Assembly: GCF_018919485.1 (NCBI RefSeq) | Contig: NZ_JAHLMU010000001.1 | Location: 3,035,138 to 3,099,137, forward strand | Source of the DNA: Psychrobacter sp. TAE2020 | GTDB taxonomy: Bacteria > Pseudomonadota > Gammaproteobacteria > Pseudomonadales > Moraxellaceae | Reading direction: 5' to 3' | DNA: 64,000 bases | Shown here: in pieces, positions 1 to 64,000 of the stretch | How the letters are laid out: each line of letters opens with the position of its first letter | How positions within the stretch are numbered: position 1 is the stretch's first letter | The notes under the pieces: model-generated | Told to the model about the DNA's origin: nothing | Seen by the model: only the letters and a program-made list of their open reading frames with translations | Databases searched by the model: none | Position numbers and translations under genes: made by a program

Positions 1-1003
1 CTTTACTGAAAATGGTGTTTCGCAAGGAATTAGTGCTTATTATCGCGAAACCAAATTCGATGATCGAAACGTAAGCAATTATGTGACTGATTCGTACGGT
101 GGTACGCTTAACTACAGCTACCCAGTTGATGAGACTAAAAGAGTTAGTGCTGGTCTTAACATCGATAACACCACGGTACGTGGCGGTCGTAACCTTGGGG
201 TAGTCAACGTTGATCGTATCCTCGAAGATGGTGGTGAAGTCACTACTGCTGATGGTATTTCTACCTTTAAGAATGACTATACCACCTATAATTTATTACT
301 AGGATGGGACTATAGCACTCTAGATCGTCCGGTATTCCCAACCAAAGGTATGAGTCATACAGTAGATGGTACTATCGGTCTTGGTGATTCTAGCTTCCAA
401 AAGCTCATTTATCGCGGCAACATCTATTATCCTATCTATAAAGACTGGGTAGCGCGCGGTTATACTAAGCTGGGCTACGGTAATGATTTACCGTTTTATG
501 AAAATTTCTATGCTGGTGGTTATGGTTCAGTGCGTGGTTATGAGTCTTCAAGTTTAGGTCCTAAATCTAAAAGTTATAGCGATGCGGTCAATGGTCGGGA
601 TCGTATTAGAGATGAAGAGGTTGGTGGTAATGCTTTAGCTAGCTTCGGTGCTGAGCTGATTTTGCCCCTACCGTTTAAGGCTGATTGGGCCGATCAAGTA
701 CGGCCAGTGCTGTTCGCCGAGGGTGGACAAGTCTTTGACACTTCAGGTAGAGAGGATCGTAACTTTACGGATCCCGTTTCTCAGACTGATAATTTACCTG
801 ATCGCAGCGATCCTAATAACCCTACAAAAACAAAAAAAGTCCCACTTTTAACTCAAGATAATAAATTTCGCTTTAGTGCGGGTGTAGGTGTCACTTGGTA
901 CACGCCGATTGGGCCAATCTCAATCAGTTATGCAGTGCCGTTTGGTGACAAAGAAGGCGATGAGACAGAAAAAGTCCAGTTCCAGATCGGTAGTACGTTC
1001 TAA
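1..1003 (+). CDS. bamA: Outer membrane protein assembly factor BamA, C-terminal part (partial)
   Basis: The reading frame is open from base 2 to the stop at 1003, so the N-terminal POTRA part lies outside the window. What is left is the end of an Omp85 beta-barrel, with alternating aromatic and polar strands. The conserved barrel text GGYGSVRGYESSSLG is visible, where the VRGY/F of the L6 loop is the Omp85 hallmark, and the protein ends with an aromatic residue in QIGSTF, the beta-signal of outer-membrane proteins. BamA is the central subunit of the BAM complex, which inserts beta-barrels. It is followed by lpxD, fabZ and lpxA, the classical gammaproteobacterial order, although the usual skp gene between bamA and lpxD is absent. 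An ATG at 83 is internal and not the start. Confidence 0.93.
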   Translation, partial: FTENGVSQGISAYYRETKFDDRNVSNYVTDSYGGTLNYSYPVDETKRVSAGLNIDNTTVRGGRNLGVVNVDRILEDGGEVTTADGISTFKNDYTTYNLLLGWDYSTLDRPVFPTKGMSHTVDGTIGLGDSSFQKLIYRGNIYYPIYKDWVARGYTKLGYGNDLPFYENFYAGGYGSVRGYESSSLGPKSKSYSDAVNGRDRIRDEEVGGNALASFGAELILPLPFKADWADQVRPVLFAEGGQVFDTSGREDRNFTDPVSQTDNLPDRSDPNNPTKTKKVPLLTQDNKFRFSAGVGVTWYTPIGPISISYAVPFGDKEGDETEKVQFQIGSTF

Positions 1004-1164
1004 GACAGTTGTTAGTACAGGCAATACATAGCACAGACCGCTAGCTTTAGAACATAGGCGTAATAGATGTTAGGAAATATATCTAACATCGAAATTCGAT
1101 AGGCGGTAAGTTGACTACTCAACTTGGCGCCTACTTTCTTATACTAATAATACTAACGTTGACT

Positions 1165-2181
1165 ATGATAACGATTGAACAACTTATCAGCCATATTGAG
1201 CAGCGCCAGCCCGTATTAAATAAGGCTGCCTTGAGTATTGAGCAATTACAGGTGCAACTGACCAGTATTGGTAGCCTAACTGACGCTAAAAACACGCAAT
1301 TAAGCTTTTTAGCAGATCCGCATTACATCTCTCGTCTAGCCAGTAGCCAAGCAGGAGCCGTGCTTATCACTGAGCCATTTAGCGCTCAAGTACCTACCAG
1401 CTCTGTTGGCTTAGTAGTAGCTACGCCTTACTTAGCTTACGCTAGTGCCAGTCAGCTATTCGCCCCCAACATACCCGCTAAAGCTATTCATCCTACTGCC
1501 GTAATCGCTGATAGTGCGATTATTGCTACTGGAGTCAGCATTGGGGCCTTTTGTGTTATCGGCGAACAAGTACAGATCGGCACAGGCAGTTGTCTAGACG
1601 CGCATGTGGTGATAGAAGATCGCAGTAGCATTGGTAATTATGCAGTGATCAAATCTCAAGTAGTAGTAGCGCACGACTGTGTCATTGGTAGTCATGTGCG
1701 TCTACATGCTGGAGTAGTTATTGGCAGCGAAGGTTTTGGCTTTGCACCTACTAGTGATCGTAGCAGCAGTGGTTGGGAGCGGATTGCGCAGCTTGGTCGA
1801 GTTATTATTGGCGATCATGTCCGTATCGGCAGCAATAGCTGTGTGGATCGTGGTGCCATCGATGACACTATCATAGGCAACCATGTCATTATCGACAACT
1901 TAGTACAAATTGCGCATAACGTGCATATCGGTGACGGAACGGCTATAGCCGCTAATACAGGTATTGCTGGTAGCACTACCATCGGCAAGCGCTGCATTAT
2001 AGGCGGAGCAGTCGGCATCAATGGTCATGTTAAGATTACTGATGATGTGACATTATCAGGTATGACCATGGTGACTAAATCTATTCAGACCGCTGGCTCC
2101 TATTCTTCTGGAACAGCGGCTATGCCCACTGCCAAATGGCGACGTGCTGCGGTACGCTTTCGCCAACTTGGGGATAGCTGA
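1165..2181 (+). CDS. lpxD: UDP-3-O-(3-hydroxyacyl)glucosamine N-acyltransferase LpxD
   Basis: This enzyme catalyses the third step of lipid A synthesis, N-acylating UDP-3-O-acyl-glucosamine with 3-hydroxyacyl-ACP in the cytoplasm. The N-terminal uridine-binding domain (about residues 1-105, ending with the FLADPHY and [10 protein letters not shown] text) is followed by a long left-handed beta-helix of hexapeptide repeats (about 110-305). The catalytic histidine is probably His251 in QIAHNVHIG. The open frame extends back to a TTG at 1111, but that adds a hydrophobic leader not found in LpxD. The ATG at 1165 gives 338 residues, close to the E. coli length, and is preferred. The gene lies about 160 bp after bamA and about 110 bp before fabZ, so it is probably in the same operon. 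Confidence 0.93.
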
Positions 2182-2290
2182 CGTTGATCGTTATTATTAA
2201 CTTCTATAAAATATTAATACGTTTGACTATAAATAATCTATTATTACCTACTTTTATTAACAGCCCGCAACAATCGCAAGGAAGCAAGGT

Positions 2291-2806
2291 ATGAGCGCCA
2301 TCGACATCGAGACTATTACAGACGAAGATATTAAGTCATTAGCTGAGCAAGGCTTAACCTTGCCGCTAAATTATCATACCCTTAAACATTATTTGCCACA
2401 TCGTTATCCATTTATGCTCGTCGATAGAATCACTGCCTGTAAACCTGGTGAGTGTATTACTGGTATCAAAAACGTTACTATTAATGAAGAGTTTTTTAAT
2501 GGGCATTTCCCTGATGAGCCGATTATGCCAGGTGTATTGATGGTAGAGTCGATGGCGCAAGTATCAGGAGTGTTAGGCTTTATCAGTGCAGGGCTAACCG
2601 CTGAAGATGGTTATCTGTACTTGTTTGCAGGAGTAGATAAAGTGCGTTTTAAGCGCCGAGTTATTCCTGGTGATCAGCTGATTATTCGCGCTAAAACGAT
2701 CATGCAAAAACAAGGTATTTATAAGTTCGACTGCACAGTACATGTAGGTACTGAACTAGCTGCCAGTGCGCAAGTAATGATTGCTCGCCAACAACAGCCT
2801 GCTTAA
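2291..2806 (+). CDS. fabZ: 3-hydroxyacyl-[acyl-carrier-protein] dehydratase FabZ
   Basis: FabZ dehydrates 3-hydroxyacyl-ACP in type II fatty acid synthesis and competes with LpxA and LpxD for 3-hydroxyacyl-ACP, which is why it sits between their genes. The hotdog-fold signature is complete: LPHRYPFMLVDRI near residue 35, then GHFPDEPIMPGVLMVESMAQ at 71-90, which contains the catalytic His72 and Glu86. The protein is 171 residues, with about 20 more N-terminal residues than E. coli FabZ. The start is an ATG with AGGAAGCAAGGT just upstream. There is no terminator before lpxA, although the 200-bp gap could hold an extra promoter. Confidence 0.96.
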   Translation: MSAIDIETITDEDIKSLAEQGLTLPLNYHTLKHYLPHRYPFMLVDRITACKPGECITGIKNVTINEEFFNGHFPDEPIMPGVLMVESMAQVSGVLGFISAGLTAEDGYLYLFAGVDKVRFKRRVIPGDQLIIRAKTIMQKQGIYKFDCTVHVGTELAASAQVMIARQQQPA

Positions 2807-3007
2807 TCTTATCTTTAATAATGGCTATTATTATTAATTGCTCTATTTATTGATGGCCATGAGGGTTAGTTGGCTTTCATTTTATTATCCATTCTCAAGT
2901 TGCGAGTCAATAAAGTGACTGTAGGATGCCTGTAAATAATTATCAAACCAGTTTATAATGCGAATTTGCATTACTTTTTCGTATTAAAGAATACAAAGGC
3001 CTACATT

Positions 3008-3784
3008 ATGAGTCAGATTCATCCTACCGCACTCATCTCGCCATCAGCTACCATTGATGAAACCGCTGTTATTGGACCCTATTGTGTCATTGGTGATGAG
3101 GTGACGATCGGCGCTCATACTGTATTGCATCGACATGTAGTGGTCACTAAACTTACCCGTATTGGTAAACACAATCAAATCTACCAGTTCGCTAGTATCG
3201 GTGAGGATTCACAAGATCTAAAGTATGTCGGTGAGCGTACTTGGCTTGAGATTGGCGATCATAATACTATTCGTGAAGCCTGCAGTTTGCATCGTGGCAC
3301 AGTGCAAGATAATGGCTTGACTAAAATTGGCAATCATAATTTGTTGATGGTCAATACCCATATTGCTCATGATTGTATGATTGGTGATAATAATATTTTT
3401 GCGAATAATGTTGGTCTCGCTGGGCACGTGATTATTGGCAACCACACTATAGTAGGAGGTAACTCAGGTATTCATCAGTTTTGCCGAGTCGACGATTATA
3501 GTTTGATTGGCGGTGCCAGTTTAATTTTAAAAGACGTAGCGGCCTTCACTATGGTATCAGGTAATCCTGCCAGTACTCATGGACTCAATGTCGAGGGTAT
3601 GCGTCGCAAAGGTTGGACGCAAGAGACTATAAATATTTTGCGCCAAGCTTATGTCACTATCTTTAGATCAGGATTAACCACTGCCCAAGCACTGGCAAAA
3701 TTGCATCAGCAATTACCACAAGAGCCTAAAATCCAGTTGCTAATTGATTCGTTAGCAAATAGTAAACGCGGGGTAGTTCGCTAA
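3008..3784 (+). CDS. lpxA: UDP-N-acetylglucosamine O-acyltransferase LpxA
   Basis: LpxA carries out the first committed step of lipid A synthesis, O-acylation of UDP-GlcNAc. The body is a left-handed beta-helix of hexapeptide repeats starting IHPTALISPSA, with the active-site text NTHIAHDC where His121 corresponds to the catalytic histidine of E. coli LpxA. A C-terminal helical domain follows. The frame is open to 2966, but the ATG at 3008 (MSQIHPTA) fits the family N-terminus and has AAAGG about 10 nt upstream, giving 258 residues. It is the last gene of the bamA-lpxD-fabZ-lpxA run and is followed by a terminator at 3841. Confidence 0.95.
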   Translation: MSQIHPTALISPSATIDETAVIGPYCVIGDEVTIGAHTVLHRHVVVTKLTRIGKHNQIYQFASIGEDSQDLKYVGERTWLEIGDHNTIREACSLHRGTVQDNGLTKIGNHNLLMVNTHIAHDCMIGDNNIFANNVGLAGHVIIGNHTIVGGNSGIHQFCRVDDYSLIGGASLILKDVAAFTMVSGNPASTHGLNVEGMRRKGWTQETINILRQAYVTIFRSGLTTAQALAKLHQQLPQEPKIQLLIDSLANSKRGVVR

Positions 3785-3840
3785 CTAATAGTCTGTCATT
3801 GTTAGCCGATATTAATCGTGCCAATACTTTAATTTACTAT

Positions 3841-3867
3841 AGCCATAACTAATTGTTATGGCTTTTT
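3841..3867 (+). terminator. Rho-independent terminator after lpxA
   Basis: A perfect 9-bp stem (AGCCATAAC / GTTATGGCT) with a 5-nt loop is followed by TTTTG. It closes the lpx operon about 60 bp after lpxA. Confidence 0.75.
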
Positions 3868-4048
3868 GTATTTATGATTGCTTGACTTTTGGTGTCGATT
3901 AGCAGAAACTTTGAAATTATGTGAAGTAAGGTTGCAGTAACTTATTTTAACCAACAGCTACCTTATGATTTCTTTGATTATTTTGCGCCATTCAATGCAA
4001 TAGTTAAAGATGATCAAAGAGATTATTATTAAATTTTAGGAGTCTTGC

Positions 4049-5566
4049 ATGGCACAACAAAGGGAAAACTGGTCCGGTAGAACTGGATTCATTATAGCCG
4101 CTATCGGTTCAGCGGTAGGCTTAGGTAACATATGGCGATTTCCTTATGTGGCTTATGATAATGGTGGTGGGGCGTTCATGGTGCCTTATCTTATTGCCTT
4201 ATTAACCGCAGGTATTCCACTATTATTCTTGGACTATATTATTGGGCATAAATACCGTGCTGCTGCCCCTCGTGCTTATAAAAAGATGGTGCCTTCTGCC
4301 CAGTTTGTAGGGTGGTGGCAGACACTAGTTTCTTTCGTCATTGCCATTTATTACGCAGCAGTTATCGTTTGGGCCGGCAGTTATATGTTTTTCTCGTTTG
4401 GCCAGAAGTGGGGTGAAGATACTACCACCTTCTTTGTCAGCGACTTTGTACACCACACCGGTGACCTAACCTCAGTGTTTGTACCACAGATGTTCGTCGG
4501 TTTGCTCATCGTTTGGGCAATATCTATGTTAATTATGTTTGGCGGTATTCGTAAAGGAGTTGAACTAGCTAATAAAATTTGTCTACCATTATTGCTCATA
4601 TTATTTGGCATTATGGTATTCAAAGCAGTCAACTTACCGGGTGCGGTTATCGGCTTAAACGCTTTCTTTGAGCCAAACTGGGCGAGAATGAGTGATCCTA
4701 ACGTCTGGCTAGCGGCATATGGTCATGTATTTTTCTCACTATCAGTAGGTTTTGGTATTATGGTCACTTATGCCTCCTACCTGCAAAAGAATACTAACTT
4801 AACGGGCGCAGGCCTAGTGGTTGGTTTTGCCAACTCTTCTTTTGAGCTTATTGCTGGTATTGGTATCTTTGCTGCTATCGGCTTTATGGCCCAATCAACC
4901 GGTCAAGATGTATCAGAGGTTGCTAGTGGTGGTGTTGGGCTAGCGTTCTTCGTCTTCCCTAAAATCATTTCTACTATGGGCGCAAGCGGTGATATTGTTG
5001 GTTTCTTATTCTTTGGCTCTTTAGTAGTTGCCGGGATCAGTTCTCTAATCAGTATCCTTGAAGTCCCTATTTCTGCTTTCCAAGATAAGTTCGATTGGTC
5101 ACGCAAAAAAGCAGTTGCAGTGATAGGAGGGGTTTGTGCGATCATATCTATCTCTGCTTTCTCTACGGGCAGCTCTTTGGTACTAGTAGATGTGATCGAT
5201 CACTTTGCTAATAATATCGGTATCGTGGCTGGTGGTTTGATGTCAATTATTTGGTTGACTTGGTTTAATCGCCGTAAAATTCCAGGCTTACTTGCTCATA
5301 TCAATAGTATTTCTAGTATCAAACTAGGTGGTGCTTGGGTATTTATGCTAACCGTTATTACTCCAACTGTGCTAACTATTGCTTTGGGTCTAAAAATTGT
5401 CGATCTAGTTAAAACTCCTTATGAGGGCTACTCTACAACCATCCTATTATTATTTGGTTGGGGCATTGTAGTATTCTTTGCCTTAGGAGCATTTGTACTT
5501 AGTAGTATGAAAGGGGTATATGACGAAGAAGATGACAAGGCTCGTTTACTTGATGACGCACCTTAA
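4049..5566 (+). CDS. Na+-dependent amino acid symporter of the SNF/NSS family (MetP-like)
   Basis: This is a neurotransmitter:sodium symporter family permease of 505 residues with about 12 hydrophobic segments. The family signature of the first unwound helix is clear: GSAVGLGNIWRFPY at residues 20-33, which forms Na+ and substrate contacts in LeuT-like transporters. The start ATG has TTTTAGGAG 8 nt upstream. A tiny membrane protein gene follows 28 bp downstream and matches the MetS accessory subunit, so this is probably a MetP-type methionine/alanine importer. Substrate specificity is inferred only from that pairing. The C-terminus is acidic (DEEDDKARLLDD). No riboswitch or other regulatory structure was recognised upstream. 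Confidence 0.88.
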   Translation: MAQQRENWSGRTGFIIAAIGSAVGLGNIWRFPYVAYDNGGGAFMVPYLIALLTAGIPLLFLDYIIGHKYRAAAPRAYKKMVPSAQFVGWWQTLVSFVIAIYYAAVIVWAGSYMFFSFGQKWGEDTTTFFVSDFVHHTGDLTSVFVPQMFVGLLIVWAISMLIMFGGIRKGVELANKICLPLLLILFGIMVFKAVNLPGAVIGLNAFFEPNWARMSDPNVWLAAYGHVFFSLSVGFGIMVTYASYLQKNTNLTGAGLVVGFANSSFELIAGIGIFAAIGFMAQSTGQDVSEVASGGVGLAFFVFPKIISTMGASGDIVGFLFFGSLVVAGISSLISILEVPISAFQDKFDWSRKKAVAVIGGVCAIISISAFSTGSSLVLVDVIDHFANNIGIVAGGLMSIIWLTWFNRRKIPGLLAHINSISSIKLGGAWVFMLTVITPTVLTIALGLKIVDLVKTPYEGYSTTILLLFGWGIVVFFALGAFVLSSMKGVYDEEDDKARLLDDAP

Positions 5567-5594
5567 TAAAATGATATTTGAATAGGAAATTATT

Positions 5595-5726
5595 ATGAGT
5601 ACTTCAGCAATTATTTTTATGATTATCTCCATGGTGCTTATATGGGGCGGCTTACTTTTCTCTATCATTCACCTAAAGAACCATCCTGATATTCCCATGG
5701 ATCAACTACCAGACGATCGGGTTTAA
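5595..5726 (+). CDS. MetS-like small subunit of NSS-type methionine/alanine importer
   Basis: A 43-residue ORF begins MSTSAIIFMIISMVLIWGG and ends with a short polar tail (HLKNHPDIPMDQLPDDRV). It contains one transmembrane helix followed by a cytoplasmic-type tail. AGGAAATTATT precedes the ATG, and the gene lies 28 bp after the symporter. The small MetS subunits of the Corynebacterium MetPS system have this architecture (one helix, His/Pro/Asp-rich tail) and are required for transport by the large subunit. The assignment rests on size, topology, tail and position. Confidence 0.8.
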   Translation: MSTSAIIFMIISMVLIWGGLLFSIIHLKNHPDIPMDQLPDDRV

Positions 5727-5798
5727 TATTAGAGTTAAGATCAACAGTGTAAGGTTCTAGAGCATCAAAGTCTTTACCCTTAGCACTATGAGTTTAAT

Positions 5799-5834
5799 AA
5801 AAATGCCAGTCAGTTTTCACTGTCTGGCATTTTT
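5799..5834. terminator. Bidirectional terminator between the MetPS-like operon and tgt
   Basis: AAAAATGCCAG pairs perfectly with CTGGCATTTTT, and three further base pairs form inside the loop. It carries an A-run at one end and a T-run at the other, so it serves both convergent units. Confidence 0.85.
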
Positions 5835-5862
5835 GTTTTCGCAGATAAATCTTAACAACGAT

Positions 5863-7047
<1,185 letters not shown>

Positions 7048-7279
7048 CTAATTATAGCATTGCTGACTGTTTATTGGGACGTTGATGCTTTATAAGCTGT
7101 CAATAATGTACTAAGCGACGAATGTACTAAGCTAATAGGATAAACGGCTAACAGTTAGCTTAAGCCATAACGAAAAAAATACAGACAGTAGGGTTAGGTT
7201 GTTGCTATGGTGAGAGGCTATTAAAATAGCAGCTGTTATCTAAAAGTTAACCACTGCTACTTTGATGGGGAGATAGATT

Positions 7280-7963
7280 ATGAAAGCTACTACTTGTCTG
7301 CTGTTAGGCAGCTTATTAATATTACCAGGAGAGGCTATGGCTACCGAAGAATCTAACTATGCTATCTTCAATAAAACTGAAGACTTCGAGCTGCGTCGCT
7401 ATGATCCACAAATTATCGCCCAAACTTGGGTATCAGGTGATCAGAAGCAAGCTGGTAATAAAGGGTTTAGAATTTTGGCTGACTATATTTTTGGTAATAA
7501 TACCGCCCCAAGTGGTGAGAGTAGCAAAATAAGCATGACAACACCGGTTAAAATGCAGCCGCAAAGCTCTAGTAACAATAGTTCTAATAACAGGAACTCA
7601 GATAAAAGCGGGTCAGAGAAGATTGCTATGACTGCGCCTGTATCCATGCAAAAAGCTCAGCAACAGAACGATGGTAAGTGGCGAGTAAGGTTTGTGATGC
7701 CAAACAAATACACTATGCAGACTCTACCAAAACCTAACAATCCTGCAGTCAGTATTATCGAAGTGCCGGCGAAGACTTATGGGGTTATCAAGTTTTCAGG
7801 ACTGACTGGTAGTAAAAAAGTCGCTGCTAAGACAGCAGAATTAGAGGCTTGGATGCAAAACTTAAATATAGTAGGTACTGCTGAAATGGCCCGCTATAAT
7901 CCACCTTGGACTCTACCCTTTATGCGTCGTAATGAGATTATGATTGAGTACCAAGCAAAATAG
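7280..7963 (+). CDS. SOUL-family heme-binding protein, exported
   Basis: A 227-residue protein with a Sec signal peptide (about residues 1-21, ending GEAMA) and a SOUL/HBP fold. The family text includes YAIFNKTEDFELRRYDPQI at the start of the mature part, two repeats of the (K/S)I(S/A)MT(T/A)PV motif near 88 and 115, the segment following the second of these (VRFVMPNKYTMQTLP), and a C-terminal ARYNPPWTLPFMRRNEIMIE. SOUL proteins bind heme or porphyrin weakly; the bacterial role is unclear. A Ser/Asn-rich insertion lies between the two MT(T/A)PV motifs. It has its own GGGGAGA ribosome site and ends before a terminator shared with asd. Confidence 0.85.
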   Translation: MKATTCLLLGSLLILPGEAMATEESNYAIFNKTEDFELRRYDPQIIAQTWVSGDQKQAGNKGFRILADYIFGNNTAPSGESSKISMTTPVKMQPQSSSNNSSNNRNSDKSGSEKIAMTAPVSMQKAQQQNDGKWRVRFVMPNKYTMQTLPKPNNPAVSIIEVPAKTYGVIKFSGLTGSKKVAAKTAELEAWMQNLNIVGTAEMARYNPPWTLPFMRRNEIMIEYQAK

Positions 7964-8083
7964 CAATTTTTATTAATAAGAGGGTCTTTTACTAGTGAAT
8001 CAGTTTGGTAAGCGAGACATCATCGCTATAAATAAAGTGTTGTCGCTAATAACTTAAGCTTAAATATATCGATCTAACCCAAT

Positions 8084-8110
8084 AAAAAGACAGCCTAAGC
8101 TGTCTTTTTT
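8084..8110. terminator. Bidirectional terminator between the SOUL gene and asd
   Basis: AAAAAGACAGC / GCTGTCTTTTT with a CTAA loop: an 11-bp perfect stem including the A/T flanks, located between convergent genes. Confidence 0.88.
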
Positions 8111-8145
8111 GATTTTATTGCTAACTAAGTTTTTTATAGCACATT

Positions 8146-9279
8146 TTAGCTTTTTTGTTCGCGGATAATATTTAGCATACGACGTAAAGGTTCTGCTGCG
8201 CCCCATAACAGCTGATCACCGACAGTAAAGGCGCCTAAGTATTCAGGACCCATATTGAGCTTACGCAGACGGCCAACAGCTACAGTGAGTGTCCCAGTGA
8301 CCGCAACGGGTGTTAAGCGCTGCATACTGGCTTGTTTGTCATCTTCCACTACATCTAGCCACTCATTACCACTGTTTTTTAGCGCGGCTTCAATCTCGGC
8401 TAACGGGATATCTTTTTTAAGCTTGATAGTAAGGCCTTGCGCATGACAACGCATCGCACCGATACGCACACACATGCCATCGATAGCGATAGCGTTATCA
8501 CTGTCATTACCAAGGATTTTGTTGGTCTCAACACCGCCTTTCCATTCTTCTTTAGATTGCTTATTGTCTAATTGCACATCGATATAAGGAATCAAGCTAC
8601 CCGCGAGTGGCACGCCAAAATACTGCTGCGGAAAATCAGCTGAGCGCTGGGTGGCGGCTATTTTTTTGTCAATCTCAAGGATAGCGCTTGAAGGATCTGC
8701 TAGCTCATCAGCAACCGCATCACGTAATACGCCCATACCTTCGATCAGCTCACGCATATTATTAGCACCAGAGCCACTAGCAGCCTGATAAGTCATTGCG
8801 CTGACCCATTCAACCCAGCCTTTATTAAACAGCTCACCAATAGCCATCAGCATCAACGATACGGTACAGTTACCACCGATGAAGTCTTTTTTACCAGCAG
8901 CTAAAGCGCTGTCGATCACTTTGCGATTGACCGGATCAAGAATGATGATACTGTCATCTTCCATACGTAGAGTACTAGCAGCATCAATCCAGTAGCCATT
9001 CCAGCCACTATCACGTAAAGGCTGATGTACTTTTTGCGTATAGTCACCACCCTGGCAAGTGATAATCACCTCACAAGCGGCTAGTGCCTCAATATCATGA
9101 GCATCTTTAAGTTGGCTAGTTTCAATACCATCGAAGCTTGGCGCATCGCCACCAGCGTTACTAGTCGAAAAGAACACTGGGGTAATACCAGAAAAGTCAT
9201 TCTCATCGCGCATACGCTGTATTAGCACTGACCCGACCATACCACGCCAGCCTACCAAACCTACTGTTAAGTTGCTCAT
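8146..9279 (-). CDS. asd: Aspartate-semialdehyde dehydrogenase
   Basis: Asd reduces aspartyl phosphate to aspartate semialdehyde, the branch point to lysine/diaminopimelate, threonine and methionine. The protein starts [19 protein letters not shown], the NADP-binding loop, with the catalytic Cys138 in GGNCTVSLM and the conserved [14 protein letters not shown]. At 377 residues it belongs to the gammaproteobacterial Asd type. The open frame runs further back to 9330, but the ATG at 9279 fits the family N-terminus. It is monocistronic. DapD, later in the same pathway, is encoded near 63 kb. Confidence 0.96.
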
Positions 9280-9586
9280 CGATTGTAATCCTTTTTTACA
9301 GTTATTTATTGCTATGTCAACCAATAACAATGCCGTGAATAGCTATAAAAAGCAAGGCGTTTACCACTATTTTAACGATTTTTTGACTACTATTCGCTAT
9401 AGATATTATAACTTTGGGTTATTAGTAGCCGCTAATGCTTTAGAAGTGCTCCCATATAAGTTGTAGAGTATTTATTTAATAGCTATACAATCAAGTCCAA
9501 ACATAGTGCACAATAGGCGTTAAAAATATTATAGTTATTCAAAACATGGTATTCATTATTCACCTGATAGTCGGTTAAACAACTTT
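9280..9586. other. Intergenic region between asd and the endonuclease-family gene
   Basis: This stretch between divergent genes must hold both promoters. It is AT-rich. A small plus-strand frame here overlaps the asd start, lacks a ribosome site and shows no recognisable protein features. I see no clear operator or RNA structure. Confidence 0.5.
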
Positions 9587-10720
9587 ATGGATTTATCTGC
9601 CCTATATTATGGTATCCAGCTGCTCGCAGGGCTGATTATTTTTGTGACGGTTTGGGGCTGGCTACCATTAGACAATTGGTGGGTGCGCGGCGTTGAGTTT
9701 CCGCGTATCCAAATTATGGTGCTGGGGTTCTCAGCTTGGCTAGGTCTATTGCTATTTTGGGCACAATGGTCGCTGTGGCAATGGCTACTATTTATAGCGC
9801 TAACTACTAGTGTCGCGTTTCAGATCAGAATGATACTGCCTTACACAAGGCTGTGGAAAAAGGAAGTGCAGAGCGCTAAAGATAGCTCTGAAGCTAAAGC
9901 GAACCAGCTTAAAATTATGGTCTCAAATGTGCTGACTCCTAATGAGAATAAGCAAAAGCTAGTTGATTTAGTCAACCAAAAACAGCCTGAGATTTTGATT
10001 ACTCTTGAGACTGATGCTGAATGGCAGCAGGCAATGAACGTGATTGAAGTTGATTACCCTTATACAGTCAAAGTGCCATTAGATAATTTATATGGTATGC
10101 ACTTATATTCTAAGCTGGAGTTGATAGATCCTGAAGTGAAGTACCTGATGATTGATGATATTCCTTCGATCCACACTCAGTTACGTCTACAGAGCGGTCG
10201 AGTCATTTGGCTATATTGTCTACACCCTATGCCGCCGAGTCCAACTGAAGCGGACAAATCTACTACTCGTGATGCTGAACTGCTGATGGTTGGTCAACAT
10301 ATCAAGAAAAATAAACAAACCGCCATCTTAGCGGGTGACTTAAATGATGTGGCTTGGTCAAAGACTACTCGTCGTTTCCAACGTATCTCAGGGCTATTAG
10401 ATCCCCGTATCGGTCGGCATTTTATCAACACTTTTCATGTAAAGTATCCGTTTTTACGATGGGCCTTGGATCATATTTTTCATAGTGCTTGTTTTACTGT
10501 GGTTGATATAAAACGTCTTCCCTCTATTGGCTCAGATCACTTTCCAGTATTGACCACCTTACAGTACCAGCCTGAAGAAACCGCCAAGCAAAAAGAGAAC
10601 GCCCCAACTCCCGAAGCTGAAGATATTAAAGAGACTGAAAATAAGATCAAGGCTGGCAAGGCAGAGGGACGTAAGGTCTCTAAAGAGCATGCAGAAGAAG
10701 CTAAAGAAAAAAACCAATAA
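9587..10720 (+). CDS. Membrane-anchored endonuclease/exonuclease/phosphatase (EEP) family protein
   Basis: The protein has 377 residues. Its N-terminus holds about three transmembrane helices (residues 5-90), followed by an EEP catalytic domain. EEP motifs are GDLNDVAWS (metal/phosphate-binding Asn), LDHIFHS and the C-terminal GSDHFPVL with its catalytic Asp-His pair. The domain sits at the membrane and the real substrate (nucleic acid, phospholipid or sugar phosphate) cannot be told from sequence. The final 45 residues are a charged Glu/Lys tail, unusual for the family and probably disordered. Its 3' side faces the putative small RNA at 10.9 kb. Confidence 0.83.
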   Translation: MDLSALYYGIQLLAGLIIFVTVWGWLPLDNWWVRGVEFPRIQIMVLGFSAWLGLLLFWAQWSLWQWLLFIALTTSVAFQIRMILPYTRLWKKEVQSAKDSSEAKANQLKIMVSNVLTPNENKQKLVDLVNQKQPEILITLETDAEWQQAMNVIEVDYPYTVKVPLDNLYGMHLYSKLELIDPEVKYLMIDDIPSIHTQLRLQSGRVIWLYCLHPMPPSPTEADKSTTRDAELLMVGQHIKKNKQTAILAGDLNDVAWSKTTRRFQRISGLLDPRIGRHFINTFHVKYPFLRWALDHIFHSACFTVVDIKRLPSIGSDHFPVLTTLQYQPEETAKQKENAPTPEAEDIKETENKIKAGKAEGRKVSKEHAEEAKEKNQ

Positions 10721-10822
10721 TAATCTTAAGTTATTGATAATCATTAATAAATAACAATTCTAATTAAGATTAACTATGCTTTATTTTATCGACTAAACAG
10801 TATTAGAAGCTTATTGAAATAT

Positions 10823-10840
10823 TGTAAGCAAATGCTTACA
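10823..10840 (+). promoter_or_regulatory. GacA-type upstream activating sequence
   Basis: A perfect TGTAAG-N6-CTTACA palindrome. This is the established GacA binding signature in front of rsmX/Y/Z genes in Pseudomonas and csrB-type genes elsewhere. It is centred about 65 bp upstream of the predicted start of the RNA at 10897, the spacing typical of GacA-activated small RNA promoters. Confidence 0.8.
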
Positions 10841-10884
10841 TCAATTGGGGCTTTTAACGTCTAGGCGAATCCTTAGGTTTGCAT

Positions 10885-10890
10885 TAGAAT
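10885..10890 (+). promoter_or_regulatory. -10 element of the putative Rsm-like RNA promoter
   Basis: TAGAAT lies 44 nt after the GacA box and about 7 nt before the predicted start. No good -35 box is visible, as expected for a promoter that needs an activator. Confidence 0.6.
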
Positions 10891-10896
10891 ACCCTC

Positions 10897-11072
10897 ATCG
10901 ACACAAGGATAAGTAAGGATACGGTGTTGAGACGCTGGTAGCATGGATATAGAGTAGTCTATTGTGTTATAAACTAGCGTGTATGACTTAGGATGAGTCA
11001 GCAAGGATAAAATAATAACAATCTGCTAAATGAACTAAAGCCCGAACCTATTGCCCAAGGTTTGGGTTTTTT
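10897..11072 (+). ncRNA. Putative CsrA/RsmA-sequestering small RNA (RsmX/Y/Z-CsrB class)
   Basis: A non-coding stretch of about 176 nt has all parts of a Gac/Rsm RNA: a perfect GacA box and -10 upstream, and an intrinsic terminator at its end. It carries five GGA motifs at 10907, 10917, 10945, 10991 and 11005, mostly in the form AAGGAT(A). Two AAGGATA copies lie in the loop of a hairpin closed by CGACAC / GTGTTG (10899-10929). TAGGATG is the loop of a perfect 5-bp hairpin (TGACT / AGTCA, 10984-11000), the preferred CsrA site. Such RNAs bind and titrate the translational regulator CsrA/RsmA. The exact ends are estimates. No ORF with a ribosome site covers it. Confidence 0.78.
11037..11072 (+). 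terminator. Terminator of the Rsm-like RNA
   Basis: AAAGCCCGAACC pairs with GGTTTGGGTTTT through Watson-Crick and G-T pairs, followed by a T-run. Confidence 0.8.
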
Positions 11073-11124
11073 CTTGTCAGTTAATTGATGGCATTAAATA
11101 GCTTTAGGGTGATAGTTCTTAGAA

Positions 11125-11158
11125 TAAAAAAAGAGCCTATATATTAATATAGGCTCTA
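11125..11158 (-). terminator. Terminator downstream of surA
   Basis: A perfect 11-bp stem (AGAGCCTATAT / ATATAGGCTCT) with an ATTA loop. Read on the minus strand it is followed by a long T-run, about 50 bp after the surA stop. Confidence 0.85.
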
Positions 11159-11210
11159 TTCGTTAACTATCGGCAGTGTCTAGTTGTGAATGTTCAACAC
11201 GGCTTAGCTA

Positions 11211-12611
11211 TCACTCGAGCACTTGAATATAAGCACTGGCTCGTAGCTCTTGCAACCAATCTTCTTGGGCTTGTGGCGCTAGGCGCTGGTACAGAGCTTG
11301 ACGAGCCATATTACGGCGATACTCGCTACTAGCATCATACTGACGTTTGTCTGCCACTTTTAAGATATGCCAGCCAAACTGAGTCTTAAAGGGCGCAGAA
11401 TAATCATTAATGCTAGTATTCTTCATTACCGCTTCAAAGGGACCAATCATATCTTGTTCGCTAACCCATTCTAGATCACCACCGCGTCCTGCTGAGCCGG
11501 GGTCATCAGAATAAGTGGCCGCTAGTGCTGAAAAGTCAGCTCCTTGGCGCAGCTGATTATAGAGGTCATTAATTTTTTGTTCAGCGAGGGCATCAGTTTG
11601 TAATTCATCGACTTTAATTAAGATGTGACTAGTACGCCACTGGGGCACGATCATTTTATCGCTGTCTTTTTTATTAGCCAGCTTTATGATATCGATGCCT
11701 TCAGGGGTTACAAGCGGTGCACTAACTTCACCTATGCCAAGCTTAGTGATTTCACTAGATAGCTCAGTAGGTAGAGCCGCTGCTTTATGAAAGCCCATAT
11801 CGCCACCTTGTAATGGTATAGCATAGCTACCTTGAACAGCGGCAACAGCAGCATCTACATCCACATCTGGTGCTTGCAAGCGCTTACGCAGTGCTTCTGC
11901 TACTGCTAAGGCTTCAGAACGTTGTGCTGGTGATAGGCGGCTATAATCATCGATATAGGGCACACGCACGTGAATAGTTTGATATTCACTTTGATTGAGA
12001 CGTTTGGCTTCAGGTGAGGCCAAAAATGAATCAATATCCTGTTCACTAATGCGCACACGATTGCTAACTTGGCGTTGCTGTAATGCTTGAATAGCAGCAT
12101 CCTCAATCAGCTTACTACGTAGACTAGCGTAGCCACCAGCTTGTTGGGAATCCATACGTTGTTGCAGAGCGCTAAGACTATCGAGGCCTTCGGCTTCAGC
12201 AATCTTCACTAGGCGCTGATTGATAGCCGCCTCATCAGGCTTGATACCAACACGGTTAATTAACGACAGCTGTAACTCACGCAGGATTAAGGCGTTTAGT
12301 ACTTCAGATTGGAGCTGAGCAGAATTAGCTAACGGCTGACCGGCAGTTTTTGCCCGCAATTGAGTCTGAATGACTGCGTTGATTAAATCGCTCTTTAAGA
12401 TAGCATTGTCATTAACCAGCGCAATAATACCGTCAGTACTGTTACCAGCGGTAAGACGATTGCTAGTGTTTTGACTAGTGCTAGTACTGCTACTGGTTGC
12501 AGCGGTCTGGTTCTTGACGGTTGCTGCTTGAGCATTAAGACTCAAAGCAAGTCCAGCGCTCATTACTAATAAAACCGCACTACTGGTCTGACGTAAACAA
12601 AAAATTCTCAT
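11211..12611 (-). CDS. surA: Periplasmic chaperone / peptidyl-prolyl isomerase SurA
   Basis: SurA escorts unfolded outer-membrane proteins to the BAM complex. A signal peptide (ending near NAQA, about residue 30) leads into a Ser/Thr-rich linker, then the SurA N-terminal domain (GIIALVNDNAILKSDL), a degenerate first parvulin domain and a typical second one (WRTSHILIKVD, GRGGDLEWVS, FGWHILKV). An earlier frame start at 12632 has no ribosome site. The ATG at 12611 has AGGAG 4 nt upstream and gives 466 residues. It lies 248 bp downstream of lptD on the same strand, the usual lptD-surA order, with LptD itself a SurA client. Confidence 0.93.
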   Translation of the reverse strand: MRIFCLRQTSSAVLLVMSAGLALSLNAQAATVKNQTAATSSSTSTSQNTSNRLTAGNSTDGIIALVNDNAILKSDLINAVIQTQLRAKTAGQPLANSAQLQSEVLNALILRELQLSLINRVGIKPDEAAINQRLVKIAEAEGLDSLSALQQRMDSQQAGGYASLRSKLIEDAAIQALQQRQVSNRVRISEQDIDSFLASPEAKRLNQSEYQTIHVRVPYIDDYSRLSPAQRSEALAVAEALRKRLQAPDVDVDAAVAAVQGSYAIPLQGGDMGFHKAAALPTELSSEITKLGIGEVSAPLVTPEGIDIIKLANKKDSDKMIVPQWRTSHILIKVDELQTDALAEQKINDLYNQLRQGADFSALAATYSDDPGSAGRGGDLEWVSEQDMIGPFEAVMKNTSINDYSAPFKTQFGWHILKVADKRQYDASSEYRRNMARQALYQRLAPQAQEDWLQELRASAYIQVLE

Positions 12612-12858
12612 AATGCTCCTAATCACTATCATCTTATAAGATGGGAGTTGTGTGACTGTATCTATAAAGGCTGAATTAACTATCAGTGCTTAGCTAGCTA
12701 TTAAAAATATTTAGTATAACTTAGTATAACAAACGCATTTAATCGCTAAAGGTTGGCAACCCTCATAACATTAGTACTTTTTATAGACTATTAGCTCGTC
12801 AATGAGACTTTAGCTATTTTATAAGCCTATAGCTATTGAACCATCCTTTAGCGGCTTA

Positions 12859-15800
12859 TTAATCTTTCCAAGCGGTTTGTACTGGCTCAAAGCCTAACAC
12901 TTTGTCAGAGAGTAGACGCGTCAAGCGACTATTACCACTACCTAAACCATTCAATCTAATTTCAGCCATTACTGCTTGCGTAGGTTCATCTCTGACATTC
13001 AAGTCATTATAATAACGACGGCCATAAACTGCAAAACCAAAGCAGCAATCCTCGTAATCCACCCCAACTAAAGCATCTAGTATTTTATCGCGGCGATGGT
13101 CATATTGACCTTGTGCTATCACCCGCCAATTGTTATTTACAGGGAAGATAGCAGAAGCGGTAACGGCTGATAACGGCAGCTGATTAGTGTTTTCATCGCT
13201 TTGACGTTTGACATAACCGATGTTGAATAGACTGTTATTAGAAGGCTGATAGCGTAGTTCAGTAGTGATAAAGTTTAGATCGTAACTGTTGTCGAGTGCC
13301 CCACTCAAATCAACCCAGACATTGTTGTAAGGTTGCAAACTACTATTCCAAACCATTCCTGATGATGAAGTATTAAACAGCTGGTTATCTCCATCGAGGG
13401 TAACACGACCATCATCGATGTAAAACTGCTCTGCAATGCTACCATCAAAACGTGTCACACCCGTTGCATCGATGTAACGATAGTTAACTCCAGGGGTGAT
13501 AGCATGCAAATCTTGCAAGCGATCATGGCCTAAGAACCAGCTGTCGGAAAACAGTTGGTCATAGTTGACTGAGGCAATACGGGTATTAAAGTTGGGAATA
13601 TCGTTCTGATCTTTAAACGGTGAATAAGTATATTTTAAACGGGGGCTTACTAGCTGGTAGCCACCCATAGTGTTGTCAAAAGCTCCAAACGGCGAGCCTG
13701 CGCGATATAAATACAGCCCTGCATCGATACTGGCTTGAGGTACAAACACTGACTGACTGCCATTCTCTTGATCTAGCGAGTTATCGGCTAAGCTGTCTTG
13801 ATCGTAGGAGGTATATAAATGCTGCAAACTAACTTTAGGTTTGATATAGCCCCAAGATTTTTCTATCGGATAAGCGGCGCTAAGTTTATTATATACACGC
13901 AATCCACTTTTTTCCGCCTCTGAGCCATCATCGATAGATTTTTTAAAGTAGGCGGAGTCGTGAACTCCAGTAATGTCGAAACTCTTCGCCCAAGGCAAAC
14001 GATAATCCAGAGTCAACTGTGGCAAGCGTGAGTAGGGCTTATCTTTGTCTTGTAGCGCCTGACCATTATCAGTAAAGGCATCTAGAGTCTGGAAGGTTTC
14101 AACCTTAAGCTCACCATTCACATAGTCATTATAATAGTTGAGTCGTGCCCGTGTAGGTAGATTGACCGTATTGTCTGACAGTCCTAAAGTATCGAAGTCG
14201 TTCAGGTAATCTGAATCTGAGACGTAGCTGTATTTAGCATCACCGCTTAAGCGTGGAATGCTAGAGGAGGACCAGTAATGATCATAAAAAAAGCTACTGC
14301 GATCCTCGCCGTCATAGTTTTTATCATTGGGTAAGTAAGAACCGCTGAATACCCCTTCACCATAGCCTTCAGTCAGGTAGCGAAATTCACCTGATAGCAT
14401 AGGATTACGGTTGGTATAAATATGAGTATTAATAGTGGCATCATAATTAGGAGCTAGATTGAGATAATAAGGAATATCAATCTCAAGACCGTTCTCACTA
14501 CCGATACTAGCGCTAGGAAGCAAGAAGCCACTACTGCGACGACTGTCGATAGGGAAGTTAAAATAAGGCAGATAAAATACTGGAATATCAGCTATGCGGA
14601 AGGTGGTGTCATAAGCCTTACCACGTCCAGTATCAGTATCTAAATCAATGCTCTTAGCTTCCAGCTGCCACTTACGATCAGTAGGCGGACAAGTACTGAA
14701 CATTACATTGTCCAGCTCATATTGACTATCGTTAGGACGATTAAGACGCTCAGCATAACCGTGCGCTTGTAGAGGTACACTAGCAAATGCAACCCCGTAA
14801 GCTGTCGATTGTCCCGATTCTGTATTATAAGCTAAGCTATCGGCTACCCCAATTAGGCCACCATCAGAAGCTTTTTCGGTAAGCGTAGGTTGGCTATTGC
14901 GGTTAGCAAAGATATTTCGCCCACTATTGCTGCCAACACTGTTATTACTATTACTATTGTTGCTGGTCGCTTTATTGGTGAACAACACTTTGCCTTGAGC
15001 TGCAGCTACACCGGTAGTCAAGTCTAGTACTACTTTGTCGGCCTCAATATGCTGCATCCCTTGGTCAATGATCACATTCCCTGAAAGCTCAGCATAATCA
15101 ATATTGTCATAATAGCCGTAATCAGCTTCTGCAAATAGCGCAGACTTACCATCAGAAGCCGTATTGGAATTGGCATTCGGCGCAAAGTTATCTTGATTAT
15201 TGTTTAAATTACCATTAGCTTCATTAACCGCGCGTTGGTAGTTTGGGTTGTTAGTAGGATAGACCCATTGGCCTTCGCAACGTTGCGCACTATCTACCGA
15301 GTTGGGAAGTAGCTTTAGGTCAGAACCTAATGGGCGTAACGTTTCACTATTTGACTGGATATTGGTAGTAGGCTTATTTAAGCCCTTATCGAACTTCGAA
15401 TCTGGAGTTAATTCATAGAACTCTGCTAAACGCACTAAGCTCTCTTGAACACTTTCATCTTTTACATTGAGACGGCTGCTAGTGGTAGTCGACGATTTAC
15501 TTGCAGCAGTAGTCGGTGCTTTAGGGGTAGAAGAGCGCTTCGCTTGCTCAGCTATATCGTTAGTATTAACATTAGCTTCGCTAGTGTCCTCTGTAATAGC
15601 TGTCACTGCTATATTGTTTTCAGCGCTCAATTCTTCAGCAGCGTTTAGCTCTTCAGTAGCAAGCGCCACAGTATTAGCATTGCTTTGATTATAGGATTGA
15701 TCAAAGTAGCTGTTATCCGTGTATGAACGGTTAGCATTAGAGTCTTTTTGCAAGTTAGTACTGGCAATAGTAGGACTATCCGCCACTAAAGCTGCCGCTA

Positions 15801-15915
15801 TTTGCGGATTTGCAGCTGCTAACTCAGCTGCGCTTACGCTCAACCCAGTCAAACTTAAGGCGCCAAATAAAATCAGACGAATGCTTTGGTAAAGCGGAGA
15901 ATATAACAAGGGCAC
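12859..15915 (-). CDS. lptD: LPS-assembly protein LptD
   Basis: LptD is the outer-membrane barrel that, with LptE, places LPS in the outer leaflet. A signal peptide (ending SVSAAE, about residue 30) is followed by about 170 low-complexity Ser/Thr/Asn-rich residues not found in E. coli LptD, then the periplasmic LptA-like jellyroll and the beta-barrel. Four conserved cysteines are present in the pattern needed for the two disulfides: RCEGQWVY (about 212), TCPPTDRKW (about 408) and the adjacent pair DCCFGF (about 956). The length of 1018 residues is long for the family. The start is uncertain: GTG at 15915, or TTG six bases later, which is better spaced from AGGTG. Confidence 0.94.
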   Translation of the reverse strand: MPLLYSPLYQSIRLILFGALSLTGLSVSAAELAAANPQIAAALVADSPTIASTNLQKDSNANRSYTDNSYFDQSYNQSNANTVALATEELNAAEELSAENNIAVTAITEDTSEANVNTNDIAEQAKRSSTPKAPTTAASKSSTTTSSRLNVKDESVQESLVRLAEFYELTPDSKFDKGLNKPTTNIQSNSETLRPLGSDLKLLPNSVDSAQRCEGQWVYPTNNPNYQRAVNEANGNLNNNQDNFAPNANSNTASDGKSALFAEADYGYYDNIDYAELSGNVIIDQGMQHIEADKVVLDLTTGVAAAQGKVLFTNKATSNNSNSNNSVGSNSGRNIFANRNSQPTLTEKASDGGLIGVADSLAYNTESGQSTAYGVAFASVPLQAHGYAERLNRPNDSQYELDNVMFSTCPPTDRKWQLEAKSIDLDTDTGRGKAYDTTFRIADIPVFYLPYFNFPIDSRRSSGFLLPSASIGSENGLEIDIPYYLNLAPNYDATINTHIYTNRNPMLSGEFRYLTEGYGEGVFSGSYLPNDKNYDGEDRSSFFYDHYWSSSSIPRLSGDAKYSYVSDSDYLNDFDTLGLSDNTVNLPTRARLNYYNDYVNGELKVETFQTLDAFTDNGQALQDKDKPYSRLPQLTLDYRLPWAKSFDITGVHDSAYFKKSIDDGSEAEKSGLRVYNKLSAAYPIEKSWGYIKPKVSLQHLYTSYDQDSLADNSLDQENGSQSVFVPQASIDAGLYLYRAGSPFGAFDNTMGGYQLVSPRLKYTYSPFKDQNDIPNFNTRIASVNYDQLFSDSWFLGHDRLQDLHAITPGVNYRYIDATGVTRFDGSIAEQFYIDDGRVTLDGDNQLFNTSSSGMVWNSSLQPYNNVWVDLSGALDNSYDLNFITTELRYQPSNNSLFNIGYVKRQSDENTNQLPLSAVTASAIFPVNNNWRVIAQGQYDHRRDKILDALVGVDYEDCCFGFAVYGRRYYNDLNVRDEPTQAVMAEIRLNGLGSGNSRLTRLLSDKVLGFEPVQTAWKD

Positions 15916-16048
15916 ACCTATGATTACAAAGTCTAATGGATGACGACTTACTTTTACTGTTTATTAGCCGCAAGTACTGTTTATTAACCACAAATTTAAC
16001 AAGCTTTAACGGTTATTTGCGCTCCAACAACGGCTATATGCTATCTAT

Positions 16049-16070
16049 ACTGTTTGCAATAGCAAACAGT
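16049..16070. promoter_or_regulatory. Perfect 9-bp inverted repeat between lptD and amgK
   Basis: ACTGTTTGC-AATA-GCAAACAGT, a complete dyad with a 4-nt centre and no T-run after it, so an operator-like site is more likely than a terminator. It sits in the 482-bp region between the divergent lptD and amgK genes, about 135 bp before lptD and 330 bp before amgK. The rest of this region is AT-rich and I recognise nothing else in it. Confidence 0.4.
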
Positions 16071-16397
16071 GTTAGTCTATATTGATATAGTCCTCTATTT
16101 GAGGATTATATAGTTAATGAGCCAATATTGAATCAAATAATTAACCGGCAGCTATTTAACGATTAGCCAATATATGATTATTGACGACTTATGATAGTCA
16201 AAAAAAATCAAATCAGCTACACTATTCATCAATTTTTATAACTGAAATTTTATAATTGATATTATTAGCAAGCATTACTGACTAAGCTTTTAATTTTACA
16301 CCTTTATTATCAAGGCCAAATTAAACCATTAACTATTTTTAGATAGTTTGCCATTTTAGCAAGTATTTGCCTGATTTATCACTATATTTAACCGGCG

Positions 16398-17552
16398 ATG
16401 TTCTTTATGACTAATATACCCCTTAGTATTGATACTACCCCTAGTGCAGCGGCGCTTTCCTCTAGTAAAAGTGTGGACTGTACAGACGATAATCGCTTAC
16501 AGCAGTTACAGCTTTGGCTACAACAAGTATTTGGCAGCCAATCTTTCACTTTAGTCAGCTTGCCTGGGGATGCCAGCGCTCGTCAATACCATCGTCTGCA
16601 ATTACTCGATGTTGGTCAGCAACCGCCAGAGCATTATATGGTTATGGATTCGGCTGATGAACAAGACGCCATGCAGCAGTTCATTGCCGTCGCTAAGCTA
16701 ATGAGTCCAGCAGTAAATGTACCCAAGCTTATTGCTCAAGACTTAGCACAAGGTTTTTTAGTATTACAAGATTTTGGCTCGACAGAGTTTGCCCATCTGC
16801 TGACGGATGCTAGGGCCGAGCAAATCGATGAGTACTATCAGTTGGCTATGCAAACCTTAATAGAGTTACAACAGGTGCCCGTAGAGGTCGCTAAAAATCA
16901 ATATCAATTGCCAGATTATGATACCGCACTGCTAGATCGTGAAATGGACTTGTTCAGTGACTGGTTTATACCTTATATTGGGATTACGCTGGACAAAGCG
17001 CTGTGGGATACTTTAAAGCTGGCTTTGATCAAAGATATTTTGGTACAGCCGCAAGTGATCGTTCATCGTGATTATCACAGTCGCAATCTAATGCAAGATC
17101 AGGCAGACCCTGCTAAGTTAGGTATTATCGACTTTCAGGATGCGGTAGTAGGTGCTTATAGCTATGACTTAGTGTCACTAGTGCGCGACGCTTATGTTGA
17201 ATGGCCAGAGACTCAAATAACCCAATGGATCCACGACTTTTGGCAGCGCCAGCAGCAAGCGCAATTAGTTACTACGTCTAGTGCTAAACAATTTGAAAAT
17301 GACGTGAATGTTATGGGGGTTCAGCGCCATCTAAAAGTGCTGGGGATTTTTATTCGTCTATATGAGCGTGATGGTAAGAGCCGTTACTTAGCTGATATCC
17401 CAAAAGTGATGACTGATCTAATATTCGAGCTTGAATGGCTGGGTGCTCATGGTACAGATGACAGCAAACGCGCGGTATTGCCATTTAATACTTGGTTAAT
17501 AGATAGCGTTCTGCCCGCTTATCAAAGTAGGTTTGCTCAGCAATATATCTAA
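16398..17552 (+). CDS. amgK: N-acetylmuramate/N-acetylglucosamine kinase AmgK (aminoglycoside phosphotransferase fold)
   Basis: AmgK phosphorylates the anomeric carbon of MurNAc and GlcNAc in the cell-wall recycling route found in Pseudomonas and relatives. The APH-type kinase motifs are visible: the nucleotide-loop text LPGDASARQYHRL, the catalytic HRDYHSRNLM (His about 223) and the metal-binding IIDFQDAVVGAYSYDLVSL. The protein is 384 residues with a Ser-rich N-terminal extension. MurU follows 23 bp later, the standard pair, giving MurNAc to MurNAc-1-P to UDP-MurNAc and bypassing de novo synthesis and its fosfomycin-sensitive step. The start could be ATG 16398 or ATG 16407; neither has a strong ribosome site. 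Confidence 0.9.
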   Translation: MFFMTNIPLSIDTTPSAAALSSSKSVDCTDDNRLQQLQLWLQQVFGSQSFTLVSLPGDASARQYHRLQLLDVGQQPPEHYMVMDSADEQDAMQQFIAVAKLMSPAVNVPKLIAQDLAQGFLVLQDFGSTEFAHLLTDARAEQIDEYYQLAMQTLIELQQVPVEVAKNQYQLPDYDTALLDREMDLFSDWFIPYIGITLDKALWDTLKLALIKDILVQPQVIVHRDYHSRNLMQDQADPAKLGIIDFQDAVVGAYSYDLVSLVRDAYVEWPETQITQWIHDFWQRQQQAQLVTTSSAKQFENDVNVMGVQRHLKVLGIFIRLYERDGKSRYLADIPKVMTDLIFELEWLGAHGTDDSKRAVLPFNTWLIDSVLPAYQSRFAQQYI

Positions 17553-17575
17553 TTTCACAAAAATAAGGAGCGCTT

Positions 17576-18304
17576 ATGTCGGTAATAAAGCAAGCAATGA
17601 TTTTGGCAGCTGGTAAAGGTACACGCTTACGGCCACTGACTCTGGAGACCCCAAAACCTTTAGTTGAGGTAGGGGGGCAGCCGCTAATAGTTTGGCACAT
17701 CAAAGCATTGCAAGCGGCAGGTATTACCGACATCACTATTAATGCTTCTTGGCTTGCTGATAAGCTAATGGCCACGCTAGGCGATGGCGCGCAGTATGGC
17801 GTTAATCTGCAGTGGTCAGTCGAGGAAGATGAACCGCTTGAAACTGCTGGTGGTATATTCCAGGCACTACAAACGGGAAAATTGCAAAATGCCCCCTTTG
17901 TCTTAGTTAATTCTGATGTATGGACAACCTATGATTTTTCGCAGCTGGTCGACTATACTTTAGGGCCTGATCAACAGGCTCATCTACTATTGATTGATAA
18001 TCCTGAGCATAATGATGACGGTGATTTTGCTATCAATAATGGTTTAGCCAGCGAGCAGGCAGTGGCTGGTGCTGATAAATATACTTTTGCTGGCATTAGC
18101 GTGCTGTCACCACGGCTACTCGATGGGCTAGTGACTGGTCAAGCTGCAGCGCTGGCACCTTTGCTACGCAGAGCTATGATCAAGTTTCAAGTCACGGCTG
18201 AAGTTATTCCTGATAACTGGATAGATGTCGGTACAGCGGCACGTCTAGAGCAGATTAACACTTTTATTGACACTAAAGGCGTAGGTGCTCATCGCGGCGC
18301 TTAA
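17576..18304 (+). CDS. murU: N-acetylmuramate alpha-1-phosphate uridylyltransferase MurU
   Basis: MurU uses UTP to convert MurNAc-1-phosphate into UDP-MurNAc. The sugar-nucleotide transferase signatures are clear: MILAAGKGTRLRPLT (residues 8-22) for nucleotide and phosphate binding, ETPKPLVEVGGQPL, the metal-binding VNSDV, and the C-terminal WIDVGTAARLE. Its 242 residues match the family. The ATG is preceded by AAGGAGCGCTT. It is co-transcribed with amgK. Its own terminator seems to be damaged (see 18404-18433). Confidence 0.92.
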   Translation: MSVIKQAMILAAGKGTRLRPLTLETPKPLVEVGGQPLIVWHIKALQAAGITDITINASWLADKLMATLGDGAQYGVNLQWSVEEDEPLETAGGIFQALQTGKLQNAPFVLVNSDVWTTYDFSQLVDYTLGPDQQAHLLLIDNPEHNDDGDFAINNGLASEQAVAGADKYTFAGISVLSPRLLDGLVTGQAAALAPLLRRAMIKFQVTAEVIPDNWIDVGTAARLEQINTFIDTKGVGAHRGA

Positions 18305-18403
18305 TGGGATCATAGTGAGCCAATAAGTTTGATAACCAGAATGTTTTATAACTATGTAATAATTACCTAACAGCTAGTTTATAGTTAGCCACTAATTAAT
18401 GAA

Positions 18404-18433
18404 TAAAAAAAAGCAGCGCTGATCCTAGGATCA
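18404..18433. terminator. Half of a disrupted terminator after murU
   Basis: The sequence AAAAAAAAGCAGCGCTGATCC-TA-GGATCA looks like the 5' arm and loop of the A-stem-loop-T terminators seen elsewhere in this window. The matching 3' arm would continue GCGCTGCTTTTT, but the sequence switches abruptly to AT-rich DNA after GGATCA. Only the inner 14-bp palindrome (18420-18433) remains paired. I infer that foreign or rearranged DNA joins here. Confidence 0.5.
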
Positions 18434-20125
18434 ACTTATAGTTATAGAGCAACCTATAATGAAATTTGGGATTGGTTTGATTTCTTGCTAAGCAAATTGT
18501 ATTTTTTAGATATTGACTACACTGATGAATGCCGTAGAATTTTCTCAAGTAATTTAGAAAGAATAATTTTTATTAGTAGAAGAACAGATGAAGCAGTAAA
18601 ATATTTAAAATTACTTCATGATAGGAGACCGTTCATATTAGGATTATTAGAAGTTAAAAAAATTATAAAAAATCGTAGTTACCAGTTAAAAGATTTTTCG
18701 AACATTTTAAGAGAACTAAAAGAGGTTGAACACTGGCTAGAACCAAATAAAAACCAAATAAAACTTCTCTTAGAAACTCATATTCTATCAAGTGATCCAT
18801 TTGAATATAGAAGTAGACGTTATGAGAATGAAGAGTATGGTCTGACTATAGAAGGTTTTAATGACTATGAGGATTTCATAGAGTATATTTCAGAAAATTT
18901 GGATACAAAAGTTATTAAAGAAACCTTAAAAGAGCTACTCACCTCTCAGAATGAAAATTTACATCAGATAGGACGTTCTATAATCAATATTTACAAGGAA
19001 AACAATGATTTTATTGCTGATTTGAAAAACGTAGCAAGTTATATGGATAGTACTGAGGAATTACCAAATACTAGGTTTCTTTTTAGCGTCTTAGAGAATC
19101 TAATAAAAACAGATTGGATTAGTTACACTAATTTAGTGAATTTTTTAATATCAGAAAAGATGTTTTCAAATATAACACCACAATTAATAATAAGTGTAAG
19201 TACAAATAAGAAGCATTTCAACTTCCTATTTAGAAATATTATTCAGTTTCCTTATCTAGATTTCTCTAGTTTAGGTAGAAGTTTAGCTTTCAAAAAGCTA
19301 TGTCAAGATATATCGCCTAAATTGTTTGAGTTTACCTTAGATAAGCTGATTAGCTTGAATCAAGATAATATAGTACTTGATGCATTATTGTTCGATAGTA
19401 GGCAAAATAAGGTAATTGCTTATAAATATATTGATAAAATTTTAGAGCTTTTACCTAATGCGTTAGATTCTAAGAAATACTATGATTATAAATTTGCACT
19501 ACGGTTCCTTCTATCCTATTCTGAAGTTACACGATCAAGTATTTTCGCAATGGTTGAAGAAGCTATAAGAAATATAGACTATTTTATAAGCTTAGGTAGC
19601 AGTCAAGTTGGAAGGGTCATAGAAGATCTAGTTGAAATTAGTACTATAGAATCGTTAGATTTTATCTATGGCAATAACTTGTTTAAATACGTTCTTAGCA
19701 TTAGAGAGCTTGAAGATATTTTTTTCAAAGCTAACGAAGCTGAAGTGTTGACTTGGATAGGCGATGACCAAGATAAAATAAATTTTTGGTTTACTAATTC
19801 AAAATTTTATCAATACAACGAAGATGGTATCGAATGGCTAGAAATTTTACATAAGTTACTATCAGAGAGTAATAACCCTAACGTTCATTTGTCATATGCA
19901 ATCGCCCATCTTTTTGAAATGTTTAGTCACGGTGGTAGATTTTCAGAAGCATTAAGTAAAAGGTTACCTTTTTTTGACAGTCTGAAACAATATCTCAAAA
20001 ATCATAATCATGATAATCTCATTCCAGTGGTTGAGCAGAAAAAAGTAGAGTTTCAAAAGTACATTGAACTGGCGCAAGAAGAGGAAGCTAAAGAATCAAG
20101 AGAGCAGCAGGGTTTTGATTGGTGA
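18434..20125 (+). pseudogene. 5'-truncated AT-rich gene encoding a helical protein of unknown function
   Basis: An open frame of about 560 codons is much richer in A and T than its neighbours and rich in Lys, Asn, Ile and Phe. It has no convincing start: the frame is open back into the terminator remnant (stop at 18404), the first usable codon is a TTG at 18485 without a ribosome site, and protein-like sequence (TYNEIWDWFDFLLSKLYFLD) already precedes it. The most likely reading is the C-terminal part of a longer gene. The product looks wholly alpha-helical (repeated Leu/Ile-rich helices like an alpha-solenoid) and ends in a Glu/Lys helix and GFDW. I recognise no domain. It may be the sensor or scaffold half of a defence-type protein, but that is speculation. 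A TTG-started intact gene of 546 residues is the alternative. Confidence 0.6.
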
Positions 20126-20154
20126 GTATTATGACCAAAATCTGCTTTGTCCAA

Positions 20155-20314
20155 GCGCAAGTCGCAAGCTCTTTGCCGAGGGTGAGAGAAGATTAAGTAG
20201 AGTAGTACTCTGCGCAAGATGCAAGTATCTGCCGAGGGTGAGCGAAGATTAAGCAGAGTACTGCTCTGCCTGAGTGCAAGGCGAAAGCTTTGCTTGAGTT
20301 AGGTAGGCAAAGAT
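20155..20314. repeat. Degenerate 56-57 bp tandem repeat, about 2.7 copies
   Basis: The block starting GCGCAAG at 20155 recurs at 20212 and, more decayed, near 20268. The best-conserved 39 bp (20175-20213 and 20231-20269) run from GCCGAGGGTGAG to CTCTGC and differ at only a few positions. Each copy contains an inverted repeat, most clearly GCAGAG-TACTG-CTCTGC at 20253-20269. It lies between the truncated AT-rich gene and the broken DUF4424 gene. Small frames reading through it have no coding features. Confidence 0.7.
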
Positions 20315-20410
20315 CATTAAAAATTAATAGCCCATGCCTCGCATATTTCACGACTATTAAAGAACACCTATCTAGAGGCTCATCTTTTTATCCTCTTGCT
20401 TGTAAACCAA

Positions 20411-20880
20411 CTACCGCCAAATAAAAGCCACCTCAAAATCATGGGTGGGAACAAAATTAGTCTCTTTAATCTCAAACGTCGTCGGGCCTACCTTCTTAAC
20501 TTTACCCTTACCTCTCCAGCAATAGGCTTGCCATTGCTCACAATCTTAAAGCTATCAACCAGCTTAGTAGTATCTGCAAAGTCACTCTCTAATCGTGAGG
20601 GCGCAGCAGGCATAGGGAATAATACCGTCTCGGTGATATCTTTATTGCTTAAGTTTTTAAACTCATAATTGACCCGAATCTTATCTTTAGAAATGTATAA
20701 ATCTTCGCTGTGCATACTGATATTTTTGTTTTTAAGGTAAGCAACGCCGCCTGTACCTACATAACCTGTAGAGTCGTTGGCTTGTGCTGTCGTTATGGCT
20801 AGTACAGCTGTGCAGGCGAGCTTAAGGCTTGCATTAAGGCACGACTTAATCAACTTATTATTATTTAGCATAGTAGGCAT
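20411..20880 (-). pseudogene. DUF4424-like exported protein, frameshifted and internally deleted
   Basis: The N-terminal part has a signal peptide (ending TTAQA) followed by the DUF4424 opening NDSTGYVGTGGVAYLKNKNISMHSEDLYISKDKIRV and AFPMPA-like text. The frame stops at 20488. In a neighbouring frame the sequence continues as KKVGPTTFEIKETNFVPTHDFEVAFIWR and stops at 20411, which resembles a domain end. Members of the family are usually around 300 residues; here the two parts together are under 160, so the middle seems deleted as well as frameshifted. The second ATG (20871) has AAGGA at a better distance than the first. The function of DUF4424 is not known to me. Confidence 0.7.
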
Positions 20881-20962
20881 CCTTGCTATTTTTAGGTATA
20901 AGACTAAATAGTTTATACCGAATAGTGTTCGCCGTACGGTTTAATAGTGGCTAATTTAAGAC

Positions 20963-21007
20963 AAAAAAAGAGTGACTACAACATAATCCTAGCCACTCTT
21001 TTTTTAT
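20963..21007. terminator. Bidirectional-type terminator upstream of the DUF4424 remnant and after yceI
   Basis: AAAAAGAGTG pairs with CACTCTTTTT across a loop of about 20 nt, just after the minus-strand yceI stop. Read on the minus strand it ends in a T-run and would terminate yceI. Confidence 0.75.
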
Positions 21008-21030
21008 TGTTTTTTTTAAGCCATTTAAAA

Positions 21031-21630
21031 TTAGTTAGCAGCGATAAGATTGCCTGATATCTCAAGCGGGATCATATTGCCGATCACTTTTGGAAAAGCC
21101 GTGACCCCATAAGTATATCGATTGATTAACCCTGTCGCTTTGAATTTTAAGATAGGTTTTTTAGTCGCAGGATCATTTACCACATCTGTTAGAGTAACTT
21201 TTACGGTTAGAGGTTTAGTCTGACCCAGTACCGTAAAATCACCAGTGACATTAGCCTCTTTAGCATTAATCATGCTGACCTTTTTTGAGACAAAAGTCAT
21301 AGTAGGATATTGGGCACTGTTAAGCAGCTCTTTGCGACGTAAAAAAGCATTGCGCAGATTGCCACCAGCATCAACACTGTTAGTATTTACGGTGAAGTTA
21401 ATGGTGGTGTTAGTAGGATTTTTTACATCATAATTGATAGCACCATCCATCTTATGAAACTGACCTTCAACAGAACCTTTTCCCAAATAAGCCACCTGAA
21501 AATCTACATTAGTTTTTGGGACATCTAACTTCCATTTTTGTGGCGTTGCGGCTAACCCCATCATTGGTAATGAGAGTAATAAACTGGCAGTTAAGGTGGT
21601 CTTGAGTAAAGAGGTAGTAAGGGTATTCAT
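21031..21630 (-). CDS. yceI: YceI-family periplasmic protein
   Basis: A 199-residue protein with a signal peptide (LLLSLPMMGLAATP) and the YceI lipocalin-like fold. Family text: WKLDVPKTNVDFQVAYLGKG, LRNAFLRRKELLNSAQYP and FTVLGQTKPLTVKVTL, then a region that in family members forms the isoprenoid-binding barrel. YceI proteins bind polyisoprenoids or other amphiphiles in the periplasm and are often induced by base or osmotic stress; the physiological role is uncertain. It appears monocistronic. Confidence 0.9.
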   Translation of the reverse strand: MNTLTTSLLKTTLTASLLLSLPMMGLAATPQKWKLDVPKTNVDFQVAYLGKGSVEGQFHKMDGAINYDVKNPTNTTINFTVNTNSVDAGGNLRNAFLRRKELLNSAQYPTMTFVSKKVSMINAKEANVTGDFTVLGQTKPLTVKVTLTDVVNDPATKKPILKFKATGLINRYTYGVTAFPKVIGNMIPLEISGNLIAAN

Positions 21631-22151
21631 ACGAATGTTCCAAGAAGCAATATTAAAGTTAGCAGGTAGGCAAAGATAAAGTGATCTCTATAAGGCTATA
21701 AAAACTTAATAGTCTTTTTAAAGCCAGTAATAAGGCGCTAGCGTACTACACCTATTTGGTTGCCCTGTATTATTAAAGTTATATCTTATGACAACTGTGC
21801 AGTAGTAGCAAACCGCTAATGGGCTATGGCTATGACTGACTGGTGCTTAACCTTTGGAGGCTAAGGTTTAAGGCTTAAATAATTCAATAAATATAGCAAA
21901 TATTACAGAGCTAAGGTCTTATTTGCTATACGTTTTTGATAATATAAAACTTATGCTGATAAAACTAACTTCTATAAGAGTTATCTTTAGAGGTATCTTA
22001 AGCGCGGCTATCATCAAAGTAGTCATTCGACTAACGTTAGATAATGCCATTTGACATTGGCTAAATACTATCAGACTGCCATTAAACAATAAGGGTTCGC
22101 CCTGTTATGACCAACCCTTATACTTTCTATACCTTGAAACAGCTAAAGAAA
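21631..22151. other. 521-bp intergenic region with two hairpins
   Basis: No coding sequence is visible. Hairpin one at about 21893-21930 pairs ATAGCAAATA with TATTTGCTAT. Hairpin two at about 22088-22122 pairs AAGGGTT with AACCCTT close to the end of the minus-strand GMC oxidoreductase gene and could be a weak terminator for it. The yceI promoter should lie at the left end. Confidence 0.45.
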
Positions 22152-23798
22152 CTAGGCTGGAACTGACTGCTCTATAGATTCAGTAGCACTGATATATTCC
22201 GCCTTAATAATATCTGCTAACTTTTCAGCGATCATGATAGTCGGCGCATTGGTATTAGCACTGATTAGCGTGGGCATGATAGAGGCATCAATGACTCGCA
22301 ATCCACTTACGCCTCTGACTTTTAACTCTAGATCAACTACTGACTGCTCATCAGCACCCATACGGCAAGTACCGACAGGATGATAAATAGTATCTGATCT
22401 ATTGCGAATAAAACTAAGCATACCGTCTTTTTCGATATAAGGAGCAGGATAGTCTTCGGTAATATACTTAGCCATGGGCGCCTCCGCCATGATAGCGCGA
22501 GTACGCTCGGCACCTGCGATCATATATTCCACATCTTTGGGATGTGACAGGTAGTTTGGATCAATTAGCGGTGCAGCAGCGGGGTCATTAGAGGCGAGCT
22601 TGACCGTGCCACGACTCTCTGGACGTAAGTAACAAGCGTGACAAGAGACGGCGTAGCCACGTTTGAGATCACGGCCATGATTCATCACTCGAGCTATGGC
22701 GAAATGCAGTTGAGTATTCGGCCACTCTTGCGGCGCATCACCAACGCTAAAGAATGCGCCCCCTTCAGCGTAGTTCGTCGATAGCAGACCAGTGCCATCT
22801 TTACGCCATTGCCGCATGGCCTTAAAGAAGTTCATCCCAGCGATAGTGCCAACGCCGAATACGTCAGTGGTATTGACTTCATAATCAAACACTACATCCA
22901 AATGGTCTTGTAGGTTTTCACCTACTTCAGGGGCATCTACGACTACTTTTATATCTAAAGCTTCAAGCTGAGCTTTTGGCCCAATACCAGATAGCATCAG
23001 CACTTTAGGCGAGCCAAAGCTACCGCCAGACAGGATAACTTCGTGACGGGCATTGACAATTTGCTCAGCACCGTGTTTTTCGTAGATAACGCCAGTGGCT
23101 TTATGATCCTCGATGATTACTCGATTGACTTGCGCATGAGTGACAACGGTCAAGTTCGGGCGCTCTTGTACTGGATGAAGGTAAGCTGCTGCTGCTGAAC
23201 AGCGTTGGCCTTGTTTTTCTCCATGAAAGTGGGTAACTTGATATAGACCTACGCCTTCTTGTTTAGGGCCATTGAAGTCTTGGTTGTGCTCGAGTCCGTT
23301 AGCGATGCCAGCCTGCACAAAAGCTTTAGAGATATCGCGAGGGCTCAACAGATCACTGACATTTAATGGCCCACTATCACCATGCAAGTCATCGCCACCA
23401 CGGACATTGTTTTCAGCTTTTATAAAATAGGGTAGTAAGTCGTCGAACCCCCAACCTACGCAGCCTTGTTCGACCCAACGCTCATAATCTAGCGGACTAC
23501 CACGAGTATAAACCATCGCATTAATAGCCGATGAGCCTCCTAAACACTGTCCACGAGGTTGAAAGCCACGCCGATCGTTTAGATGAGTTTGTGGGGTAGT
23601 ATGGAAGCACCAATTGTTTAATTTTAGCGGCTTTCCGGGTACTAACAGGATGAGACCAGCAGGCACCCGCACTGCTAAATCTTTGCCATCTCCACCATAC
23701 TCTAGTAGACAGACACTGATATCTGGGTTTTCTGTAAGACGGCTGGCGAGTACACAACCTGCTGAACCGCCCCCTACAATGACATAATCAAAATCCAT
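22152..23798 (-). CDS. GMC-family FAD-dependent alcohol dehydrogenase (BetA/AlkJ-like)
   Basis: This flavoprotein of 548 residues oxidises alcohols to aldehydes. The FAD-binding GGGSAGCVLASRL is at residues 9-21, the GMC signature GGSSAINAMVYTRG near 88-101, the second signature SGGSFGSPKVLMLSGIGP near 257-274, and the catalytic region YHPVGTCRMG with its His near 473. BetA (choline) and AlkJ (medium-chain alcohols) are both close relatives. The neighbouring Zn alcohol dehydrogenase, aldehyde dehydrogenase and DUF779 genes, and the lack of betB, betI or betT, favour a general alcohol substrate. AGGAATAAAAA precedes the ATG. Confidence 0.87.
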   Translation of the reverse strand: MDFDYVIVGGGSAGCVLASRLTENPDISVCLLEYGGDGKDLAVRVPAGLILLVPGKPLKLNNWCFHTTPQTHLNDRRGFQPRGQCLGGSSAINAMVYTRGSPLDYERWVEQGCVGWGFDDLLPYFIKAENNVRGGDDLHGDSGPLNVSDLLSPRDISKAFVQAGIANGLEHNQDFNGPKQEGVGLYQVTHFHGEKQGQRCSAAAAYLHPVQERPNLTVVTHAQVNRVIIEDHKATGVIYEKHGAEQIVNARHEVILSGGSFGSPKVLMLSGIGPKAQLEALDIKVVVDAPEVGENLQDHLDVVFDYEVNTTDVFGVGTIAGMNFFKAMRQWRKDGTGLLSTNYAEGGAFFSVGDAPQEWPNTQLHFAIARVMNHGRDLKRGYAVSCHACYLRPESRGTVKLASNDPAAAPLIDPNYLSHPKDVEYMIAGAERTRAIMAEAPMAKYITEDYPAPYIEKDGMLSFIRNRSDTIYHPVGTCRMGADEQSVVDLELKVRGVSGLRVIDASIMPTLISANTNAPTIMIAEKLADIIKAEYISATESIEQSVPA

Positions 23799-23941
23799 TT
23801 TTTATTCCTCGTAGCGTCCCTGCTAATTAAGCTGGTCGTATACTGTATTTATTTCATTAAAATAGGGCGTGTTGAACCATTGACCACAGCAGTGTCTACT
23901 TGTAAATATTCACTACGGTCTACTTATTTGCGCAAATAACC

Positions 23942-24268
23942 TCATAGTGCACATACCTCTGAGCGTACTATAAAACGTTTGCCCTCTGGTATTTCTAACG
24001 AAAAGCTTGCCCCACGACCATTGACTACATCGATGGTTAAATCAGTATGCTGCCAGAGTTTATATTGTGCTTTACCCATATAAAAAGGACAGCCAGCCAG
24101 CTCACCGAGTAGGACATCTTGACCGCCTACTTTGAACTCGCCTAATGGATAACACATAGGAGAGCTGCCATCACAGCAGCCGCCTGATTGATGAAACATC
24201 AGCTCGCCATGCTTAGATTTTAGTAGCTCAATCAGTGCTTCGCAAGATTGGGTAGCGGTGAGTCTCAT
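23942..24268 (-). CDS. DUF779 family protein
   Basis: A small Cys-rich protein of 108 residues: GCCDGSSPMCYP near 31-42 and AGCPFYMGKAQYKLWQHTDLTIDVV. This is the DUF779 family, commonly encoded beside acetaldehyde or aldehyde dehydrogenase genes, as here. Conserved Cys and His residues suggest metal binding, but no reaction is established to my knowledge. AAGGAAACTGTT precedes the ATG. It is transcribed in the same direction as the alcohol and aldehyde dehydrogenase genes and probably belongs to their unit. Confidence 0.85.
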   Translation of the reverse strand: MRLTATQSCEALIELLKSKHGELMFHQSGGCCDGSSPMCYPLGEFKVGGQDVLLGELAGCPFYMGKAQYKLWQHTDLTIDVVNGRGASFSLEIPEGKRFIVRSEVCAL

Positions 24269-24433
24269 AACAGTTTCCTTGTCATTAAAAGTGCTTATTA
24301 ATTATTAATATGAATAGTTAATAAAAAAGGTCGCATCAAATCCAGTTACACCATTAATAGCATGTCACTAGAAATAATACGACCCATTATTTATGATGGA
24401 ATGTATCTATACAGATACCGACGGCTTAAATGC

Positions 24434-25462
24434 TTACATAGTGTAGTCGATAACAATCCGACCTTCGATTTTTCCCTGACGCATACGCTCAAAAATATCA
24501 TTGATATTCTCTAACGGTTCAGCGGTCACAGTAGCTTTTACTTTGCCTGCTGCTGCCATGTTTAATGACTCTTGCAAGTCCAGACGCGTACCAACAATTG
24601 AGCCGCGAATAGTAATACCATTCAGAACCGTATCGAAGATCGATACTGGGAAATCCCCTGTTGGCAGACCATTAAACACTACCGTACCACCACGTCGTAC
24701 CATACTAAGAGCTTGATCAAACGCTATAGCCGATACCGCAGTCACTAGCACCCCATGAGCACCACCAATCTCTTGTTTTAGATATTCACCAGGATCAGTG
24801 TTTTTAGCATTAACGGTAACAGTAGCCCCTAGCTTTTTAGCAAAATCTAGCTTTTCATCATCTATATCTACAGCAGCGACATTTAATCCCATAGCAATAG
24901 CATACTGCACCGCCATGTGACCCAGTCCGCCAATACCTGAAATCACCACCCAATCCCCTGGGCGAGCTTCAGTCATTTTAAGACCTTTATATACCGTAAC
25001 ACCTGCGCATAGAACTGGCGCAATTTCAACGGAGTCAACGCTATCAGGGATAATGCCGACATAGTTGGCATTGGCTAATACATATTCTGCAAAGCTCCCA
25101 TTAACTGAATAGCCAGAGTTTTCTTGACTCTCACACAGAGTTTCCCAGCCACCTAGACAATGGGTACAGTGACCACAAGCGGAGTACAGCCAAGCAACCC
25201 CAACTCGATCGCCCTCTTTGACATGAGTGACACCTTCGCCAACGGCAGTTATCAGTCCTACGCCTTCGTGTCCAGGGATAAAAGGTGGACTAGGTTTGAC
25301 TGGCCAATCGCCTTCGATAGCGTGCAAGTCAGTATGACAAACGCCTGATGCTTGCATCTTTACTAAGATTTCGCCAGCACCTGGGGTTGGGATATCCACT
25401 TCTTCAATCTCCAAGGCTTGACCAAACTCATGTAACACTGCTGCTTTCATTTTATTGCTCAC
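24434..25462 (-). CDS. adhP: Zinc-dependent alcohol dehydrogenase (AdhP type)
   Basis: A medium-chain NAD-dependent alcohol dehydrogenase of 342 residues. Catalytic zinc ligands are visible in [15 protein letters not shown] and PGHEGVG, the structural zinc in [15 protein letters not shown], and the NAD-binding [13 protein letters not shown]. These match the AdhP/AdhA ethanol dehydrogenase group. The start is a GTG at 25462 with AGGAG 7 nt upstream; an ATG four codons later is farther from that site. It lies about 100 bp after the aldehyde dehydrogenase gene in the same direction, so ethanol or another primary alcohol would be oxidised to the acid by the pair. Confidence 0.93.
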
Positions 25463-25559
25463 GATATTACTCCTAGTTATTTTTTTCAGTTTTAATCATT
25501 AAAAAACACCTACTTCGTAATTCCAGGACTTGCTCAATAATACAGCTCAAGCAAAAAGC

Positions 25560-27086
25560 TTAGAAAAAACCCATCGCCTTTGGACTATAAGAGACCAGCA
25601 TGTTTTTGGTTTGTTGATAATGGTCAAGCATCATTAGATGGTTTTCTCGGCCAATACCTGACTGCTTGTAACCACCAAATGCAGAGTGAGCAGGATAGAT
25701 GTGATAACAGTTGGTCCATACGCGGCCCGCTTGAACACCACGGCCGAAGCGATAGGCCTTATGTACGCTACGAGTCCAAACCCCAGCGCCTAGACCGTAC
25801 AAAGTGTCATTGGCAATGCTCATAGCTTCTTCGTCATCTTTAAAGGTAGTGACCGCCAGTACTGGACCAAAGATCTCTTCTTGGAACACTCGCATGTCGT
25901 TGGTGCCCTCAAAGATCGTCGGCTGTACATAATAGCCCTCTGAGTTCTCGCCTTCATGCTTAGCTTGTTCACCGCCAACTAGAATTTTAGCGCCTTCTTT
26001 TTTGCCGATATCGAGGTAAGATAATATCTTCTCTAATTGATCTGAGCTAGCTTGTGCGCCAATCATGGTTTCGGTGTCTAGTGGGTTACCCATTTTGATA
26101 GCTTTAACACGAGCGATACAGCGCTTGATAAACTCATCATAGATGCTTTCGTGTACTAAAGCGCGTGAAGGACAAGTACAGACTTCACCTTGGTTAAGTG
26201 CGAACATGACTAAGCCTTCCACTGCTTTGTCTAAGAAGTCGTCATCTTCATCCATAATATCGGCGAAGAATATATTTGGGCTCTTACCGCCAAGCTCTAA
26301 AGTTACTGGGATAATGTTTTCACTGGCGTACTGCATAATCAGGCGACCAGTAGTGGTCTCACCAGTAAAGGCAACTTTATTGATACGTGGGTTAGAGGCT
26401 AGCGGCTTACCGGCTTCAACACCAAAGCCATTGACGACGTTGAGAACGCCTTTAGGTAAGATATCTGCCATACCTATGATATCCAGCATATAAAGAATAG
26501 AGGCTGGTGTTTGTTCAGCAGGTTTTAATACCACACAGTTACCAGCAGCAAGCGCAGGAGCCAGTTTCCATACGGCCATTAAGATAGGGAAGTTCCACGG
26601 AATAATTTGACCGACGACACCAAGTGGTTCGTGGAAATGATAGGCAACTGTGTCTTCATCTATTTGACTAATACCCCCTTCTTGAGCACGAATGGCGCTG
26701 GCAAAATAGCGGAAATGGTCGATGGCTAATGGAATGTCAGCGATAAGGGTTTCGCGAACCGGTTTACCGTTCTCGTAGCATTCGGCAATAGCGATAGACT
26801 CTAAGTTAGCCTCCATACTATCAGCGATTTTCAGCAGTAGATTGGCACGTTCAGTAACGCTGGTTTTTCCCCAAGCATCTTTTGCGGCGTGAGCGGCATC
26901 TAGGGCTTTTTCAATATCAGCGGCTTTGGAGCGGGCTACCTGACAGATAGTCTTACCATTAATGGGACTGGGGTTATCGAAATACTCACCATCGATAGGA
27001 GCTACCCATTCGCCATTAATAAAGTTATCGTATTTTTCACGGAAATGGACGGTACTGTCTGCAGTATTAGGATAAGGGTATAACAT
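25560..27086 (-). CDS. NAD-dependent aldehyde dehydrogenase (acetaldehyde dehydrogenase, ExaC/AcoD-like)
   Basis: A class of aldehyde dehydrogenase with 508 residues. The motifs are complete: cofactor-binding [35 protein letters not shown], catalytic Glu in [13 protein letters not shown] and catalytic Cys in [11 protein letters not shown]. The CTCPSR form is typical of the ExaC/AcoD acetaldehyde dehydrogenase subgroup that travels with DUF779. AAGGAG sits 6 nt before the ATG. It is the first gene of the minus-strand alcohol oxidation unit. Confidence 0.93.
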
Positions 27087-27211
27087 TAACTTCTCCTTGT
27101 TGCGTTATATAAGGTAAAACAAGAGCATGAGTAGTTATTGAGTGGCTGTTTAAAACCTTATAAAAATAAATACCTATGCACTGACTACTAGATCTTCCTG
27201 ATCAAGCAATA

Positions 27212-27241
27212 GCTCTATCGTACTCAGCTTTGATATAGAGC
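27212..27241. promoter_or_regulatory. Inverted repeat upstream of the aldehyde dehydrogenase gene
   Basis: GCTCTAT and ATAGAGC are separated by 16 nt, about 130 bp before the aldehyde dehydrogenase start in the 342-bp gap to the divergent helicase gene. It could be an operator for the alcohol unit. No -24/-12 sigma-54 promoter was found there. The remaining gap is AT-rich and featureless to me. Confidence 0.3.
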
Positions 27242-27428
27242 GATAGTTACTTTTAATAATATTTCACCTAATGATACATAAATTTAAGTTATGTATGACT
27301 ATCCGCTTAAAGTAGTTTGCAAAGGTCAGGTAGCTGTTATAATTGTTAGCAAATATTTTAGGCTATTACAGTTATTGATTTGCTGATAGCCGTTTTCTTC
27401 TCATCAGCTTATTAATTGGTTTAGATAT

Positions 27429-29378
27429 ATGCGTCAATCATCCGCTCTTGATATTTTACAAACAGGTCAAAATGTTTTTTTGACTGGCTCAGCAGGTTCC
27501 GGTAAGACTTATACCCTCAACCAATATATTAATTATTTGCGTGCTCGGCGTGTGTCTGTAGCGGTTACCGCTAGCACTGGTATTGCCGCCACTCACATGA
27601 GTGGCACTACTATTCATAGCTGGTCGGGCATAGGGATCAAAGATGAGCTATCAGAGCGGGATTTAACCACTCTAGCTCGTAAGCAGTTTTTGGCAGACAG
27701 ACTTAAAGAGACCGCAGTATTAATCATTGATGAGGTATCGATGTTGCATGCCAAGCAGCTTAATCTAGTCAATCAAGTGCTCAAGCATGTGCGTAAAAGC
27801 GATCAACCCTTTGGTGGTATACAAGTAGTAGTCGCCGGAGACTTTTTTCAGTTGCCGCCTATCGGTAGTAGGGGTGAGAGTAACCGTGAGAAGTTTGCCT
27901 TTATGTCAGAGGCTTGGCTGGATGCGCAGTTTCATATCTGCTATTTAAGCGAGCAGCATCGACAAGTCAGTGAAGCTGCTAATGGCGGTCTGGACTTGGA
28001 TGACATTCTCAACCAAATTCGTCGCCAAGAAGTGAGCTTTGAGGCTATTGCAGCTCTAGAAGCTACTTATGATCAAGATGTCGATATCAAGCGCACTCGG
28101 CTATATACTCACAATCTCAACGTCAATAAGATAAACGATAAAGAGCTCGCTGAGCTGTCTGGCGAGATGAAGCGTTACGAGGCTATTTCTATTGGTGAAG
28201 AAAAGCTAGTCGAAACTTTGAAAAAAACGGTACGCACCCAAGATGAGTTGGTACTCAAAGTGGGCGCGAAAGTTATGTTTATCAAAAACAACACGGAGCT
28301 CAACGTTTCAAACGGCACTATGGGCGAGCTGATTGGCTATGCCACTGTAAAAGTTGATGATAGTCATGCTAAAGCAAAAGCTGAAAAAGATGCTATAAGC
28401 CATGCGTTAGAGAGTAAAGAAACCGTCGTAGCTAGTGATGATGATAAGAGCGATAGTATTGTTGAGCCGCAAGCAAAAAAAGCAGCAAAAGCCATCAGCA
28501 AACAGCCAACTAGCCAAAAAATGCCAGTAGTAAGGTTGAATTCGGGGCGTGAAGTGATAGCTGAGCCTGAAGAGTGGATTATTGAAGATGAAACTGGCGA
28601 GGTGCTGGCAAGCTACCAGCAAGTGCCGCTATGTCTAGCTTGGGCGATTACTATCCATAAGTCGCAAGGAATGACATTGGACGCCGCTGAGATCGATCTA
28701 TCACGTACCTTTGAGCTGGGACAAGGCTATGTAGCACTATCACGCCTTAAGTCGCTAGCAGGCTTGCAGTTACTAGGCATGAATAATATGAGCTTGCAGC
28801 TAGATCCATTGGCACGTGGGGCTGATAAACGCTTCTTAGCGCTTTCAGCGGAAGCGGATGCTAACTATGCTATGCTCGATGAAAAAAGCATGCAGCAAAA
28901 CCATGAAAAATTTGTCACAAAATCAGGCGGCACGAACAATCAAACTATTATTGATGCTTATGCCACTTTGCAAAAGAAACGCCGTGAGCAGCAGCAACAA
29001 CTGCAAGATAAAAAGCAAAAGCAGGGCAATCAAGTCGCTGATAAATCCGACGGCACTTTGCTAGTGACACGGCAGTTGTTAGAGGAAAGCCTAACTATTG
29101 CAGAGATTGCAGAGTCGAGAGAGCTTGCACAATCGACTATTATGCGCCATATTAGTGAGCTGAAACACCAAGACCCTAGCCTTGCTTGCGATCATCTACG
29201 CCCTAATGATGAGATAATGACTGCTGTTGGTAATGCTTACGTGGCCATCAAAGTTGCTAATAATCCTAATGATTTCAATGATGATGGTACTGCCAAGCTG
29301 CGACCTATTTATGATTACCTTAAACAAAACGTCGATTACAACACCATTCGTTTGGCGCTGATTTTTATCACCCCTTAA
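27429..29378 (+). CDS. Pif1/RecD-like superfamily 1B DNA helicase with C-terminal HTH domain
   Basis: A helicase of 649 residues. Walker A is GSAGSGKTYTL (20-30), motif Ia TASTGIAATHMSGTTIHSW, Walker B LIIDEVSML, motif III VVAGDFFQLPP, and the C-terminal SF1 motifs AITIHKSQGMTLD and GQGYVALSRL. This is the Pif1/RecD2-like group acting 5' to 3'. A Lys/Ala/Ser-rich insertion (about 315-360) interrupts the C-terminal half. The last 100 residues hold a helix-turn-helix of the RQC/HTH_40 type (SLTIAEIAESRELAQSTIMRHISEL). The physiological role is unknown; comparable proteins act in replication-fork or structured-DNA processing. Confidence 0.88.
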   Translation: MRQSSALDILQTGQNVFLTGSAGSGKTYTLNQYINYLRARRVSVAVTASTGIAATHMSGTTIHSWSGIGIKDELSERDLTTLARKQFLADRLKETAVLIIDEVSMLHAKQLNLVNQVLKHVRKSDQPFGGIQVVVAGDFFQLPPIGSRGESNREKFAFMSEAWLDAQFHICYLSEQHRQVSEAANGGLDLDDILNQIRRQEVSFEAIAALEATYDQDVDIKRTRLYTHNLNVNKINDKELAELSGEMKRYEAISIGEEKLVETLKKTVRTQDELVLKVGAKVMFIKNNTELNVSNGTMGELIGYATVKVDDSHAKAKAEKDAISHALESKETVVASDDDKSDSIVEPQAKKAAKAISKQPTSQKMPVVRLNSGREVIAEPEEWIIEDETGEVLASYQQVPLCLAWAITIHKSQGMTLDAAEIDLSRTFELGQGYVALSRLKSLAGLQLLGMNNMSLQLDPLARGADKRFLALSAEADANYAMLDEKSMQQNHEKFVTKSGGTNNQTIIDAYATLQKKRREQQQQLQDKKQKQGNQVADKSDGTLLVTRQLLEESLTIAEIAESRELAQSTIMRHISELKHQDPSLACDHLRPNDEIMTAVGNAYVAIKVANNPNDFNDDGTAKLRPIYDYLKQNVDYNTIRLALIFITP

Positions 29379-29414
29379 GGCCTTTATAATTAGATATTGT
29401 TATCGCTAGGCACT

Positions 29415-29438
29415 TGTCTATCAGCATCTTGATAGACA
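29415..29438. terminator. Hairpin after the helicase gene
   Basis: TGTCTATCA-GCATCT-TGATAGACA, a perfect 9-bp stem 37 bp after the stop. It is followed by GCTATTTTATAT rather than a clean T-run, so it is only a possible terminator. Confidence 0.5.
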
Positions 29439-29561
29439 GCTATTTTATATCTCTGCCTGTATACAAGCTTGTGCGCTAACAACCAAGCGGTTGCTCAGCC
29501 TCGAGCTCTATTCTTCGACAATCTCGGTTCTTTCGCCCTTTCTCTATAGTGATCCTTTGTT

Positions 29562-30752
29562 ATGTCTGATTTTGCCAACGCTACCTATCGCCGTGTCAAT
29601 AGTGACTCCGATAACTCATCTCTGCGTGCCACAGGTGGGAATACTAAGCCCCTACGTATCGCTATTAATGGCTTTGGACGTATAGGCCGAAACGTATTAC
29701 GTGCACTACTTGAGCGATTTGAAGTGCTAGGTCGATCGATTCATGTAGTGGCAATTAACGATTTGGCACCCGCTGAAACCTTACTGCATTTATTAAAGTT
29801 TGATAGTACTCATGGGCGTTTGAGCCGACTGGGTATTGATGCCAAAATTGTCCAAAACGGCATTACTGATAAGCAGCAAAAACTATCTCCCAGCGCAAAG
29901 AATGAGATTGAGCTGTGTTTAAGCAAAAATGATTTAACTTATTGTATTCGCTTGCTCTCGAGAAGTGATCCAAAGATGCTACCTTGGGATGACCTCGATA
30001 TCGATGTAGTACTGGAGTGTACCGGAAATTTTCGCTCTTACGAACAAGCGAGTTTGCACATCGCATCAGGTGCGAAACAAGTCATCATAGGAGCCGCGCC
30101 CTTCGATGATGTCGATGCTTGTATTATTATGGGTGTTAACAGCGATGAGCTGACTTTGGATCTGCCGATTATCTCTAGTGTCTCTTGTACTACTCAAGCC
30201 CTAGTGCCGCTGATTGACACTTTAGATAAAGCCTTTGGGGTAGAGTCAGCGATGATGACTGAGATTCATGCGGTTACTGCTGATCAGACGGTGCTAGATC
30301 AAGCCCATCGTGACTTAAGACGCGCACGGGCTTCAGGCTATAATATTATCCCGACTACTTCTAGTAGCATTGCAGCGACTGAGCGGGTACTACCAGCGAT
30401 GATAGGCAAAATAAATGGTCATTCCATTCGAGTGCCAACTATTGATGTGGCGGCTATCGATGTAACGTTTGTATTTGGCAAAGCAGATGTCACTGTAGAA
30501 GATATGCGTGAAGTCCTTAAATCAGCTAGCCAAGCCCATTTAATCAATATCATGGCCTATACCGATGAGCCTTTGGTATCCAGTGACTTTATCCATCAAA
30601 CCGAATCGCTGATTATCGATGGTCAGCAGCTGATGCAAGTTGGCACTCAGTATAAAGTGTTTGCTTGGTATGATAATGAATGGGGTTATGCTAATCGTCT
30701 ACTCGATATGTGCTTGCATCTTTCCTCTAGCAAACAAGCCGATACTAAATAG
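29562..30752 (+). CDS. Glyceraldehyde-3-phosphate / erythrose-4-phosphate dehydrogenase family protein
   Basis: The NAD-binding domain begins RIAINGFGRIGRNVLRALLE (about residues 32-51) after a 30-residue polar N-terminal extension. The catalytic Cys209 lies in SVSCTTQALVPL, where most GAPDHs have SCTTN, so the Asn is replaced by Gln. Later text (HRDLRRARASGYNIIPTTSS, SIRVPTIDVAAIDVTF, WYDNEWGYANRLLDM) is typical of the family and leans towards the Epd-like or gluconeogenic branch. A 20-residue insertion sits near 105-125. At 396 residues it is longer than normal (about 335). Whether it is Gap or Epd cannot be settled by eye. Confidence 0.85.
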   Translation: MSDFANATYRRVNSDSDNSSLRATGGNTKPLRIAINGFGRIGRNVLRALLERFEVLGRSIHVVAINDLAPAETLLHLLKFDSTHGRLSRLGIDAKIVQNGITDKQQKLSPSAKNEIELCLSKNDLTYCIRLLSRSDPKMLPWDDLDIDVVLECTGNFRSYEQASLHIASGAKQVIIGAAPFDDVDACIIMGVNSDELTLDLPIISSVSCTTQALVPLIDTLDKAFGVESAMMTEIHAVTADQTVLDQAHRDLRRARASGYNIIPTTSSSIAATERVLPAMIGKINGHSIRVPTIDVAAIDVTFVFGKADVTVEDMREVLKSASQAHLINIMAYTDEPLVSSDFIHQTESLIIDGQQLMQVGTQYKVFAWYDNEWGYANRLLDMCLHLSSSKQADTK

Positions 30753-30868
30753 AAGGTTGTTAAACCGGTATTTGACTACTAAATGTCCAGTAGACAGGCC
30801 TAAAGTCGGCAATAAGCTAATAAATAATGCCTATTCGCAAAATAATTTCACTTTTTTTATTTAACCTC

Positions 30869-30896
30869 TTGCATTCTCATTTCATATCGCTATAAT
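30869..30896 (+). promoter_or_regulatory. Promoter of tRNA-Ser(UGA)
   Basis: TTGCAT, a 16-bp spacer, then TATAAT ending 11 bp before the tRNA 5' end. This is a close match to the vegetative consensus. Confidence 0.7.
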
Positions 30897-30907
30897 GATG
30901 CACAAAT

Positions 30908-30998
30908 GGAGACGTGGCAGAGCGGTTGAATGCACCGGTCTTGAAAACCGACAAGGGTTAATAGCCCTTCGAGAGTTCGAATCTCTCCGTCTCCGCCA
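30908..30998 (+). tRNA. tRNA-Ser (anticodon UGA)
   Basis: A class II tRNA of 91 nt with a long variable arm. The acceptor stem GGAGACG pairs with CGTCTCC, and G-CCA is encoded. The anticodon loop reads CTTGAAA in CACCGGTCTTGAAAACCGAC, giving UGA, which decodes UCN serine codons. The T-loop GTTCGAATC is present. Confidence 0.97.
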
Positions 30999-31023
30999 AA
31001 TTTAAGTAGTACTTAGTATAATT

Positions 31024-31060
31024 AAAAAGCCCTAGTCATTATTTGACTGGGGCTTTTTTT
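31024..31060. terminator. Terminator after tRNA-Ser, also facing the lipoprotein gene
   Basis: AAAAAGCCCTAGTCA pairs with TGACTGGGGCTTTTT through a 14-bp stem with one G-T pair and an A-run/T-run flank, located between convergent units. Confidence 0.88.
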
Positions 31061-31100
31061 CTGTGCTTTTATTAGCTAATAAATGTATGTAAGAAGGTTT

Positions 31101-31841
31101 TTAGCTTCGAGGTATCAGCTTTTCAGCGAACTCTATCTTTTGCCCATCAGCCAAAGTTAGCGTACCTTCAGTTATTTCAATGGTTACGTCTTGCGCGTTT
31201 TTAATAGCGCGCATCACATTGATATCTTCGATACTGCTTTCAATAATGATCTTACCTGACTGCTCAGGGGTAATAGGAGTTTCAAACAGAGTAAGGGGGA
31301 CATTAAAGCGTTTGCCCTTAGTAAGCTTAGCATCTTTCATTAGCAGCTTACCTTTAAAACTCTTGATAGGCACAGTGCCATGATTGGATAGCATAAACGA
31401 TAGCTTGACTTGAGTTAAGCTATCGTTATCACTAGTTTTAACCGAGAGTAGGGCGATAGGATAAATCTGAGTATCAACTTTAGCTACTGTCTGGCTAGCG
31501 CCTACAGGACTCTTTTTACCAGTTGGATTATTAGGATGCAGACGCTCATACTCGCGCTGCTGCACTAAGGCCTGCTTTATCGTCGTACTTGGCATGGCTC
31601 CTGACTCATAAGCATCACTTAGCTTCATACGTATCATATAGCGGCTAAGCAGACCTCTATCGGCCTCAGAGAGCTTCTCAAAAGTATCGCCGAGCTTTTT
31701 TTGCCACTGATTAGAGTCAGTAGGAATGGTTTGTTTGCTAGGATCGGATTCTGACGTCGAGCAGCCACTGATGGCTGGTATTAATGCTAAACCGCAAGCG
31801 AGTAGTAATGCCGTAGCCAAACCTTGTTTTAAGACCGCCAT
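31101..31841 (-). CDS. Putative lipoprotein of unknown function
   Basis: A lipoprotein signal sequence with lipobox PAISGCS (cysteine about residue 27) is followed by a Ser/Asp/Pro-rich linker. The body (about 75-245) has a helical first half (LSEADRGLLSRYMIRMKLSDAYES) and a beta-rich second half (KLSFMLSNHGTVPIKSFKGKLLMKD). The start is best placed at the ATG 31841, 6 nt after AAGGAGAG; two in-frame starts (GTG, ATG) lie just before it. I do not recognise the family. The text NHGTVPIKSFKGKL resembles the extracellular FxLYD-like beta folds, but that is a loose impression. Confidence 0.75.
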   Translation of the reverse strand: MAVLKQGLATALLLACGLALIPAISGCSTSESDPSKQTIPTDSNQWQKKLGDTFEKLSEADRGLLSRYMIRMKLSDAYESGAMPSTTIKQALVQQREYERLHPNNPTGKKSPVGASQTVAKVDTQIYPIALLSVKTSDNDSLTQVKLSFMLSNHGTVPIKSFKGKLLMKDAKLTKGKRFNVPLTLFETPITPEQSGKIIIESSIEDINVMRAIKNAQDVTIEITEGTLTLADGQKIEFAEKLIPRS

Positions 31842-32250
31842 CATCACTCTCCTTATAAATTATTATTAGCTTTTGCCAGTGCTTTATTATTTACGGGTAT
31901 TAAGCGGTTCAAGATGATGCTAAGTATATTCAATATTCAGTTAAATCAATAATTCTTTTAAATCAGTAACCATAAGTAGCATCTAGATATTTTGCTGCTG
32001 CTATTCAATATACCGTGTTTTTAGCATTTAGCTGTAACTATATATTTTGTTGAATTATCTAGGTAGGTGCCTTAGTTTGCTACTAGCTTTAAATGGCTAA
32101 ATTTATCAAAAGATAGACAAACAAAAGGCTAAGCACTATTAAGCAAACTTAGCCTTATTATTTATCTTTTTGAGACGCTCATTGTAATTGTACGTATGCC
32201 TATACCTATGCCTAAATTTGACAGCAATAGATAACACTCAGCTACAGCTA
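31842..32250. other. Intergenic region with one hairpin
   Basis: No gene is visible. A hairpin at 32125-32156 (AAGGCTAAG / CTTAGCCTT, loop of about 14 nt) lies 95 bp downstream of the minus-strand ribbon-helix-helix gene and may terminate it. The remainder is AT-rich. Confidence 0.5.
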
Positions 32251-32580
32251 TCACTTGGAGTCTTGTAGCTCAGATAGAGGGTGAGTAATGTTGTTATTGT
32301 GAGTTATGACGATAGCTTCATCGATGATACGTTGGCTAACTCCGCGCTTACGTAGAGTCTCAATAAATACCTCGTCATGCGCTAAGGTATAGTCCTGATG
32401 GTCACGATCGAGACCTTGACGAATATACAAGCGAATCAAACCTTGGATACGTTTAAAACCAAGCTCTGATGAAGTAGCGGTCAATAGCTCAATCATCTCC
32501 TCAGATAGACGAATACTAATAGGGCGCATGACTTTTTGCGGATGATCAGAGAACTTATTTTTTATACGTACAGGTATCAT
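32251..32580 (-). CDS. Small ribbon-helix-helix-like DNA-binding protein
   Basis: A 109-residue protein with a basic N-terminus and the pattern MRPISIRLSEEMIELLTATSSELGFKRIQGLIRLYIRQGLDR (written here in parts: beta strand RPISIRL, helix SEEMIELLTATSSELG, then FKRIQGLIRLYIRQGLDR). This is the RHH/CopG arrangement of transcriptional repressors and antitoxins. The C-terminal half (ETLRKRGVSQRIIDEAIVI) may oligomerise or bind a partner. No toxin gene is adjacent, so it is likely a stand-alone regulator. It overlaps no neighbour and lies near two tRNA-Asn genes. Confidence 0.65.
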   Translation of the reverse strand: MIPVRIKNKFSDHPQKVMRPISIRLSEEMIELLTATSSELGFKRIQGLIRLYIRQGLDRDHQDYTLAHDEVFIETLRKRGVSQRIIDEAIVITHNNNITHPLSELQDSK

Positions 32581-32798
32581 AATAAACCATTACTATTGAT
32601 GAGTAGGAATAAATATCTTCAGCGAAAATGGTGGTAGCTACCACTATACTTTAGGCAGCTATTGAATTGGTAGTCTCAAATATATTGAGACTGCGCCATA
32701 AAATATACAGTATGAATAAAGGTGCTAATAAACAGCTCTTAGTTACCATACAACAAAATCAGACAAAAAAATACTGCAGCCGCTAAAATAGCAGCCAT

Positions 32799-32834
32799 AA
32801 AAAAACCTTCATCATAGTTTGATGAAGGTTTTTT
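32799..32834 (-). terminator. Terminator downstream of tRNA-Asn copy 1
   Basis: CCTTCATCA-TAGTT-TGATGAAGG with A-run and T-run flanks, immediately after the minus-strand tRNA at 32841. Confidence 0.85.
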
Positions 32835-32840
32835 ATAATA

Positions 32841-32916
32841 TGGCTCCTCAACCTGGGCTCGAACCAGGGACACACGGATTAACAGTCCGACGCTCTACCA
32901 ACTGAGCTATTGAGGA
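32841..32916 (-). tRNA. tRNA-Asn (anticodon GUU), copy 1
   Basis: A 76-nt tRNA on the minus strand: acceptor TCCTCAA / TTGAGGA with encoded GCCA, D-loop AGCTCAGTTGGTAGAGC, anticodon stem CGGACTGTTAATCCG giving GUU, and T-loop GGTTCGAGCCC. The sequence is identical to the second copy at 33286. Confidence 0.97.
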
Positions 32917-33285
32917 ATAACTGGTCATAACTAAGAACTTAATAGACGCAGAAATATGATCTAGTCCTCGTTACGTGAGGCACATTTTAGCCAAGTAGGC
33001 ACAGACTGTCAACCTTATTAATGCATTAATTATAAAAAACTAGCTGTAGCTGGTAATAATTCGCTTTTATAAGGCGAAAACCTTAAATAGCGAGGTGGTA
33101 GCAGAGTAGTTTAAAGTTAATAAATAGCCTGTATAGGCAGGGTGATATCTAATAAAAGATAACGGTAAGCAACAACTGTAAAAAATAGCCATAAAAAAAC
33201 CCCCATCAAAGTGATGAGGGTCTTGGCATATGCCATAATCGAATCAAATATGATTCAATGCAGCTAATAAATAACTGCTAAAATT
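32917..33285. other. Spacer between the two tRNA-Asn genes
   Basis: It holds the promoter region of copy 1 (right of 32917) and the terminator of copy 2 (33193-33223). No coding potential. The spacers after the two tRNAs are not copies of each other, so the duplication is old or the flanks have diverged. Confidence 0.5.
33193..33223 (-). terminator. Terminator downstream of tRNA-Asn copy 2
   Basis: A stem formed by ACCC-CATCA and TGATG-GGGT with one internal mismatch and an A-run that becomes a T-run on the minus strand. Confidence 0.75.
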
Positions 33286-33361
33286 TGGCTCCTCAACCTG
33301 GGCTCGAACCAGGGACACACGGATTAACAGTCCGACGCTCTACCAACTGAGCTATTGAGGA
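33286..33361 (-). tRNA. tRNA-Asn (anticodon GUU), copy 2
   Basis: The same 76-nt sequence as copy 1, with encoded CCA and anticodon GUU. It is separated from copy 1 by 369 bp and has its own terminator, so each copy is probably an independent transcript. Confidence 0.97.
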
Positions 33362-33537
33362 ATAAAAGGTTATTACCTTAAGCTTAGTAACCGCTGTTAT
33401 GAGTTGTTGCTAAGTGGGGCGTATTCTAGCAAAGATAAAAAATAGGTCAAGCCTTTTTTTTCCCTTTTAAATATTTTTAGGATTTATTAATCCCTCTAGC
33501 TAGTTAATCCATTGATTTTAATGACTTAATATTCAGC

Positions 33538-33565
33538 AAAAAAAGACGCCCCATTTAGGGCGTCC
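33538..33565 (-). terminator. Terminator downstream of the aminotransferase gene
   Basis: GACGCCC / GGGCGTC stem with a CATTTA-type loop, followed on the minus strand by a T-run. Confidence 0.82.
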
Positions 33566-33608
33566 TGATACAATTATCGTAGTAATAGCTGATAAATCCT
33601 ACTACTAG

Positions 33609-34826
33609 TTATTCAACAACTTTAAAGCTAGGAACGTCTAGATCGGCAACTGCGCTCTCGATACGGGCTAGTGCGTCTTTTAAAGTCGCCTCATCAGTGG
33701 CATAAGAGATACGCATAAAACCACCTAGACCAAAAGCATCACCAGGAACTACCGCAACGCCTACTTTTTCTAGTAACCATTCTGAGAATTCAGTACAAGA
33801 AGATAAGCCAGCAGCTTTAATTAACGGCTTGATGTTAGGGTAAACATAAAAAGCACCGTCCGGACGTAAGCAAGTGATACCTTTGATAGCATTTAAGCCG
33901 TTCACTACTAAGTCGCAGCGTTTTTCAAAAGCTTCGATCATAGGTTCTAATACGCTTTGATCCCCACTGATAGCGGCTTCTGCTGCCACTTGGCTGATTG
34001 AAGTTGGGCATGAAGTAGACTGTGATTGAACTTTTTTCATCGCACCAATCAATTTGGCAGGGCCACCGGCGTAGCCGATACGCCAACCAGTCATTGCATA
34101 AGCTTTAGAGACCCCATTTAAGATAATAGCGCGCTCTTTAAGCTCAGGTGCTGCGTTTAAGATGTTATAGAACTTGTCCTTAGTCCAGCGGATATGCTCG
34201 TACATATCATCAGACACTACATAGACATGCGGATGCTTTTTAAGGACTTCAGCAAGCGCTTTAAGCTCTTCTAAACTATAAATCATACCCGTTGGGTTAG
34301 AAGGACTGTTAAGTACTAACATTTTAGTTTTATCAGTGATAGCCTCTTCTAACTGCTCAGGAGTGATTTTGAAATCTTGCTCTTCTGGGCATTTAACGAT
34401 GACTGGCACGCCTTCGGCGATGATAACCATATCTGGATAGCTGACCCAATACGGTGCTGGAATAATAACTTCGTCACCAGCATTAATAAAAGCTTGGGCT
34501 AAGTTGAAAAACGACTGTTTTCCCCCTACGGATACTAAGATTTCATTGGGCTCATAGCTGATATCGTTATCCCGTTTGAACTTCTCGATGATCGCTTTTT
34601 TAAGCCCTGGAGTACCATCAACTGCCGTATATTTAGTAAAACCGCTATTAATTGCTTCAATCGCTGCTTGTTTAACGTGTTCTGGCGTATCAAAATCAGG
34701 CTCACCTGCCCCTAAACCGATGATATCTTTGCCAGCTGCTTTAAGCTCTGAGGCTTTATTAGTGATGGCAAGAGTAGGGGATGGTTTGATACTGTTAACA
34801 CGGTCAGACAGTTGCAATTCGCTCAT
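33609..34826 (-). CDS. Class I pyridoxal-phosphate aminotransferase (aspartate aminotransferase-like)
   Basis: A fold-type I aminotransferase of 405 residues. Visible elements: GLGAGEPDFDTPEHVKQAA near the N-terminus, SVGGKQSFFNLAQAFI, the PLP-binding NSPSNPTGMIYS and DDMYEHIRW, the Schiff-base lysine in NGVSKAYAMTGWRIGYAGGP, and the substrate arginine in GFMRISYA. This is the bacterial 1-gamma aspartate/prephenate-type group rather than the E. coli AspC group. AAGGATTTCTC precedes the ATG. It is monocistronic. Confidence 0.9.
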   Translation of the reverse strand: MSELQLSDRVNSIKPSPTLAITNKASELKAAGKDIIGLGAGEPDFDTPEHVKQAAIEAINSGFTKYTAVDGTPGLKKAIIEKFKRDNDISYEPNEILVSVGGKQSFFNLAQAFINAGDEVIIPAPYWVSYPDMVIIAEGVPVIVKCPEEQDFKITPEQLEEAITDKTKMLVLNSPSNPTGMIYSLEELKALAEVLKKHPHVYVVSDDMYEHIRWTKDKFYNILNAAPELKERAIILNGVSKAYAMTGWRIGYAGGPAKLIGAMKKVQSQSTSCPTSISQVAAEAAISGDQSVLEPMIEAFEKRCDLVVNGLNAIKGITCLRPDGAFYVYPNIKPLIKAAGLSSCTEFSEWLLEKVGVAVVPGDAFGLGGFMRISYATDEATLKDALARIESAVADLDVPSFKVVE

Positions 34827-35343
34827 GAGAAATCCTTGTAAAAATCAGTAAAGTGGATGGATTTGGATGCTGTAGATACGGCTTATAGGGACTTAGATAT
34901 TGGCAAAAGATCATAAACGCGCTGCAGAATTAGCAGACTATAATATGAGCCTTTTAACCAAGGCGAAACCCTTGTAAATAACCCTATAGTTTTTAGGTCG
35001 CCATATTGTAGCATGTAGATATTACCCTGTCTTAAGTTGCTACTGACAGAAAACAATGTAGCCAAGTTGGGCAATATATCGGCAAACGGTCATAGTTTTA
35101 TAGTAAATATAAAACAGAAATTCATAGTATGAATTCAAACTATAGGCCAAATAATTGGCCGCTCATGATTGCCTGCAAAGTGACTACAATAACGACACCT
35201 TCACTCGAGATTAATTGGCTATGATAAACCATAGTCAAATTAGAAATAAAGGTTGAGACTATTTAGCTATTTAGCTCTGCCGGCTTGACCCTTAACGAAA
35301 GATAGCGTGACCGTCTTAACCGCCCACTAACAGGAGAATTATA
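34827..35343. other. 517-bp divergent intergenic region with two small palindromes
   Basis: Between the aminotransferase and SDR genes. TTCATA-G-TATGAA (35121-35133) and GGCCAA-ATAA-TTGGCC (35145-35160) lie 12 bp apart, about 200 bp upstream of the SDR start, and may be binding sites. A minus-strand frame at 34883-35074 has no ribosome site or recognisable protein features. Confidence 0.4.
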
Positions 35344-36081
35344 ATGACTGACTCTCGCAATAAGCTCAACATCGTTATTACCGGTGCCACTTCTGGCATA
35401 GGTAAGCAGTTAGCAAAAGACTATCTTAGCTCAGGTCATAAAGTTTACGCTGTTGGGCGTGATGAGGAGGCCTTGGCGGAGCTTAAAGACTTAGGGGCAG
35501 TACCTATTGCTCTAGATTTAATGGATCGCCAGAAGGTGATTGCCGCTTTTGCAAAAATTGAGCAAATCGATCTAGCAATTTGTGGGGCGGGTACTTGTGA
35601 GTATTTGGATATGCCAAACTTCGATAGTGAAGTATTTATGAAGGTCATGTCGGTGAATATGGGCACATTATCGCATGCTATCGAAGGTGTTTTACCGAAG
35701 CTTATTGCCTCAAAAGGGCGCTTAGTTGGTATCGGCTCAGCCTCCGCTTATGTGCCTTTTGCGCGTGCAGAAGCTTATGGTAGCTCAAAGGCCGCCATTC
35801 ACTATCTGATGAAAACCTTGCAGATTAGTCTAGCACCGCACGATGTTGCTGTGAGCCTAGTAGTGCCGGGTTTTGTAGAAACGCCTATGACTAAGCAAAA
35901 TGATTTCCCAATGCCATTTTTACAAACCCCAGAACAGGCCAGTCAAGCTATTCGAGCCGGTATTAACAAAGGCAATGAGGTCATTGAGTTCCCTAAAAAA
36001 TTAACCATCCCACTAAAAACTTTAGGCACACTGCCTGATATGGTTTGGCAACAAGTCAGTCAAAAGCTTAATAAGAAGTAA
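35344..36081 (+). CDS. Short-chain dehydrogenase/reductase
   Basis: An SDR of 245 residues with the cofactor-binding TGATSGIGKQLA (about 13-24), the structural CGAG (NNAG equivalent), the catalytic Ser in GIGSASAYVPFARAE and the YxxxK pair in YGSSKAAIHYL. AGGAGAATTATA precedes the ATG. It lies upstream of an amine-oxidase-like flavoprotein, DUF1365 protein and Cfa-like methyltransferase. SDR genes of this kind are regular members of such lipid-modification clusters, so a role in fatty-acid or lipid modification is inferred. The substrate is unknown. Confidence 0.88.
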   Translation: MTDSRNKLNIVITGATSGIGKQLAKDYLSSGHKVYAVGRDEEALAELKDLGAVPIALDLMDRQKVIAAFAKIEQIDLAICGAGTCEYLDMPNFDSEVFMKVMSVNMGTLSHAIEGVLPKLIASKGRLVGIGSASAYVPFARAEAYGSSKAAIHYLMKTLQISLAPHDVAVSLVVPGFVETPMTKQNDFPMPFLQTPEQASQAIRAGINKGNEVIEFPKKLTIPLKTLGTLPDMVWQQVSQKLNKK

Positions 36082-36214
36082 CTAGCGGATGACAAGTTTG
36101 TTAGCTCACATTATTACTATAGTGCTCTAACTGCCAATAAATGCGCTAATAAGTTTCACAGTTATATTTGGTCTTTTAAAACCCTGTAACTATAGTTTTT
36201 TAAAGGATCGAAAT

Positions 36215-36290
36215 ATAGCCATAGCCATAGCCATAGCCATAGCCATAGCCATAGCCATAGCCATAGCCATAGCCATAGCCATAGCCATAG
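36215..36290. repeat. Perfect hexanucleotide array (ATAGCC), 12 copies plus a partial copy
   Basis: Twelve consecutive exact ATAGCC units (36215-36286) are followed by ATAG. The array lies between the SDR gene (ends 36081) and the flavoprotein gene (starts 36359), 69 bp upstream of the latter. Such perfect short arrays are prone to slipped-strand copy-number change. Here a change would alter promoter or leader spacing rather than a reading frame. Confidence 0.97.
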
Positions 36291-36358
36291 TCTTAGTAAG
36301 TTAAAACCAGCCAGCTTAGCTAGAGTGGTAAATTAAAGACAATTAAGGAAAAGTCGGT

Positions 36359-38203
36359 ATGTCGTTTATCGGTGGTAAAATCAACTCTAAAAAAAATAAG
36401 CTTAACAAAGCGGCTTCCATAGCAGCGACAGATAAACAGGGCAAGTCTTCAAGCGCCATAGCTAGTAGCAATAATAAAGTCAGTAATGCTGGCCAAAAAA
36501 AGCGAGTCGCCATCATTGGCTCTGGGGTCTCAGGGCTGACTTGTGCTCACTATTTGGCTAAGCTGCATGAAGTAACCTTGTTTGAAGCTAGCGATTATAT
36601 CGGTGGTCATGTCAATACTATCGATGTCGAGTTGCAAGCAGGCAAGAAGTCAAAGCAAGTAGAAAAAAGTGCAATTGATACGGGTTTTATTGTCTTTAAT
36701 GAGCGCACGTATCCGAACTTTTTTCGTTTACTGCATGAGTTAAAGGTGCCGTTTCAAGCTACTGATATGAGCTTTTCAGTAAAAAACACTGCTCGAAATT
36801 TTGAATATAATGGTCATACCCTTAATACTTTATTGTCACAACGAAAAAACGTATTGAACCCTAATTTTTGGCGCTTTATAAAAGATATATTGCACTTTAA
36901 TAAGCATGTCCAGCAGTTACGTAGAGACTTTGAAAGCGACCGCATGGCAGGGCAAGACGTTAGTCAGTATACTGAGCAAACCCTCGGCGATTATTTAGCC
37001 AGTAAACGTTACGGCAAGCTATTTACCGATAACTACCTATTGCCTATGGTTTCAGCGATTTGGTCAACTAGCTTAGAGGAAGTAGCCGACTTTCCTTTAG
37101 TATTCTTTGCGCAATTCTTCGATAATCATGGCTTGTTAGATGTGGTCAATCGTCCACAGTGGTTCACCATAAAAGGGGGCTCTAAACAGTATGTTAATAA
37201 GCTGATTCCACGCTTTATAAAAGCCGGTGGCACAGTACGGATCAACAGCCCAGTACAGTCAGTCACTCGTCACGATGGTAAAGTTGCTATCGTTATAAAG
37301 ACGGTCTCTAATAGGGAAAGTCATACTGCCAGTACTAATGTCAAAGCTAACAAGGACACCAACAGTCCTACTGCTAATACTAGTGAAGCACAAGCCCTTA
37401 TATTCGATGAGGTGATCTTTGCTTGTCACGCTGATACAGCGCTACGCTTGTTAGTTGATGCTAGTAATATCGAGTCAGAAATATTGAGTCATTTCCGTTT
37501 TACTAGCAATACTGCGGTACTGCATACCGATAGTAGCGTATTACCAAAAAGGTCATTAGCTTGGGCGAGCTGGAACTATCTGCTTGAGAAGTCAGCCGAT
37601 GAAAACAGCCAGCCAGCTAGCAGACCAGCTACTAAGCCAGTTCTGACTTATCATATGAATATCTTGCAGCGCTTAACGAAGCAGCACAATTATTTAGTGA
37701 CGCTTAATCCGGCGGCCTTCAATACGACATTAAGTAAAGGCATTGATAAGGCGCAAGTGATTAAGAGTATTGATTATAGCCATCCTGTCTTTGATAGTCC
37801 TATGATCGAGGCGCAAAAACAATGGTCACAGATCTCTGGCAATGGCTCACATAGCCACTTTTGTGGTGCGTACTGGTTTAATGGATTTCATGAGGATGGG
37901 GTACGCAGCGGCCTACGAGTCTGCCAGTCACTAGGCAGTACTATTACTATCGAAGATGAGGTAGATGCTAGTCACTTACCCGATGCCGAAAGCGCTCACA
38001 CGCCTTTTCGTTATCAAGACTTACCTATCAAGGCAGACAAGTCAGCTCGTAAGCTTAGCAAGCGTCAAGTAGTCACTGCGACTACTAACCAAGAGCTAAA
38101 TGACTATATAACGGCTCTAAAACCTACTGCCGATAAGATGATTCAGCAGAAAAAACGAGGATTGCTGGCCCGCCTTATTAATAAAAAACCTCTAGCTAGA
38201 TAA
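36359..38203 (+). CDS. FAD-dependent amine-oxidase-like flavoprotein
   Basis: A flavoprotein of 614 residues. After a 45-residue Lys/Ser/Asn-rich extension comes the FAD-binding RVAIIGSGVSGLTCAHYLA and FEASDYIGGHVNTIDV. Conserved family text includes TGFIVFNERTYPNFFRLL, FTDNYLLPMVSAIWST and a C-terminal FCGAYWFNGFHEDGVRSG. Two low-complexity insertions (about 320-345 and 410-425) interrupt the fold. This family of predicted NAD/FAD-binding proteins is encoded next to DUF1365 and Cfa-like genes in many proteobacteria; in Rhodobacter such a cluster belongs to the singlet-oxygen response and was linked to furan fatty acids. GGAAAAG precedes the ATG. Confidence 0.87.
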   Translation: MSFIGGKINSKKNKLNKAASIAATDKQGKSSSAIASSNNKVSNAGQKKRVAIIGSGVSGLTCAHYLAKLHEVTLFEASDYIGGHVNTIDVELQAGKKSKQVEKSAIDTGFIVFNERTYPNFFRLLHELKVPFQATDMSFSVKNTARNFEYNGHTLNTLLSQRKNVLNPNFWRFIKDILHFNKHVQQLRRDFESDRMAGQDVSQYTEQTLGDYLASKRYGKLFTDNYLLPMVSAIWSTSLEEVADFPLVFFAQFFDNHGLLDVVNRPQWFTIKGGSKQYVNKLIPRFIKAGGTVRINSPVQSVTRHDGKVAIVIKTVSNRESHTASTNVKANKDTNSPTANTSEAQALIFDEVIFACHADTALRLLVDASNIESEILSHFRFTSNTAVLHTDSSVLPKRSLAWASWNYLLEKSADENSQPASRPATKPVLTYHMNILQRLTKQHNYLVTLNPAAFNTTLSKGIDKAQVIKSIDYSHPVFDSPMIEAQKQWSQISGNGSHSHFCGAYWFNGFHEDGVRSGLRVCQSLGSTITIEDEVDASHLPDAESAHTPFRYQDLPIKADKSARKLSKRQVVTATTNQELNDYITALKPTADKMIQQKKRGLLARLINKKPLAR

Positions 38204-38273
38204 AAGGTTTAGCCAAATAAAGGTCAGCCTACTTTGAATCTGAGCTAATAATATCGCTATAAGAGAGAGTTTT

Positions 38274-39416
38274 ATGTGTGCTGATACCTTTTATACCTCT
38301 GATACTTTACTAGACAATAACAGCTGCTTAGACTCGGCTCCTAGTTTGCCTCATTTACTGTTTCATGGCACTACATGGCACAGTCGGCTACTACCTAGTG
38401 CGCACAAATTTGCTTATCCGTATCGCTATTGGGGGGTCAATATCAGCGCTCTGGCAACAGGACAGCCATTGCCAGAAGTAGGGTTATACAGTGTGAGTGA
38501 CTCAACATCAGTCACTGAGCCAACAGTAAGGCCTGACTCTTTAACGTCTAAATTACTAAGCAGTCGGCTGTTTACTAATAGCAAACTAAACGGATTAGCG
38601 TTATTTTCAGCAAAGCACAGCGCTATCCAACAGTTTTGTCCTAGCGATTATTTACATCAACCAGACAACGAAGAACCGCAAGGCGAGCTAGATAAGGATA
38701 AGCGTAAAGCTCAGCGTCATACTGGCTATTATAACAAAGTGCAACTGCAAGCAGCCAATGAGCAGCTATTAGCACGCTTAAATGCGGCATTTATTGAGCA
38801 GACGGGTAGTGCCCCTACAGGTGATATGCTCGGCTTAGTGGTTTGTCGCAATGCCGGTTTGTACTTTAGCCCAGTGAATTTTTATTTAGGTTTTGATGAG
38901 CAGCAAATACCGAGTCATTTATTGGCTGAAGTATCTAATACTCCATGGGATAAGCGTCATTATTATGGATTTTTATTACAGGGTGCAGATAGCGAGTTTT
39001 GTCATGACAAAAACTTTCATGTGTCACCTTTTAACCCTATCGATCAGCAGTATTGCTGGCAAGTTTCTATAAAACACACCTTAGAGGATATTAAAAACAG
39101 TACCCTGAAAAATACAATGGCCAATACTAACATTGACACTCAAGCTAATAAGTCGCTATTAGGTGGTTTACAAGTTCGTATCGCTATTAATATTAGTGAT
39201 GTGCGAGGTGAGGTATTGAAGACGGGTATCAAGATGATCGGAGTACCGATGAGCGCACCTGCTGTTCGGGCCAGTTTGGCTAAAAACCCCCTAATGAACG
39301 CCACCTCACTAACACGAATCTACTGGCAGGCCCTTAAACTCTATGCTATCAAAAAAGTACCTTATGTTGGCTACGATGAAAAGTTGGCCGATAGTAAGCA
39401 AGCTAAACAGCGCTAA
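38274..39416 (+). CDS. DUF1365 family protein
   Basis: A protein of 380 residues. DUF1365 text: LLFHGTTWHSRLLPSAHKFAYPYRYWGVNI at the start, GLVVCRNAGLYFSPVNFYLGF, WDKRHYYGFLLQ, FCHDKNFHVSPFNPIDQQYCW and the C-terminal TRIYWQALKLYAIKKVPYVGY. An insertion of about 60 polar residues after residue 60 and another near 265-285 make it longer than usual. It follows the flavoprotein by 70 bp and precedes the GlcG-like and Cfa-like genes. The biochemical role is not established; association with fatty-acid modification is known from gene neighbourhoods. Confidence 0.88.
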   Translation: MCADTFYTSDTLLDNNSCLDSAPSLPHLLFHGTTWHSRLLPSAHKFAYPYRYWGVNISALATGQPLPEVGLYSVSDSTSVTEPTVRPDSLTSKLLSSRLFTNSKLNGLALFSAKHSAIQQFCPSDYLHQPDNEEPQGELDKDKRKAQRHTGYYNKVQLQAANEQLLARLNAAFIEQTGSAPTGDMLGLVVCRNAGLYFSPVNFYLGFDEQQIPSHLLAEVSNTPWDKRHYYGFLLQGADSEFCHDKNFHVSPFNPIDQQYCWQVSIKHTLEDIKNSTLKNTMANTNIDTQANKSLLGGLQVRIAINISDVRGEVLKTGIKMIGVPMSAPAVRASLAKNPLMNATSLTRIYWQALKLYAIKKVPYVGYDEKLADSKQAKQR

Positions 39417-39583
39417 CCAATAAATCTACGACTGTTATGTGTAACTGGCACAGGCTATTTGTTAGCAGCACTTACTTTAGTTACATTTTTGATAATTAAA
39501 ACTAAACAGTTATAAGGTATCCTTTTAGTGCGTTCTCATTTACTTGTGCTTTTATATAAATAAGCAATAATCCTAGGATTTTT

Positions 39584-40126
39584 ATGACCCTTTTATCAAA
39601 ACTACCTAAGCATTTATCTAAAGCTTTATTCGCTGCGGCTGTATTAGCTAGTGCAACGAATGTGGTAGCAGCAACTACAACTACAGTTGCCAAATCTAAA
39701 TTAGTATTACAACAGTCAAATATTTCATTAGCCTTAGCCAATCAGTTGGTCGAAGCGACTATGGAAGCTTGTCATGCAGAAGGTAAGTCTGCTGTGGTAG
39801 CAGTCGTTGACCGTGCTGGTAATCTAATAGCTTTACAACGTGATGATAATGTTGGTCCGCACAATACTGATGCGGCTATTCGCAAAGCCTATACTGCTCT
39901 ATCTACTAAAACCCCATCGCGTACTTTGGCTGATAATGCTCGTGCTAATCCAGATTCAAGCAACTTAAATACGGTACATGACTTACTACTTATTGGTGGC
40001 GGTGTACCGATCAAATTTGGTGGTGAAGTAATCGGCGCTATCGCTGGTGGTGGCGCTGGCGGTGCTGTACAAGATGAAAGCTGTGCCTTACAAGGTATCG
40101 AAAAAGTTCTGCCAAACCAAAAATAG
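39584..40126 (+). CDS. GlcG/HbpS-family protein, exported
   Basis: A 180-residue protein with a signal peptide (about 1-28, ending VVAA) and the GlcG/HbpS fold: LVEATMEACHAEGKSAVVAVVDRAGNLIALQRDD, AIRKAYTALSTKTPS and the glycine-rich GGVPIKFGGEVIGAIAGGGAGG. In Streptomyces, HbpS binds heme and senses redox stress; bacterial homologues also occur in glycolate and 1,2-propanediol loci. It interrupts an otherwise typical lipid-modification cluster and has its own hairpin terminator, so it may be an insertion into the cluster or an oxidant-sensing member of it. Confidence 0.83.
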   Translation: MTLLSKLPKHLSKALFAAAVLASATNVVAATTTTVAKSKLVLQQSNISLALANQLVEATMEACHAEGKSAVVAVVDRAGNLIALQRDDNVGPHNTDAAIRKAYTALSTKTPSRTLADNARANPDSSNLNTVHDLLLIGGGVPIKFGGEVIGAIAGGGAGGAVQDESCALQGIEKVLPNQK

Positions 40127-40200
40127 TAAAGCGAGCGCTGATTACCTATAGGCTCAATGGTGAGACAGAATTGAATCACTATAAAAGATTAAGATAGACG

Positions 40201-40238
40201 AGTGGTAATTACTCTTAGGGTAGTTACCACTTATTTTT
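40201..40238 (+). terminator. Terminator-like hairpin after the GlcG/HbpS-like gene
   Basis: AGTGGTAA pairs with TTACCACT across a 15-nt loop, followed by TATTTTT. It suggests the following Cfa-like gene has its own promoter in the remaining 125 bp. Confidence 0.65.
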
Positions 40239-40362
40239 ACTTCCTTTGTAATTATTGATTACCTTTGTTTTATATGTATTTTTTCATACTTCCTTTAGCA
40301 TACTATAGCTTTGTACTAAGCTGTTTTAATGCCTAGCCAAACTTAGACAGGATACTAGTCAT

Positions 40363-41781
40363 ATGCCAGCACGCCCTACTAATCGTACGCCCACTTCAAA
40401 ACTAGGTAAGCTCAATGCCCGTTTAAGCCAAACCGTTAATGATAGCGCTGTCCTTAAGCCTATGCTGAAGCCGGTAAGTCTTAGTGTCAATTACTTGGCT
40501 AGAAAGGCGATATTTCAGGCGTTAAAGCACCTACAGTTTGGTAGTTTGACTCTCATCGAAGATTTTGAGCAAGGCGTGCCTAGCAACCAAAATTTCGGTA
40601 GTGCTGAGGCGCAAGCGGTAACTGATACTGTCGCTACCTTGAACAGCTCGACGGTTGGCCGCCATCCATTGCAGGTGACCTTGACGATCCATGATAGTAG
40701 TGTCTATCGTCAACTGTTATTTGGTGGCTCTATTGCTTTAGCGGACAGCTATATCAATGGTGAATGGGATACTGAAGATCTGACTGGCCTTATAAGATTA
40801 GCCGCTCGTAACTTGGCAGTACTCAACAAGCTTGAAAGCCGCTTTGCGGGGGTTAGCCGGACTTTTGAGAGGGCTAAACATCAGCTGCGTAATAATGATG
40901 AGTTAGGTTCTAAGTCAAATATTTTAGCCCATTATGATTTGGGCAATGCTATGTACGAGCGTTTCCTAGATAGTACGATGATGTACTCCTCCGCTGTATA
41001 TTCGACGCCTGAGACCTCGTTAGCTCAAGCACAGCAGCACAAGCTGGCATTGATATGCCAACGGCTGCAACTCAGTGCTGACGATCATGTGATAGAGATC
41101 GGTACTGGCTGGGGCGGTTTCGCAATTTATGCCGCGCAGCACTATGGCTGTAAAGTAACGACTACTACTATCTCAGATGCGCAATATCAAGAAGCGCAAC
41201 GGCGGGTGCAGCTAGCAGGACTAGAGGACAAAGTGACTCTACTCAAGCAAGACTATCGTGAGCTGACTGGGCACTATGACAAGCTAGTCAGTATTGAGAT
41301 GATAGAGGCAGTAGGGCATGAGTATTTACCTACGTTTTTTGCCAAATGTAATGAGTTGCTTAAGCCTACCGGCCTGATGGTATTGCAAGCGATTACCTTT
41401 AATGATCAAAACTATCAAGAGTACTTAGGCTCGGTAGATTTTATTCAGACTCATATCTTCCCTGGTGGTTGCTTACTATCGAATCAAGAGCTGAATACTC
41501 AGTTTACTGAACAGACTGATATGGTCATCAAGCAATTACATGACTATGGCTTTGACTATGCTTACACTTTGCGTGATTGGCGAGCAGCCTTTATGGATCA
41601 GCGTCAAGAGATCAAAGCGCTTGGCTATGATGAAGCCTTTATTCGCTTATGGGAGTTTTATTTCTGTTACTGCGAAGGAGGGTTTTTAGAGCGCACGATT
41701 GGGGTGGTACAAGTGACGGCGGTCAAACCTGATAATATTGACACTATGCATCTCTTTGCTCTAACCGCTACTGATAATTGA
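40363..41781 (+). CDS. cfa: Cyclopropane-fatty-acyl-phospholipid synthase family methyltransferase
   Basis: A SAM-dependent enzyme of 472 residues acting on unsaturated acyl chains of membrane phospholipids. Motifs: LAHYDLGNAMYERFLDSTMMYSSAVY, the SAM-binding IEIGTGWGGFAIYAAQHYG, the substrate-site SIEMIEAVGHEYLP, DYGFDYAYTLRDWRAAF and the C-terminal FYFCYCEGGFLERTIGVVQV. A true cyclopropane synthase and the related UfaM-type methylase that makes methylated or furan fatty acids share these motifs, and the neighbours make the latter worth considering. DUF2177 follows 31 bp downstream. Confidence 0.9.
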   Translation: MPARPTNRTPTSKLGKLNARLSQTVNDSAVLKPMLKPVSLSVNYLARKAIFQALKHLQFGSLTLIEDFEQGVPSNQNFGSAEAQAVTDTVATLNSSTVGRHPLQVTLTIHDSSVYRQLLFGGSIALADSYINGEWDTEDLTGLIRLAARNLAVLNKLESRFAGVSRTFERAKHQLRNNDELGSKSNILAHYDLGNAMYERFLDSTMMYSSAVYSTPETSLAQAQQHKLALICQRLQLSADDHVIEIGTGWGGFAIYAAQHYGCKVTTTTISDAQYQEAQRRVQLAGLEDKVTLLKQDYRELTGHYDKLVSIEMIEAVGHEYLPTFFAKCNELLKPTGLMVLQAITFNDQNYQEYLGSVDFIQTHIFPGGCLLSNQELNTQFTEQTDMVIKQLHDYGFDYAYTLRDWRAAFMDQRQEIKALGYDEAFIRLWEFYFCYCEGGFLERTIGVVQVTAVKPDNIDTMHLFALTATDN

Positions 41782-41812
41782 CACTAGGTTGTCATCATAT
41801 AAGGATATTATT

Positions 41813-42223
41813 ATGGGTTACTTATTTATTTATCTTGCTGCGGTTGCTATCTTTTTGGGCGTTGATTTCGTTTGGTTAACGACGATGAAAAGTGCTTTCT
41901 ATGAACAGCGTATTGGTCATTTGCTTGCTGATGAGCCTAATATGATGGCTGCTGGTGTGTTCTATCTATTCTATGTTCTAGCGCTGTGCATCCTCATCTT
42001 ATATCCTCAGATTAAGGCTCAAGCTTCTATTGGCCATATTTTCTTATTAGGCGGCTTAATTGGACTGATGGCTTATGGTACATACGACTTTACTAACTTA
42101 GCTCTATATAAAGGCTTCACTCTCGATACGGCATTAGTAGACTTTGCTTGGGGTGGTATCTTAACGGGTACGGTCAGTGCAGTTGTGGCATGGTTGGCCT
42201 ATCACTTCAATTGGTTAAACTAA
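41813..42223 (+). CDS. DUF2177 family membrane protein
   Basis: A membrane protein of 136 residues with about four transmembrane helices. Family text includes FLGVDFVWLTTMKSAFYEQRIGHLL and the C-terminal TYDFTNLALYKGF, LVDFAWGGILTG. The frame is open from 41789, but the ATG at 41813 is preceded by AAGGATATTATT at the right distance. It lies 31 bp after the Cfa-like gene and is frequently found in such clusters. The function is unknown; a lipid-related role is inferred from context. Confidence 0.87.
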   Translation: MGYLFIYLAAVAIFLGVDFVWLTTMKSAFYEQRIGHLLADEPNMMAAGVFYLFYVLALCILILYPQIKAQASIGHIFLLGGLIGLMAYGTYDFTNLALYKGFTLDTALVDFAWGGILTGTVSAVVAWLAYHFNWLN

Positions 42224-42330
42224 AAAGTGTTTTTTAATAGTTATATAGTCCTTAGCGCAGGCTAAGCAGTGGTAGCAGCGCTTAAATAGTTGTATGATGG
42301 GAAATTCTTTACTACACTCTTAAATAAAAT

Positions 42331-42364
42331 AAGCGTAGCTCAAGGAACTGAGTTACGCTTTTTC
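42331..42364 (+). terminator. Terminator ending the lipid-modification cluster
   Basis: AAGCGTAGCTCA pairs with TGAGTTACGCTT with one G-T pair, across AGGAAC, followed by a T-run. The other part of the 382-bp gap to the next gene is AT-rich and holds nothing I recognise. Confidence 0.82.
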
Positions 42365-42605
42365 TATGCAGTGTGCGCTAACGTTAGTCCGGTTTTATAG
42401 CGGATAGTAAAATTAAAGCTTAGTGATAATAGCAGCACTGCTGGCAAGCAGTTTATGGTTAGCCTTATTCAATATTGCCAAAGTTGCAAAGCTGTCAAAT
42501 TAATAACTGTTTAAATTGCTAAGTTTTCAATCAGCTGCAAGCTATTAATAAAGCCAAGCTAAACTGCGCCCATCTGAGCCTACCTAAACCTCCCTAAGGA
42601 CTGCT

Positions 42606-43157
42606 ATGCCACAATACAACACCTCATCTACTGCCAAAAAAGCGCCACTCAATCACGAACTCTACATGTCAGTATTAATGACCCCTGATATGGCTAACTT
42701 CATTGGTAATGTCCACGGGGGCGACTTGCTAAAGATGCTTGATCAGGTCGCTTATGCTTGTGCCAGCCGCTATAGCGGTAGTTATGTGGTTACCTTATCA
42801 GTCGATCAAGTTATGTTCCGTGAGCCTATCTATGTAGGTGAGTTAGTGACTTTTGCCGCTAGTGTCAATTATGTCGGTAGAACCTCAATGGAAGTAGGTA
42901 TTCGGGTAGAGTCAGAAGATGTGCGAGCGCGTACTATTCGCCATACTAATAGCTGTTATTTCACTATGGTTGCTATCGATGATAACGGTAAGCCTACCCC
43001 TATACCGCCACTAGATATTAAGAATCCGATGCAAAAATGTCGTTTTGATGCGGCCTTAGATCGTAAACAGCTGCACATGCAAAATTCAAGTCGCCCTAGC
43101 TGTGATATCTCTAGTATGGTTGGTGAACTAGCTATCAGTCATGAAAATGGTAATTAG
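42606..43157 (+). CDS. Acyl-CoA thioesterase (hotdog fold, YciA/ACOT type)
   Basis: A 183-residue hotdog thioesterase. The signature GNVHGGDLLKMLDQVAYACASR (about residues 35-56) contains the catalytic Asp/His region, followed by VTLSVDQVMFREPIYVGELV and NYVGRTSMEVGIRVESED. Enzymes of this group hydrolyse acyl-CoA to free acid and CoA and form hexamers. The C-terminal extension (residues 140-183) is polar and poorly conserved. AAGGACTGCT precedes the ATG. It has no operon partners. Confidence 0.88.
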   Translation: MPQYNTSSTAKKAPLNHELYMSVLMTPDMANFIGNVHGGDLLKMLDQVAYACASRYSGSYVVTLSVDQVMFREPIYVGELVTFAASVNYVGRTSMEVGIRVESEDVRARTIRHTNSCYFTMVAIDDNGKPTPIPPLDIKNPMQKCRFDAALDRKQLHMQNSSRPSCDISSMVGELAISHENGN

Positions 43158-43456
43158 TCCAATAATAAGTCTAATACTAAAACCTATAGTCACTAATATC
43201 TTAAGAGAGTTAATAGCCTAGTAACAGCCAAGCGGTGTAAGCTTGTCTTATTCAGCTAAGCATTCACCGTTAACTACTTACACTAATAAGCATTCAGCAA
43301 TAAATGCTTGCTGATAGACAGTGCTAGCTCGACCCCTTAAGTGGCATCATCAACTACGAGTCACTAAAAAGTTACTGATAAAATTTGCCACTTATTTTAG
43401 GCTAAAGCAACTATAAAGCTTAGTTCGTCTTATCACCATACTTTATTGAGTCTAGC

Positions 43457-44587
43457 ATGAGTCTAAAACCATCAGTCGCTAACCCGCATTTGCATGCTAA
43501 TAATACAGCACTAACCCATAGTGCTCGTGGCGTAGGCGGCCTTGATTCTAATAAAGAGTCGGATAACGTCGGCAGTGCTGACAATATGTCCAATGATGCG
43601 CCCAACGATGCGCCCAACGATGCGCACAGCAACAAGCAACGGCATTCAGGCTCAGTAATCACCGTATTGATCGCTATTGGTGCCAACTTATTGATCGCTA
43701 TTGCCAAATCATTTGCCGCTTTTATAACGGGCTCTGCTTCTATGATTGCCGAAGCGGCACACTCATGGGCGGATACCGGTAATGGGGTGTTTTTACTTAT
43801 TGCTGAAAAAAAGGCGGTAAAACCTGCCGATATTAGTCATCCCCTAGGCTATGGAAAAGAGTCTTATGTCTGGTCAATGATAGCGGCCTTTGGCGTATTT
43901 ATGGCCGGCTCTATTGTCTCTATCTATACTGGTATTAGCGAATGGAATGCGGTCGAGACCGAGACCAATTACACTGTCGCTTTCGTGATTTTAGCAGTCG
44001 CCTTTGTACTCGAAGGGTTTTCATTGCTGCAAGCTTATCGACAGAGCAAAGAGCATGGGGCAGCGATAAACGTTAGCGCTATTGATTATGTGATCGATAC
44101 TTCTAATCCTACTTTACGTGGGGTATTCTTCGAAGATTCAGCGGCAGTCATTGGTTTGCTGATTGCTGCAGCAGCGATGGGGATGCACGCTTATACTGGT
44201 AGCCCAATTTGGGATGCTTTAGGTTCTATTATCGTTGGTATATTATTAGGAGCAGTGGCGATATTTTTGATCAGTCGTAATCGGGATTTTTTGGTCGGTT
44301 ACAAAGTATCAGATAGTATTCATCAGTATGTATTAGACAAGCTATTAGAGTCAGACGACGTTGAAAGCGTCTCTTATTTACATTTAGAATGGGTCGGGCC
44401 GAAGAAGATATTTATGGTTGCCGCGGTAAACTTTGTTGGTAATCAGCATGAAGATAGCATCGCTCATAAGTTTGAAACTATAGAAAACCAATTCCGAGCC
44501 AATCCTTTATTTCAAGAGGCGATCTTGACCTTATCGGTACCCAACGCTAAGCCTTTATGTACAAAAGAGGATAAACTGCTGGTGTAA
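43457..44587 (+). CDS. Cation diffusion facilitator family metal transporter (SLC30A9-like)
   Basis: A CDF transporter of 376 residues that would export divalent metals (Zn, Fe or Mn) in exchange for protons. The N-terminal 60 residues are polar and include a short repeat NDAPNDAPNDAH. Helix 2 carries the metal-binding pattern in AEAAHSWADTGN (HxxxD). In helix 5 the usual HxxxD is replaced by FEDSAAVIGLLIA, typical of the ZnT9/SLC30A9-like branch. The C-terminal cytoplasmic domain (about 300-376) is present. It appears monocistronic; the 299-bp upstream gap has a weak hairpin (AAGCATT / AATGCTT) but no recognised regulatory site. Confidence 0.88.
   Translation: MSLKPSVANPHLHANNTALTHSARGVGGLDSNKESDNVGSADNMSNDAPNDAPNDAHSNKQRHSGSVITVLIAIGANLLIAIAKSFAAFITGSASMIAEAAHSWADTGNGVFLLIAEKKAVKPADISHPLGYGKESYVWSMIAAFGVFMAGSIVSIYTGISEWNAVETETNYTVAFVILAVAFVLEGFSLLQAYRQSKEHGAAINVSAIDYVIDTSNPTLRGVFFEDSAAVIGLLIAAAAMGMHAYTGSPIWDALGSIIVGILLGAVAIFLISRNRDFLVGYKVSDSIHQYVLDKLLESDDVESVSYLHLEWVGPKKIFMVAAVNFVGNQHEDSIAHKFETIENQFRANPLFQEAILTLSVPNAKPLCTKEDKLLV
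43592..43627. repeat. 12-bp tandem repeat inside the CDF gene
   Basis: Three in-frame copies of AAYGATGCGCMC, encoding NDAP-NDAP-NDAH in the polar N-terminal tail. As the unit is 12 bp, copy-number change keeps the frame. Confidence 0.85.
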
Positions 44588-44678
44588 CGATAAAAATAAT
44601 TCCTTATACTAATAGTCAGTTTATTGGCTTGAAAGCAGGCAAATAATTTTAGTTAAAACATCCAAGTGAGAGAGTGAT

Positions 44679-45431
44679 ATGAGCCATGGAACTCAGCAGC
44701 CACAAGACTTTAGTCTTGATTATTCGCCAGTAGTCGCTAGTCCTGTTACTACTTCATTTTCATCAGCAAAAACAGTATTTAGATCAGCGTCGCTACTGTC
44801 GATAGGGTTGGCTTTTGCCAGCACAGCAGTTATGACCCCAGCCTATGCTGAGTTGATTGTTTATGATCAGCCCAGTCAAAAGATCAATAGCGTAGGGCAA
44901 AACATTGGCTCTCAAGTTTATGCTCCCCAAGTTAGCGATAGGCAACTGCCCTCAGACACTTCTATTATTAAGCTAATGCAAGTGATGCATATTGATGAGC
45001 AAATAACCGGCATCATTAATGGTCAGCAAGCGGCTATTGATGTGATCAATAGCCAAACTACTAATGCCAAGCAATCAACAGCTGGTGATAAATTAAATAA
45101 ACGTCAGCGTGAACTACAGACTAAGATTCAAGGAGTTTTAGGTCAATATACTAAGATTATGGGCGAGGGTATCGATCAGGCCACTGATTCTGAAACTATG
45201 ACTCAAGCTTATATCACTGCTGCAAAAGCTCACTATAGCCAAACGGAAGTCGATGCGCAGATTAAGTTTTATGATACCCCAGTCGGCCAAAGTATCTTGG
45301 CCAAGCAACCACAAGTAACGGCTGCATTTTTGCAACAGTCGCTGTCGAATGAGATGGATATGAGTGCTACTAAAGAGCAGCTTAGTCAATTAATACCGCA
45401 AATGAAGCAGATTATTAAAGATATACTGTAG
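44679..45431 (+). CDS. DUF2059 domain protein, exported (copy A)
   Basis: A 250-residue protein with a late hydrophobic signal segment (about 33-54, ending TPAYA) after a polar N-region; the real start may be downstream. The C-terminal half matches DUF2059: SIIKLMQVMHIDEQ, then AYITAAKAHYSQTEVDAQIKFYDTPVGQSILAKQPQV. DUF2059 proteins are periplasmic helical proteins without a settled function. The next gene, 91 bp downstream, is a paralogue. Confidence 0.83.
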   Translation: MSHGTQQPQDFSLDYSPVVASPVTTSFSSAKTVFRSASLLSIGLAFASTAVMTPAYAELIVYDQPSQKINSVGQNIGSQVYAPQVSDRQLPSDTSIIKLMQVMHIDEQITGIINGQQAAIDVINSQTTNAKQSTAGDKLNKRQRELQTKIQGVLGQYTKIMGEGIDQATDSETMTQAYITAAKAHYSQTEVDAQIKFYDTPVGQSILAKQPQVTAAFLQQSLSNEMDMSATKEQLSQLIPQMKQIIKDIL

Positions 45432-45522
45432 CAAGTGCTAACTAATTTGTGCTTAACTAAAAACAGCACTAAGCTAAGAATTAACAGCCAATAATAGTCA
45501 GATATAAAAGCAAGGAAATACT

Positions 45523-46095
45523 ATGAAGTCCTTACTAAGAAATAGCGCAGTCGCTCTCTCATTGACAGTAAGTGCGATGACGGTGATGGCAGTACCAACG
45601 CTGTCTGCACAAGCTGCTGTCCCAACCGAAGCCTCTTTATTAAAGCTAATAAAAGTCACTAAAGTGGTCGAAATGATGGATGATATGACTAGCGAAAGCA
45701 GAGTGACTGAGCAAGTTATGCAGGGATTATTAGCAGCGATGCCCAAGGATGATTTGAATGAAAGTCAGCGCCAGCAGTTCGATAATATTGTGAATAAGTA
45801 TAGCAAAGAGATAGCTAGTAGCTTTGACATGCAGAGCTTTAATCAACAAATTATGGGTTTTTATATTGACTCTGCTAAGCAGCATTTCAATCAACAAGAA
45901 GTCGATGCTCAAATTACTTTTTATAGTAGCGCTATAGGTCAGAGCATTATTAACAAACAGCCAGCTATTATGGAAGACTACTTAGCAAAAGTAACTAGCC
46001 AAGTTATGCCTACTATTATGAAGACTAGTATACAAAAAACTCAGGATATCATGCCGCGTATGGCTGCAGATATTAAAGCACTAACTGCTAAATAG
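45523..46095 (+). CDS. DUF2059 domain protein, exported (copy B)
   Basis: A protein of 190 residues with a clean signal peptide (ending LSAQA, about residue 26) and the DUF2059 pattern SLLKLIKVTKVVEMMDDM, FYIDSAKQHFNQQEVDAQITFYSSAIGQSIINKQPAIME. It shares the QxEVDAQIxFYxxxxGQSIxxKQP core with copy A and is a tandem paralogue of it. AAGGAAATACT precedes the ATG. A terminator follows at 46138. Confidence 0.88.
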   Translation: MKSLLRNSAVALSLTVSAMTVMAVPTLSAQAAVPTEASLLKLIKVTKVVEMMDDMTSESRVTEQVMQGLLAAMPKDDLNESQRQQFDNIVNKYSKEIASSFDMQSFNQQIMGFYIDSAKQHFNQQEVDAQITFYSSAIGQSIINKQPAIMEDYLAKVTSQVMPTIMKTSIQKTQDIMPRMAADIKALTAK

Positions 46096-46137
46096 TAAAG
46101 CCAGTAGGTTTTATGGCCAGTCATTATATAAAATACA

Positions 46138-46170
46138 AAAAAAGGTTATCAATTAAGATAACCTTTTTTA
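46138..46170. terminator. Bidirectional terminator between the DUF2059 pair and the Dps-like gene
   Basis: AAAAAAGGTTATC pairs with GATAACCTTTTTT across AATTAA, a perfect stem between convergent genes. Confidence 0.9.
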
Positions 46171-46228
46171 TTGTCTACGCTTCATTCTAGGTCAGTTATT
46201 GATGAAATAAGCGCCCATTAAAATAAAG

Positions 46229-46711
46229 TTATTTTTTTGGAGCATTAGCACCGATGAACCAAGCGTCTTTATCTACTATACGACTAACTTCAGTCAATAA
46301 GTCAGCAGTATCTTCATCACCAGCATCACCCGCTGCATCAATACCTTCACGTAAAGTTTTAGCAACTTGCTTATAACGATTAGTCAGTTCACGTACATGC
46401 TGATCAACGTCAGTGATATCAGTAGGATAAGTCTCTAAAATAGAATCTTCAACCACACGTTTAGAGATACCATTGGCCTTACCGCCTAGAATAACAATAC
46501 GCTCAGCGACAGTATCAAAGGCTTCAGTCAAACGGCTATAAGTATCATCTAGTAACTGATGCACACCAATAAAACCCTTACCTTGCAAATTCCAATGACA
46601 TTGTTTGCTATCCATACTTAAGTCAATTAAGTTGGCTAAGTTAGCATTCAATAAGTTAATCATTTTTTCTGCAGTTGCGTCATCTATTCCACTTGCGTAA
46701 CGTTCTCTCAT
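46229..46711 (-). CDS. dps: Dps-like ferritin-family DNA-binding/iron-storage protein
   Basis: A Dps-family protein of 160 residues that would store iron and protect DNA from peroxide. Ferroxidase-type residues are visible in DSKQCHWNLQGKGFIGVHQLLDDTYSRL, with the conserved His and Asp of the inter-subunit iron site, and AERIVILGGKANG. The frame extends to a GTG at 46723, but the GGAG overlapping it is the ribosome site of the ATG at 46711. The N-terminal tail is short and not strongly basic, so DNA binding is not certain. The 396-bp upstream region holds its promoter; no OxyR-type site could be recognised by eye. Confidence 0.88.
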   Translation of the reverse strand: MRERYASGIDDATAEKMINLLNANLANLIDLSMDSKQCHWNLQGKGFIGVHQLLDDTYSRLTEAFDTVAERIVILGGKANGISKRVVEDSILETYPTDITDVDQHVRELTNRYKQVAKTLREGIDAAGDAGDEDTADLLTEVSRIVDKDAWFIGANAPKK

Positions 46712-47107
46712 TTTAAGCTCCACTATTTATTAGATTATTAGAATTTAAATTATTATAGGTTGTCGTGTTAACTCAACAAAGACGCTAAGATAATGCTCAC
46801 TTTTTATAATTGCAGTAAGCAGCTCGTAATAGAATGCTTTGTTGTCATTGATTAATTCAGTACTGATAATAGCAGCTTGTATCGATGATTAAACCCCTAA
46901 GCGTTAGGAGTTAGTTAGTGGTCGTGTAATGACTTTGTTAACCGTGAAAAGCTTTGTAAATTTGACGGTCAACTTATAGATACTATGTAATCAAAGTAAG
47001 CCAATCAAGGTAATAAAATCAGCTAAGAACAGCTGGTTAATTAAAATACATAAGGCTTAATATATAACCACTAAACTTATAAATAATTTTAGCTATCAAT
47101 GAGGGTA

Positions 47108-47527
47108 TTAATCCTGCGGTCTAATGCCTTTATCAGCGAACTTATCAAACAATTGCTGTTGGGTTAGGTTTTCGGTGTCGTTAGCGAACTCGTAGTAGGA
47201 TGGTTTTTGATCGACAAATATTTGACTGGCAAAATCGAAGTTCGGATGATCTTGGAATAAGCCTAAAGATAATACATAGCCTTCAGCGCCTAGCTGATGA
47301 TAATACAAGTTAGTACCACATTTATTACAAAAGGCGCGCTCTGCCCAAGCTGAGGATTGATAAACGGTCATCGACTCTTGACCGGTAAAAGTGACTTCTG
47401 AATTACTATGTATAGCCATCAGGGGGCCGCTACCCCAACGTCGGCACATACTACAATGACAAGCTTCAAAAGTATTGATGTCTTCTAACTCTACAGTGAT
47501 GCTACCGCACAAACAATGGCCTTTCAT
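47108..47527 (-). CDS. GFA-family (CENP-V/GFA domain) zinc protein
   Basis: A protein of 139 residues with the glutathione-dependent formaldehyde-activating enzyme fold. Zinc ligands are seen in CLCGSITVEL, EACHCSMCRRWGSGP and FCNKCGTNLYYH. Most single-domain members bind zinc but have no proven formaldehyde activity, so the name describes the fold only. It is a single gene. The 310-bp gap to uvrB upstream is AT-rich and has no visible feature apart from the promoters it must hold. Confidence 0.87.
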   Translation of the reverse strand: MKGHCLCGSITVELEDINTFEACHCSMCRRWGSGPLMAIHSNSEVTFTGQESMTVYQSSAWAERAFCNKCGTNLYYHQLGAEGYVLSLGLFQDHPNFDFASQIFVDQKPSYYEFANDTENLTQQQLFDKFADKGIRPQD

Positions 47528-47837
47528 AATGTATTCCTTGGTGGTTATTAAATAACAATGCCCTCTAAAATATAGCTTACTTTTTAAGCGCTTCTTTTAT
47601 AATATAGCACCTATACAATGGCAGCACGGCCTAGTTATTGTTTAATATTAGTGACGTTGATCTTAATATCAATAGCGCTTGAAAGTTAGCATTAACCGCC
47701 CTTACTAGTCACTATTAACAAGCTTTAAACAGTACGGTATTTATATGCTTATAATCCTCATAAACACTATAAACTACCTTTAAAAATAATGCCTTAGCCC
47801 CCACATTGTTATAAACCTATTGACGAAGAAAGCCCTT

Positions 47838-49952
47838 ATGCGTATGCCCGAACCGCGTTCATCGCGTCAGTTAAATCAATTAGCCACTCAGTTGCAAGGC
47901 GAAGCTGAAATTGTTGGTGTTAATGCGTCAGGAACGCAAATATCGAGTCGTGCCTTTGAGATGGTTACCGACTTTGAGCCAGCAGGAGATCAGCCACAAG
48001 CGATTGAAAAGCTGGTAAAAGGTATTAATAGTGGCATGAAAGAGCAGCTATTACTGGGAGTAACTGGCTCTGGTAAAACCTTTACGATGGCAAAGGTCAT
48101 CTCTGAGTGCCAACGTCCCACTATCATTATGGCGCATAACAAGACGTTAGCGGCGCAGTTATATGGTGAATTTAAGGCGTTCTTTCCTAATAATGCTGTC
48201 GAGTATTTCGTCAGCTATTACGATTACTATCAGCCGGAAGCTTATGTGGCGGCTAGTGATACTTTTATCGAAAAAGACAGTGCCATCAACGATCATATCG
48301 ATCAGATGCGTCTATCGGCGACGCGCGCCCTGCTAGAGCGCCGTGATGCGATCATTGTAGCTTCGGTATCTTGTATTTATGGTCTTGGTGATCCAGAAAG
48401 TTATCTAAAAATGCTACTGCATATCGTAGTTGGCGATATGATTGATCGTACAGCGATGATTAAGCGTCTGGTTGAGATGCAGTACACTCGTAATGAGCTG
48501 GACTTTGGCCGCGGTACTTATCGTTTGCGCGGAGAGATATTAGATATCTATCCAGCAGAGTCTGAACAATTGGCCGTGCGAGTGCATTTATTCGATAATG
48601 AAGTGGAAAAAATATCTTGGTTCGATCCGCTCACTGGTAAGACGGTGCGTAGCGTGCCCCGCATTACCATCTATCCTAAATCGCATTATGTGACGCCACG
48701 CAATAAGCTGGAGGCTGCCAGTCATACTATTCGTGCTGAGCTTGAGCCACGTTTGGAGTATTTCCGTCAGAACAATAAGCTAATCGAAGCGCAACGTCTC
48801 AAAGAGCGTACCCAATACGATCTAGAGATGATTCAGCAGCTTGGCTACTGTAACGGTATCGAAAACTACTCACAGCATCTATCGGGTCGTCCACCCGGAG
48901 AGGCACCGCCGACGTTGTTCGATTATATTCCAGACGATGCTTTATTGTTCCTCGATGAGTCGCATGTGACTGTATCGCAAGTAGGGGCGATGTATAAAGG
49001 CGATAGATCACGTAAAGAGAACTTGGTCAATTATGGTTTCCGTCTGCCGAGTGCGATGGACAATCGGCCGATGAAGTTTGAAGAGTGGGAGCGTATCAAG
49101 CCGACGACTATCTTTGTCAGTGCCACACCTGCTGTTTATGAGCTTGAGCATAGCGAGCAAATCGTCGAGCAGTTAGTGCGCCCAACGGGTCTGATTGATC
49201 CTGAGATTGAGATCCGTCCGGTATTGACGCAAGTCGATGATGTGTTATCAGAAATTACTAAACGCAGTGCAAAAGATGAACGGGTCCTGATTACCACTTT
49301 GACTAAGCGTATGTCAGAGGATTTGACCAGCTATCTAAAAGAATATGATATCAAAGTCGCCTATCTACATTCAGATATTGATACGGTTGAACGGACGCAG
49401 ATTATCCACGAGTTGCGTACTGGTGTGCATGATGTGCTGGTCGGTATCAACTTGCTTCGTGAGGGTTTAGATATGCCCGAAGTGTCGTTAGTAGCGATAT
49501 TTGATGCCGATAAAGAGGGCTTTTTGCGCTCTGAGCGCGCCTTAATTCAGACTATTGGTCGGGCAGCTCGTCATCTCAATGGCAAAGCTATTCTCTATGC
49601 AGATCGTATCACTAATAGTATGCAGCGGGCGATTGAGGAGACTGATCGTCGCCGTGAAAAGCAAGTTGCCTTCAACCTTGAGCATAATATTACCCCGAGA
49701 GGCGCACGTCGTAACGTGACAGATAAGATTGATACTGGCGATGATCATGATGCCAATGATAACCAAGCCATTCCGGTCAAAAGTAATCTGCCTGATGTCG
49801 ATATCAGTATCTTACGCAGCCCTGATTTGCTAGCAAAAGAGATTAATCGCCTTGAGAAGCTGATGAAGCAATTCTCCCGTGATCTTAAGTTTGAGGATGC
49901 GGCGAAGACTCGTGATAAAGTGCTTGAGCTTAAAGCGCATTTAATACAGTAG
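47838..49952 (+). CDS. uvrB: Excinuclease ABC subunit UvrB
   Basis: UvrB is the damage-verification helicase of nucleotide excision repair. Motifs: Walker [14 protein letters not shown], the beta-hairpin text [67 protein letters not shown] and [15 protein letters not shown], with the UvrC-binding UVR motif at the C-terminus ([22 protein letters not shown]). The frame begins at a TTG (47820); the ATG at 47838 gives 704 residues and is preferred, with an ATG two codons later as an alternative. It is monocistronic and ends in a strong terminator. Confidence 0.96.
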
Positions 49953-49974
49953 CATTAGAGTTTAGAAAAGTAGG

Positions 49975-50003
49975 GCGGGTTGCGAAAGTGACCCGCTTTT
50001 TTG
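49975..50003 (+). terminator. Terminator after uvrB
   Basis: GCGGGT pairs with ACCCGC and a T-run follows; it lies about 22 bp after the uvrB stop. Confidence 0.85.
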
Positions 50004-50058
50004 TGCTATCTTTATTTATTTGGCAGCTGTATTTCGTTATTTTAAAAGAGTAAAAACA

Positions 50059-50544
50059 GTGAATATAAATATCAGTTATTTCTTAGAAGAACAGGGTTGG
50101 AATTATTGTTGGCTATATGCCAATCGTGATTGGTATAAGATTGTGATAACTCACTCTTTTAACGATCCTATTATAGAATGTATTGATGCTTTAATTGAGC
50201 TAATGAGAGGTGATAAAACAAGTAGTTTTAATTGGCATGGCGAGCCTAGAGGGGTAAGACTAATAATAGATGAAATATCGACACAGCAAAATTACATTTG
50301 GCTAAAGGTAGTAGAGTTCAACGAGGATTATCTGTTTCATACTAAAGAGCTAATTACACAAAACAAAGAAGCTGTTATGGAGTTTCAAATCGCTAAAATT
50401 CAATTAGTCCGAATGTTTTACTATGACTTCAAAAAAATATCTGAGCTTATGAAAGATAAATATTTTGCACTGAATAGGAAACATGAGTTTGCTTTCAAAC
50501 ATTTTTTGGAATTTGAGACTATTGCTTTAGAATATATGAATTGA
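50059..50544 (+). CDS. Hypothetical AT-rich orphan protein
   Basis: A 161-residue protein starting at a GTG (50059) with AAAAGAG about 9 nt upstream; the longer frame to a TTG at 50020 lacks support. It is markedly richer in A and T than its neighbours. The pattern ISYFLEEQGWNYCWLYA, SFNDPIIECIDALIELMRG and NWHGEPRGVRLIIDEI, a beta-helix-beta arrangement with an EPxG-like turn, reminds me of small immunity-type proteins, but I cannot name a family. No toxin gene lies beside it. It follows the uvrB terminator and precedes the aminotransferase pair. Confidence 0.6.
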   Translation: MNINISYFLEEQGWNYCWLYANRDWYKIVITHSFNDPIIECIDALIELMRGDKTSSFNWHGEPRGVRLIIDEISTQQNYIWLKVVEFNEDYLFHTKELITQNKEAVMEFQIAKIQLVRMFYYDFKKISELMKDKYFALNRKHEFAFKHFLEFETIALEYMN

Positions 50545-50697
50545 TGTGGTAAGTTATAACAGCTTGTTTCGGTGCGCGCGGCACACCCTACGACTAGCCT
50601 AAAGCGTCAGCCTACGATAAGGTTAGCCTTATATCAGCAATGCTCCTAATCAAATTAAATCCCATAACCTACCAAAAACTAAGACGGATTATTCATC

Positions 50698-51750
50698 GTG
50701 CATACTAATCATTTACTAGAGTTAAACTCTAATGAGAACTCACTAGGCATGTCAGCTTCTGCCAGACAAGCTATCATCGACTCTTTAGATATCGGCTTTC
50801 GTTATCCAGACGATCAGCGTGCTAAATTAATTAGTAAAATCGCTGAGATAAATGGCGTAGCAGAAGACCAAGTGTCTTTGGGTAATGGCTCAATCGAAAA
50901 CGTTGGCACTGTAGTACATATGCTGCAAGATAAAGCCTTAAATACAGCTCAGCAGTTACAAGTTGTGGTGCCTGATCCAACTTTTGACTGTGCACAGCGC
51001 TATGCAGAATCTATAGGAGTAGCCGTAGTAAAAGTGCAGCTGACTGCTGATGATTACCAATTAGATTTTCACAATCTACAACAAGCTGCCGAAGAATTTG
51101 AAGGTATTAGTCTATTTTATCTTTGCAATCCTAATAATCCAACCGCCACTATCACTGCAACAGCAGAGTTAAAAGCTTGGGTGAAGAATGCCCCTGATAA
51201 TCACTATTTTTTATTAGATGAAGCTTACTCAGAATATATTACTGACCCAAGTTTTGAGAGCGCTATCGAGTGGGTTAAGCAAGGGCTATCCGACAATATT
51301 ATCGTAGTCCGTACCTTCTCAAAACTATGTGCACTAGCAGGTATGCGTATAGGCTACGCTATTGCCAATGTACAAACTACGGCCGCCATCAGCTCATTTG
51401 TGTCGTTGGACAATACTAATTTAGCCGGTGCGGTCGCAGTGTTAGCAACGTTAGAGGACCAAGCTTTCTTACAGCTAAGTTTGCAGGTTACCAATCAATC
51501 GCGTCAAATTATTGAGACTGAGCTAGAGAAGCTAGGTCTGCGTTATTTGCCTTCACAAGCCAATTTTATTTTCCATGAAATTAAAGGCGATGTAAAAACC
51601 TATATAGATAGAATGAGAGAAAACGGTATCTTAGTGGGGCGAGAGTTTTTGCCTATTACTGGCTACAGCCGCCTGACACTTGGCACTCCTGATGAGATGC
51701 AAGTATTCGTCAAAGTATTACAATCTTTTCGGCAAAAGGGCTGGGTTTAA
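50698..51750 (+). CDS. HisC-like pyridoxal-phosphate aminotransferase, tandem copy 1
   Basis: A fold-type I aminotransferase of 350 residues. Landmarks: LNSNENSLGMSASAR at the N-terminus, LGNGSIEN, CNPNNPTATIT, FLLDEAYSEYI (PLP-binding Asp and Tyr), the Schiff-base Lys in RTFSKLCALAGMRIGYA, and the substrate Arg in SRLTLG. It resembles histidinol-phosphate aminotransferase but starts directly at the LNSNEN segment, without the usual N-terminal arm. In the PLP loop NPNNPTA the last Gly is replaced by Ala. The start is GTG with a weak ribosome site; no ATG is available. The next gene is a same-length paralogue. No his genes are adjacent, so the substrate is unknown. Confidence 0.85.
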   Translation: MHTNHLLELNSNENSLGMSASARQAIIDSLDIGFRYPDDQRAKLISKIAEINGVAEDQVSLGNGSIENVGTVVHMLQDKALNTAQQLQVVVPDPTFDCAQRYAESIGVAVVKVQLTADDYQLDFHNLQQAAEEFEGISLFYLCNPNNPTATITATAELKAWVKNAPDNHYFLLDEAYSEYITDPSFESAIEWVKQGLSDNIIVVRTFSKLCALAGMRIGYAIANVQTTAAISSFVSLDNTNLAGAVAVLATLEDQAFLQLSLQVTNQSRQIIETELEKLGLRYLPSQANFIFHEIKGDVKTYIDRMRENGILVGREFLPITGYSRLTLGTPDEMQVFVKVLQSFRQKGWV

Positions 51751-51815
51751 TTATTACTTTAGAAATTGGCTGTCTTAAAAGACTGACTGGTTAAAAAAGG
51801 CCAAGAGAACTTAAC

Positions 51816-51850
51816 AAAGGTGAGTTGCATATTTGTAGCTCGCCTTTTTT
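51816..51850 (+). terminator. Terminator between the aminotransferase copies
   Basis: AAAGGTGAG pairs with CTCGCCTTT (one G-T pair) and a T-run follows. Each aminotransferase copy therefore probably has its own promoter. Confidence 0.78.
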
Positions 51851-52014
51851 ATAGCCTAGTAAGTAATTGAAAAATATGAGTTTTTACTTTCTAGGATTAA
51901 TAACTAATTTTTAGGTAATACAACACTTGTATTCATACCAAATGCTGCTTAATATGATATCAAATAATATTGTTAAGCTCATAAACCAATAACAAATTAG
52001 GCGGATCATATATT

Positions 52015-53067
52015 GTGCATACGAATAATCCCATAGAGCTAAATGCTAATGAAAACTCACTAGGCATGGCAGATTCTGCTAAACGAGCCGTTACAGATTC
52101 TTTAGGTTCAGGTTTTCGGTATCCAGATAATCCAAGCGCTGCTCTCATTAGCAAAATTGCTACTCTCCATGGCGTGGCAGAGAATCAGATCTCACTAGGG
52201 AATGGCTCCACTGAAAATATTCGAGCTATCTTACAAATGCTGCAACATAGAGCGTTGGAAGAGGGCAGAAAGTTTCAAATGGTGATTCCTGTGCCAACGT
52301 TTGATTGCGCAGAAATGTATGCAGACTCTATTGGCGCACCTGTAGTCAAAATACCATTAACGGCCGAAAATTATGATTTAGACCTGCAAAGACTGCAAAA
52401 AGCTGCCAACGATTTTGACGGGATTAGTTTGCTTTATCTTTGCAACCCTAATAATCCAACAGGGACAATTACATCAACGGCAAAGCTGAAAGATTGGGTA
52501 AGTAATGCACCAGATAACCACTACTTTCTATTGGACCAAGCTTACTTAGAATACGTGACAGACCCAAGTTTTGAGAGTGGGATTGAGTGGGTAAAACAAC
52601 AGTTGTCAGATAACCTTATTGTCATTCATACTTTCTCAAAGCTATATGCTTTAGCCGGTATGCGAGTCGGCTATGCGATTTCCAACCCGCAAGCTATTGA
52701 AGATGTTGAAGCCTTCATGTCGATGGATAACACCAACTTGTCAGGTGCGATTGCCGCTATTGCAACGTTAAATGATGCAGAGTTTTTAGCGCTAAGTTTG
52801 CGCACTACCAATCAATCGCGCCAGATGATTGAAAGCGCACTGGATGAGCTTGGACTTCGCTACTTACCTTCACAGGCCAACTTTATCTTTCATGAAATAA
52901 AAGGGGATTTGAAAACCTATATCGATAGAATGCGAGAAAATGGTATCAAGGTTGGTCGCGAGTTTCCTCCTGTTAAAGGTTTTAATCGCTTGACGCTTGG
53001 CATACCTGAGGAGATGGAAGTATTTATCGAAGTGCTAAAGTCATTTCGTAAAAAAGGCTGGGTTTGA
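52015..53067 (+). CDS. HisC-like pyridoxal-phosphate aminotransferase, tandem copy 2
   Basis: It has the same 350-residue length as copy 1, aligns without gaps and is about two-thirds identical by eye. Landmarks: LNANENSLGMADSAK, LGNGSTEN, CNPNNPTGTIT (regular Gly), FLLDQAYLEYV, HTFSKLYALAGMRVGYA with the PLP lysine, and NRLTLG. The C-terminal portion around ANFIFHEIKGD and YIDRMRENGI is almost identical to copy 1. It also begins with GTG. Against copy 1, differences cluster near the active site (DEAY to DQAY, NPTA to NPTG), which suggests different substrate or activity after duplication. Confidence 0.85.
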   Translation: MHTNNPIELNANENSLGMADSAKRAVTDSLGSGFRYPDNPSAALISKIATLHGVAENQISLGNGSTENIRAILQMLQHRALEEGRKFQMVIPVPTFDCAEMYADSIGAPVVKIPLTAENYDLDLQRLQKAANDFDGISLLYLCNPNNPTGTITSTAKLKDWVSNAPDNHYFLLDQAYLEYVTDPSFESGIEWVKQQLSDNLIVIHTFSKLYALAGMRVGYAISNPQAIEDVEAFMSMDNTNLSGAIAAIATLNDAEFLALSLRTTNQSRQMIESALDELGLRYLPSQANFIFHEIKGDLKTYIDRMRENGIKVGREFPPVKGFNRLTLGIPEEMEVFIEVLKSFRKKGWV

Positions 53068-53301
53068 TTGGAAGTTTTCTGCTATTAGCAAAGGACAAAT
53101 AATTTCTATCAACATTAGCCTACAGGCCATATTTTACTAAGCATAAACGTAGTTTTACATATTAGCTGTTAAAAAATAATAGACTTTCAAATACTATATA
53201 ACAGACTCTCTCATGACGTAAATGAGTGCTAATTAAAACTGATTTAAAGTATCAGACCTTATTTAACCTATTAAATTTTGAACTATAAGGATATAACTAT
53301 A

Positions 53302-53682
53302 ATGGACGTTGCCTCGTTATTTAAAAAAGGTATAGAGAAACAATTACTTGATGTCGATGACTATATTTTTAAGCCTGAACGTATAGACATGGTTATTGAT
53401 CAAGGTGATCTAAGCTGTGTGCTCAATAGTGATGGCAGTGTTAATATCTTTTACACTAAAGATGGAATTACTGATGTAAGAGCAGCCGCTCGTAAGCATC
53501 CTTTTACCGCTTTCGATACTGAATTGCATCATGGTATTTATGACGATGTTATCGAAGATTTGGTCGATGGTGTCAATGATATTCTTAAAAGTCATTCTAA
53601 GTATTTTCGTATGAGTAAAATATTGCCAATGGCGGCTGCCTTAGGTAGCCAAGCTGTTATCACAGAAGCAGATAAGTATTAG
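53302..53682 (+). CDS. Hypothetical protein, 126 residues
   Basis: A small protein starting at ATG 53302 with AAGGATATAACT upstream (a longer frame from a TTG at 53278 is unlikely). The middle has mixed beta/alpha character (RIDMVIDQGDLSCVLNSDG, VNIFYTKDGITDVRAAARK), ending with a helical segment YDDVIEDLVDGVNDILKS. No signal peptide or membrane helix is obvious except a mildly hydrophobic C-terminus (LPMAAALGSQAVI). I do not recognise the family. A strong terminator follows. Confidence 0.65.
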   Translation: MDVASLFKKGIEKQLLDVDDYIFKPERIDMVIDQGDLSCVLNSDGSVNIFYTKDGITDVRAAARKHPFTAFDTELHHGIYDDVIEDLVDGVNDILKSHSKYFRMSKILPMAAALGSQAVITEADKY

Positions 53683-53736
53683 ATTATCGGCTTAAGATAG
53701 CTTTTTTATAGTTAGTAAAGCCATAGTTTTAATCAT

Positions 53737-53772
53737 AAAAAAGGCTGCGTTATAATTAACGCAGCCTTTTTT
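53737..53772. terminator. Bidirectional terminator after the 126-residue hypothetical gene
   Basis: AAGGCTGCGTTA-TAAT-TAACGCAGCCTT, a perfect 12-bp stem with A-run and T-run flanks, between convergent genes. Confidence 0.92.
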
Positions 53773-53820
53773 ATCGACCATTTTTCAATAACTGGCAATT
53801 ATTAATTATCAATTAGCAGT

Positions 53821-54207
53821 TTACTTAGTGAAGTTCGCGTAACAACTTTGTAGCGATTTGGCGACAACTTTAGTCACTAATTGACCTCGGTAATTGGCAT
53901 CTATAGCAGCATTACCTAATTCAATGAGAGTCACTTGCTGCGGTGCTTGTTCGCTTACACAGCCACAAACCTTGCTCTGTACGGCTTCTTTTTGACTTTC
54001 CGTCATAGCCACACTAGCAATGCGCCAAGCTGGCTGTTGTTGAATTTGGCTACGGCATTGGTTATCGATAGCCGCTTTGAAGACGTTCATGCCGATTTCG
54101 TTTGCAGTACCGATAGCTGTGCCTGCATTATTGTTGGCTCCAGTGGTCGCGCAGCCAGCTAAAGCAACAGTAGCCAGCACTACAGTTGAGGCTAAGAGTT
54201 TTTTCAT
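53821..54207 (-). CDS. Putative small lipoprotein
   Basis: A protein of 128 residues with lipobox VALAGCA (cysteine at residue 19) and a short Gly/Ala/Asn linker. The rest is helical with four cysteines (NQCRSQIQQ, VCGCVSEQ, LQSCYANFTK), which may form disulfides in the periplasm. I do not recognise the family. AAAGGATAAACCA precedes the ATG. The 314-bp gap upstream, to the divergent secreted protein, contains their promoters and nothing else recognisable. Confidence 0.75.
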   Translation of the reverse strand: MKKLLASTVVLATVALAGCATTGANNNAGTAIGTANEIGMNVFKAAIDNQCRSQIQQQPAWRIASVAMTESQKEAVQSKVCGCVSEQAPQQVTLIELGNAAIDANYRGQLVTKVVAKSLQSCYANFTK

Positions 54208-54521
54208 TGGTTTATCCTTTAAGGGGGTTGAGTAAGTAGTAGCTTTTAAAGATTTTGCATATTGCCCAATCTAATTCACTGACAATAATGTGCGATTATA
54301 ATACCTTTTTATAGCTTATAGGGGTTCACTTATATCAGCCTAATCACAAACCGTTAATAAGCAAGCAATCGATATAGTCACAGCAAAGCGCCTGTTTTGA
54401 CAGTGATAAGTTTCGCTATAGCTCTCTACAGTAGAGTCCGTTATTTTGTTTATATCGCTTTTAGCGAAAACTAAAGCCATACTATACTAATCATAATCCG
54501 CTATTAGTATTGGAGGCAAGT

Positions 54522-55505
54522 ATGCAACGACATAATCTTCTGTTATTAGCTGTATTAATGGCGACTAGCTTGAGTGCTACTGCTGAGGTAAAAATCCCAA
54601 AATCTATTATCATCGATTTGATCGAGAGTCGCTGTGATAACCCTGATCCTAATCCTCGCAAGACAGCAGCATTAGAATACGACTGCTCAGAGAAGTATGA
54701 AGATGATGATGGCGAGCAGCAGAGCATGAATTATAGTTTACGCTTACATCCTTTACTAGCTATGGATTTTAATCAAGATAGTATAGAAGACTTAGCTATT
54801 GAGGTTGAGTCTATGGGACCACTAGGCGGCAGTGTATTTAGTAACAGTACGGTAGAATATCTACTTTTGGATAGTAAAAAACAAATCGTTGGCAGCCACG
54901 AGATATTGCTTTATGCGCCCTTTAGTGAGCACATCGTAACTTACAAAGTGCTAGGCAAGCAGATTAAGTATAGCGCTGTGCCCAATTTTCGCTCGCATCC
55001 TGAAGCTTATGAGGATGGTGAGCTGATAGATCCGGCTCTTAAGTTCACTGTCAATTGGCAGGGCGATAACCCTATAAGTAGTTATTATCGAGATCATTGC
55101 CGACTAGCTAATAGTAAAGATAAGGGCTTATTAGACCTCAGCTTAGGTGGCGCCAGTCATGTTGATATCGATATGCATGAGTATACCCAAGTGGTTACGG
55201 AAACGGTTCAAGTAAAAGGCTTGGATATTGAAGCCACTTTATCTGGCTGTGATTTATCTAGCGTGACATACGTCATCACTGCGCAACAGGGACACTCATT
55301 GCCAGTATTATCAGAAGTTTTAAAAATATTAGTACCTGTAGCGCATAATAGTAAGCCGCTAAAAACTCTACAAAAGCTAGAGCAAAGATCAGAACTTAAA
55401 TTCGCTGAAAAAGTGCCTTTATACAAAGGCTGGCAAGGTTATGTGTTTGTTGATAGAAAGGATAAGATAGCAAATATACGTATTATTATTGAACAAATTG
55501 AGTAG
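54522..55505 (+). CDS. Hypothetical exported protein
   Basis: A 327-residue protein with a signal peptide (MQRHNLLLLAVLMATSLSATA) and a mature part with several cysteines (ESRCDNPDPNP, EYDCSEKYED, RDHCRLANS, SGCDLSSVTY), likely disulfide bonded in the periplasm. A segment MDFNQDSIEDLAIEVESMGPLGG resembles Ca-binding-style or FG-GAP-like acidic loops. The frame goes back to a TTG at 54510, but ATG 54522 with GGAGG 8 nt upstream is the start. The family is not recognised. A terminator follows at 55591. Confidence 0.75.
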   Translation: MQRHNLLLLAVLMATSLSATAEVKIPKSIIIDLIESRCDNPDPNPRKTAALEYDCSEKYEDDDGEQQSMNYSLRLHPLLAMDFNQDSIEDLAIEVESMGPLGGSVFSNSTVEYLLLDSKKQIVGSHEILLYAPFSEHIVTYKVLGKQIKYSAVPNFRSHPEAYEDGELIDPALKFTVNWQGDNPISSYYRDHCRLANSKDKGLLDLSLGGASHVDIDMHEYTQVVTETVQVKGLDIEATLSGCDLSSVTYVITAQQGHSLPVLSEVLKILVPVAHNSKPLKTLQKLEQRSELKFAEKVPLYKGWQGYVFVDRKDKIANIRIIIEQIE

Positions 55506-55590
55506 CGTAACGATTTAAAAAGCTAGGGCTAAAATGAGTTGCTCTAGCCATTACTGCTTTTGTCCTACTTGCAACTGTTAAAGCAAATAA

Positions 55591-55625
55591 AAAGCCAGCT
55601 AAGATAAATAATCTTAGCTGGCTTT
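55591..55625. terminator. Bidirectional terminator
   Basis: AAAGCCAGCTAAGAT-AAATA-ATCTTAGCTGGCTTT, a perfect 15-bp stem including the flanks, located between convergent genes. Confidence 0.92.
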
Positions 55626-55668
55626 ATACTTCTAAATCGTAAAGAGCTTTTAAATAAGCTGCTAAAAG

Positions 55669-56184
55669 TTAGACATTTTTACTATGTTGCTTAGTTTGAA
55701 TATCTTTTGCCAATTCATAGCACTGATTAATATGATCGACAGCGATTTTTTTGAAAATCATATAGCCCATAGTAGCAGCGACCAATTGCCCACCAAGTGG
55801 GATAAATTTAGTGACTTGCTTAGCGGCGATACGACCACCAAAGCCTTGCACTGTCTTTTTGACAATGCCACGAGTAGCCATTAAGCCTGCGAAATCAACC
55901 GTACGATTTTTAAGCTCATTCCAATGTATTTCACGTGACTCTAAGTCGACAGCGCCCTGACGGTTTTCGAGCAAGCCAAAACGTTCACTAATATCAGGTA
56001 GCAGTTGAGTTAACATCCCGGCATCGACGGCCACATCAAAGAAAGGTACAGGAACAACCGCTACACCAGCAGAGTATCTAGCACGTTTTTTGACTAAGGC
56101 GATACATTGCTTTCTAACTTGTTCAAGATCTAAATTGGGATCAATAGTGTTTGGTAGCTTTTCAACAGCTGGGGTAGTTTTCAT
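55669..56184 (-). CDS. DUF697/EcsC-like helical protein (tentative)
   Basis: A 171-residue protein with two moderately hydrophobic, Gly/Ala-rich segments (YSAGVAVVPVPFFDVAVDAGML and KFIPLGGQLVAATMGYMIF, each given in part). This pattern, with VPFFDVAVDAG and FIPLGGQLVAA, recalls DUF697/EcsC-type proteins that associate with membranes. The open frame reaches 56208, but the ATG at 56184 with AAGGA 5 nt upstream is a better start. No partner GTPase gene is next to it. The 394-bp upstream region to recJ is AT-rich and shows no other feature. Confidence 0.6.
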   Translation of the reverse strand: MKTTPAVEKLPNTIDPNLDLEQVRKQCIALVKKRARYSAGVAVVPVPFFDVAVDAGMLTQLLPDISERFGLLENRQGAVDLESREIHWNELKNRTVDFAGLMATRGIVKKTVQGFGGRIAAKQVTKFIPLGGQLVAATMGYMIFKKIAVDHINQCYELAKDIQTKQHSKNV

Positions 56185-56578
56185 ATAATTATCCTTAAGG
56201 TCATTCAATAATTTTGAGTTAGTAGCTTTTAGTTCAGTATATTAAGTTTAGTGATTTTTGATTTAATAAGCATAGTTGAAACAAGCCGTAATAGAAGATC
56301 AAAGCTCGTATCATCACTATTAAAGTTAGTTATCATTTTAGGGATTTATGCGCGCTATACAATCATAGCTTTGTATCAAAATAATAAGAAACAGCTTATC
56401 TTTATACGGTTTTTGTAAATAATACTGGCTAAAGCCACTAAGCTGTACAGGGTTGTCAGTGTCGAAAATAGTAAACTCTAATTACAAGTACTATCGTCAA
56501 CAGTCTAGCAATCATCGCTAAACGAATTGCCTATAAATTCACATTGTGACCTAAGATCAAAGCCAGTAGAATAGCCCT

Positions 56579-58429
56579 ATGCTAAATTTAACTCCCCGAT
56601 ATACTGGCACTCGCATCGATGAGCTGCCCACTGCGCTACAACCACTAGCCGCCCAATCTTTCACTCTAGCTCGCCTCTATGCCGGTCGTGGTATCGTGCA
56701 GCCTGATGAGCTCGAAACGGGCTTAGCAGGTCTGTTGCCAGCCGAAATGCTCCATGGCGTCACTGAAGCGGTGCGCCTGCTAGATGTGGCGATTGACCAA
56801 GAGCAACGTATTTTGATCGTTGGCGACTTTGACTGTGATGGGGCGACTAGTACCGCGCTGATGATGCGAGCGCTGACTAAGATGGGCGCAAACGTTAATT
56901 TCTTAGTGCCAGATCGCTTTAAGTACGGTTATGGTCTCACCCCTGAAATCGTCGAATTAGGTATTGAAACTTATCAGCCGCAAATGATCGTCACTGTCGA
57001 TAATGGCATCTCTAGCCATGAGGGTGTAGCACGTGCCCAAGCTGAAGGTATTATCGTTATTATTACTGACCATCATTTGACTACTAAGCAAGTGCCACCA
57101 GCAGAAGCGGTAGTCAATCCCAATCAGATAGACTGTGATTTTAGTAGTAAAGCTTTAGTCGGAGTCGGGGTCGCTTTCTATGTGCTCGGTCGTCTGGCGA
57201 AATTGCGCCGCGAGGCAGGTAAGTCAACCGTACAAGTGAGTCAATATTTAGACTTAGTGGCCTTAGGAACTATTGCCGATGTGGGGGTTTTGGATAAAAA
57301 CAACCGCATCTTAGTTCATCATGGACTGAATGCTATCCGTCAAGGGCGGTGCTGTATAGGTATCTTAGCATTGCTCGAGCAGGCTGGTCGTGATCCTAAG
57401 CAGTTGCATGCGCAAGACTTTGGTTTTGTACTAGGCCCACGTATTAACGCCGCTGGGCGTATGGATAATATGCGTATCGGTATTGAGTGCTTATTGACTG
57501 ATGATTGGGGCAGCGCCCAACGTTTAGCCCATGAGTTAGAGCAGCTTAATCGTAATCGCCGGCAAGTTGAAGGCGAGATGCGTAATCAAGCTGATAGCAT
57601 TGTCGAGCAGCTAGCTGGCAGCAATGAGTCTGACAATAATGCTGTTGATGGCAGTAATAAAGTCGATGACAGTAACGACTTAATCTTAGTGGATAAAACT
57701 ACCAGTCAGTCAGTGGCTGCTAATGATCAGCTTAATAGTCAGCGCAGTATTGTGCTTTATCAAGATAACTGGCATCAAGGAGTTATCGGTATTGTCGCTG
57801 GACGCTTAAAAGAAAGCCATTATCGGCCTAGTATAGTATTTGCCCCTGCTGACACTCAAAACACTGGTGGTGATGATGCTATCAAAGGCTCGGCACGTTC
57901 GATCGCTGGCGTGCATATTCGCGATGCTATTGAGCAAGTTGCTGAGAAAAACCCTGCGTTGATCAGCCATTTTGGTGGCCATGCTATGGCGGCAGGTTTG
58001 ACCTTGAAACGTAGTAATTTTGACAGCTTCGTTGAGGCCTTTAATGAAGTAATGGCGCATCTAGACGATGAAGTGTTCGCTGAGCAAAAATTCACTGATG
58101 GAGCGTTACAAGCTCATGACTTTAGCTTATATTTTGCGGATAACTTAGCTGATGCTAGCATTTGGGGACATGGTTTTGCGCCGCCAATATTTGATGGGGT
58201 ATTTGAAGTACTAAGCTTTAAGATACTCAAGGATAAGCACCTAAAGCTGTCGCTATGTTATCCCGATGTACAGTATCCTATCGATGCTATTTATTTTAAT
58301 TATGATAGTGCCGCTTGGGACTACCGAGCTGAGCAAGTGCACATCTTATTTGAGCTGGATATCAACGAGTGGAATGGTAAACAGAGCTTGCAGTTAATGG
58401 TTAAGGATTTAGCGGTTATTAGCGCTTAG
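56579..58429 (+). CDS. recJ: Single-stranded-DNA-specific exonuclease RecJ
   Basis: RecJ is the 5'-3' ssDNA exonuclease of RecF-pathway recombination and mismatch repair. DHH motifs: VGDFDCDGATSTAL (Asp83-Asp87), TVDNGISSHEG, and DHH at 164-166 in TDHHLTT. The DHHA1 domain contains SHFGGHAMAAGLTL. Between the two halves (about residues 347-387) is an Asn/Asp/Ser-rich insertion that is not usual in RecJ. The total of 616 residues compares with about 577 in E. coli, and the insertion explains the difference. The start is an ATG at 56579 without a strong ribosome site. A terminator follows at 58522. Confidence 0.95.
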   Translation: MLNLTPRYTGTRIDELPTALQPLAAQSFTLARLYAGRGIVQPDELETGLAGLLPAEMLHGVTEAVRLLDVAIDQEQRILIVGDFDCDGATSTALMMRALTKMGANVNFLVPDRFKYGYGLTPEIVELGIETYQPQMIVTVDNGISSHEGVARAQAEGIIVIITDHHLTTKQVPPAEAVVNPNQIDCDFSSKALVGVGVAFYVLGRLAKLRREAGKSTVQVSQYLDLVALGTIADVGVLDKNNRILVHHGLNAIRQGRCCIGILALLEQAGRDPKQLHAQDFGFVLGPRINAAGRMDNMRIGIECLLTDDWGSAQRLAHELEQLNRNRRQVEGEMRNQADSIVEQLAGSNESDNNAVDGSNKVDDSNDLILVDKTTSQSVAANDQLNSQRSIVLYQDNWHQGVIGIVAGRLKESHYRPSIVFAPADTQNTGGDDAIKGSARSIAGVHIRDAIEQVAEKNPALISHFGGHAMAAGLTLKRSNFDSFVEAFNEVMAHLDDEVFAEQKFTDGALQAHDFSLYFADNLADASIWGHGFAPPIFDGVFEVLSFKILKDKHLKLSLCYPDVQYPIDAIYFNYDSAAWDYRAEQVHILFELDINEWNGKQSLQLMVKDLAVISA

Positions 58430-58521
58430 CTTTACTAAAGTGCATGCAGCACTTACCAATAGATACTACCGATAAATAAATTGTTTGTATATCAGAGAAT
58501 CGGTGTTAATCAGTCATAAAA

Positions 58522-58558
58522 TAAGGGCGCTTTGATTATTCAAGCGCCCTTATTTTTT
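58522..58558. terminator. Bidirectional terminator after recJ
   Basis: TAAGGGCGCTT pairs with AAGCGCCCTTA across a 9-nt loop, followed by a T-run; convergent with the UPF0126 gene. Confidence 0.88.
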
Positions 58559-58595
58559 ATCAAGATTTATGTATTTGTTTTATGGCAATATAAGG

Positions 58596-59399
58596 TTAGA
58601 TATTAGGCCTTTTTATCAGTCCAATATCTGGAAAGTGCCAATCATAGTGCACAGCCAGCATACGAATAACAAAGATAGTAATCATAGTACAAGATTCGGT
58701 AATCCAAGGAGTAACGCCCATACCATCCATCACAAAATAGAGAATACCACCAATGATCGCTGCGGTAACGTAAATCTCACGCTGCAATACTAAAGGAATC
58801 TCATTACACAGCATATCGCGAATGACTGTACCAAACAAAATATTCAATACCCCAAGCAAGATACAGATGGGAATATTGGCGCCCATTTCTTGCACTACTT
58901 GAATACCAATCAAAGTAAAAATCGCTAGTGCTAAGCCATCGAACAGCTTTAATAGACCATCTACATGGCGTGCTTTTGGATTAAAAAACATCTGAAAACC
59001 GACGGAAGTGACGGTAATAATAACCAGATAGTTCATGTTGACCATCCAAAACAATGGATAGCGATCCAAGATGATATCACGTGCAGTAGGGCCGCTAATA
59101 GCAGCAATCATCGCCACTAAAATACAGCCAAAAACATCGAATTTTTTATATTTAGCTAGGATAGTTCCTGAGACACTACAAGCAAAAATACCAAACATCT
59201 CTAACCAAAACATAAACGAGGTTGGCTCGAAGCGGGTGACAAATTCTGGGGTAAGAGTAGAACGATTATCGGTTAAAAGGGCTGTAGGTGCGGTTACAGC
59301 AATAGCAGGAGCCAATAGCATATCGAAAGATTTGCCAAATATTGCCATACAGTAAGTGTTGAGCACAGCATAAAGGTTGACACTAATAATACTGATCAT
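58596..59399 (-). CDS. UPF0126/TRIC-type membrane protein, copy A with N-terminal extension
   Basis: A 267-residue membrane protein with the UPF0126 double repeat. First repeat: FWLEMFGIFACSVSGTILA ... FDVFGCILVAMIAAISGPTARDIILDRYPLFW. Second repeat: LFDGLALAIFTLIGIQ ... LLGVLNILFGTVIRDMLCNEIPLVLQREIYVTAA. The GxxxRD motifs are the family signature; members form trimeric cation channels (TRIC) or glycine transporters (YicG). The first GxxxRD lacks the usual GGG. About 55 extra N-terminal residues include a hydrophobic stretch, or the true start may lie downstream. A paralogue follows on the same strand. Confidence 0.85.
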   Translation of the reverse strand: MISIISVNLYAVLNTYCMAIFGKSFDMLLAPAIAVTAPTALLTDNRSTLTPEFVTRFEPTSFMFWLEMFGIFACSVSGTILAKYKKFDVFGCILVAMIAAISGPTARDIILDRYPLFWMVNMNYLVIITVTSVGFQMFFNPKARHVDGLLKLFDGLALAIFTLIGIQVVQEMGANIPICILLGVLNILFGTVIRDMLCNEIPLVLQREIYVTAAIIGGILYFVMDGMGVTPWITESCTMITIFVIRMLAVHYDWHFPDIGLIKRPNI

Positions 59400-59442
59400 A
59401 AGGACTCATATAAAGAATTCACGCAAGCCAACAGAATGAAGG

Positions 59443-60078
59443 TCAGTTGACCAAGCGAATAGAGGGAAGATGCCAATCGAAGCGCAGTGCTAACATTCGC
59501 ACCGCAAAGATGACGCCAAGCATAATAAATTCATTGAAGCTTGAATTAAAGCCCCAGTATTCCAGTAGCAAGTAAGTCACTGAACCGGCGATACTAGCAG
59601 AGATATAGATTTCACGCTGAAGGAGCAGGGGTATTTCATTGCAGATAATATCGCGTAGTAAGCCACCAATAATAGCTGTCCAAACTCCCATCATTACTGC
59701 AATCATCGGTGATAAGTCTTGATCTAAAGCCACCTTAAAACCAATGACGCTAAAAGCGGCCAGCCCAATCGCATCGAACAGTTTGAGGGCATTATCAATT
59801 TTGGGATAAAGATGAAAGAATATTTGCAATATTAGTGAAGTAGCAGTGATTACTAGTACGTAATTGAGATCGGTCATCCAAAACAAGGGGTGTCGATCTA
59901 ATGCCATGTCACGTAAAGTGCCACCACCAATAGCATTAACCATAGCTACTAAAATGCAGCCAGCAATATCAAAACCTTTGTGTTGCGCTAGTAAAGTCCC
60001 AGCGATAGCACAAGCGACTATCCCAATCATATCTAATAAATACAGCAGAATATCAGGAAAAATCAAATTATTGGTCAC
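59443..60078 (-). CDS. UPF0126/TRIC-type membrane protein, copy B
   Basis: A 211-residue membrane protein of normal family length with about seven helices. Motifs: LLDMIGIVACAIAGTLLA, VNAIGGGTLRDMALDRHPLFWM, and the second repeat IIGGLLRDIICNEIPLLLQREIYISAS. It lies 43 bp upstream of copy A and is transcribed first. The two genes are clear paralogues (identical CNEIPL and LQREIY text). TRIC versus glycine transporter function cannot be told from the sequence. Confidence 0.9.
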   Translation of the reverse strand: MTNNLIFPDILLYLLDMIGIVACAIAGTLLAQHKGFDIAGCILVAMVNAIGGGTLRDMALDRHPLFWMTDLNYVLVITATSLILQIFFHLYPKIDNALKLFDAIGLAAFSVIGFKVALDQDLSPMIAVMMGVWTAIIGGLLRDIICNEIPLLLQREIYISASIAGSVTYLLLEYWGFNSSFNEFIMLGVIFAVRMLALRFDWHLPSIRLVN

Positions 60079-60131
60079 AACGGTTTGTCCTGTAGCTGTA
60101 TTATAAATAATAGTTTTTATAAACAGCGCTA

Positions 60132-61238
60132 TTAGCCATCCTTAGCAAACAGTACTAATCCTAACATAATTAATCCAATACCCATTAGGCCCATTGCTGA
60201 TGGTAAAGCATTATTTAACAATAATATGCCACCAATTAAGGCAAATATTACTTCACTAGCTTGAGTGGAGTCAACGCCAGCAACCTCGCTGGAAGTCTCA
60301 GCGCGCTCACGGGCATATAAGAAGATACTCGTCGCCCCAACGCCTGCGAGTAAAGCTACTAGCAAGGTATTAAAAAGCTGTGATGAGCTGGGCGCCTCAG
60401 GATGCACTATGATGCCTAAAATTAGCCAAAATGGCAAACTACCAAGGGTCATGAGCCACACTTTATTAAAAGCGTTTTGTAGCAGCTCAGTTTCAATAGC
60501 TGGAATACGGCTAATTAGCTTCTGTAGCGCAGATTGTGCTGCTTGAGTAACAGGTAATGGATTGCTATTAGCGCTATTGCGAGGCGTGTAGCTTTGGTTG
60601 ACTGAGCTGATATTACTGTTTTGATCGCTGGAGCTTTCTTGTGACTTACGTCGCTCAGCATTTTGCATGCGGGTATTATAAGATACTTGCCAAACTAACT
60701 GATTGCCGATGGGATAACAGAAAGCGGCCAATAATGCCGGCAATGCGCCATAAAGAAGCATTTCTAGCATCGGCGTAGAAGCAACCTCAGAGGCAGTTAA
60801 GCCTTCGCTAACGTTAACTAGCAATACCCCAATAAATACTAGTAAGGCATAAAAAATAAACTTCTTATCAAAGCGCTGACCAAAAGCTATTAGTACTAGT
60901 AAGCTCGTGACCACCGTAAACATAAAGGTCGCCGCCACCACCCAGCCAGCAACGTGATCCCCAGCGTAGCAAATACCGGTATAGAAGACTCCAAAGCCGA
61001 TACTGCCAGTAATACACCAAAAGCGCCAATGCGCACAAAAAATAGCCGTCAGCTCTTTGATGCGGCCAAAGCCATGTTGCATGCTGATAATAACCGTGAG
61101 CAACAACCACATAAACAAATAACGTAGGCTGGCTGACCAAAACCAATGGCCACCAGCGCTGCTCATAAATTCGTTTAAGATAAAGGTTGAGCTAAATAGC
61201 GCTCCTGCTAATAAGCCTAATAATATTAACTTAATCAT
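60132..61238 (-). CDS. DMT-superfamily permease (EmrE-like multidrug/EamA type)
   Basis: A membrane protein of 368 residues with about ten transmembrane helices arranged as two EamA-like halves. The start at ATG 61238 is supported by AAGGATGCGGGG; the frame extends to 61274. Helix-rich text LILLGLLAGALFSSTFILNEFM opens the protein, and VIFALIGGILLLNNALPSAMGL closes it. The two halves are split by a 65-residue polar loop (Ser/Asn-rich) that is probably cytoplasmic. The substrate is not predictable; the family is annotated as putative multidrug resistance efflux transporters. Confidence 0.82.
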   Translation of the reverse strand: MIKLILLGLLAGALFSSTFILNEFMSSAGGHWFWSASLRYLFMWLLLTVIISMQHGFGRIKELTAIFCAHWRFWCITGSIGFGVFYTGICYAGDHVAGWVVAATFMFTVVTSLLVLIAFGQRFDKKFIFYALLVFIGVLLVNVSEGLTASEVASTPMLEMLLYGALPALLAAFCYPIGNQLVWQVSYNTRMQNAERRKSQESSSDQNSNISSVNQSYTPRNSANSNPLPVTQAAQSALQKLISRIPAIETELLQNAFNKVWLMTLGSLPFWLILGIIVHPEAPSSSQLFNTLLVALLAGVGATSIFLYARERAETSSEVAGVDSTQASEVIFALIGGILLLNNALPSAMGLMGIGLIMLGLVLFAKDG

Positions 61239-61280
61239 CCCCGCATCCTTGCACTTTTTAGCTTTGACAATCATGATATA

Positions 61281-61310
61281 AACCTATAAATAATCAGCTA
61301 TTTATAGGTT
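61281..61310 (-). terminator. Hairpin between queE and the DMT permease gene
   Basis: AACCTATAAATA-ATCAGC-TATTTATAGGTT, a perfect 12-bp stem about 25 bp after the queE stop. The T-run is weak (TATAT), so it may only attenuate. Confidence 0.55.
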
Positions 61311-61333
61311 TATATTAATATTGACGGTATATT

Positions 61334-62056
61334 TTATTTGCCTTTGGCATCAGCCCAGATGATCTTGTGCAACTGCAATTGGAAGCGAACCGGCAGCGCA
61401 TCAGCCAGTATCCATTCAGCCAATTGGCGAGCCAATACTGGCACCTCAGGACTACTGTCATTTTCCTCAACAGTGAACATCGGCGAAAACCATAATGTAC
61501 CGACCAGCTTGTCTAGCTGGTGCTCAACTAGTTTGGCTTTAGCCCAGTCGTAATCAGTGCGATTCATGATCACGAACTTTAACTGATCGTGCTGGGTTAG
61601 ATAAGCCAAATTTGACCATAAGTTTTTATCGACTTCCCCTGAGCTTGGGGTTTTAAGATCCATAACTTTGCTTACTGCTGGCGGTACCTTTTGTACCGAT
61701 AACGCCCCTGCAGTTTCAAGCGATATCTCACAACCATCGGCAAGCAAACGTTTAATTAGCTCAATGGCATTCGGCTGGGCTAAAGGCTCGCCACCAGTAA
61801 TACAAATACGCTGACAAGGGAAGCTTTTGATAGTCGCTACGATAGTCTCTAGAGACTGACGCTCGCCGCCACTAAAGGCGTATTCAGTATCGCAATAGAC
61901 GCAGCGTAGGGGACAACCAGTCAAGCGTACGAATATCGTCGGCAAGCCTGAAGTTAGCGCTTCCCCTTGTAAAGAATAAAAAATCTCAGTAATACGTAAC
62001 CCCGCTTCAGGGTCAGTGACAGGAATAGCGGATGTGCGTAGCGATAGCTCAGTCAT
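61334..62056 (-). CDS. queE: 7-carboxy-7-deazaguanine synthase QueE
   Basis: A radical SAM enzyme that converts 6-carboxytetrahydropterin to 7-carboxy-7-deazaguanine on the queuosine pathway. The cluster-binding motif is Cys48-x3-Cys52-x2-Cys55 (GCPLRCVYCDTEYAF). Other family text: EIFYSLQGEALTSGLPTIFVRLTG and CITGGEPLAQPNAIELIKRL. The length is 240 residues from the ATG at 62056. An upstream open extension to 62140 is not family-like. queC and queD are not adjacent; tgt lies at 5.9-7.0 kb of this window. No strong ribosome site is visible. Confidence 0.93.
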   Translation of the reverse strand: MTELSLRTSAIPVTDPEAGLRITEIFYSLQGEALTSGLPTIFVRLTGCPLRCVYCDTEYAFSGGERQSLETIVATIKSFPCQRICITGGEPLAQPNAIELIKRLLADGCEISLETAGALSVQKVPPAVSKVMDLKTPSSGEVDKNLWSNLAYLTQHDQLKFVIMNRTDYDWAKAKLVEHQLDKLVGTLWFSPMFTVEENDSSPEVPVLARQLAEWILADALPVRFQLQLHKIIWADAKGK

Positions 62057-62324
62057 AACAATTTCAAATAAGGTAAGGTGTCGATCATCTACCTCGACAG
62101 AAAGATTAAAAATTAACATTTTTTTCGTAACAGAAAACAATAAAAATACCGCAATAGGAGCGGTATTAGATAAGGTTTTTTTATTAAACCAAATTATAAC
62201 GTAAGCGGCTGCATTAAGCTGTAAAAATCTTGGCGTAATTGCATTAGCGCTTTAGCTAGTAGCAGCATATTTATAAGACGGCTAACTTACTATAAGCCGT
62301 TATAGGCTAAGGTTTTTAGCTCAG

Positions 62325-62448
62325 TATTTTGGTTGCTGTATTTTGGTTGCTGTATTTTGGTTGCTGTATTTTGGTTGCTGTATTTTGATTGCCGTATTTT
62401 GATTGCCGTATTTTGATTGCCGTATTTAGTTGCTGTATTTAGTTGCTG
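62325..62448. repeat. Minisatellite of 14-bp and 13-bp units, nine copies in three blocks
   Basis: Four copies of TATTTTGGTTGCTG, then three copies of TATTTTGATTGCCG, then two copies of TATTTAGTTGCTG (13 bp), all contiguous. Each block is perfectly homogeneous, and the three unit types differ by one to three positions. This pattern suggests recent local amplification by slippage within an older, diverged array. Confidence 0.95.
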
Positions 62449-62523
62449 TATTTCAATAGCGCACAGCGTAGGGTCTGCTGTAATAGCTGTCTTTTATCCG
62501 CTGTAAGCGTTTAATTTAGCGAT

Positions 62524-62555
62524 AAAAAAGGTGCTTAGAATATCTAAGCACCTTT
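62524..62555 (-). terminator. Terminator downstream of dapD
   Basis: AAGGTGCTTAGA-ATA-TCTAAGCACCTT, a perfect 12-bp stem; on the minus strand it is followed by a T-run. Confidence 0.9.
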
Positions 62556-62589
62556 GAGTAAGCTGTCACTGACTAAGCTTTGCTGGCAA

Positions 62590-63411
62590 TTAATCTAAGC
62601 GCAATAGCTCATTAACGGCAGTCTTAGCCCGAGTTTGCGCATCAACTTTTTTCACGATAATAGCGGCATATAAGCTATGAGTACCATCTTCAGAAGGTAA
62701 AGAGCCAGGTACTACCACTGAACCGGCTGGTACGCGACCACGATGAATCTCACCAGTTTCACGATCATAGATACGAGTTGATTGACCGATGTAGACTCCC
62801 ATAGAGATTACTGCACCTTCTTCAACGATAACGCCTTCAACGATCTCAGAGCGGGCGCCGATAAAGCAGTTGTCTTCAATGATAGTAGGGTTAGCTTGCA
62901 ATGGCTCTAATACACCACCGATACCTACGCCACCAGAGAGATGGACGTTTTTACCGATTTGAGCACATGAACCAACAGTAGCCCAAGTATCGACCATTGC
63001 GCCTTGATCGACATAAGCGCCGATATTGACGTAAGAAGGCATCAAGATGGCACCCGGTGCGATATATGATCCTTTACGAGCGACAGCTGGTGGTACTACA
63101 CGTACGCCAGCTTCTTTAAACTGTGCTTCAGTCCAATCAGCAAATTTAGTCGGTACTTTGTCATAAAACTGTACATGCTCACCAGCAGCCATGACGTAGT
63201 TGTCATTGAGGCGGAATGATAAAAGCACCGCTTTTTTCGCCCACTGATTAACTACCCATTCGCCATCTTTCTTTTCAGCGACACGTAAAGTACCGTTATC
63301 AAGTTGCTCAAGCACTTGTTCGATAGCCTCTCGGATATCTTGCGGCATATTAGTTGGATTGTAATTATTGCGGTTTTCAAAAGCTTGTTCAATCGTTTGC
63401 TGTAATGACAT
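62590..63411 (-). CDS. dapD: 2,3,4,5-tetrahydropyridine-2,6-dicarboxylate N-succinyltransferase DapD
   Basis: DapD succinylates tetrahydrodipicolinate in the lysine/diaminopimelate route that feeds peptidoglycan. Its 273 residues match the E. coli length. The N-terminal helical domain ([21 protein letters not shown]) and the long left-handed beta-helix ([31 protein letters not shown], split here as motif text) are clear, with [34 protein letters not shown] near the active site. A C-terminal tail [12 protein letters not shown] is present. It is monocistronic, with a strong terminator downstream. Confidence 0.96.
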
Positions 63412-63609
63412 AAAAATTCCTAAAAAGATTAAAGATAAAATAATAGAGGGTTTTGCTCGTAGTTGTCATTAGCATCCAGCTAGCCTTTCAATTATAGCGA
63501 GCCTGACTAACTAGCATCAATTAACACTAAGTTAGTTTAAATAGATATGCTAAAGACAGCGGCTTTTATTGTCGCTAATTTATGCCCCTTTAGCAAATGC
63601 CTGGCTAAG

Positions 63610-64000
63610 CTAAATAGATAAATCATCTATCCAGTTCAGAATATAATCATATACCAAGTTACTGTCTTGCTCATGTAAAGGCTCGTGACGCATATTGGGA
63701 TAGAGTTTGGTGCTTATGTTAGCGAAGCCTTGTTTCTGTAATCTATTGTCGATAGCACGAATACCACGACCCATATTGCCGATAGGATCATCTTTACCGC
63801 TGATAAACAGCATAGGGAAGTCTTTAGCAATCGTTCCAGCCCAGCCTTTATCCAGTCCTGCCTGCATAAGTGCAAATAGGGTATAAAAGCCATTATTGGT
63901 AAATACAAAACCTGCTAATGGGTCGGCTTCGTAGGCGGCGATATTAGCCTTACTTTCGCTCAGCCAAGCAAATTCAGAAGAGGAAGAATCAGTAGCAAGC
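63610..64000 (-). CDS. Alpha/beta hydrolase (serine aminopeptidase / lysophospholipase-like), partial
   Basis: The C-terminal part of a gene whose N-terminus lies beyond the window edge; the frame is open to base 64000. Visible text: EFAWLSESKANIAAYEADPL, the acid-residue strand FPMLFISGKDDPIGNMGRG (Asp of the triad) and the histidine strand TKLYPNMRHEPLHEQD (His of the triad), which are typical of the monoglyceride-lipase/PldB-like hydrolase_4 family. An internal ATG at 63867 is not the start. The nucleophile Ser should lie outside the window. Confidence 0.85.
   Translation of the reverse strand, partial: LATDSSSSEFAWLSESKANIAAYEADPLAGFVFTNNGFYTLFALMQAGLDKGWAGTIAKDFPMLFISGKDDPIGNMGRGIRAIDNRLQKQGFANISTKLYPNMRHEPLHEQDSNLVYDYILNWIDDLSI

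Follow-up and report, generated by a model that had tools for sequence, protein, structure and literature searches.

The window analysed here, a stretch of 64,000 nucleotides from Psychrobacter sp. TAE2020, carries a predicted small RNA (sRNA) gene between two protein-coding genes. From left to right the locus consists of an EEP-domain gene, a GacA box, a -10 element, a GGA-rich stretch, an intrinsic terminator and surA. The 5' neighbour (9587-10720, + strand) and the 3' neighbour (11211-12632, - strand) are taken by us to be the EEP-domain gene and surA from reading of their proteins, and not from a database result. The placement is the one given in a preliminary description of this DNA, and it applies beyond the window, since these two genes flank most copies of the sRNA gene. 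Both are recognised at 44 of 67 loci and EEP alone at most of the others, several of the 67 being truncated or in distant genomes. A second strong terminator-like hairpin (11132-11157, - strand) lies just past surA. As this hairpin directly follows surA, the two genes, surA and that of the sRNA, are convergent and have a terminator each.

GacA box and promoter

The GacA (UvrY) box, TGTAAGCAAATGCTTACA, is located at 10823-10840, has perfect palindromic arms and is assigned to neither strand. It is the TGTAAG-N6-CTTACA palindrome that had been described, and it is present with no mismatch. The exact box is single-copy in the 64-kb window and is found once more in the 3.29-Mb genome, which has 11 sites at up to one mismatch, compared with 3 for the reversed control. 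The described distance of ~65 bp is correct when counted from the centre of the box to the inferred start at 10897, but not to the -10 element, which is at ~53 bp.

The -10 element, TAGAAT at 10885-10890 (+ strand), reads TANAAT in relatives and is kept at constant spacing from the GacA box. The consensus promoter scan lists no -10/-35 pair ahead of the sRNA, so the case for the promoter rests on conservation. The absence of a good -35 element is expected of an activator-dependent promoter and would fit one here. Between the box and the core promoter lies a linker similar to TTTAGCnTCTAG (10843-10862, + strand), which extends into the -35 region and is kept in 49 genomes, with at least 90% consensus in 14 of its 20 columns. 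Segments that resemble this linker are seen in two sister RNAs of the same genome, named B and C below, and also in other genera, and the linker may offer GacA or the polymerase a second point of contact.

GGA sites and structure of the predicted RNA

The predicted sRNA is ~176 nt long (10897-11072, + strand), with its start placed from the -10 element and its end from the terminator. GGA starts at positions 10907, 10917, 10945, 10991 and 11005, and four of the five are AGGA. This count, given in the preliminary description, is right for the window; the GGA at 10945 is missing in most relatives, and the conserved set consists of four nearly invariant sites. At least four AGGA in 176 nt are reached by 0.1% of the stretches of the window and by 1% of shuffles. 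Counted as plain GGA, the motif is not significantly frequent, 13% of shuffles reaching that number. The folding of the sRNA beats that of its shuffles (z = -3.25).

All the structural elements are on the + strand. The 5' hairpin (10898-10930) has an outer stem, 10898-10904/10924-10930, which is 100% paired in 36 sequences, and its loop carries two AAGGA sites, with GGA at 10907-10909 and 10917-10919. A two-pair inner stem (10913-10914/10921-10922) encloses AAGGAU, and a joint swap of U-A and C-G occurs there in 7 of the 36 sequences. The central hairpin (10932-10980) is variable; its stem, 10932-10939/10973-10980, has two-sided changes in 7 of 8 pairs and 91.6% of cells paired. It is followed by the hairpin UGACUUAGGAUGAGUCA (10984-11000), which has the stem 10984-10989/10995-11000 and GGA 10991-10993 in its loop. 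This hairpin is conserved and its pairing is kept, the GACU/AGUC stem becoming GGCU/AGCC in deep-branching relatives with pairing retained. The fourth conserved GGA (11005-11007), which is single-stranded, lies 3' of the GACU hairpin and is invariant in alignment A1. The intrinsic terminator (11037-11072, stem 11037-11070) has 99.7% of cells paired and 6 pairs with two-sided changes. The terminator and the hairpins with one GGA (10984-11000) and with two GGA (the 5' hairpin), all claimed earlier for the window, are thus present and also conserved.

RNAalifold gives 35 pairs, 17 of them with two-sided changes. With the two inner pairs added there are 37 pairs, 19 of which have two-sided changes that keep the pairing, against 9.0 in shuffles, covariation counts that are inflated by the kinship of the aligned sequences. 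Cells are paired in 97.1%, compared with 91.1% in shuffles. None of 500 shuffles is as high, and control structures slid along the alignment are only 30-45% paired. The pairing and the stem changes are signs of an RNA that would hold GGA in loops.

Conservation in Psychrobacter and in other genera

A DNA search finds the region in most same-genus genomes, the nearest of which (L013) is 94% identical. At 55 of 55 examined homologous loci a GacA box with 0-2 mismatches is followed by the GGA pattern. The first GGA is 66 or 67 nt past the end of the box and the second ~10 nt further (one of the 55 homologues has an extra earlier GGA). Further GGA sites are in and 3' of the GACUUAGGAURAGUC hairpin, whose loop GGA is lost in 2 of 55. 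Over 49 genomes the mean consensus frequency is 0.35-0.5 just upstream of the box, rises to 0.65-0.96 between box and terminator and drops to 0.3-0.5 beyond. Conservation is therefore bounded by the GacA box and the terminator, and the comparison across relatives that had been proposed finds box, -10 element, GGA loops and terminator kept and the intergenic sequence on both sides not conserved. These results confirm that the sRNA gene is real and that it is kept throughout the genus Psychrobacter.

The covariance model R1, built from 36 homologous sequences, scores the sRNA at 182.7 bits, the window sequence itself being among those from which R1 was built. Searches with R1 detect the RNA in all but one of the 105 genomes of the genus (104 of 105). 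A second genus of the same family has it in 5 of 6 genomes (L186-L190), and both the GacA box and the 5' hairpin with its twin GGA recur there. When the 5' hairpin is scanned against genome contigs of 84,980 species, there are 52 matches and all 52 are Psychrobacter, which supports the earlier suggestion of a Psychrobacter-like organism.

All 105 same-genus genomes contain the pattern box-N45-75-GGA-N4-34-GGA, and the reversed control pattern has one match in them. The box pattern also occurs in g48, g52 and g58 and in many genomes of g46, a large genus of the same family, tentatively taken for Acinetobacter on account of its size, in which the reversed control pattern is not always zero. Because R1 matches only 3 g46 genomes and does so weakly (E 1.6e-4 to 0.008), the g46 RNAs would be analogues or very diverged. 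Two of the weak matches, L191 and L192, lack a box with three GGA behind it and are excluded from the membership. Short matches to the terminator region of the sRNA are present on contigs C17, C68 and C198 of the incomplete genome G014, as if this region were repeated elsewhere.

Sister RNAs and pathway genes

The genome has about three Gac/Rsm RNAs, of which the sRNA between EEP and surA is here called type A; the single such RNA of the preliminary description gives way to a set that includes two sister genes. The type B RNA gene (G000:C1:1848912-1849292; L002 1150-1530, - strand in L002) has an exact box, eight GGA and a terminator. The type C RNA gene (G000:C1:1649306-1649686; L006 1150-1530, - strand in L006) has a box with one mismatch, seven GGA and a terminator. 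Both types recur in most of the same-genus genomes searched, and their boxes and GGA sites align. In deep-branching genomes of the genus (L143-L147) two or three type-B-like units are found in tandem over ~0.6 to 2.6 kb, each unit with its own GacA box.

The genome has one copy of csrA, which is over its cut-offs (L042), and from reading of the sequence by eye CsrA retains L4 and R44. Of the matches to E. coli UvrY, a GacA-like regulator of 211 aa (L154:2378-3013), which by eye retains D54, is by far the best and the only one that is near-full-length (43%). UvrY/SirA/GacA is its top hit in NCBIfam, at 238.8, which is below the equivalog cut-off of 280. All but one of the 105 same-genus genomes (104) have a GacA homologue. 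The GacS-like hybrid kinase, of 1165 aa (L155:1904-5401), has BarA as its best hit, at 511, also below its equivalog cut-off of 890, and H-box, receiver and HPt segments are read in it by eye. Its neighbour is presumably a cysteine synthase gene. The genome also has hfq.

Comparison with known Gac/Rsm RNAs

Members of the Gac/Rsm class have a GacA/UvrY box upstream of the promoter, and the sRNA gene has one. Several (A)GGA in hairpin loops or single strands are represented here by the four conserved sites in a covarying structure. At the level of sequence the gene is non-coding and stands in its own right, having a promoter and an intrinsic terminator. The genome encodes CsrA and also a GacS/GacA pair, although the GacA- and GacS-like proteins score under the equivalog cut-offs.

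The Rfam models RsmX, RsmY, PrrB/RsmZ, CsrB and CsrC do not match in the window at gathering score, and none of them matches the region 10700-11210 even at E < 10. Sister RNAs B and C have no RsmX/Y/Z, CsrB or CsrC match at E < 1, and at gathering and permissive thresholds Rfam gives only unrelated chance matches in the window and in the two sisters. A plasmid collection gives no match. The Rfam comparison suggested with the first description was thus negative, and the likeness to RsmX/Y/Z and CsrB claimed there stands for the architecture and not for homology demonstrable by Rfam. The predicted sRNA is a member of the Gac/Rsm functional class by architecture and lies outside the Rfam families by sequence.

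In Pseudomonas, RsmX, RsmY and RsmZ are likewise short intergenic RNAs with an upstream GacA box, GGA hairpin loops and a terminator, present in more than one copy per genome together with csrA/rsmA and gacS/gacA homologues. The Psychrobacter RNA differs from them in having no Rfam-detectable similarity and its own site between the EEP gene and surA. Sequestration of RsmA needs several GGA motifs (PMC2375449). With E. coli CsrB and CsrC the sRNA shares the upstream UvrY-type palindrome TGTAAGN6CTTACA, an 18-nt sequence bound by UvrY at csrB/csrC (PMC4682653), and the logic of a GGA-hairpin sponge. The centre of the box is ~183 bp from the start at csrB (PMC4682653), compared with ~65 bp to the inferred start here. 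Unlike CsrB and CsrC, the Psychrobacter RNA has only four conserved GGA in ~176 nt and no Rfam match; sisters B and C are nearer CsrB in size than type A.

Acinetobacter and Psychrobacter are both Moraxellaceae. In Acinetobacter ADP1 two RsmA-regulating sRNAs have been predicted, at a probability of 0.99, on the basis of GGA motifs and structure (PMC5568370), and the link between gacA and csrA has been shown genetically (PMC12455638). CsrB/CsrC-like RNAs of Marinomonas mediterranea, which belongs to another group of organisms, were found by the same features as the sRNA here, and RNA-seq confirmed that RNAs chosen in this way need the GacS/GacA-type pair (PMC8523701). This type of control is well known; RNAs of this kind had been predicted in Acinetobacter, and it was uncatalogued in the Psychrobacter lineage. 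None of the Gac/Rsm RNAs in Rfam matches Psychrobacter, and no paper found on this genus with CsrA or sRNA names one in title or abstract, although an earlier prediction may exist. The type A gene fills this gap, and alignment A1 and model R1 could seed a new RNA family.

Proposed function and alternative readings

Type A is very probably a Gac/Rsm-type RNA, predicted to be activated by GacA~P at the box and to sequester CsrA together with sisters B and C. The identification as a Gac/Rsm-type sRNA gene made in the preliminary description is supported by box, promoter element, structure, terminator, conservation and pathway genes, with no homology in Rfam. In the proposed mechanism, the GacS-like sensor kinase would phosphorylate the GacA-like regulator, and GacA~P would bind the palindrome at 10823-10840 and bring RNA polymerase to the TANAAT promoter. 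Transcription would yield a ~176-nt RNA with four conserved GGA sites: a pair in the loop of the 5' hairpin, a third in the loop of the GACU hairpin and the last just after it. This number is at the low end for a CsrA sponge. The RNA would bind CsrA dimers, releasing the CsrA target mRNAs, and would work jointly with the two longer sister RNAs. That the gene is transcribed under GacA activation and that its RNA binds CsrA and derepresses the targets is deduced here from DNA sequence.

The RNA might instead belong to the EEP-domain gene, as part of its 3' UTR or terminator and with no promoter of its own, for the box lies ~100 bp past the stop codon of EEP, and EEP and the RNA share a strand. 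This origin is highly improbable and is rejected, since box and TANAAT stand at constant spacing before the RNA and the sequence from EEP to the box is unconserved. Deep-branching genomes and a further genus also keep box, promoter and RNA joined. A short protein-coding gene is scarcely credible and is likewise rejected, because stops interrupt all three forward frames in the window, indels among homologues are not multiples of three and pair changes are compensatory.

Just before the terminator, a run of ARN triplets, AAUAAUAACAAU (11011-11022, + strand), is a possible Hfq distal-face site. At least four ARN triplets are present there in 49 of 55 type-A homologues, compared with 8% of shuffles on average, and the run is mostly missing in sisters B and C. 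This conservation and the presence of hfq are consistent with a GacA-activated sRNA that acts chiefly by Hfq-dependent mRNA pairing, its GGA sites being secondary, and RgsA is a known example of a GacA-controlled RNA without RsmA titration (PMC2375449). RgsA, however, contains a single GGA and lacks a GacA box (PMC2375449), whereas the four GGA here are in or beside covarying hairpin loops, and action chiefly by pairing is improbable. A type A that serves two proteins, with CsrA sites and a conserved Hfq-type A-rich site and with labour divided between it and the two longer sponges, is a tentative idea that we regard as unlikely; if true, it would couple Gac/Csr control to Hfq-dependent pairing.

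Should the CsrA-sequestering function hold, the GacS/GacA - sRNA - CsrA pathway of Psychrobacter is complete and includes about three RNAs whose positions are defined, which would make the role of the pathway in this genus directly testable. Such RNAs would be expected by a specialist; less expected are the tandem copies of a sister RNA in some species and the possible Hfq site.
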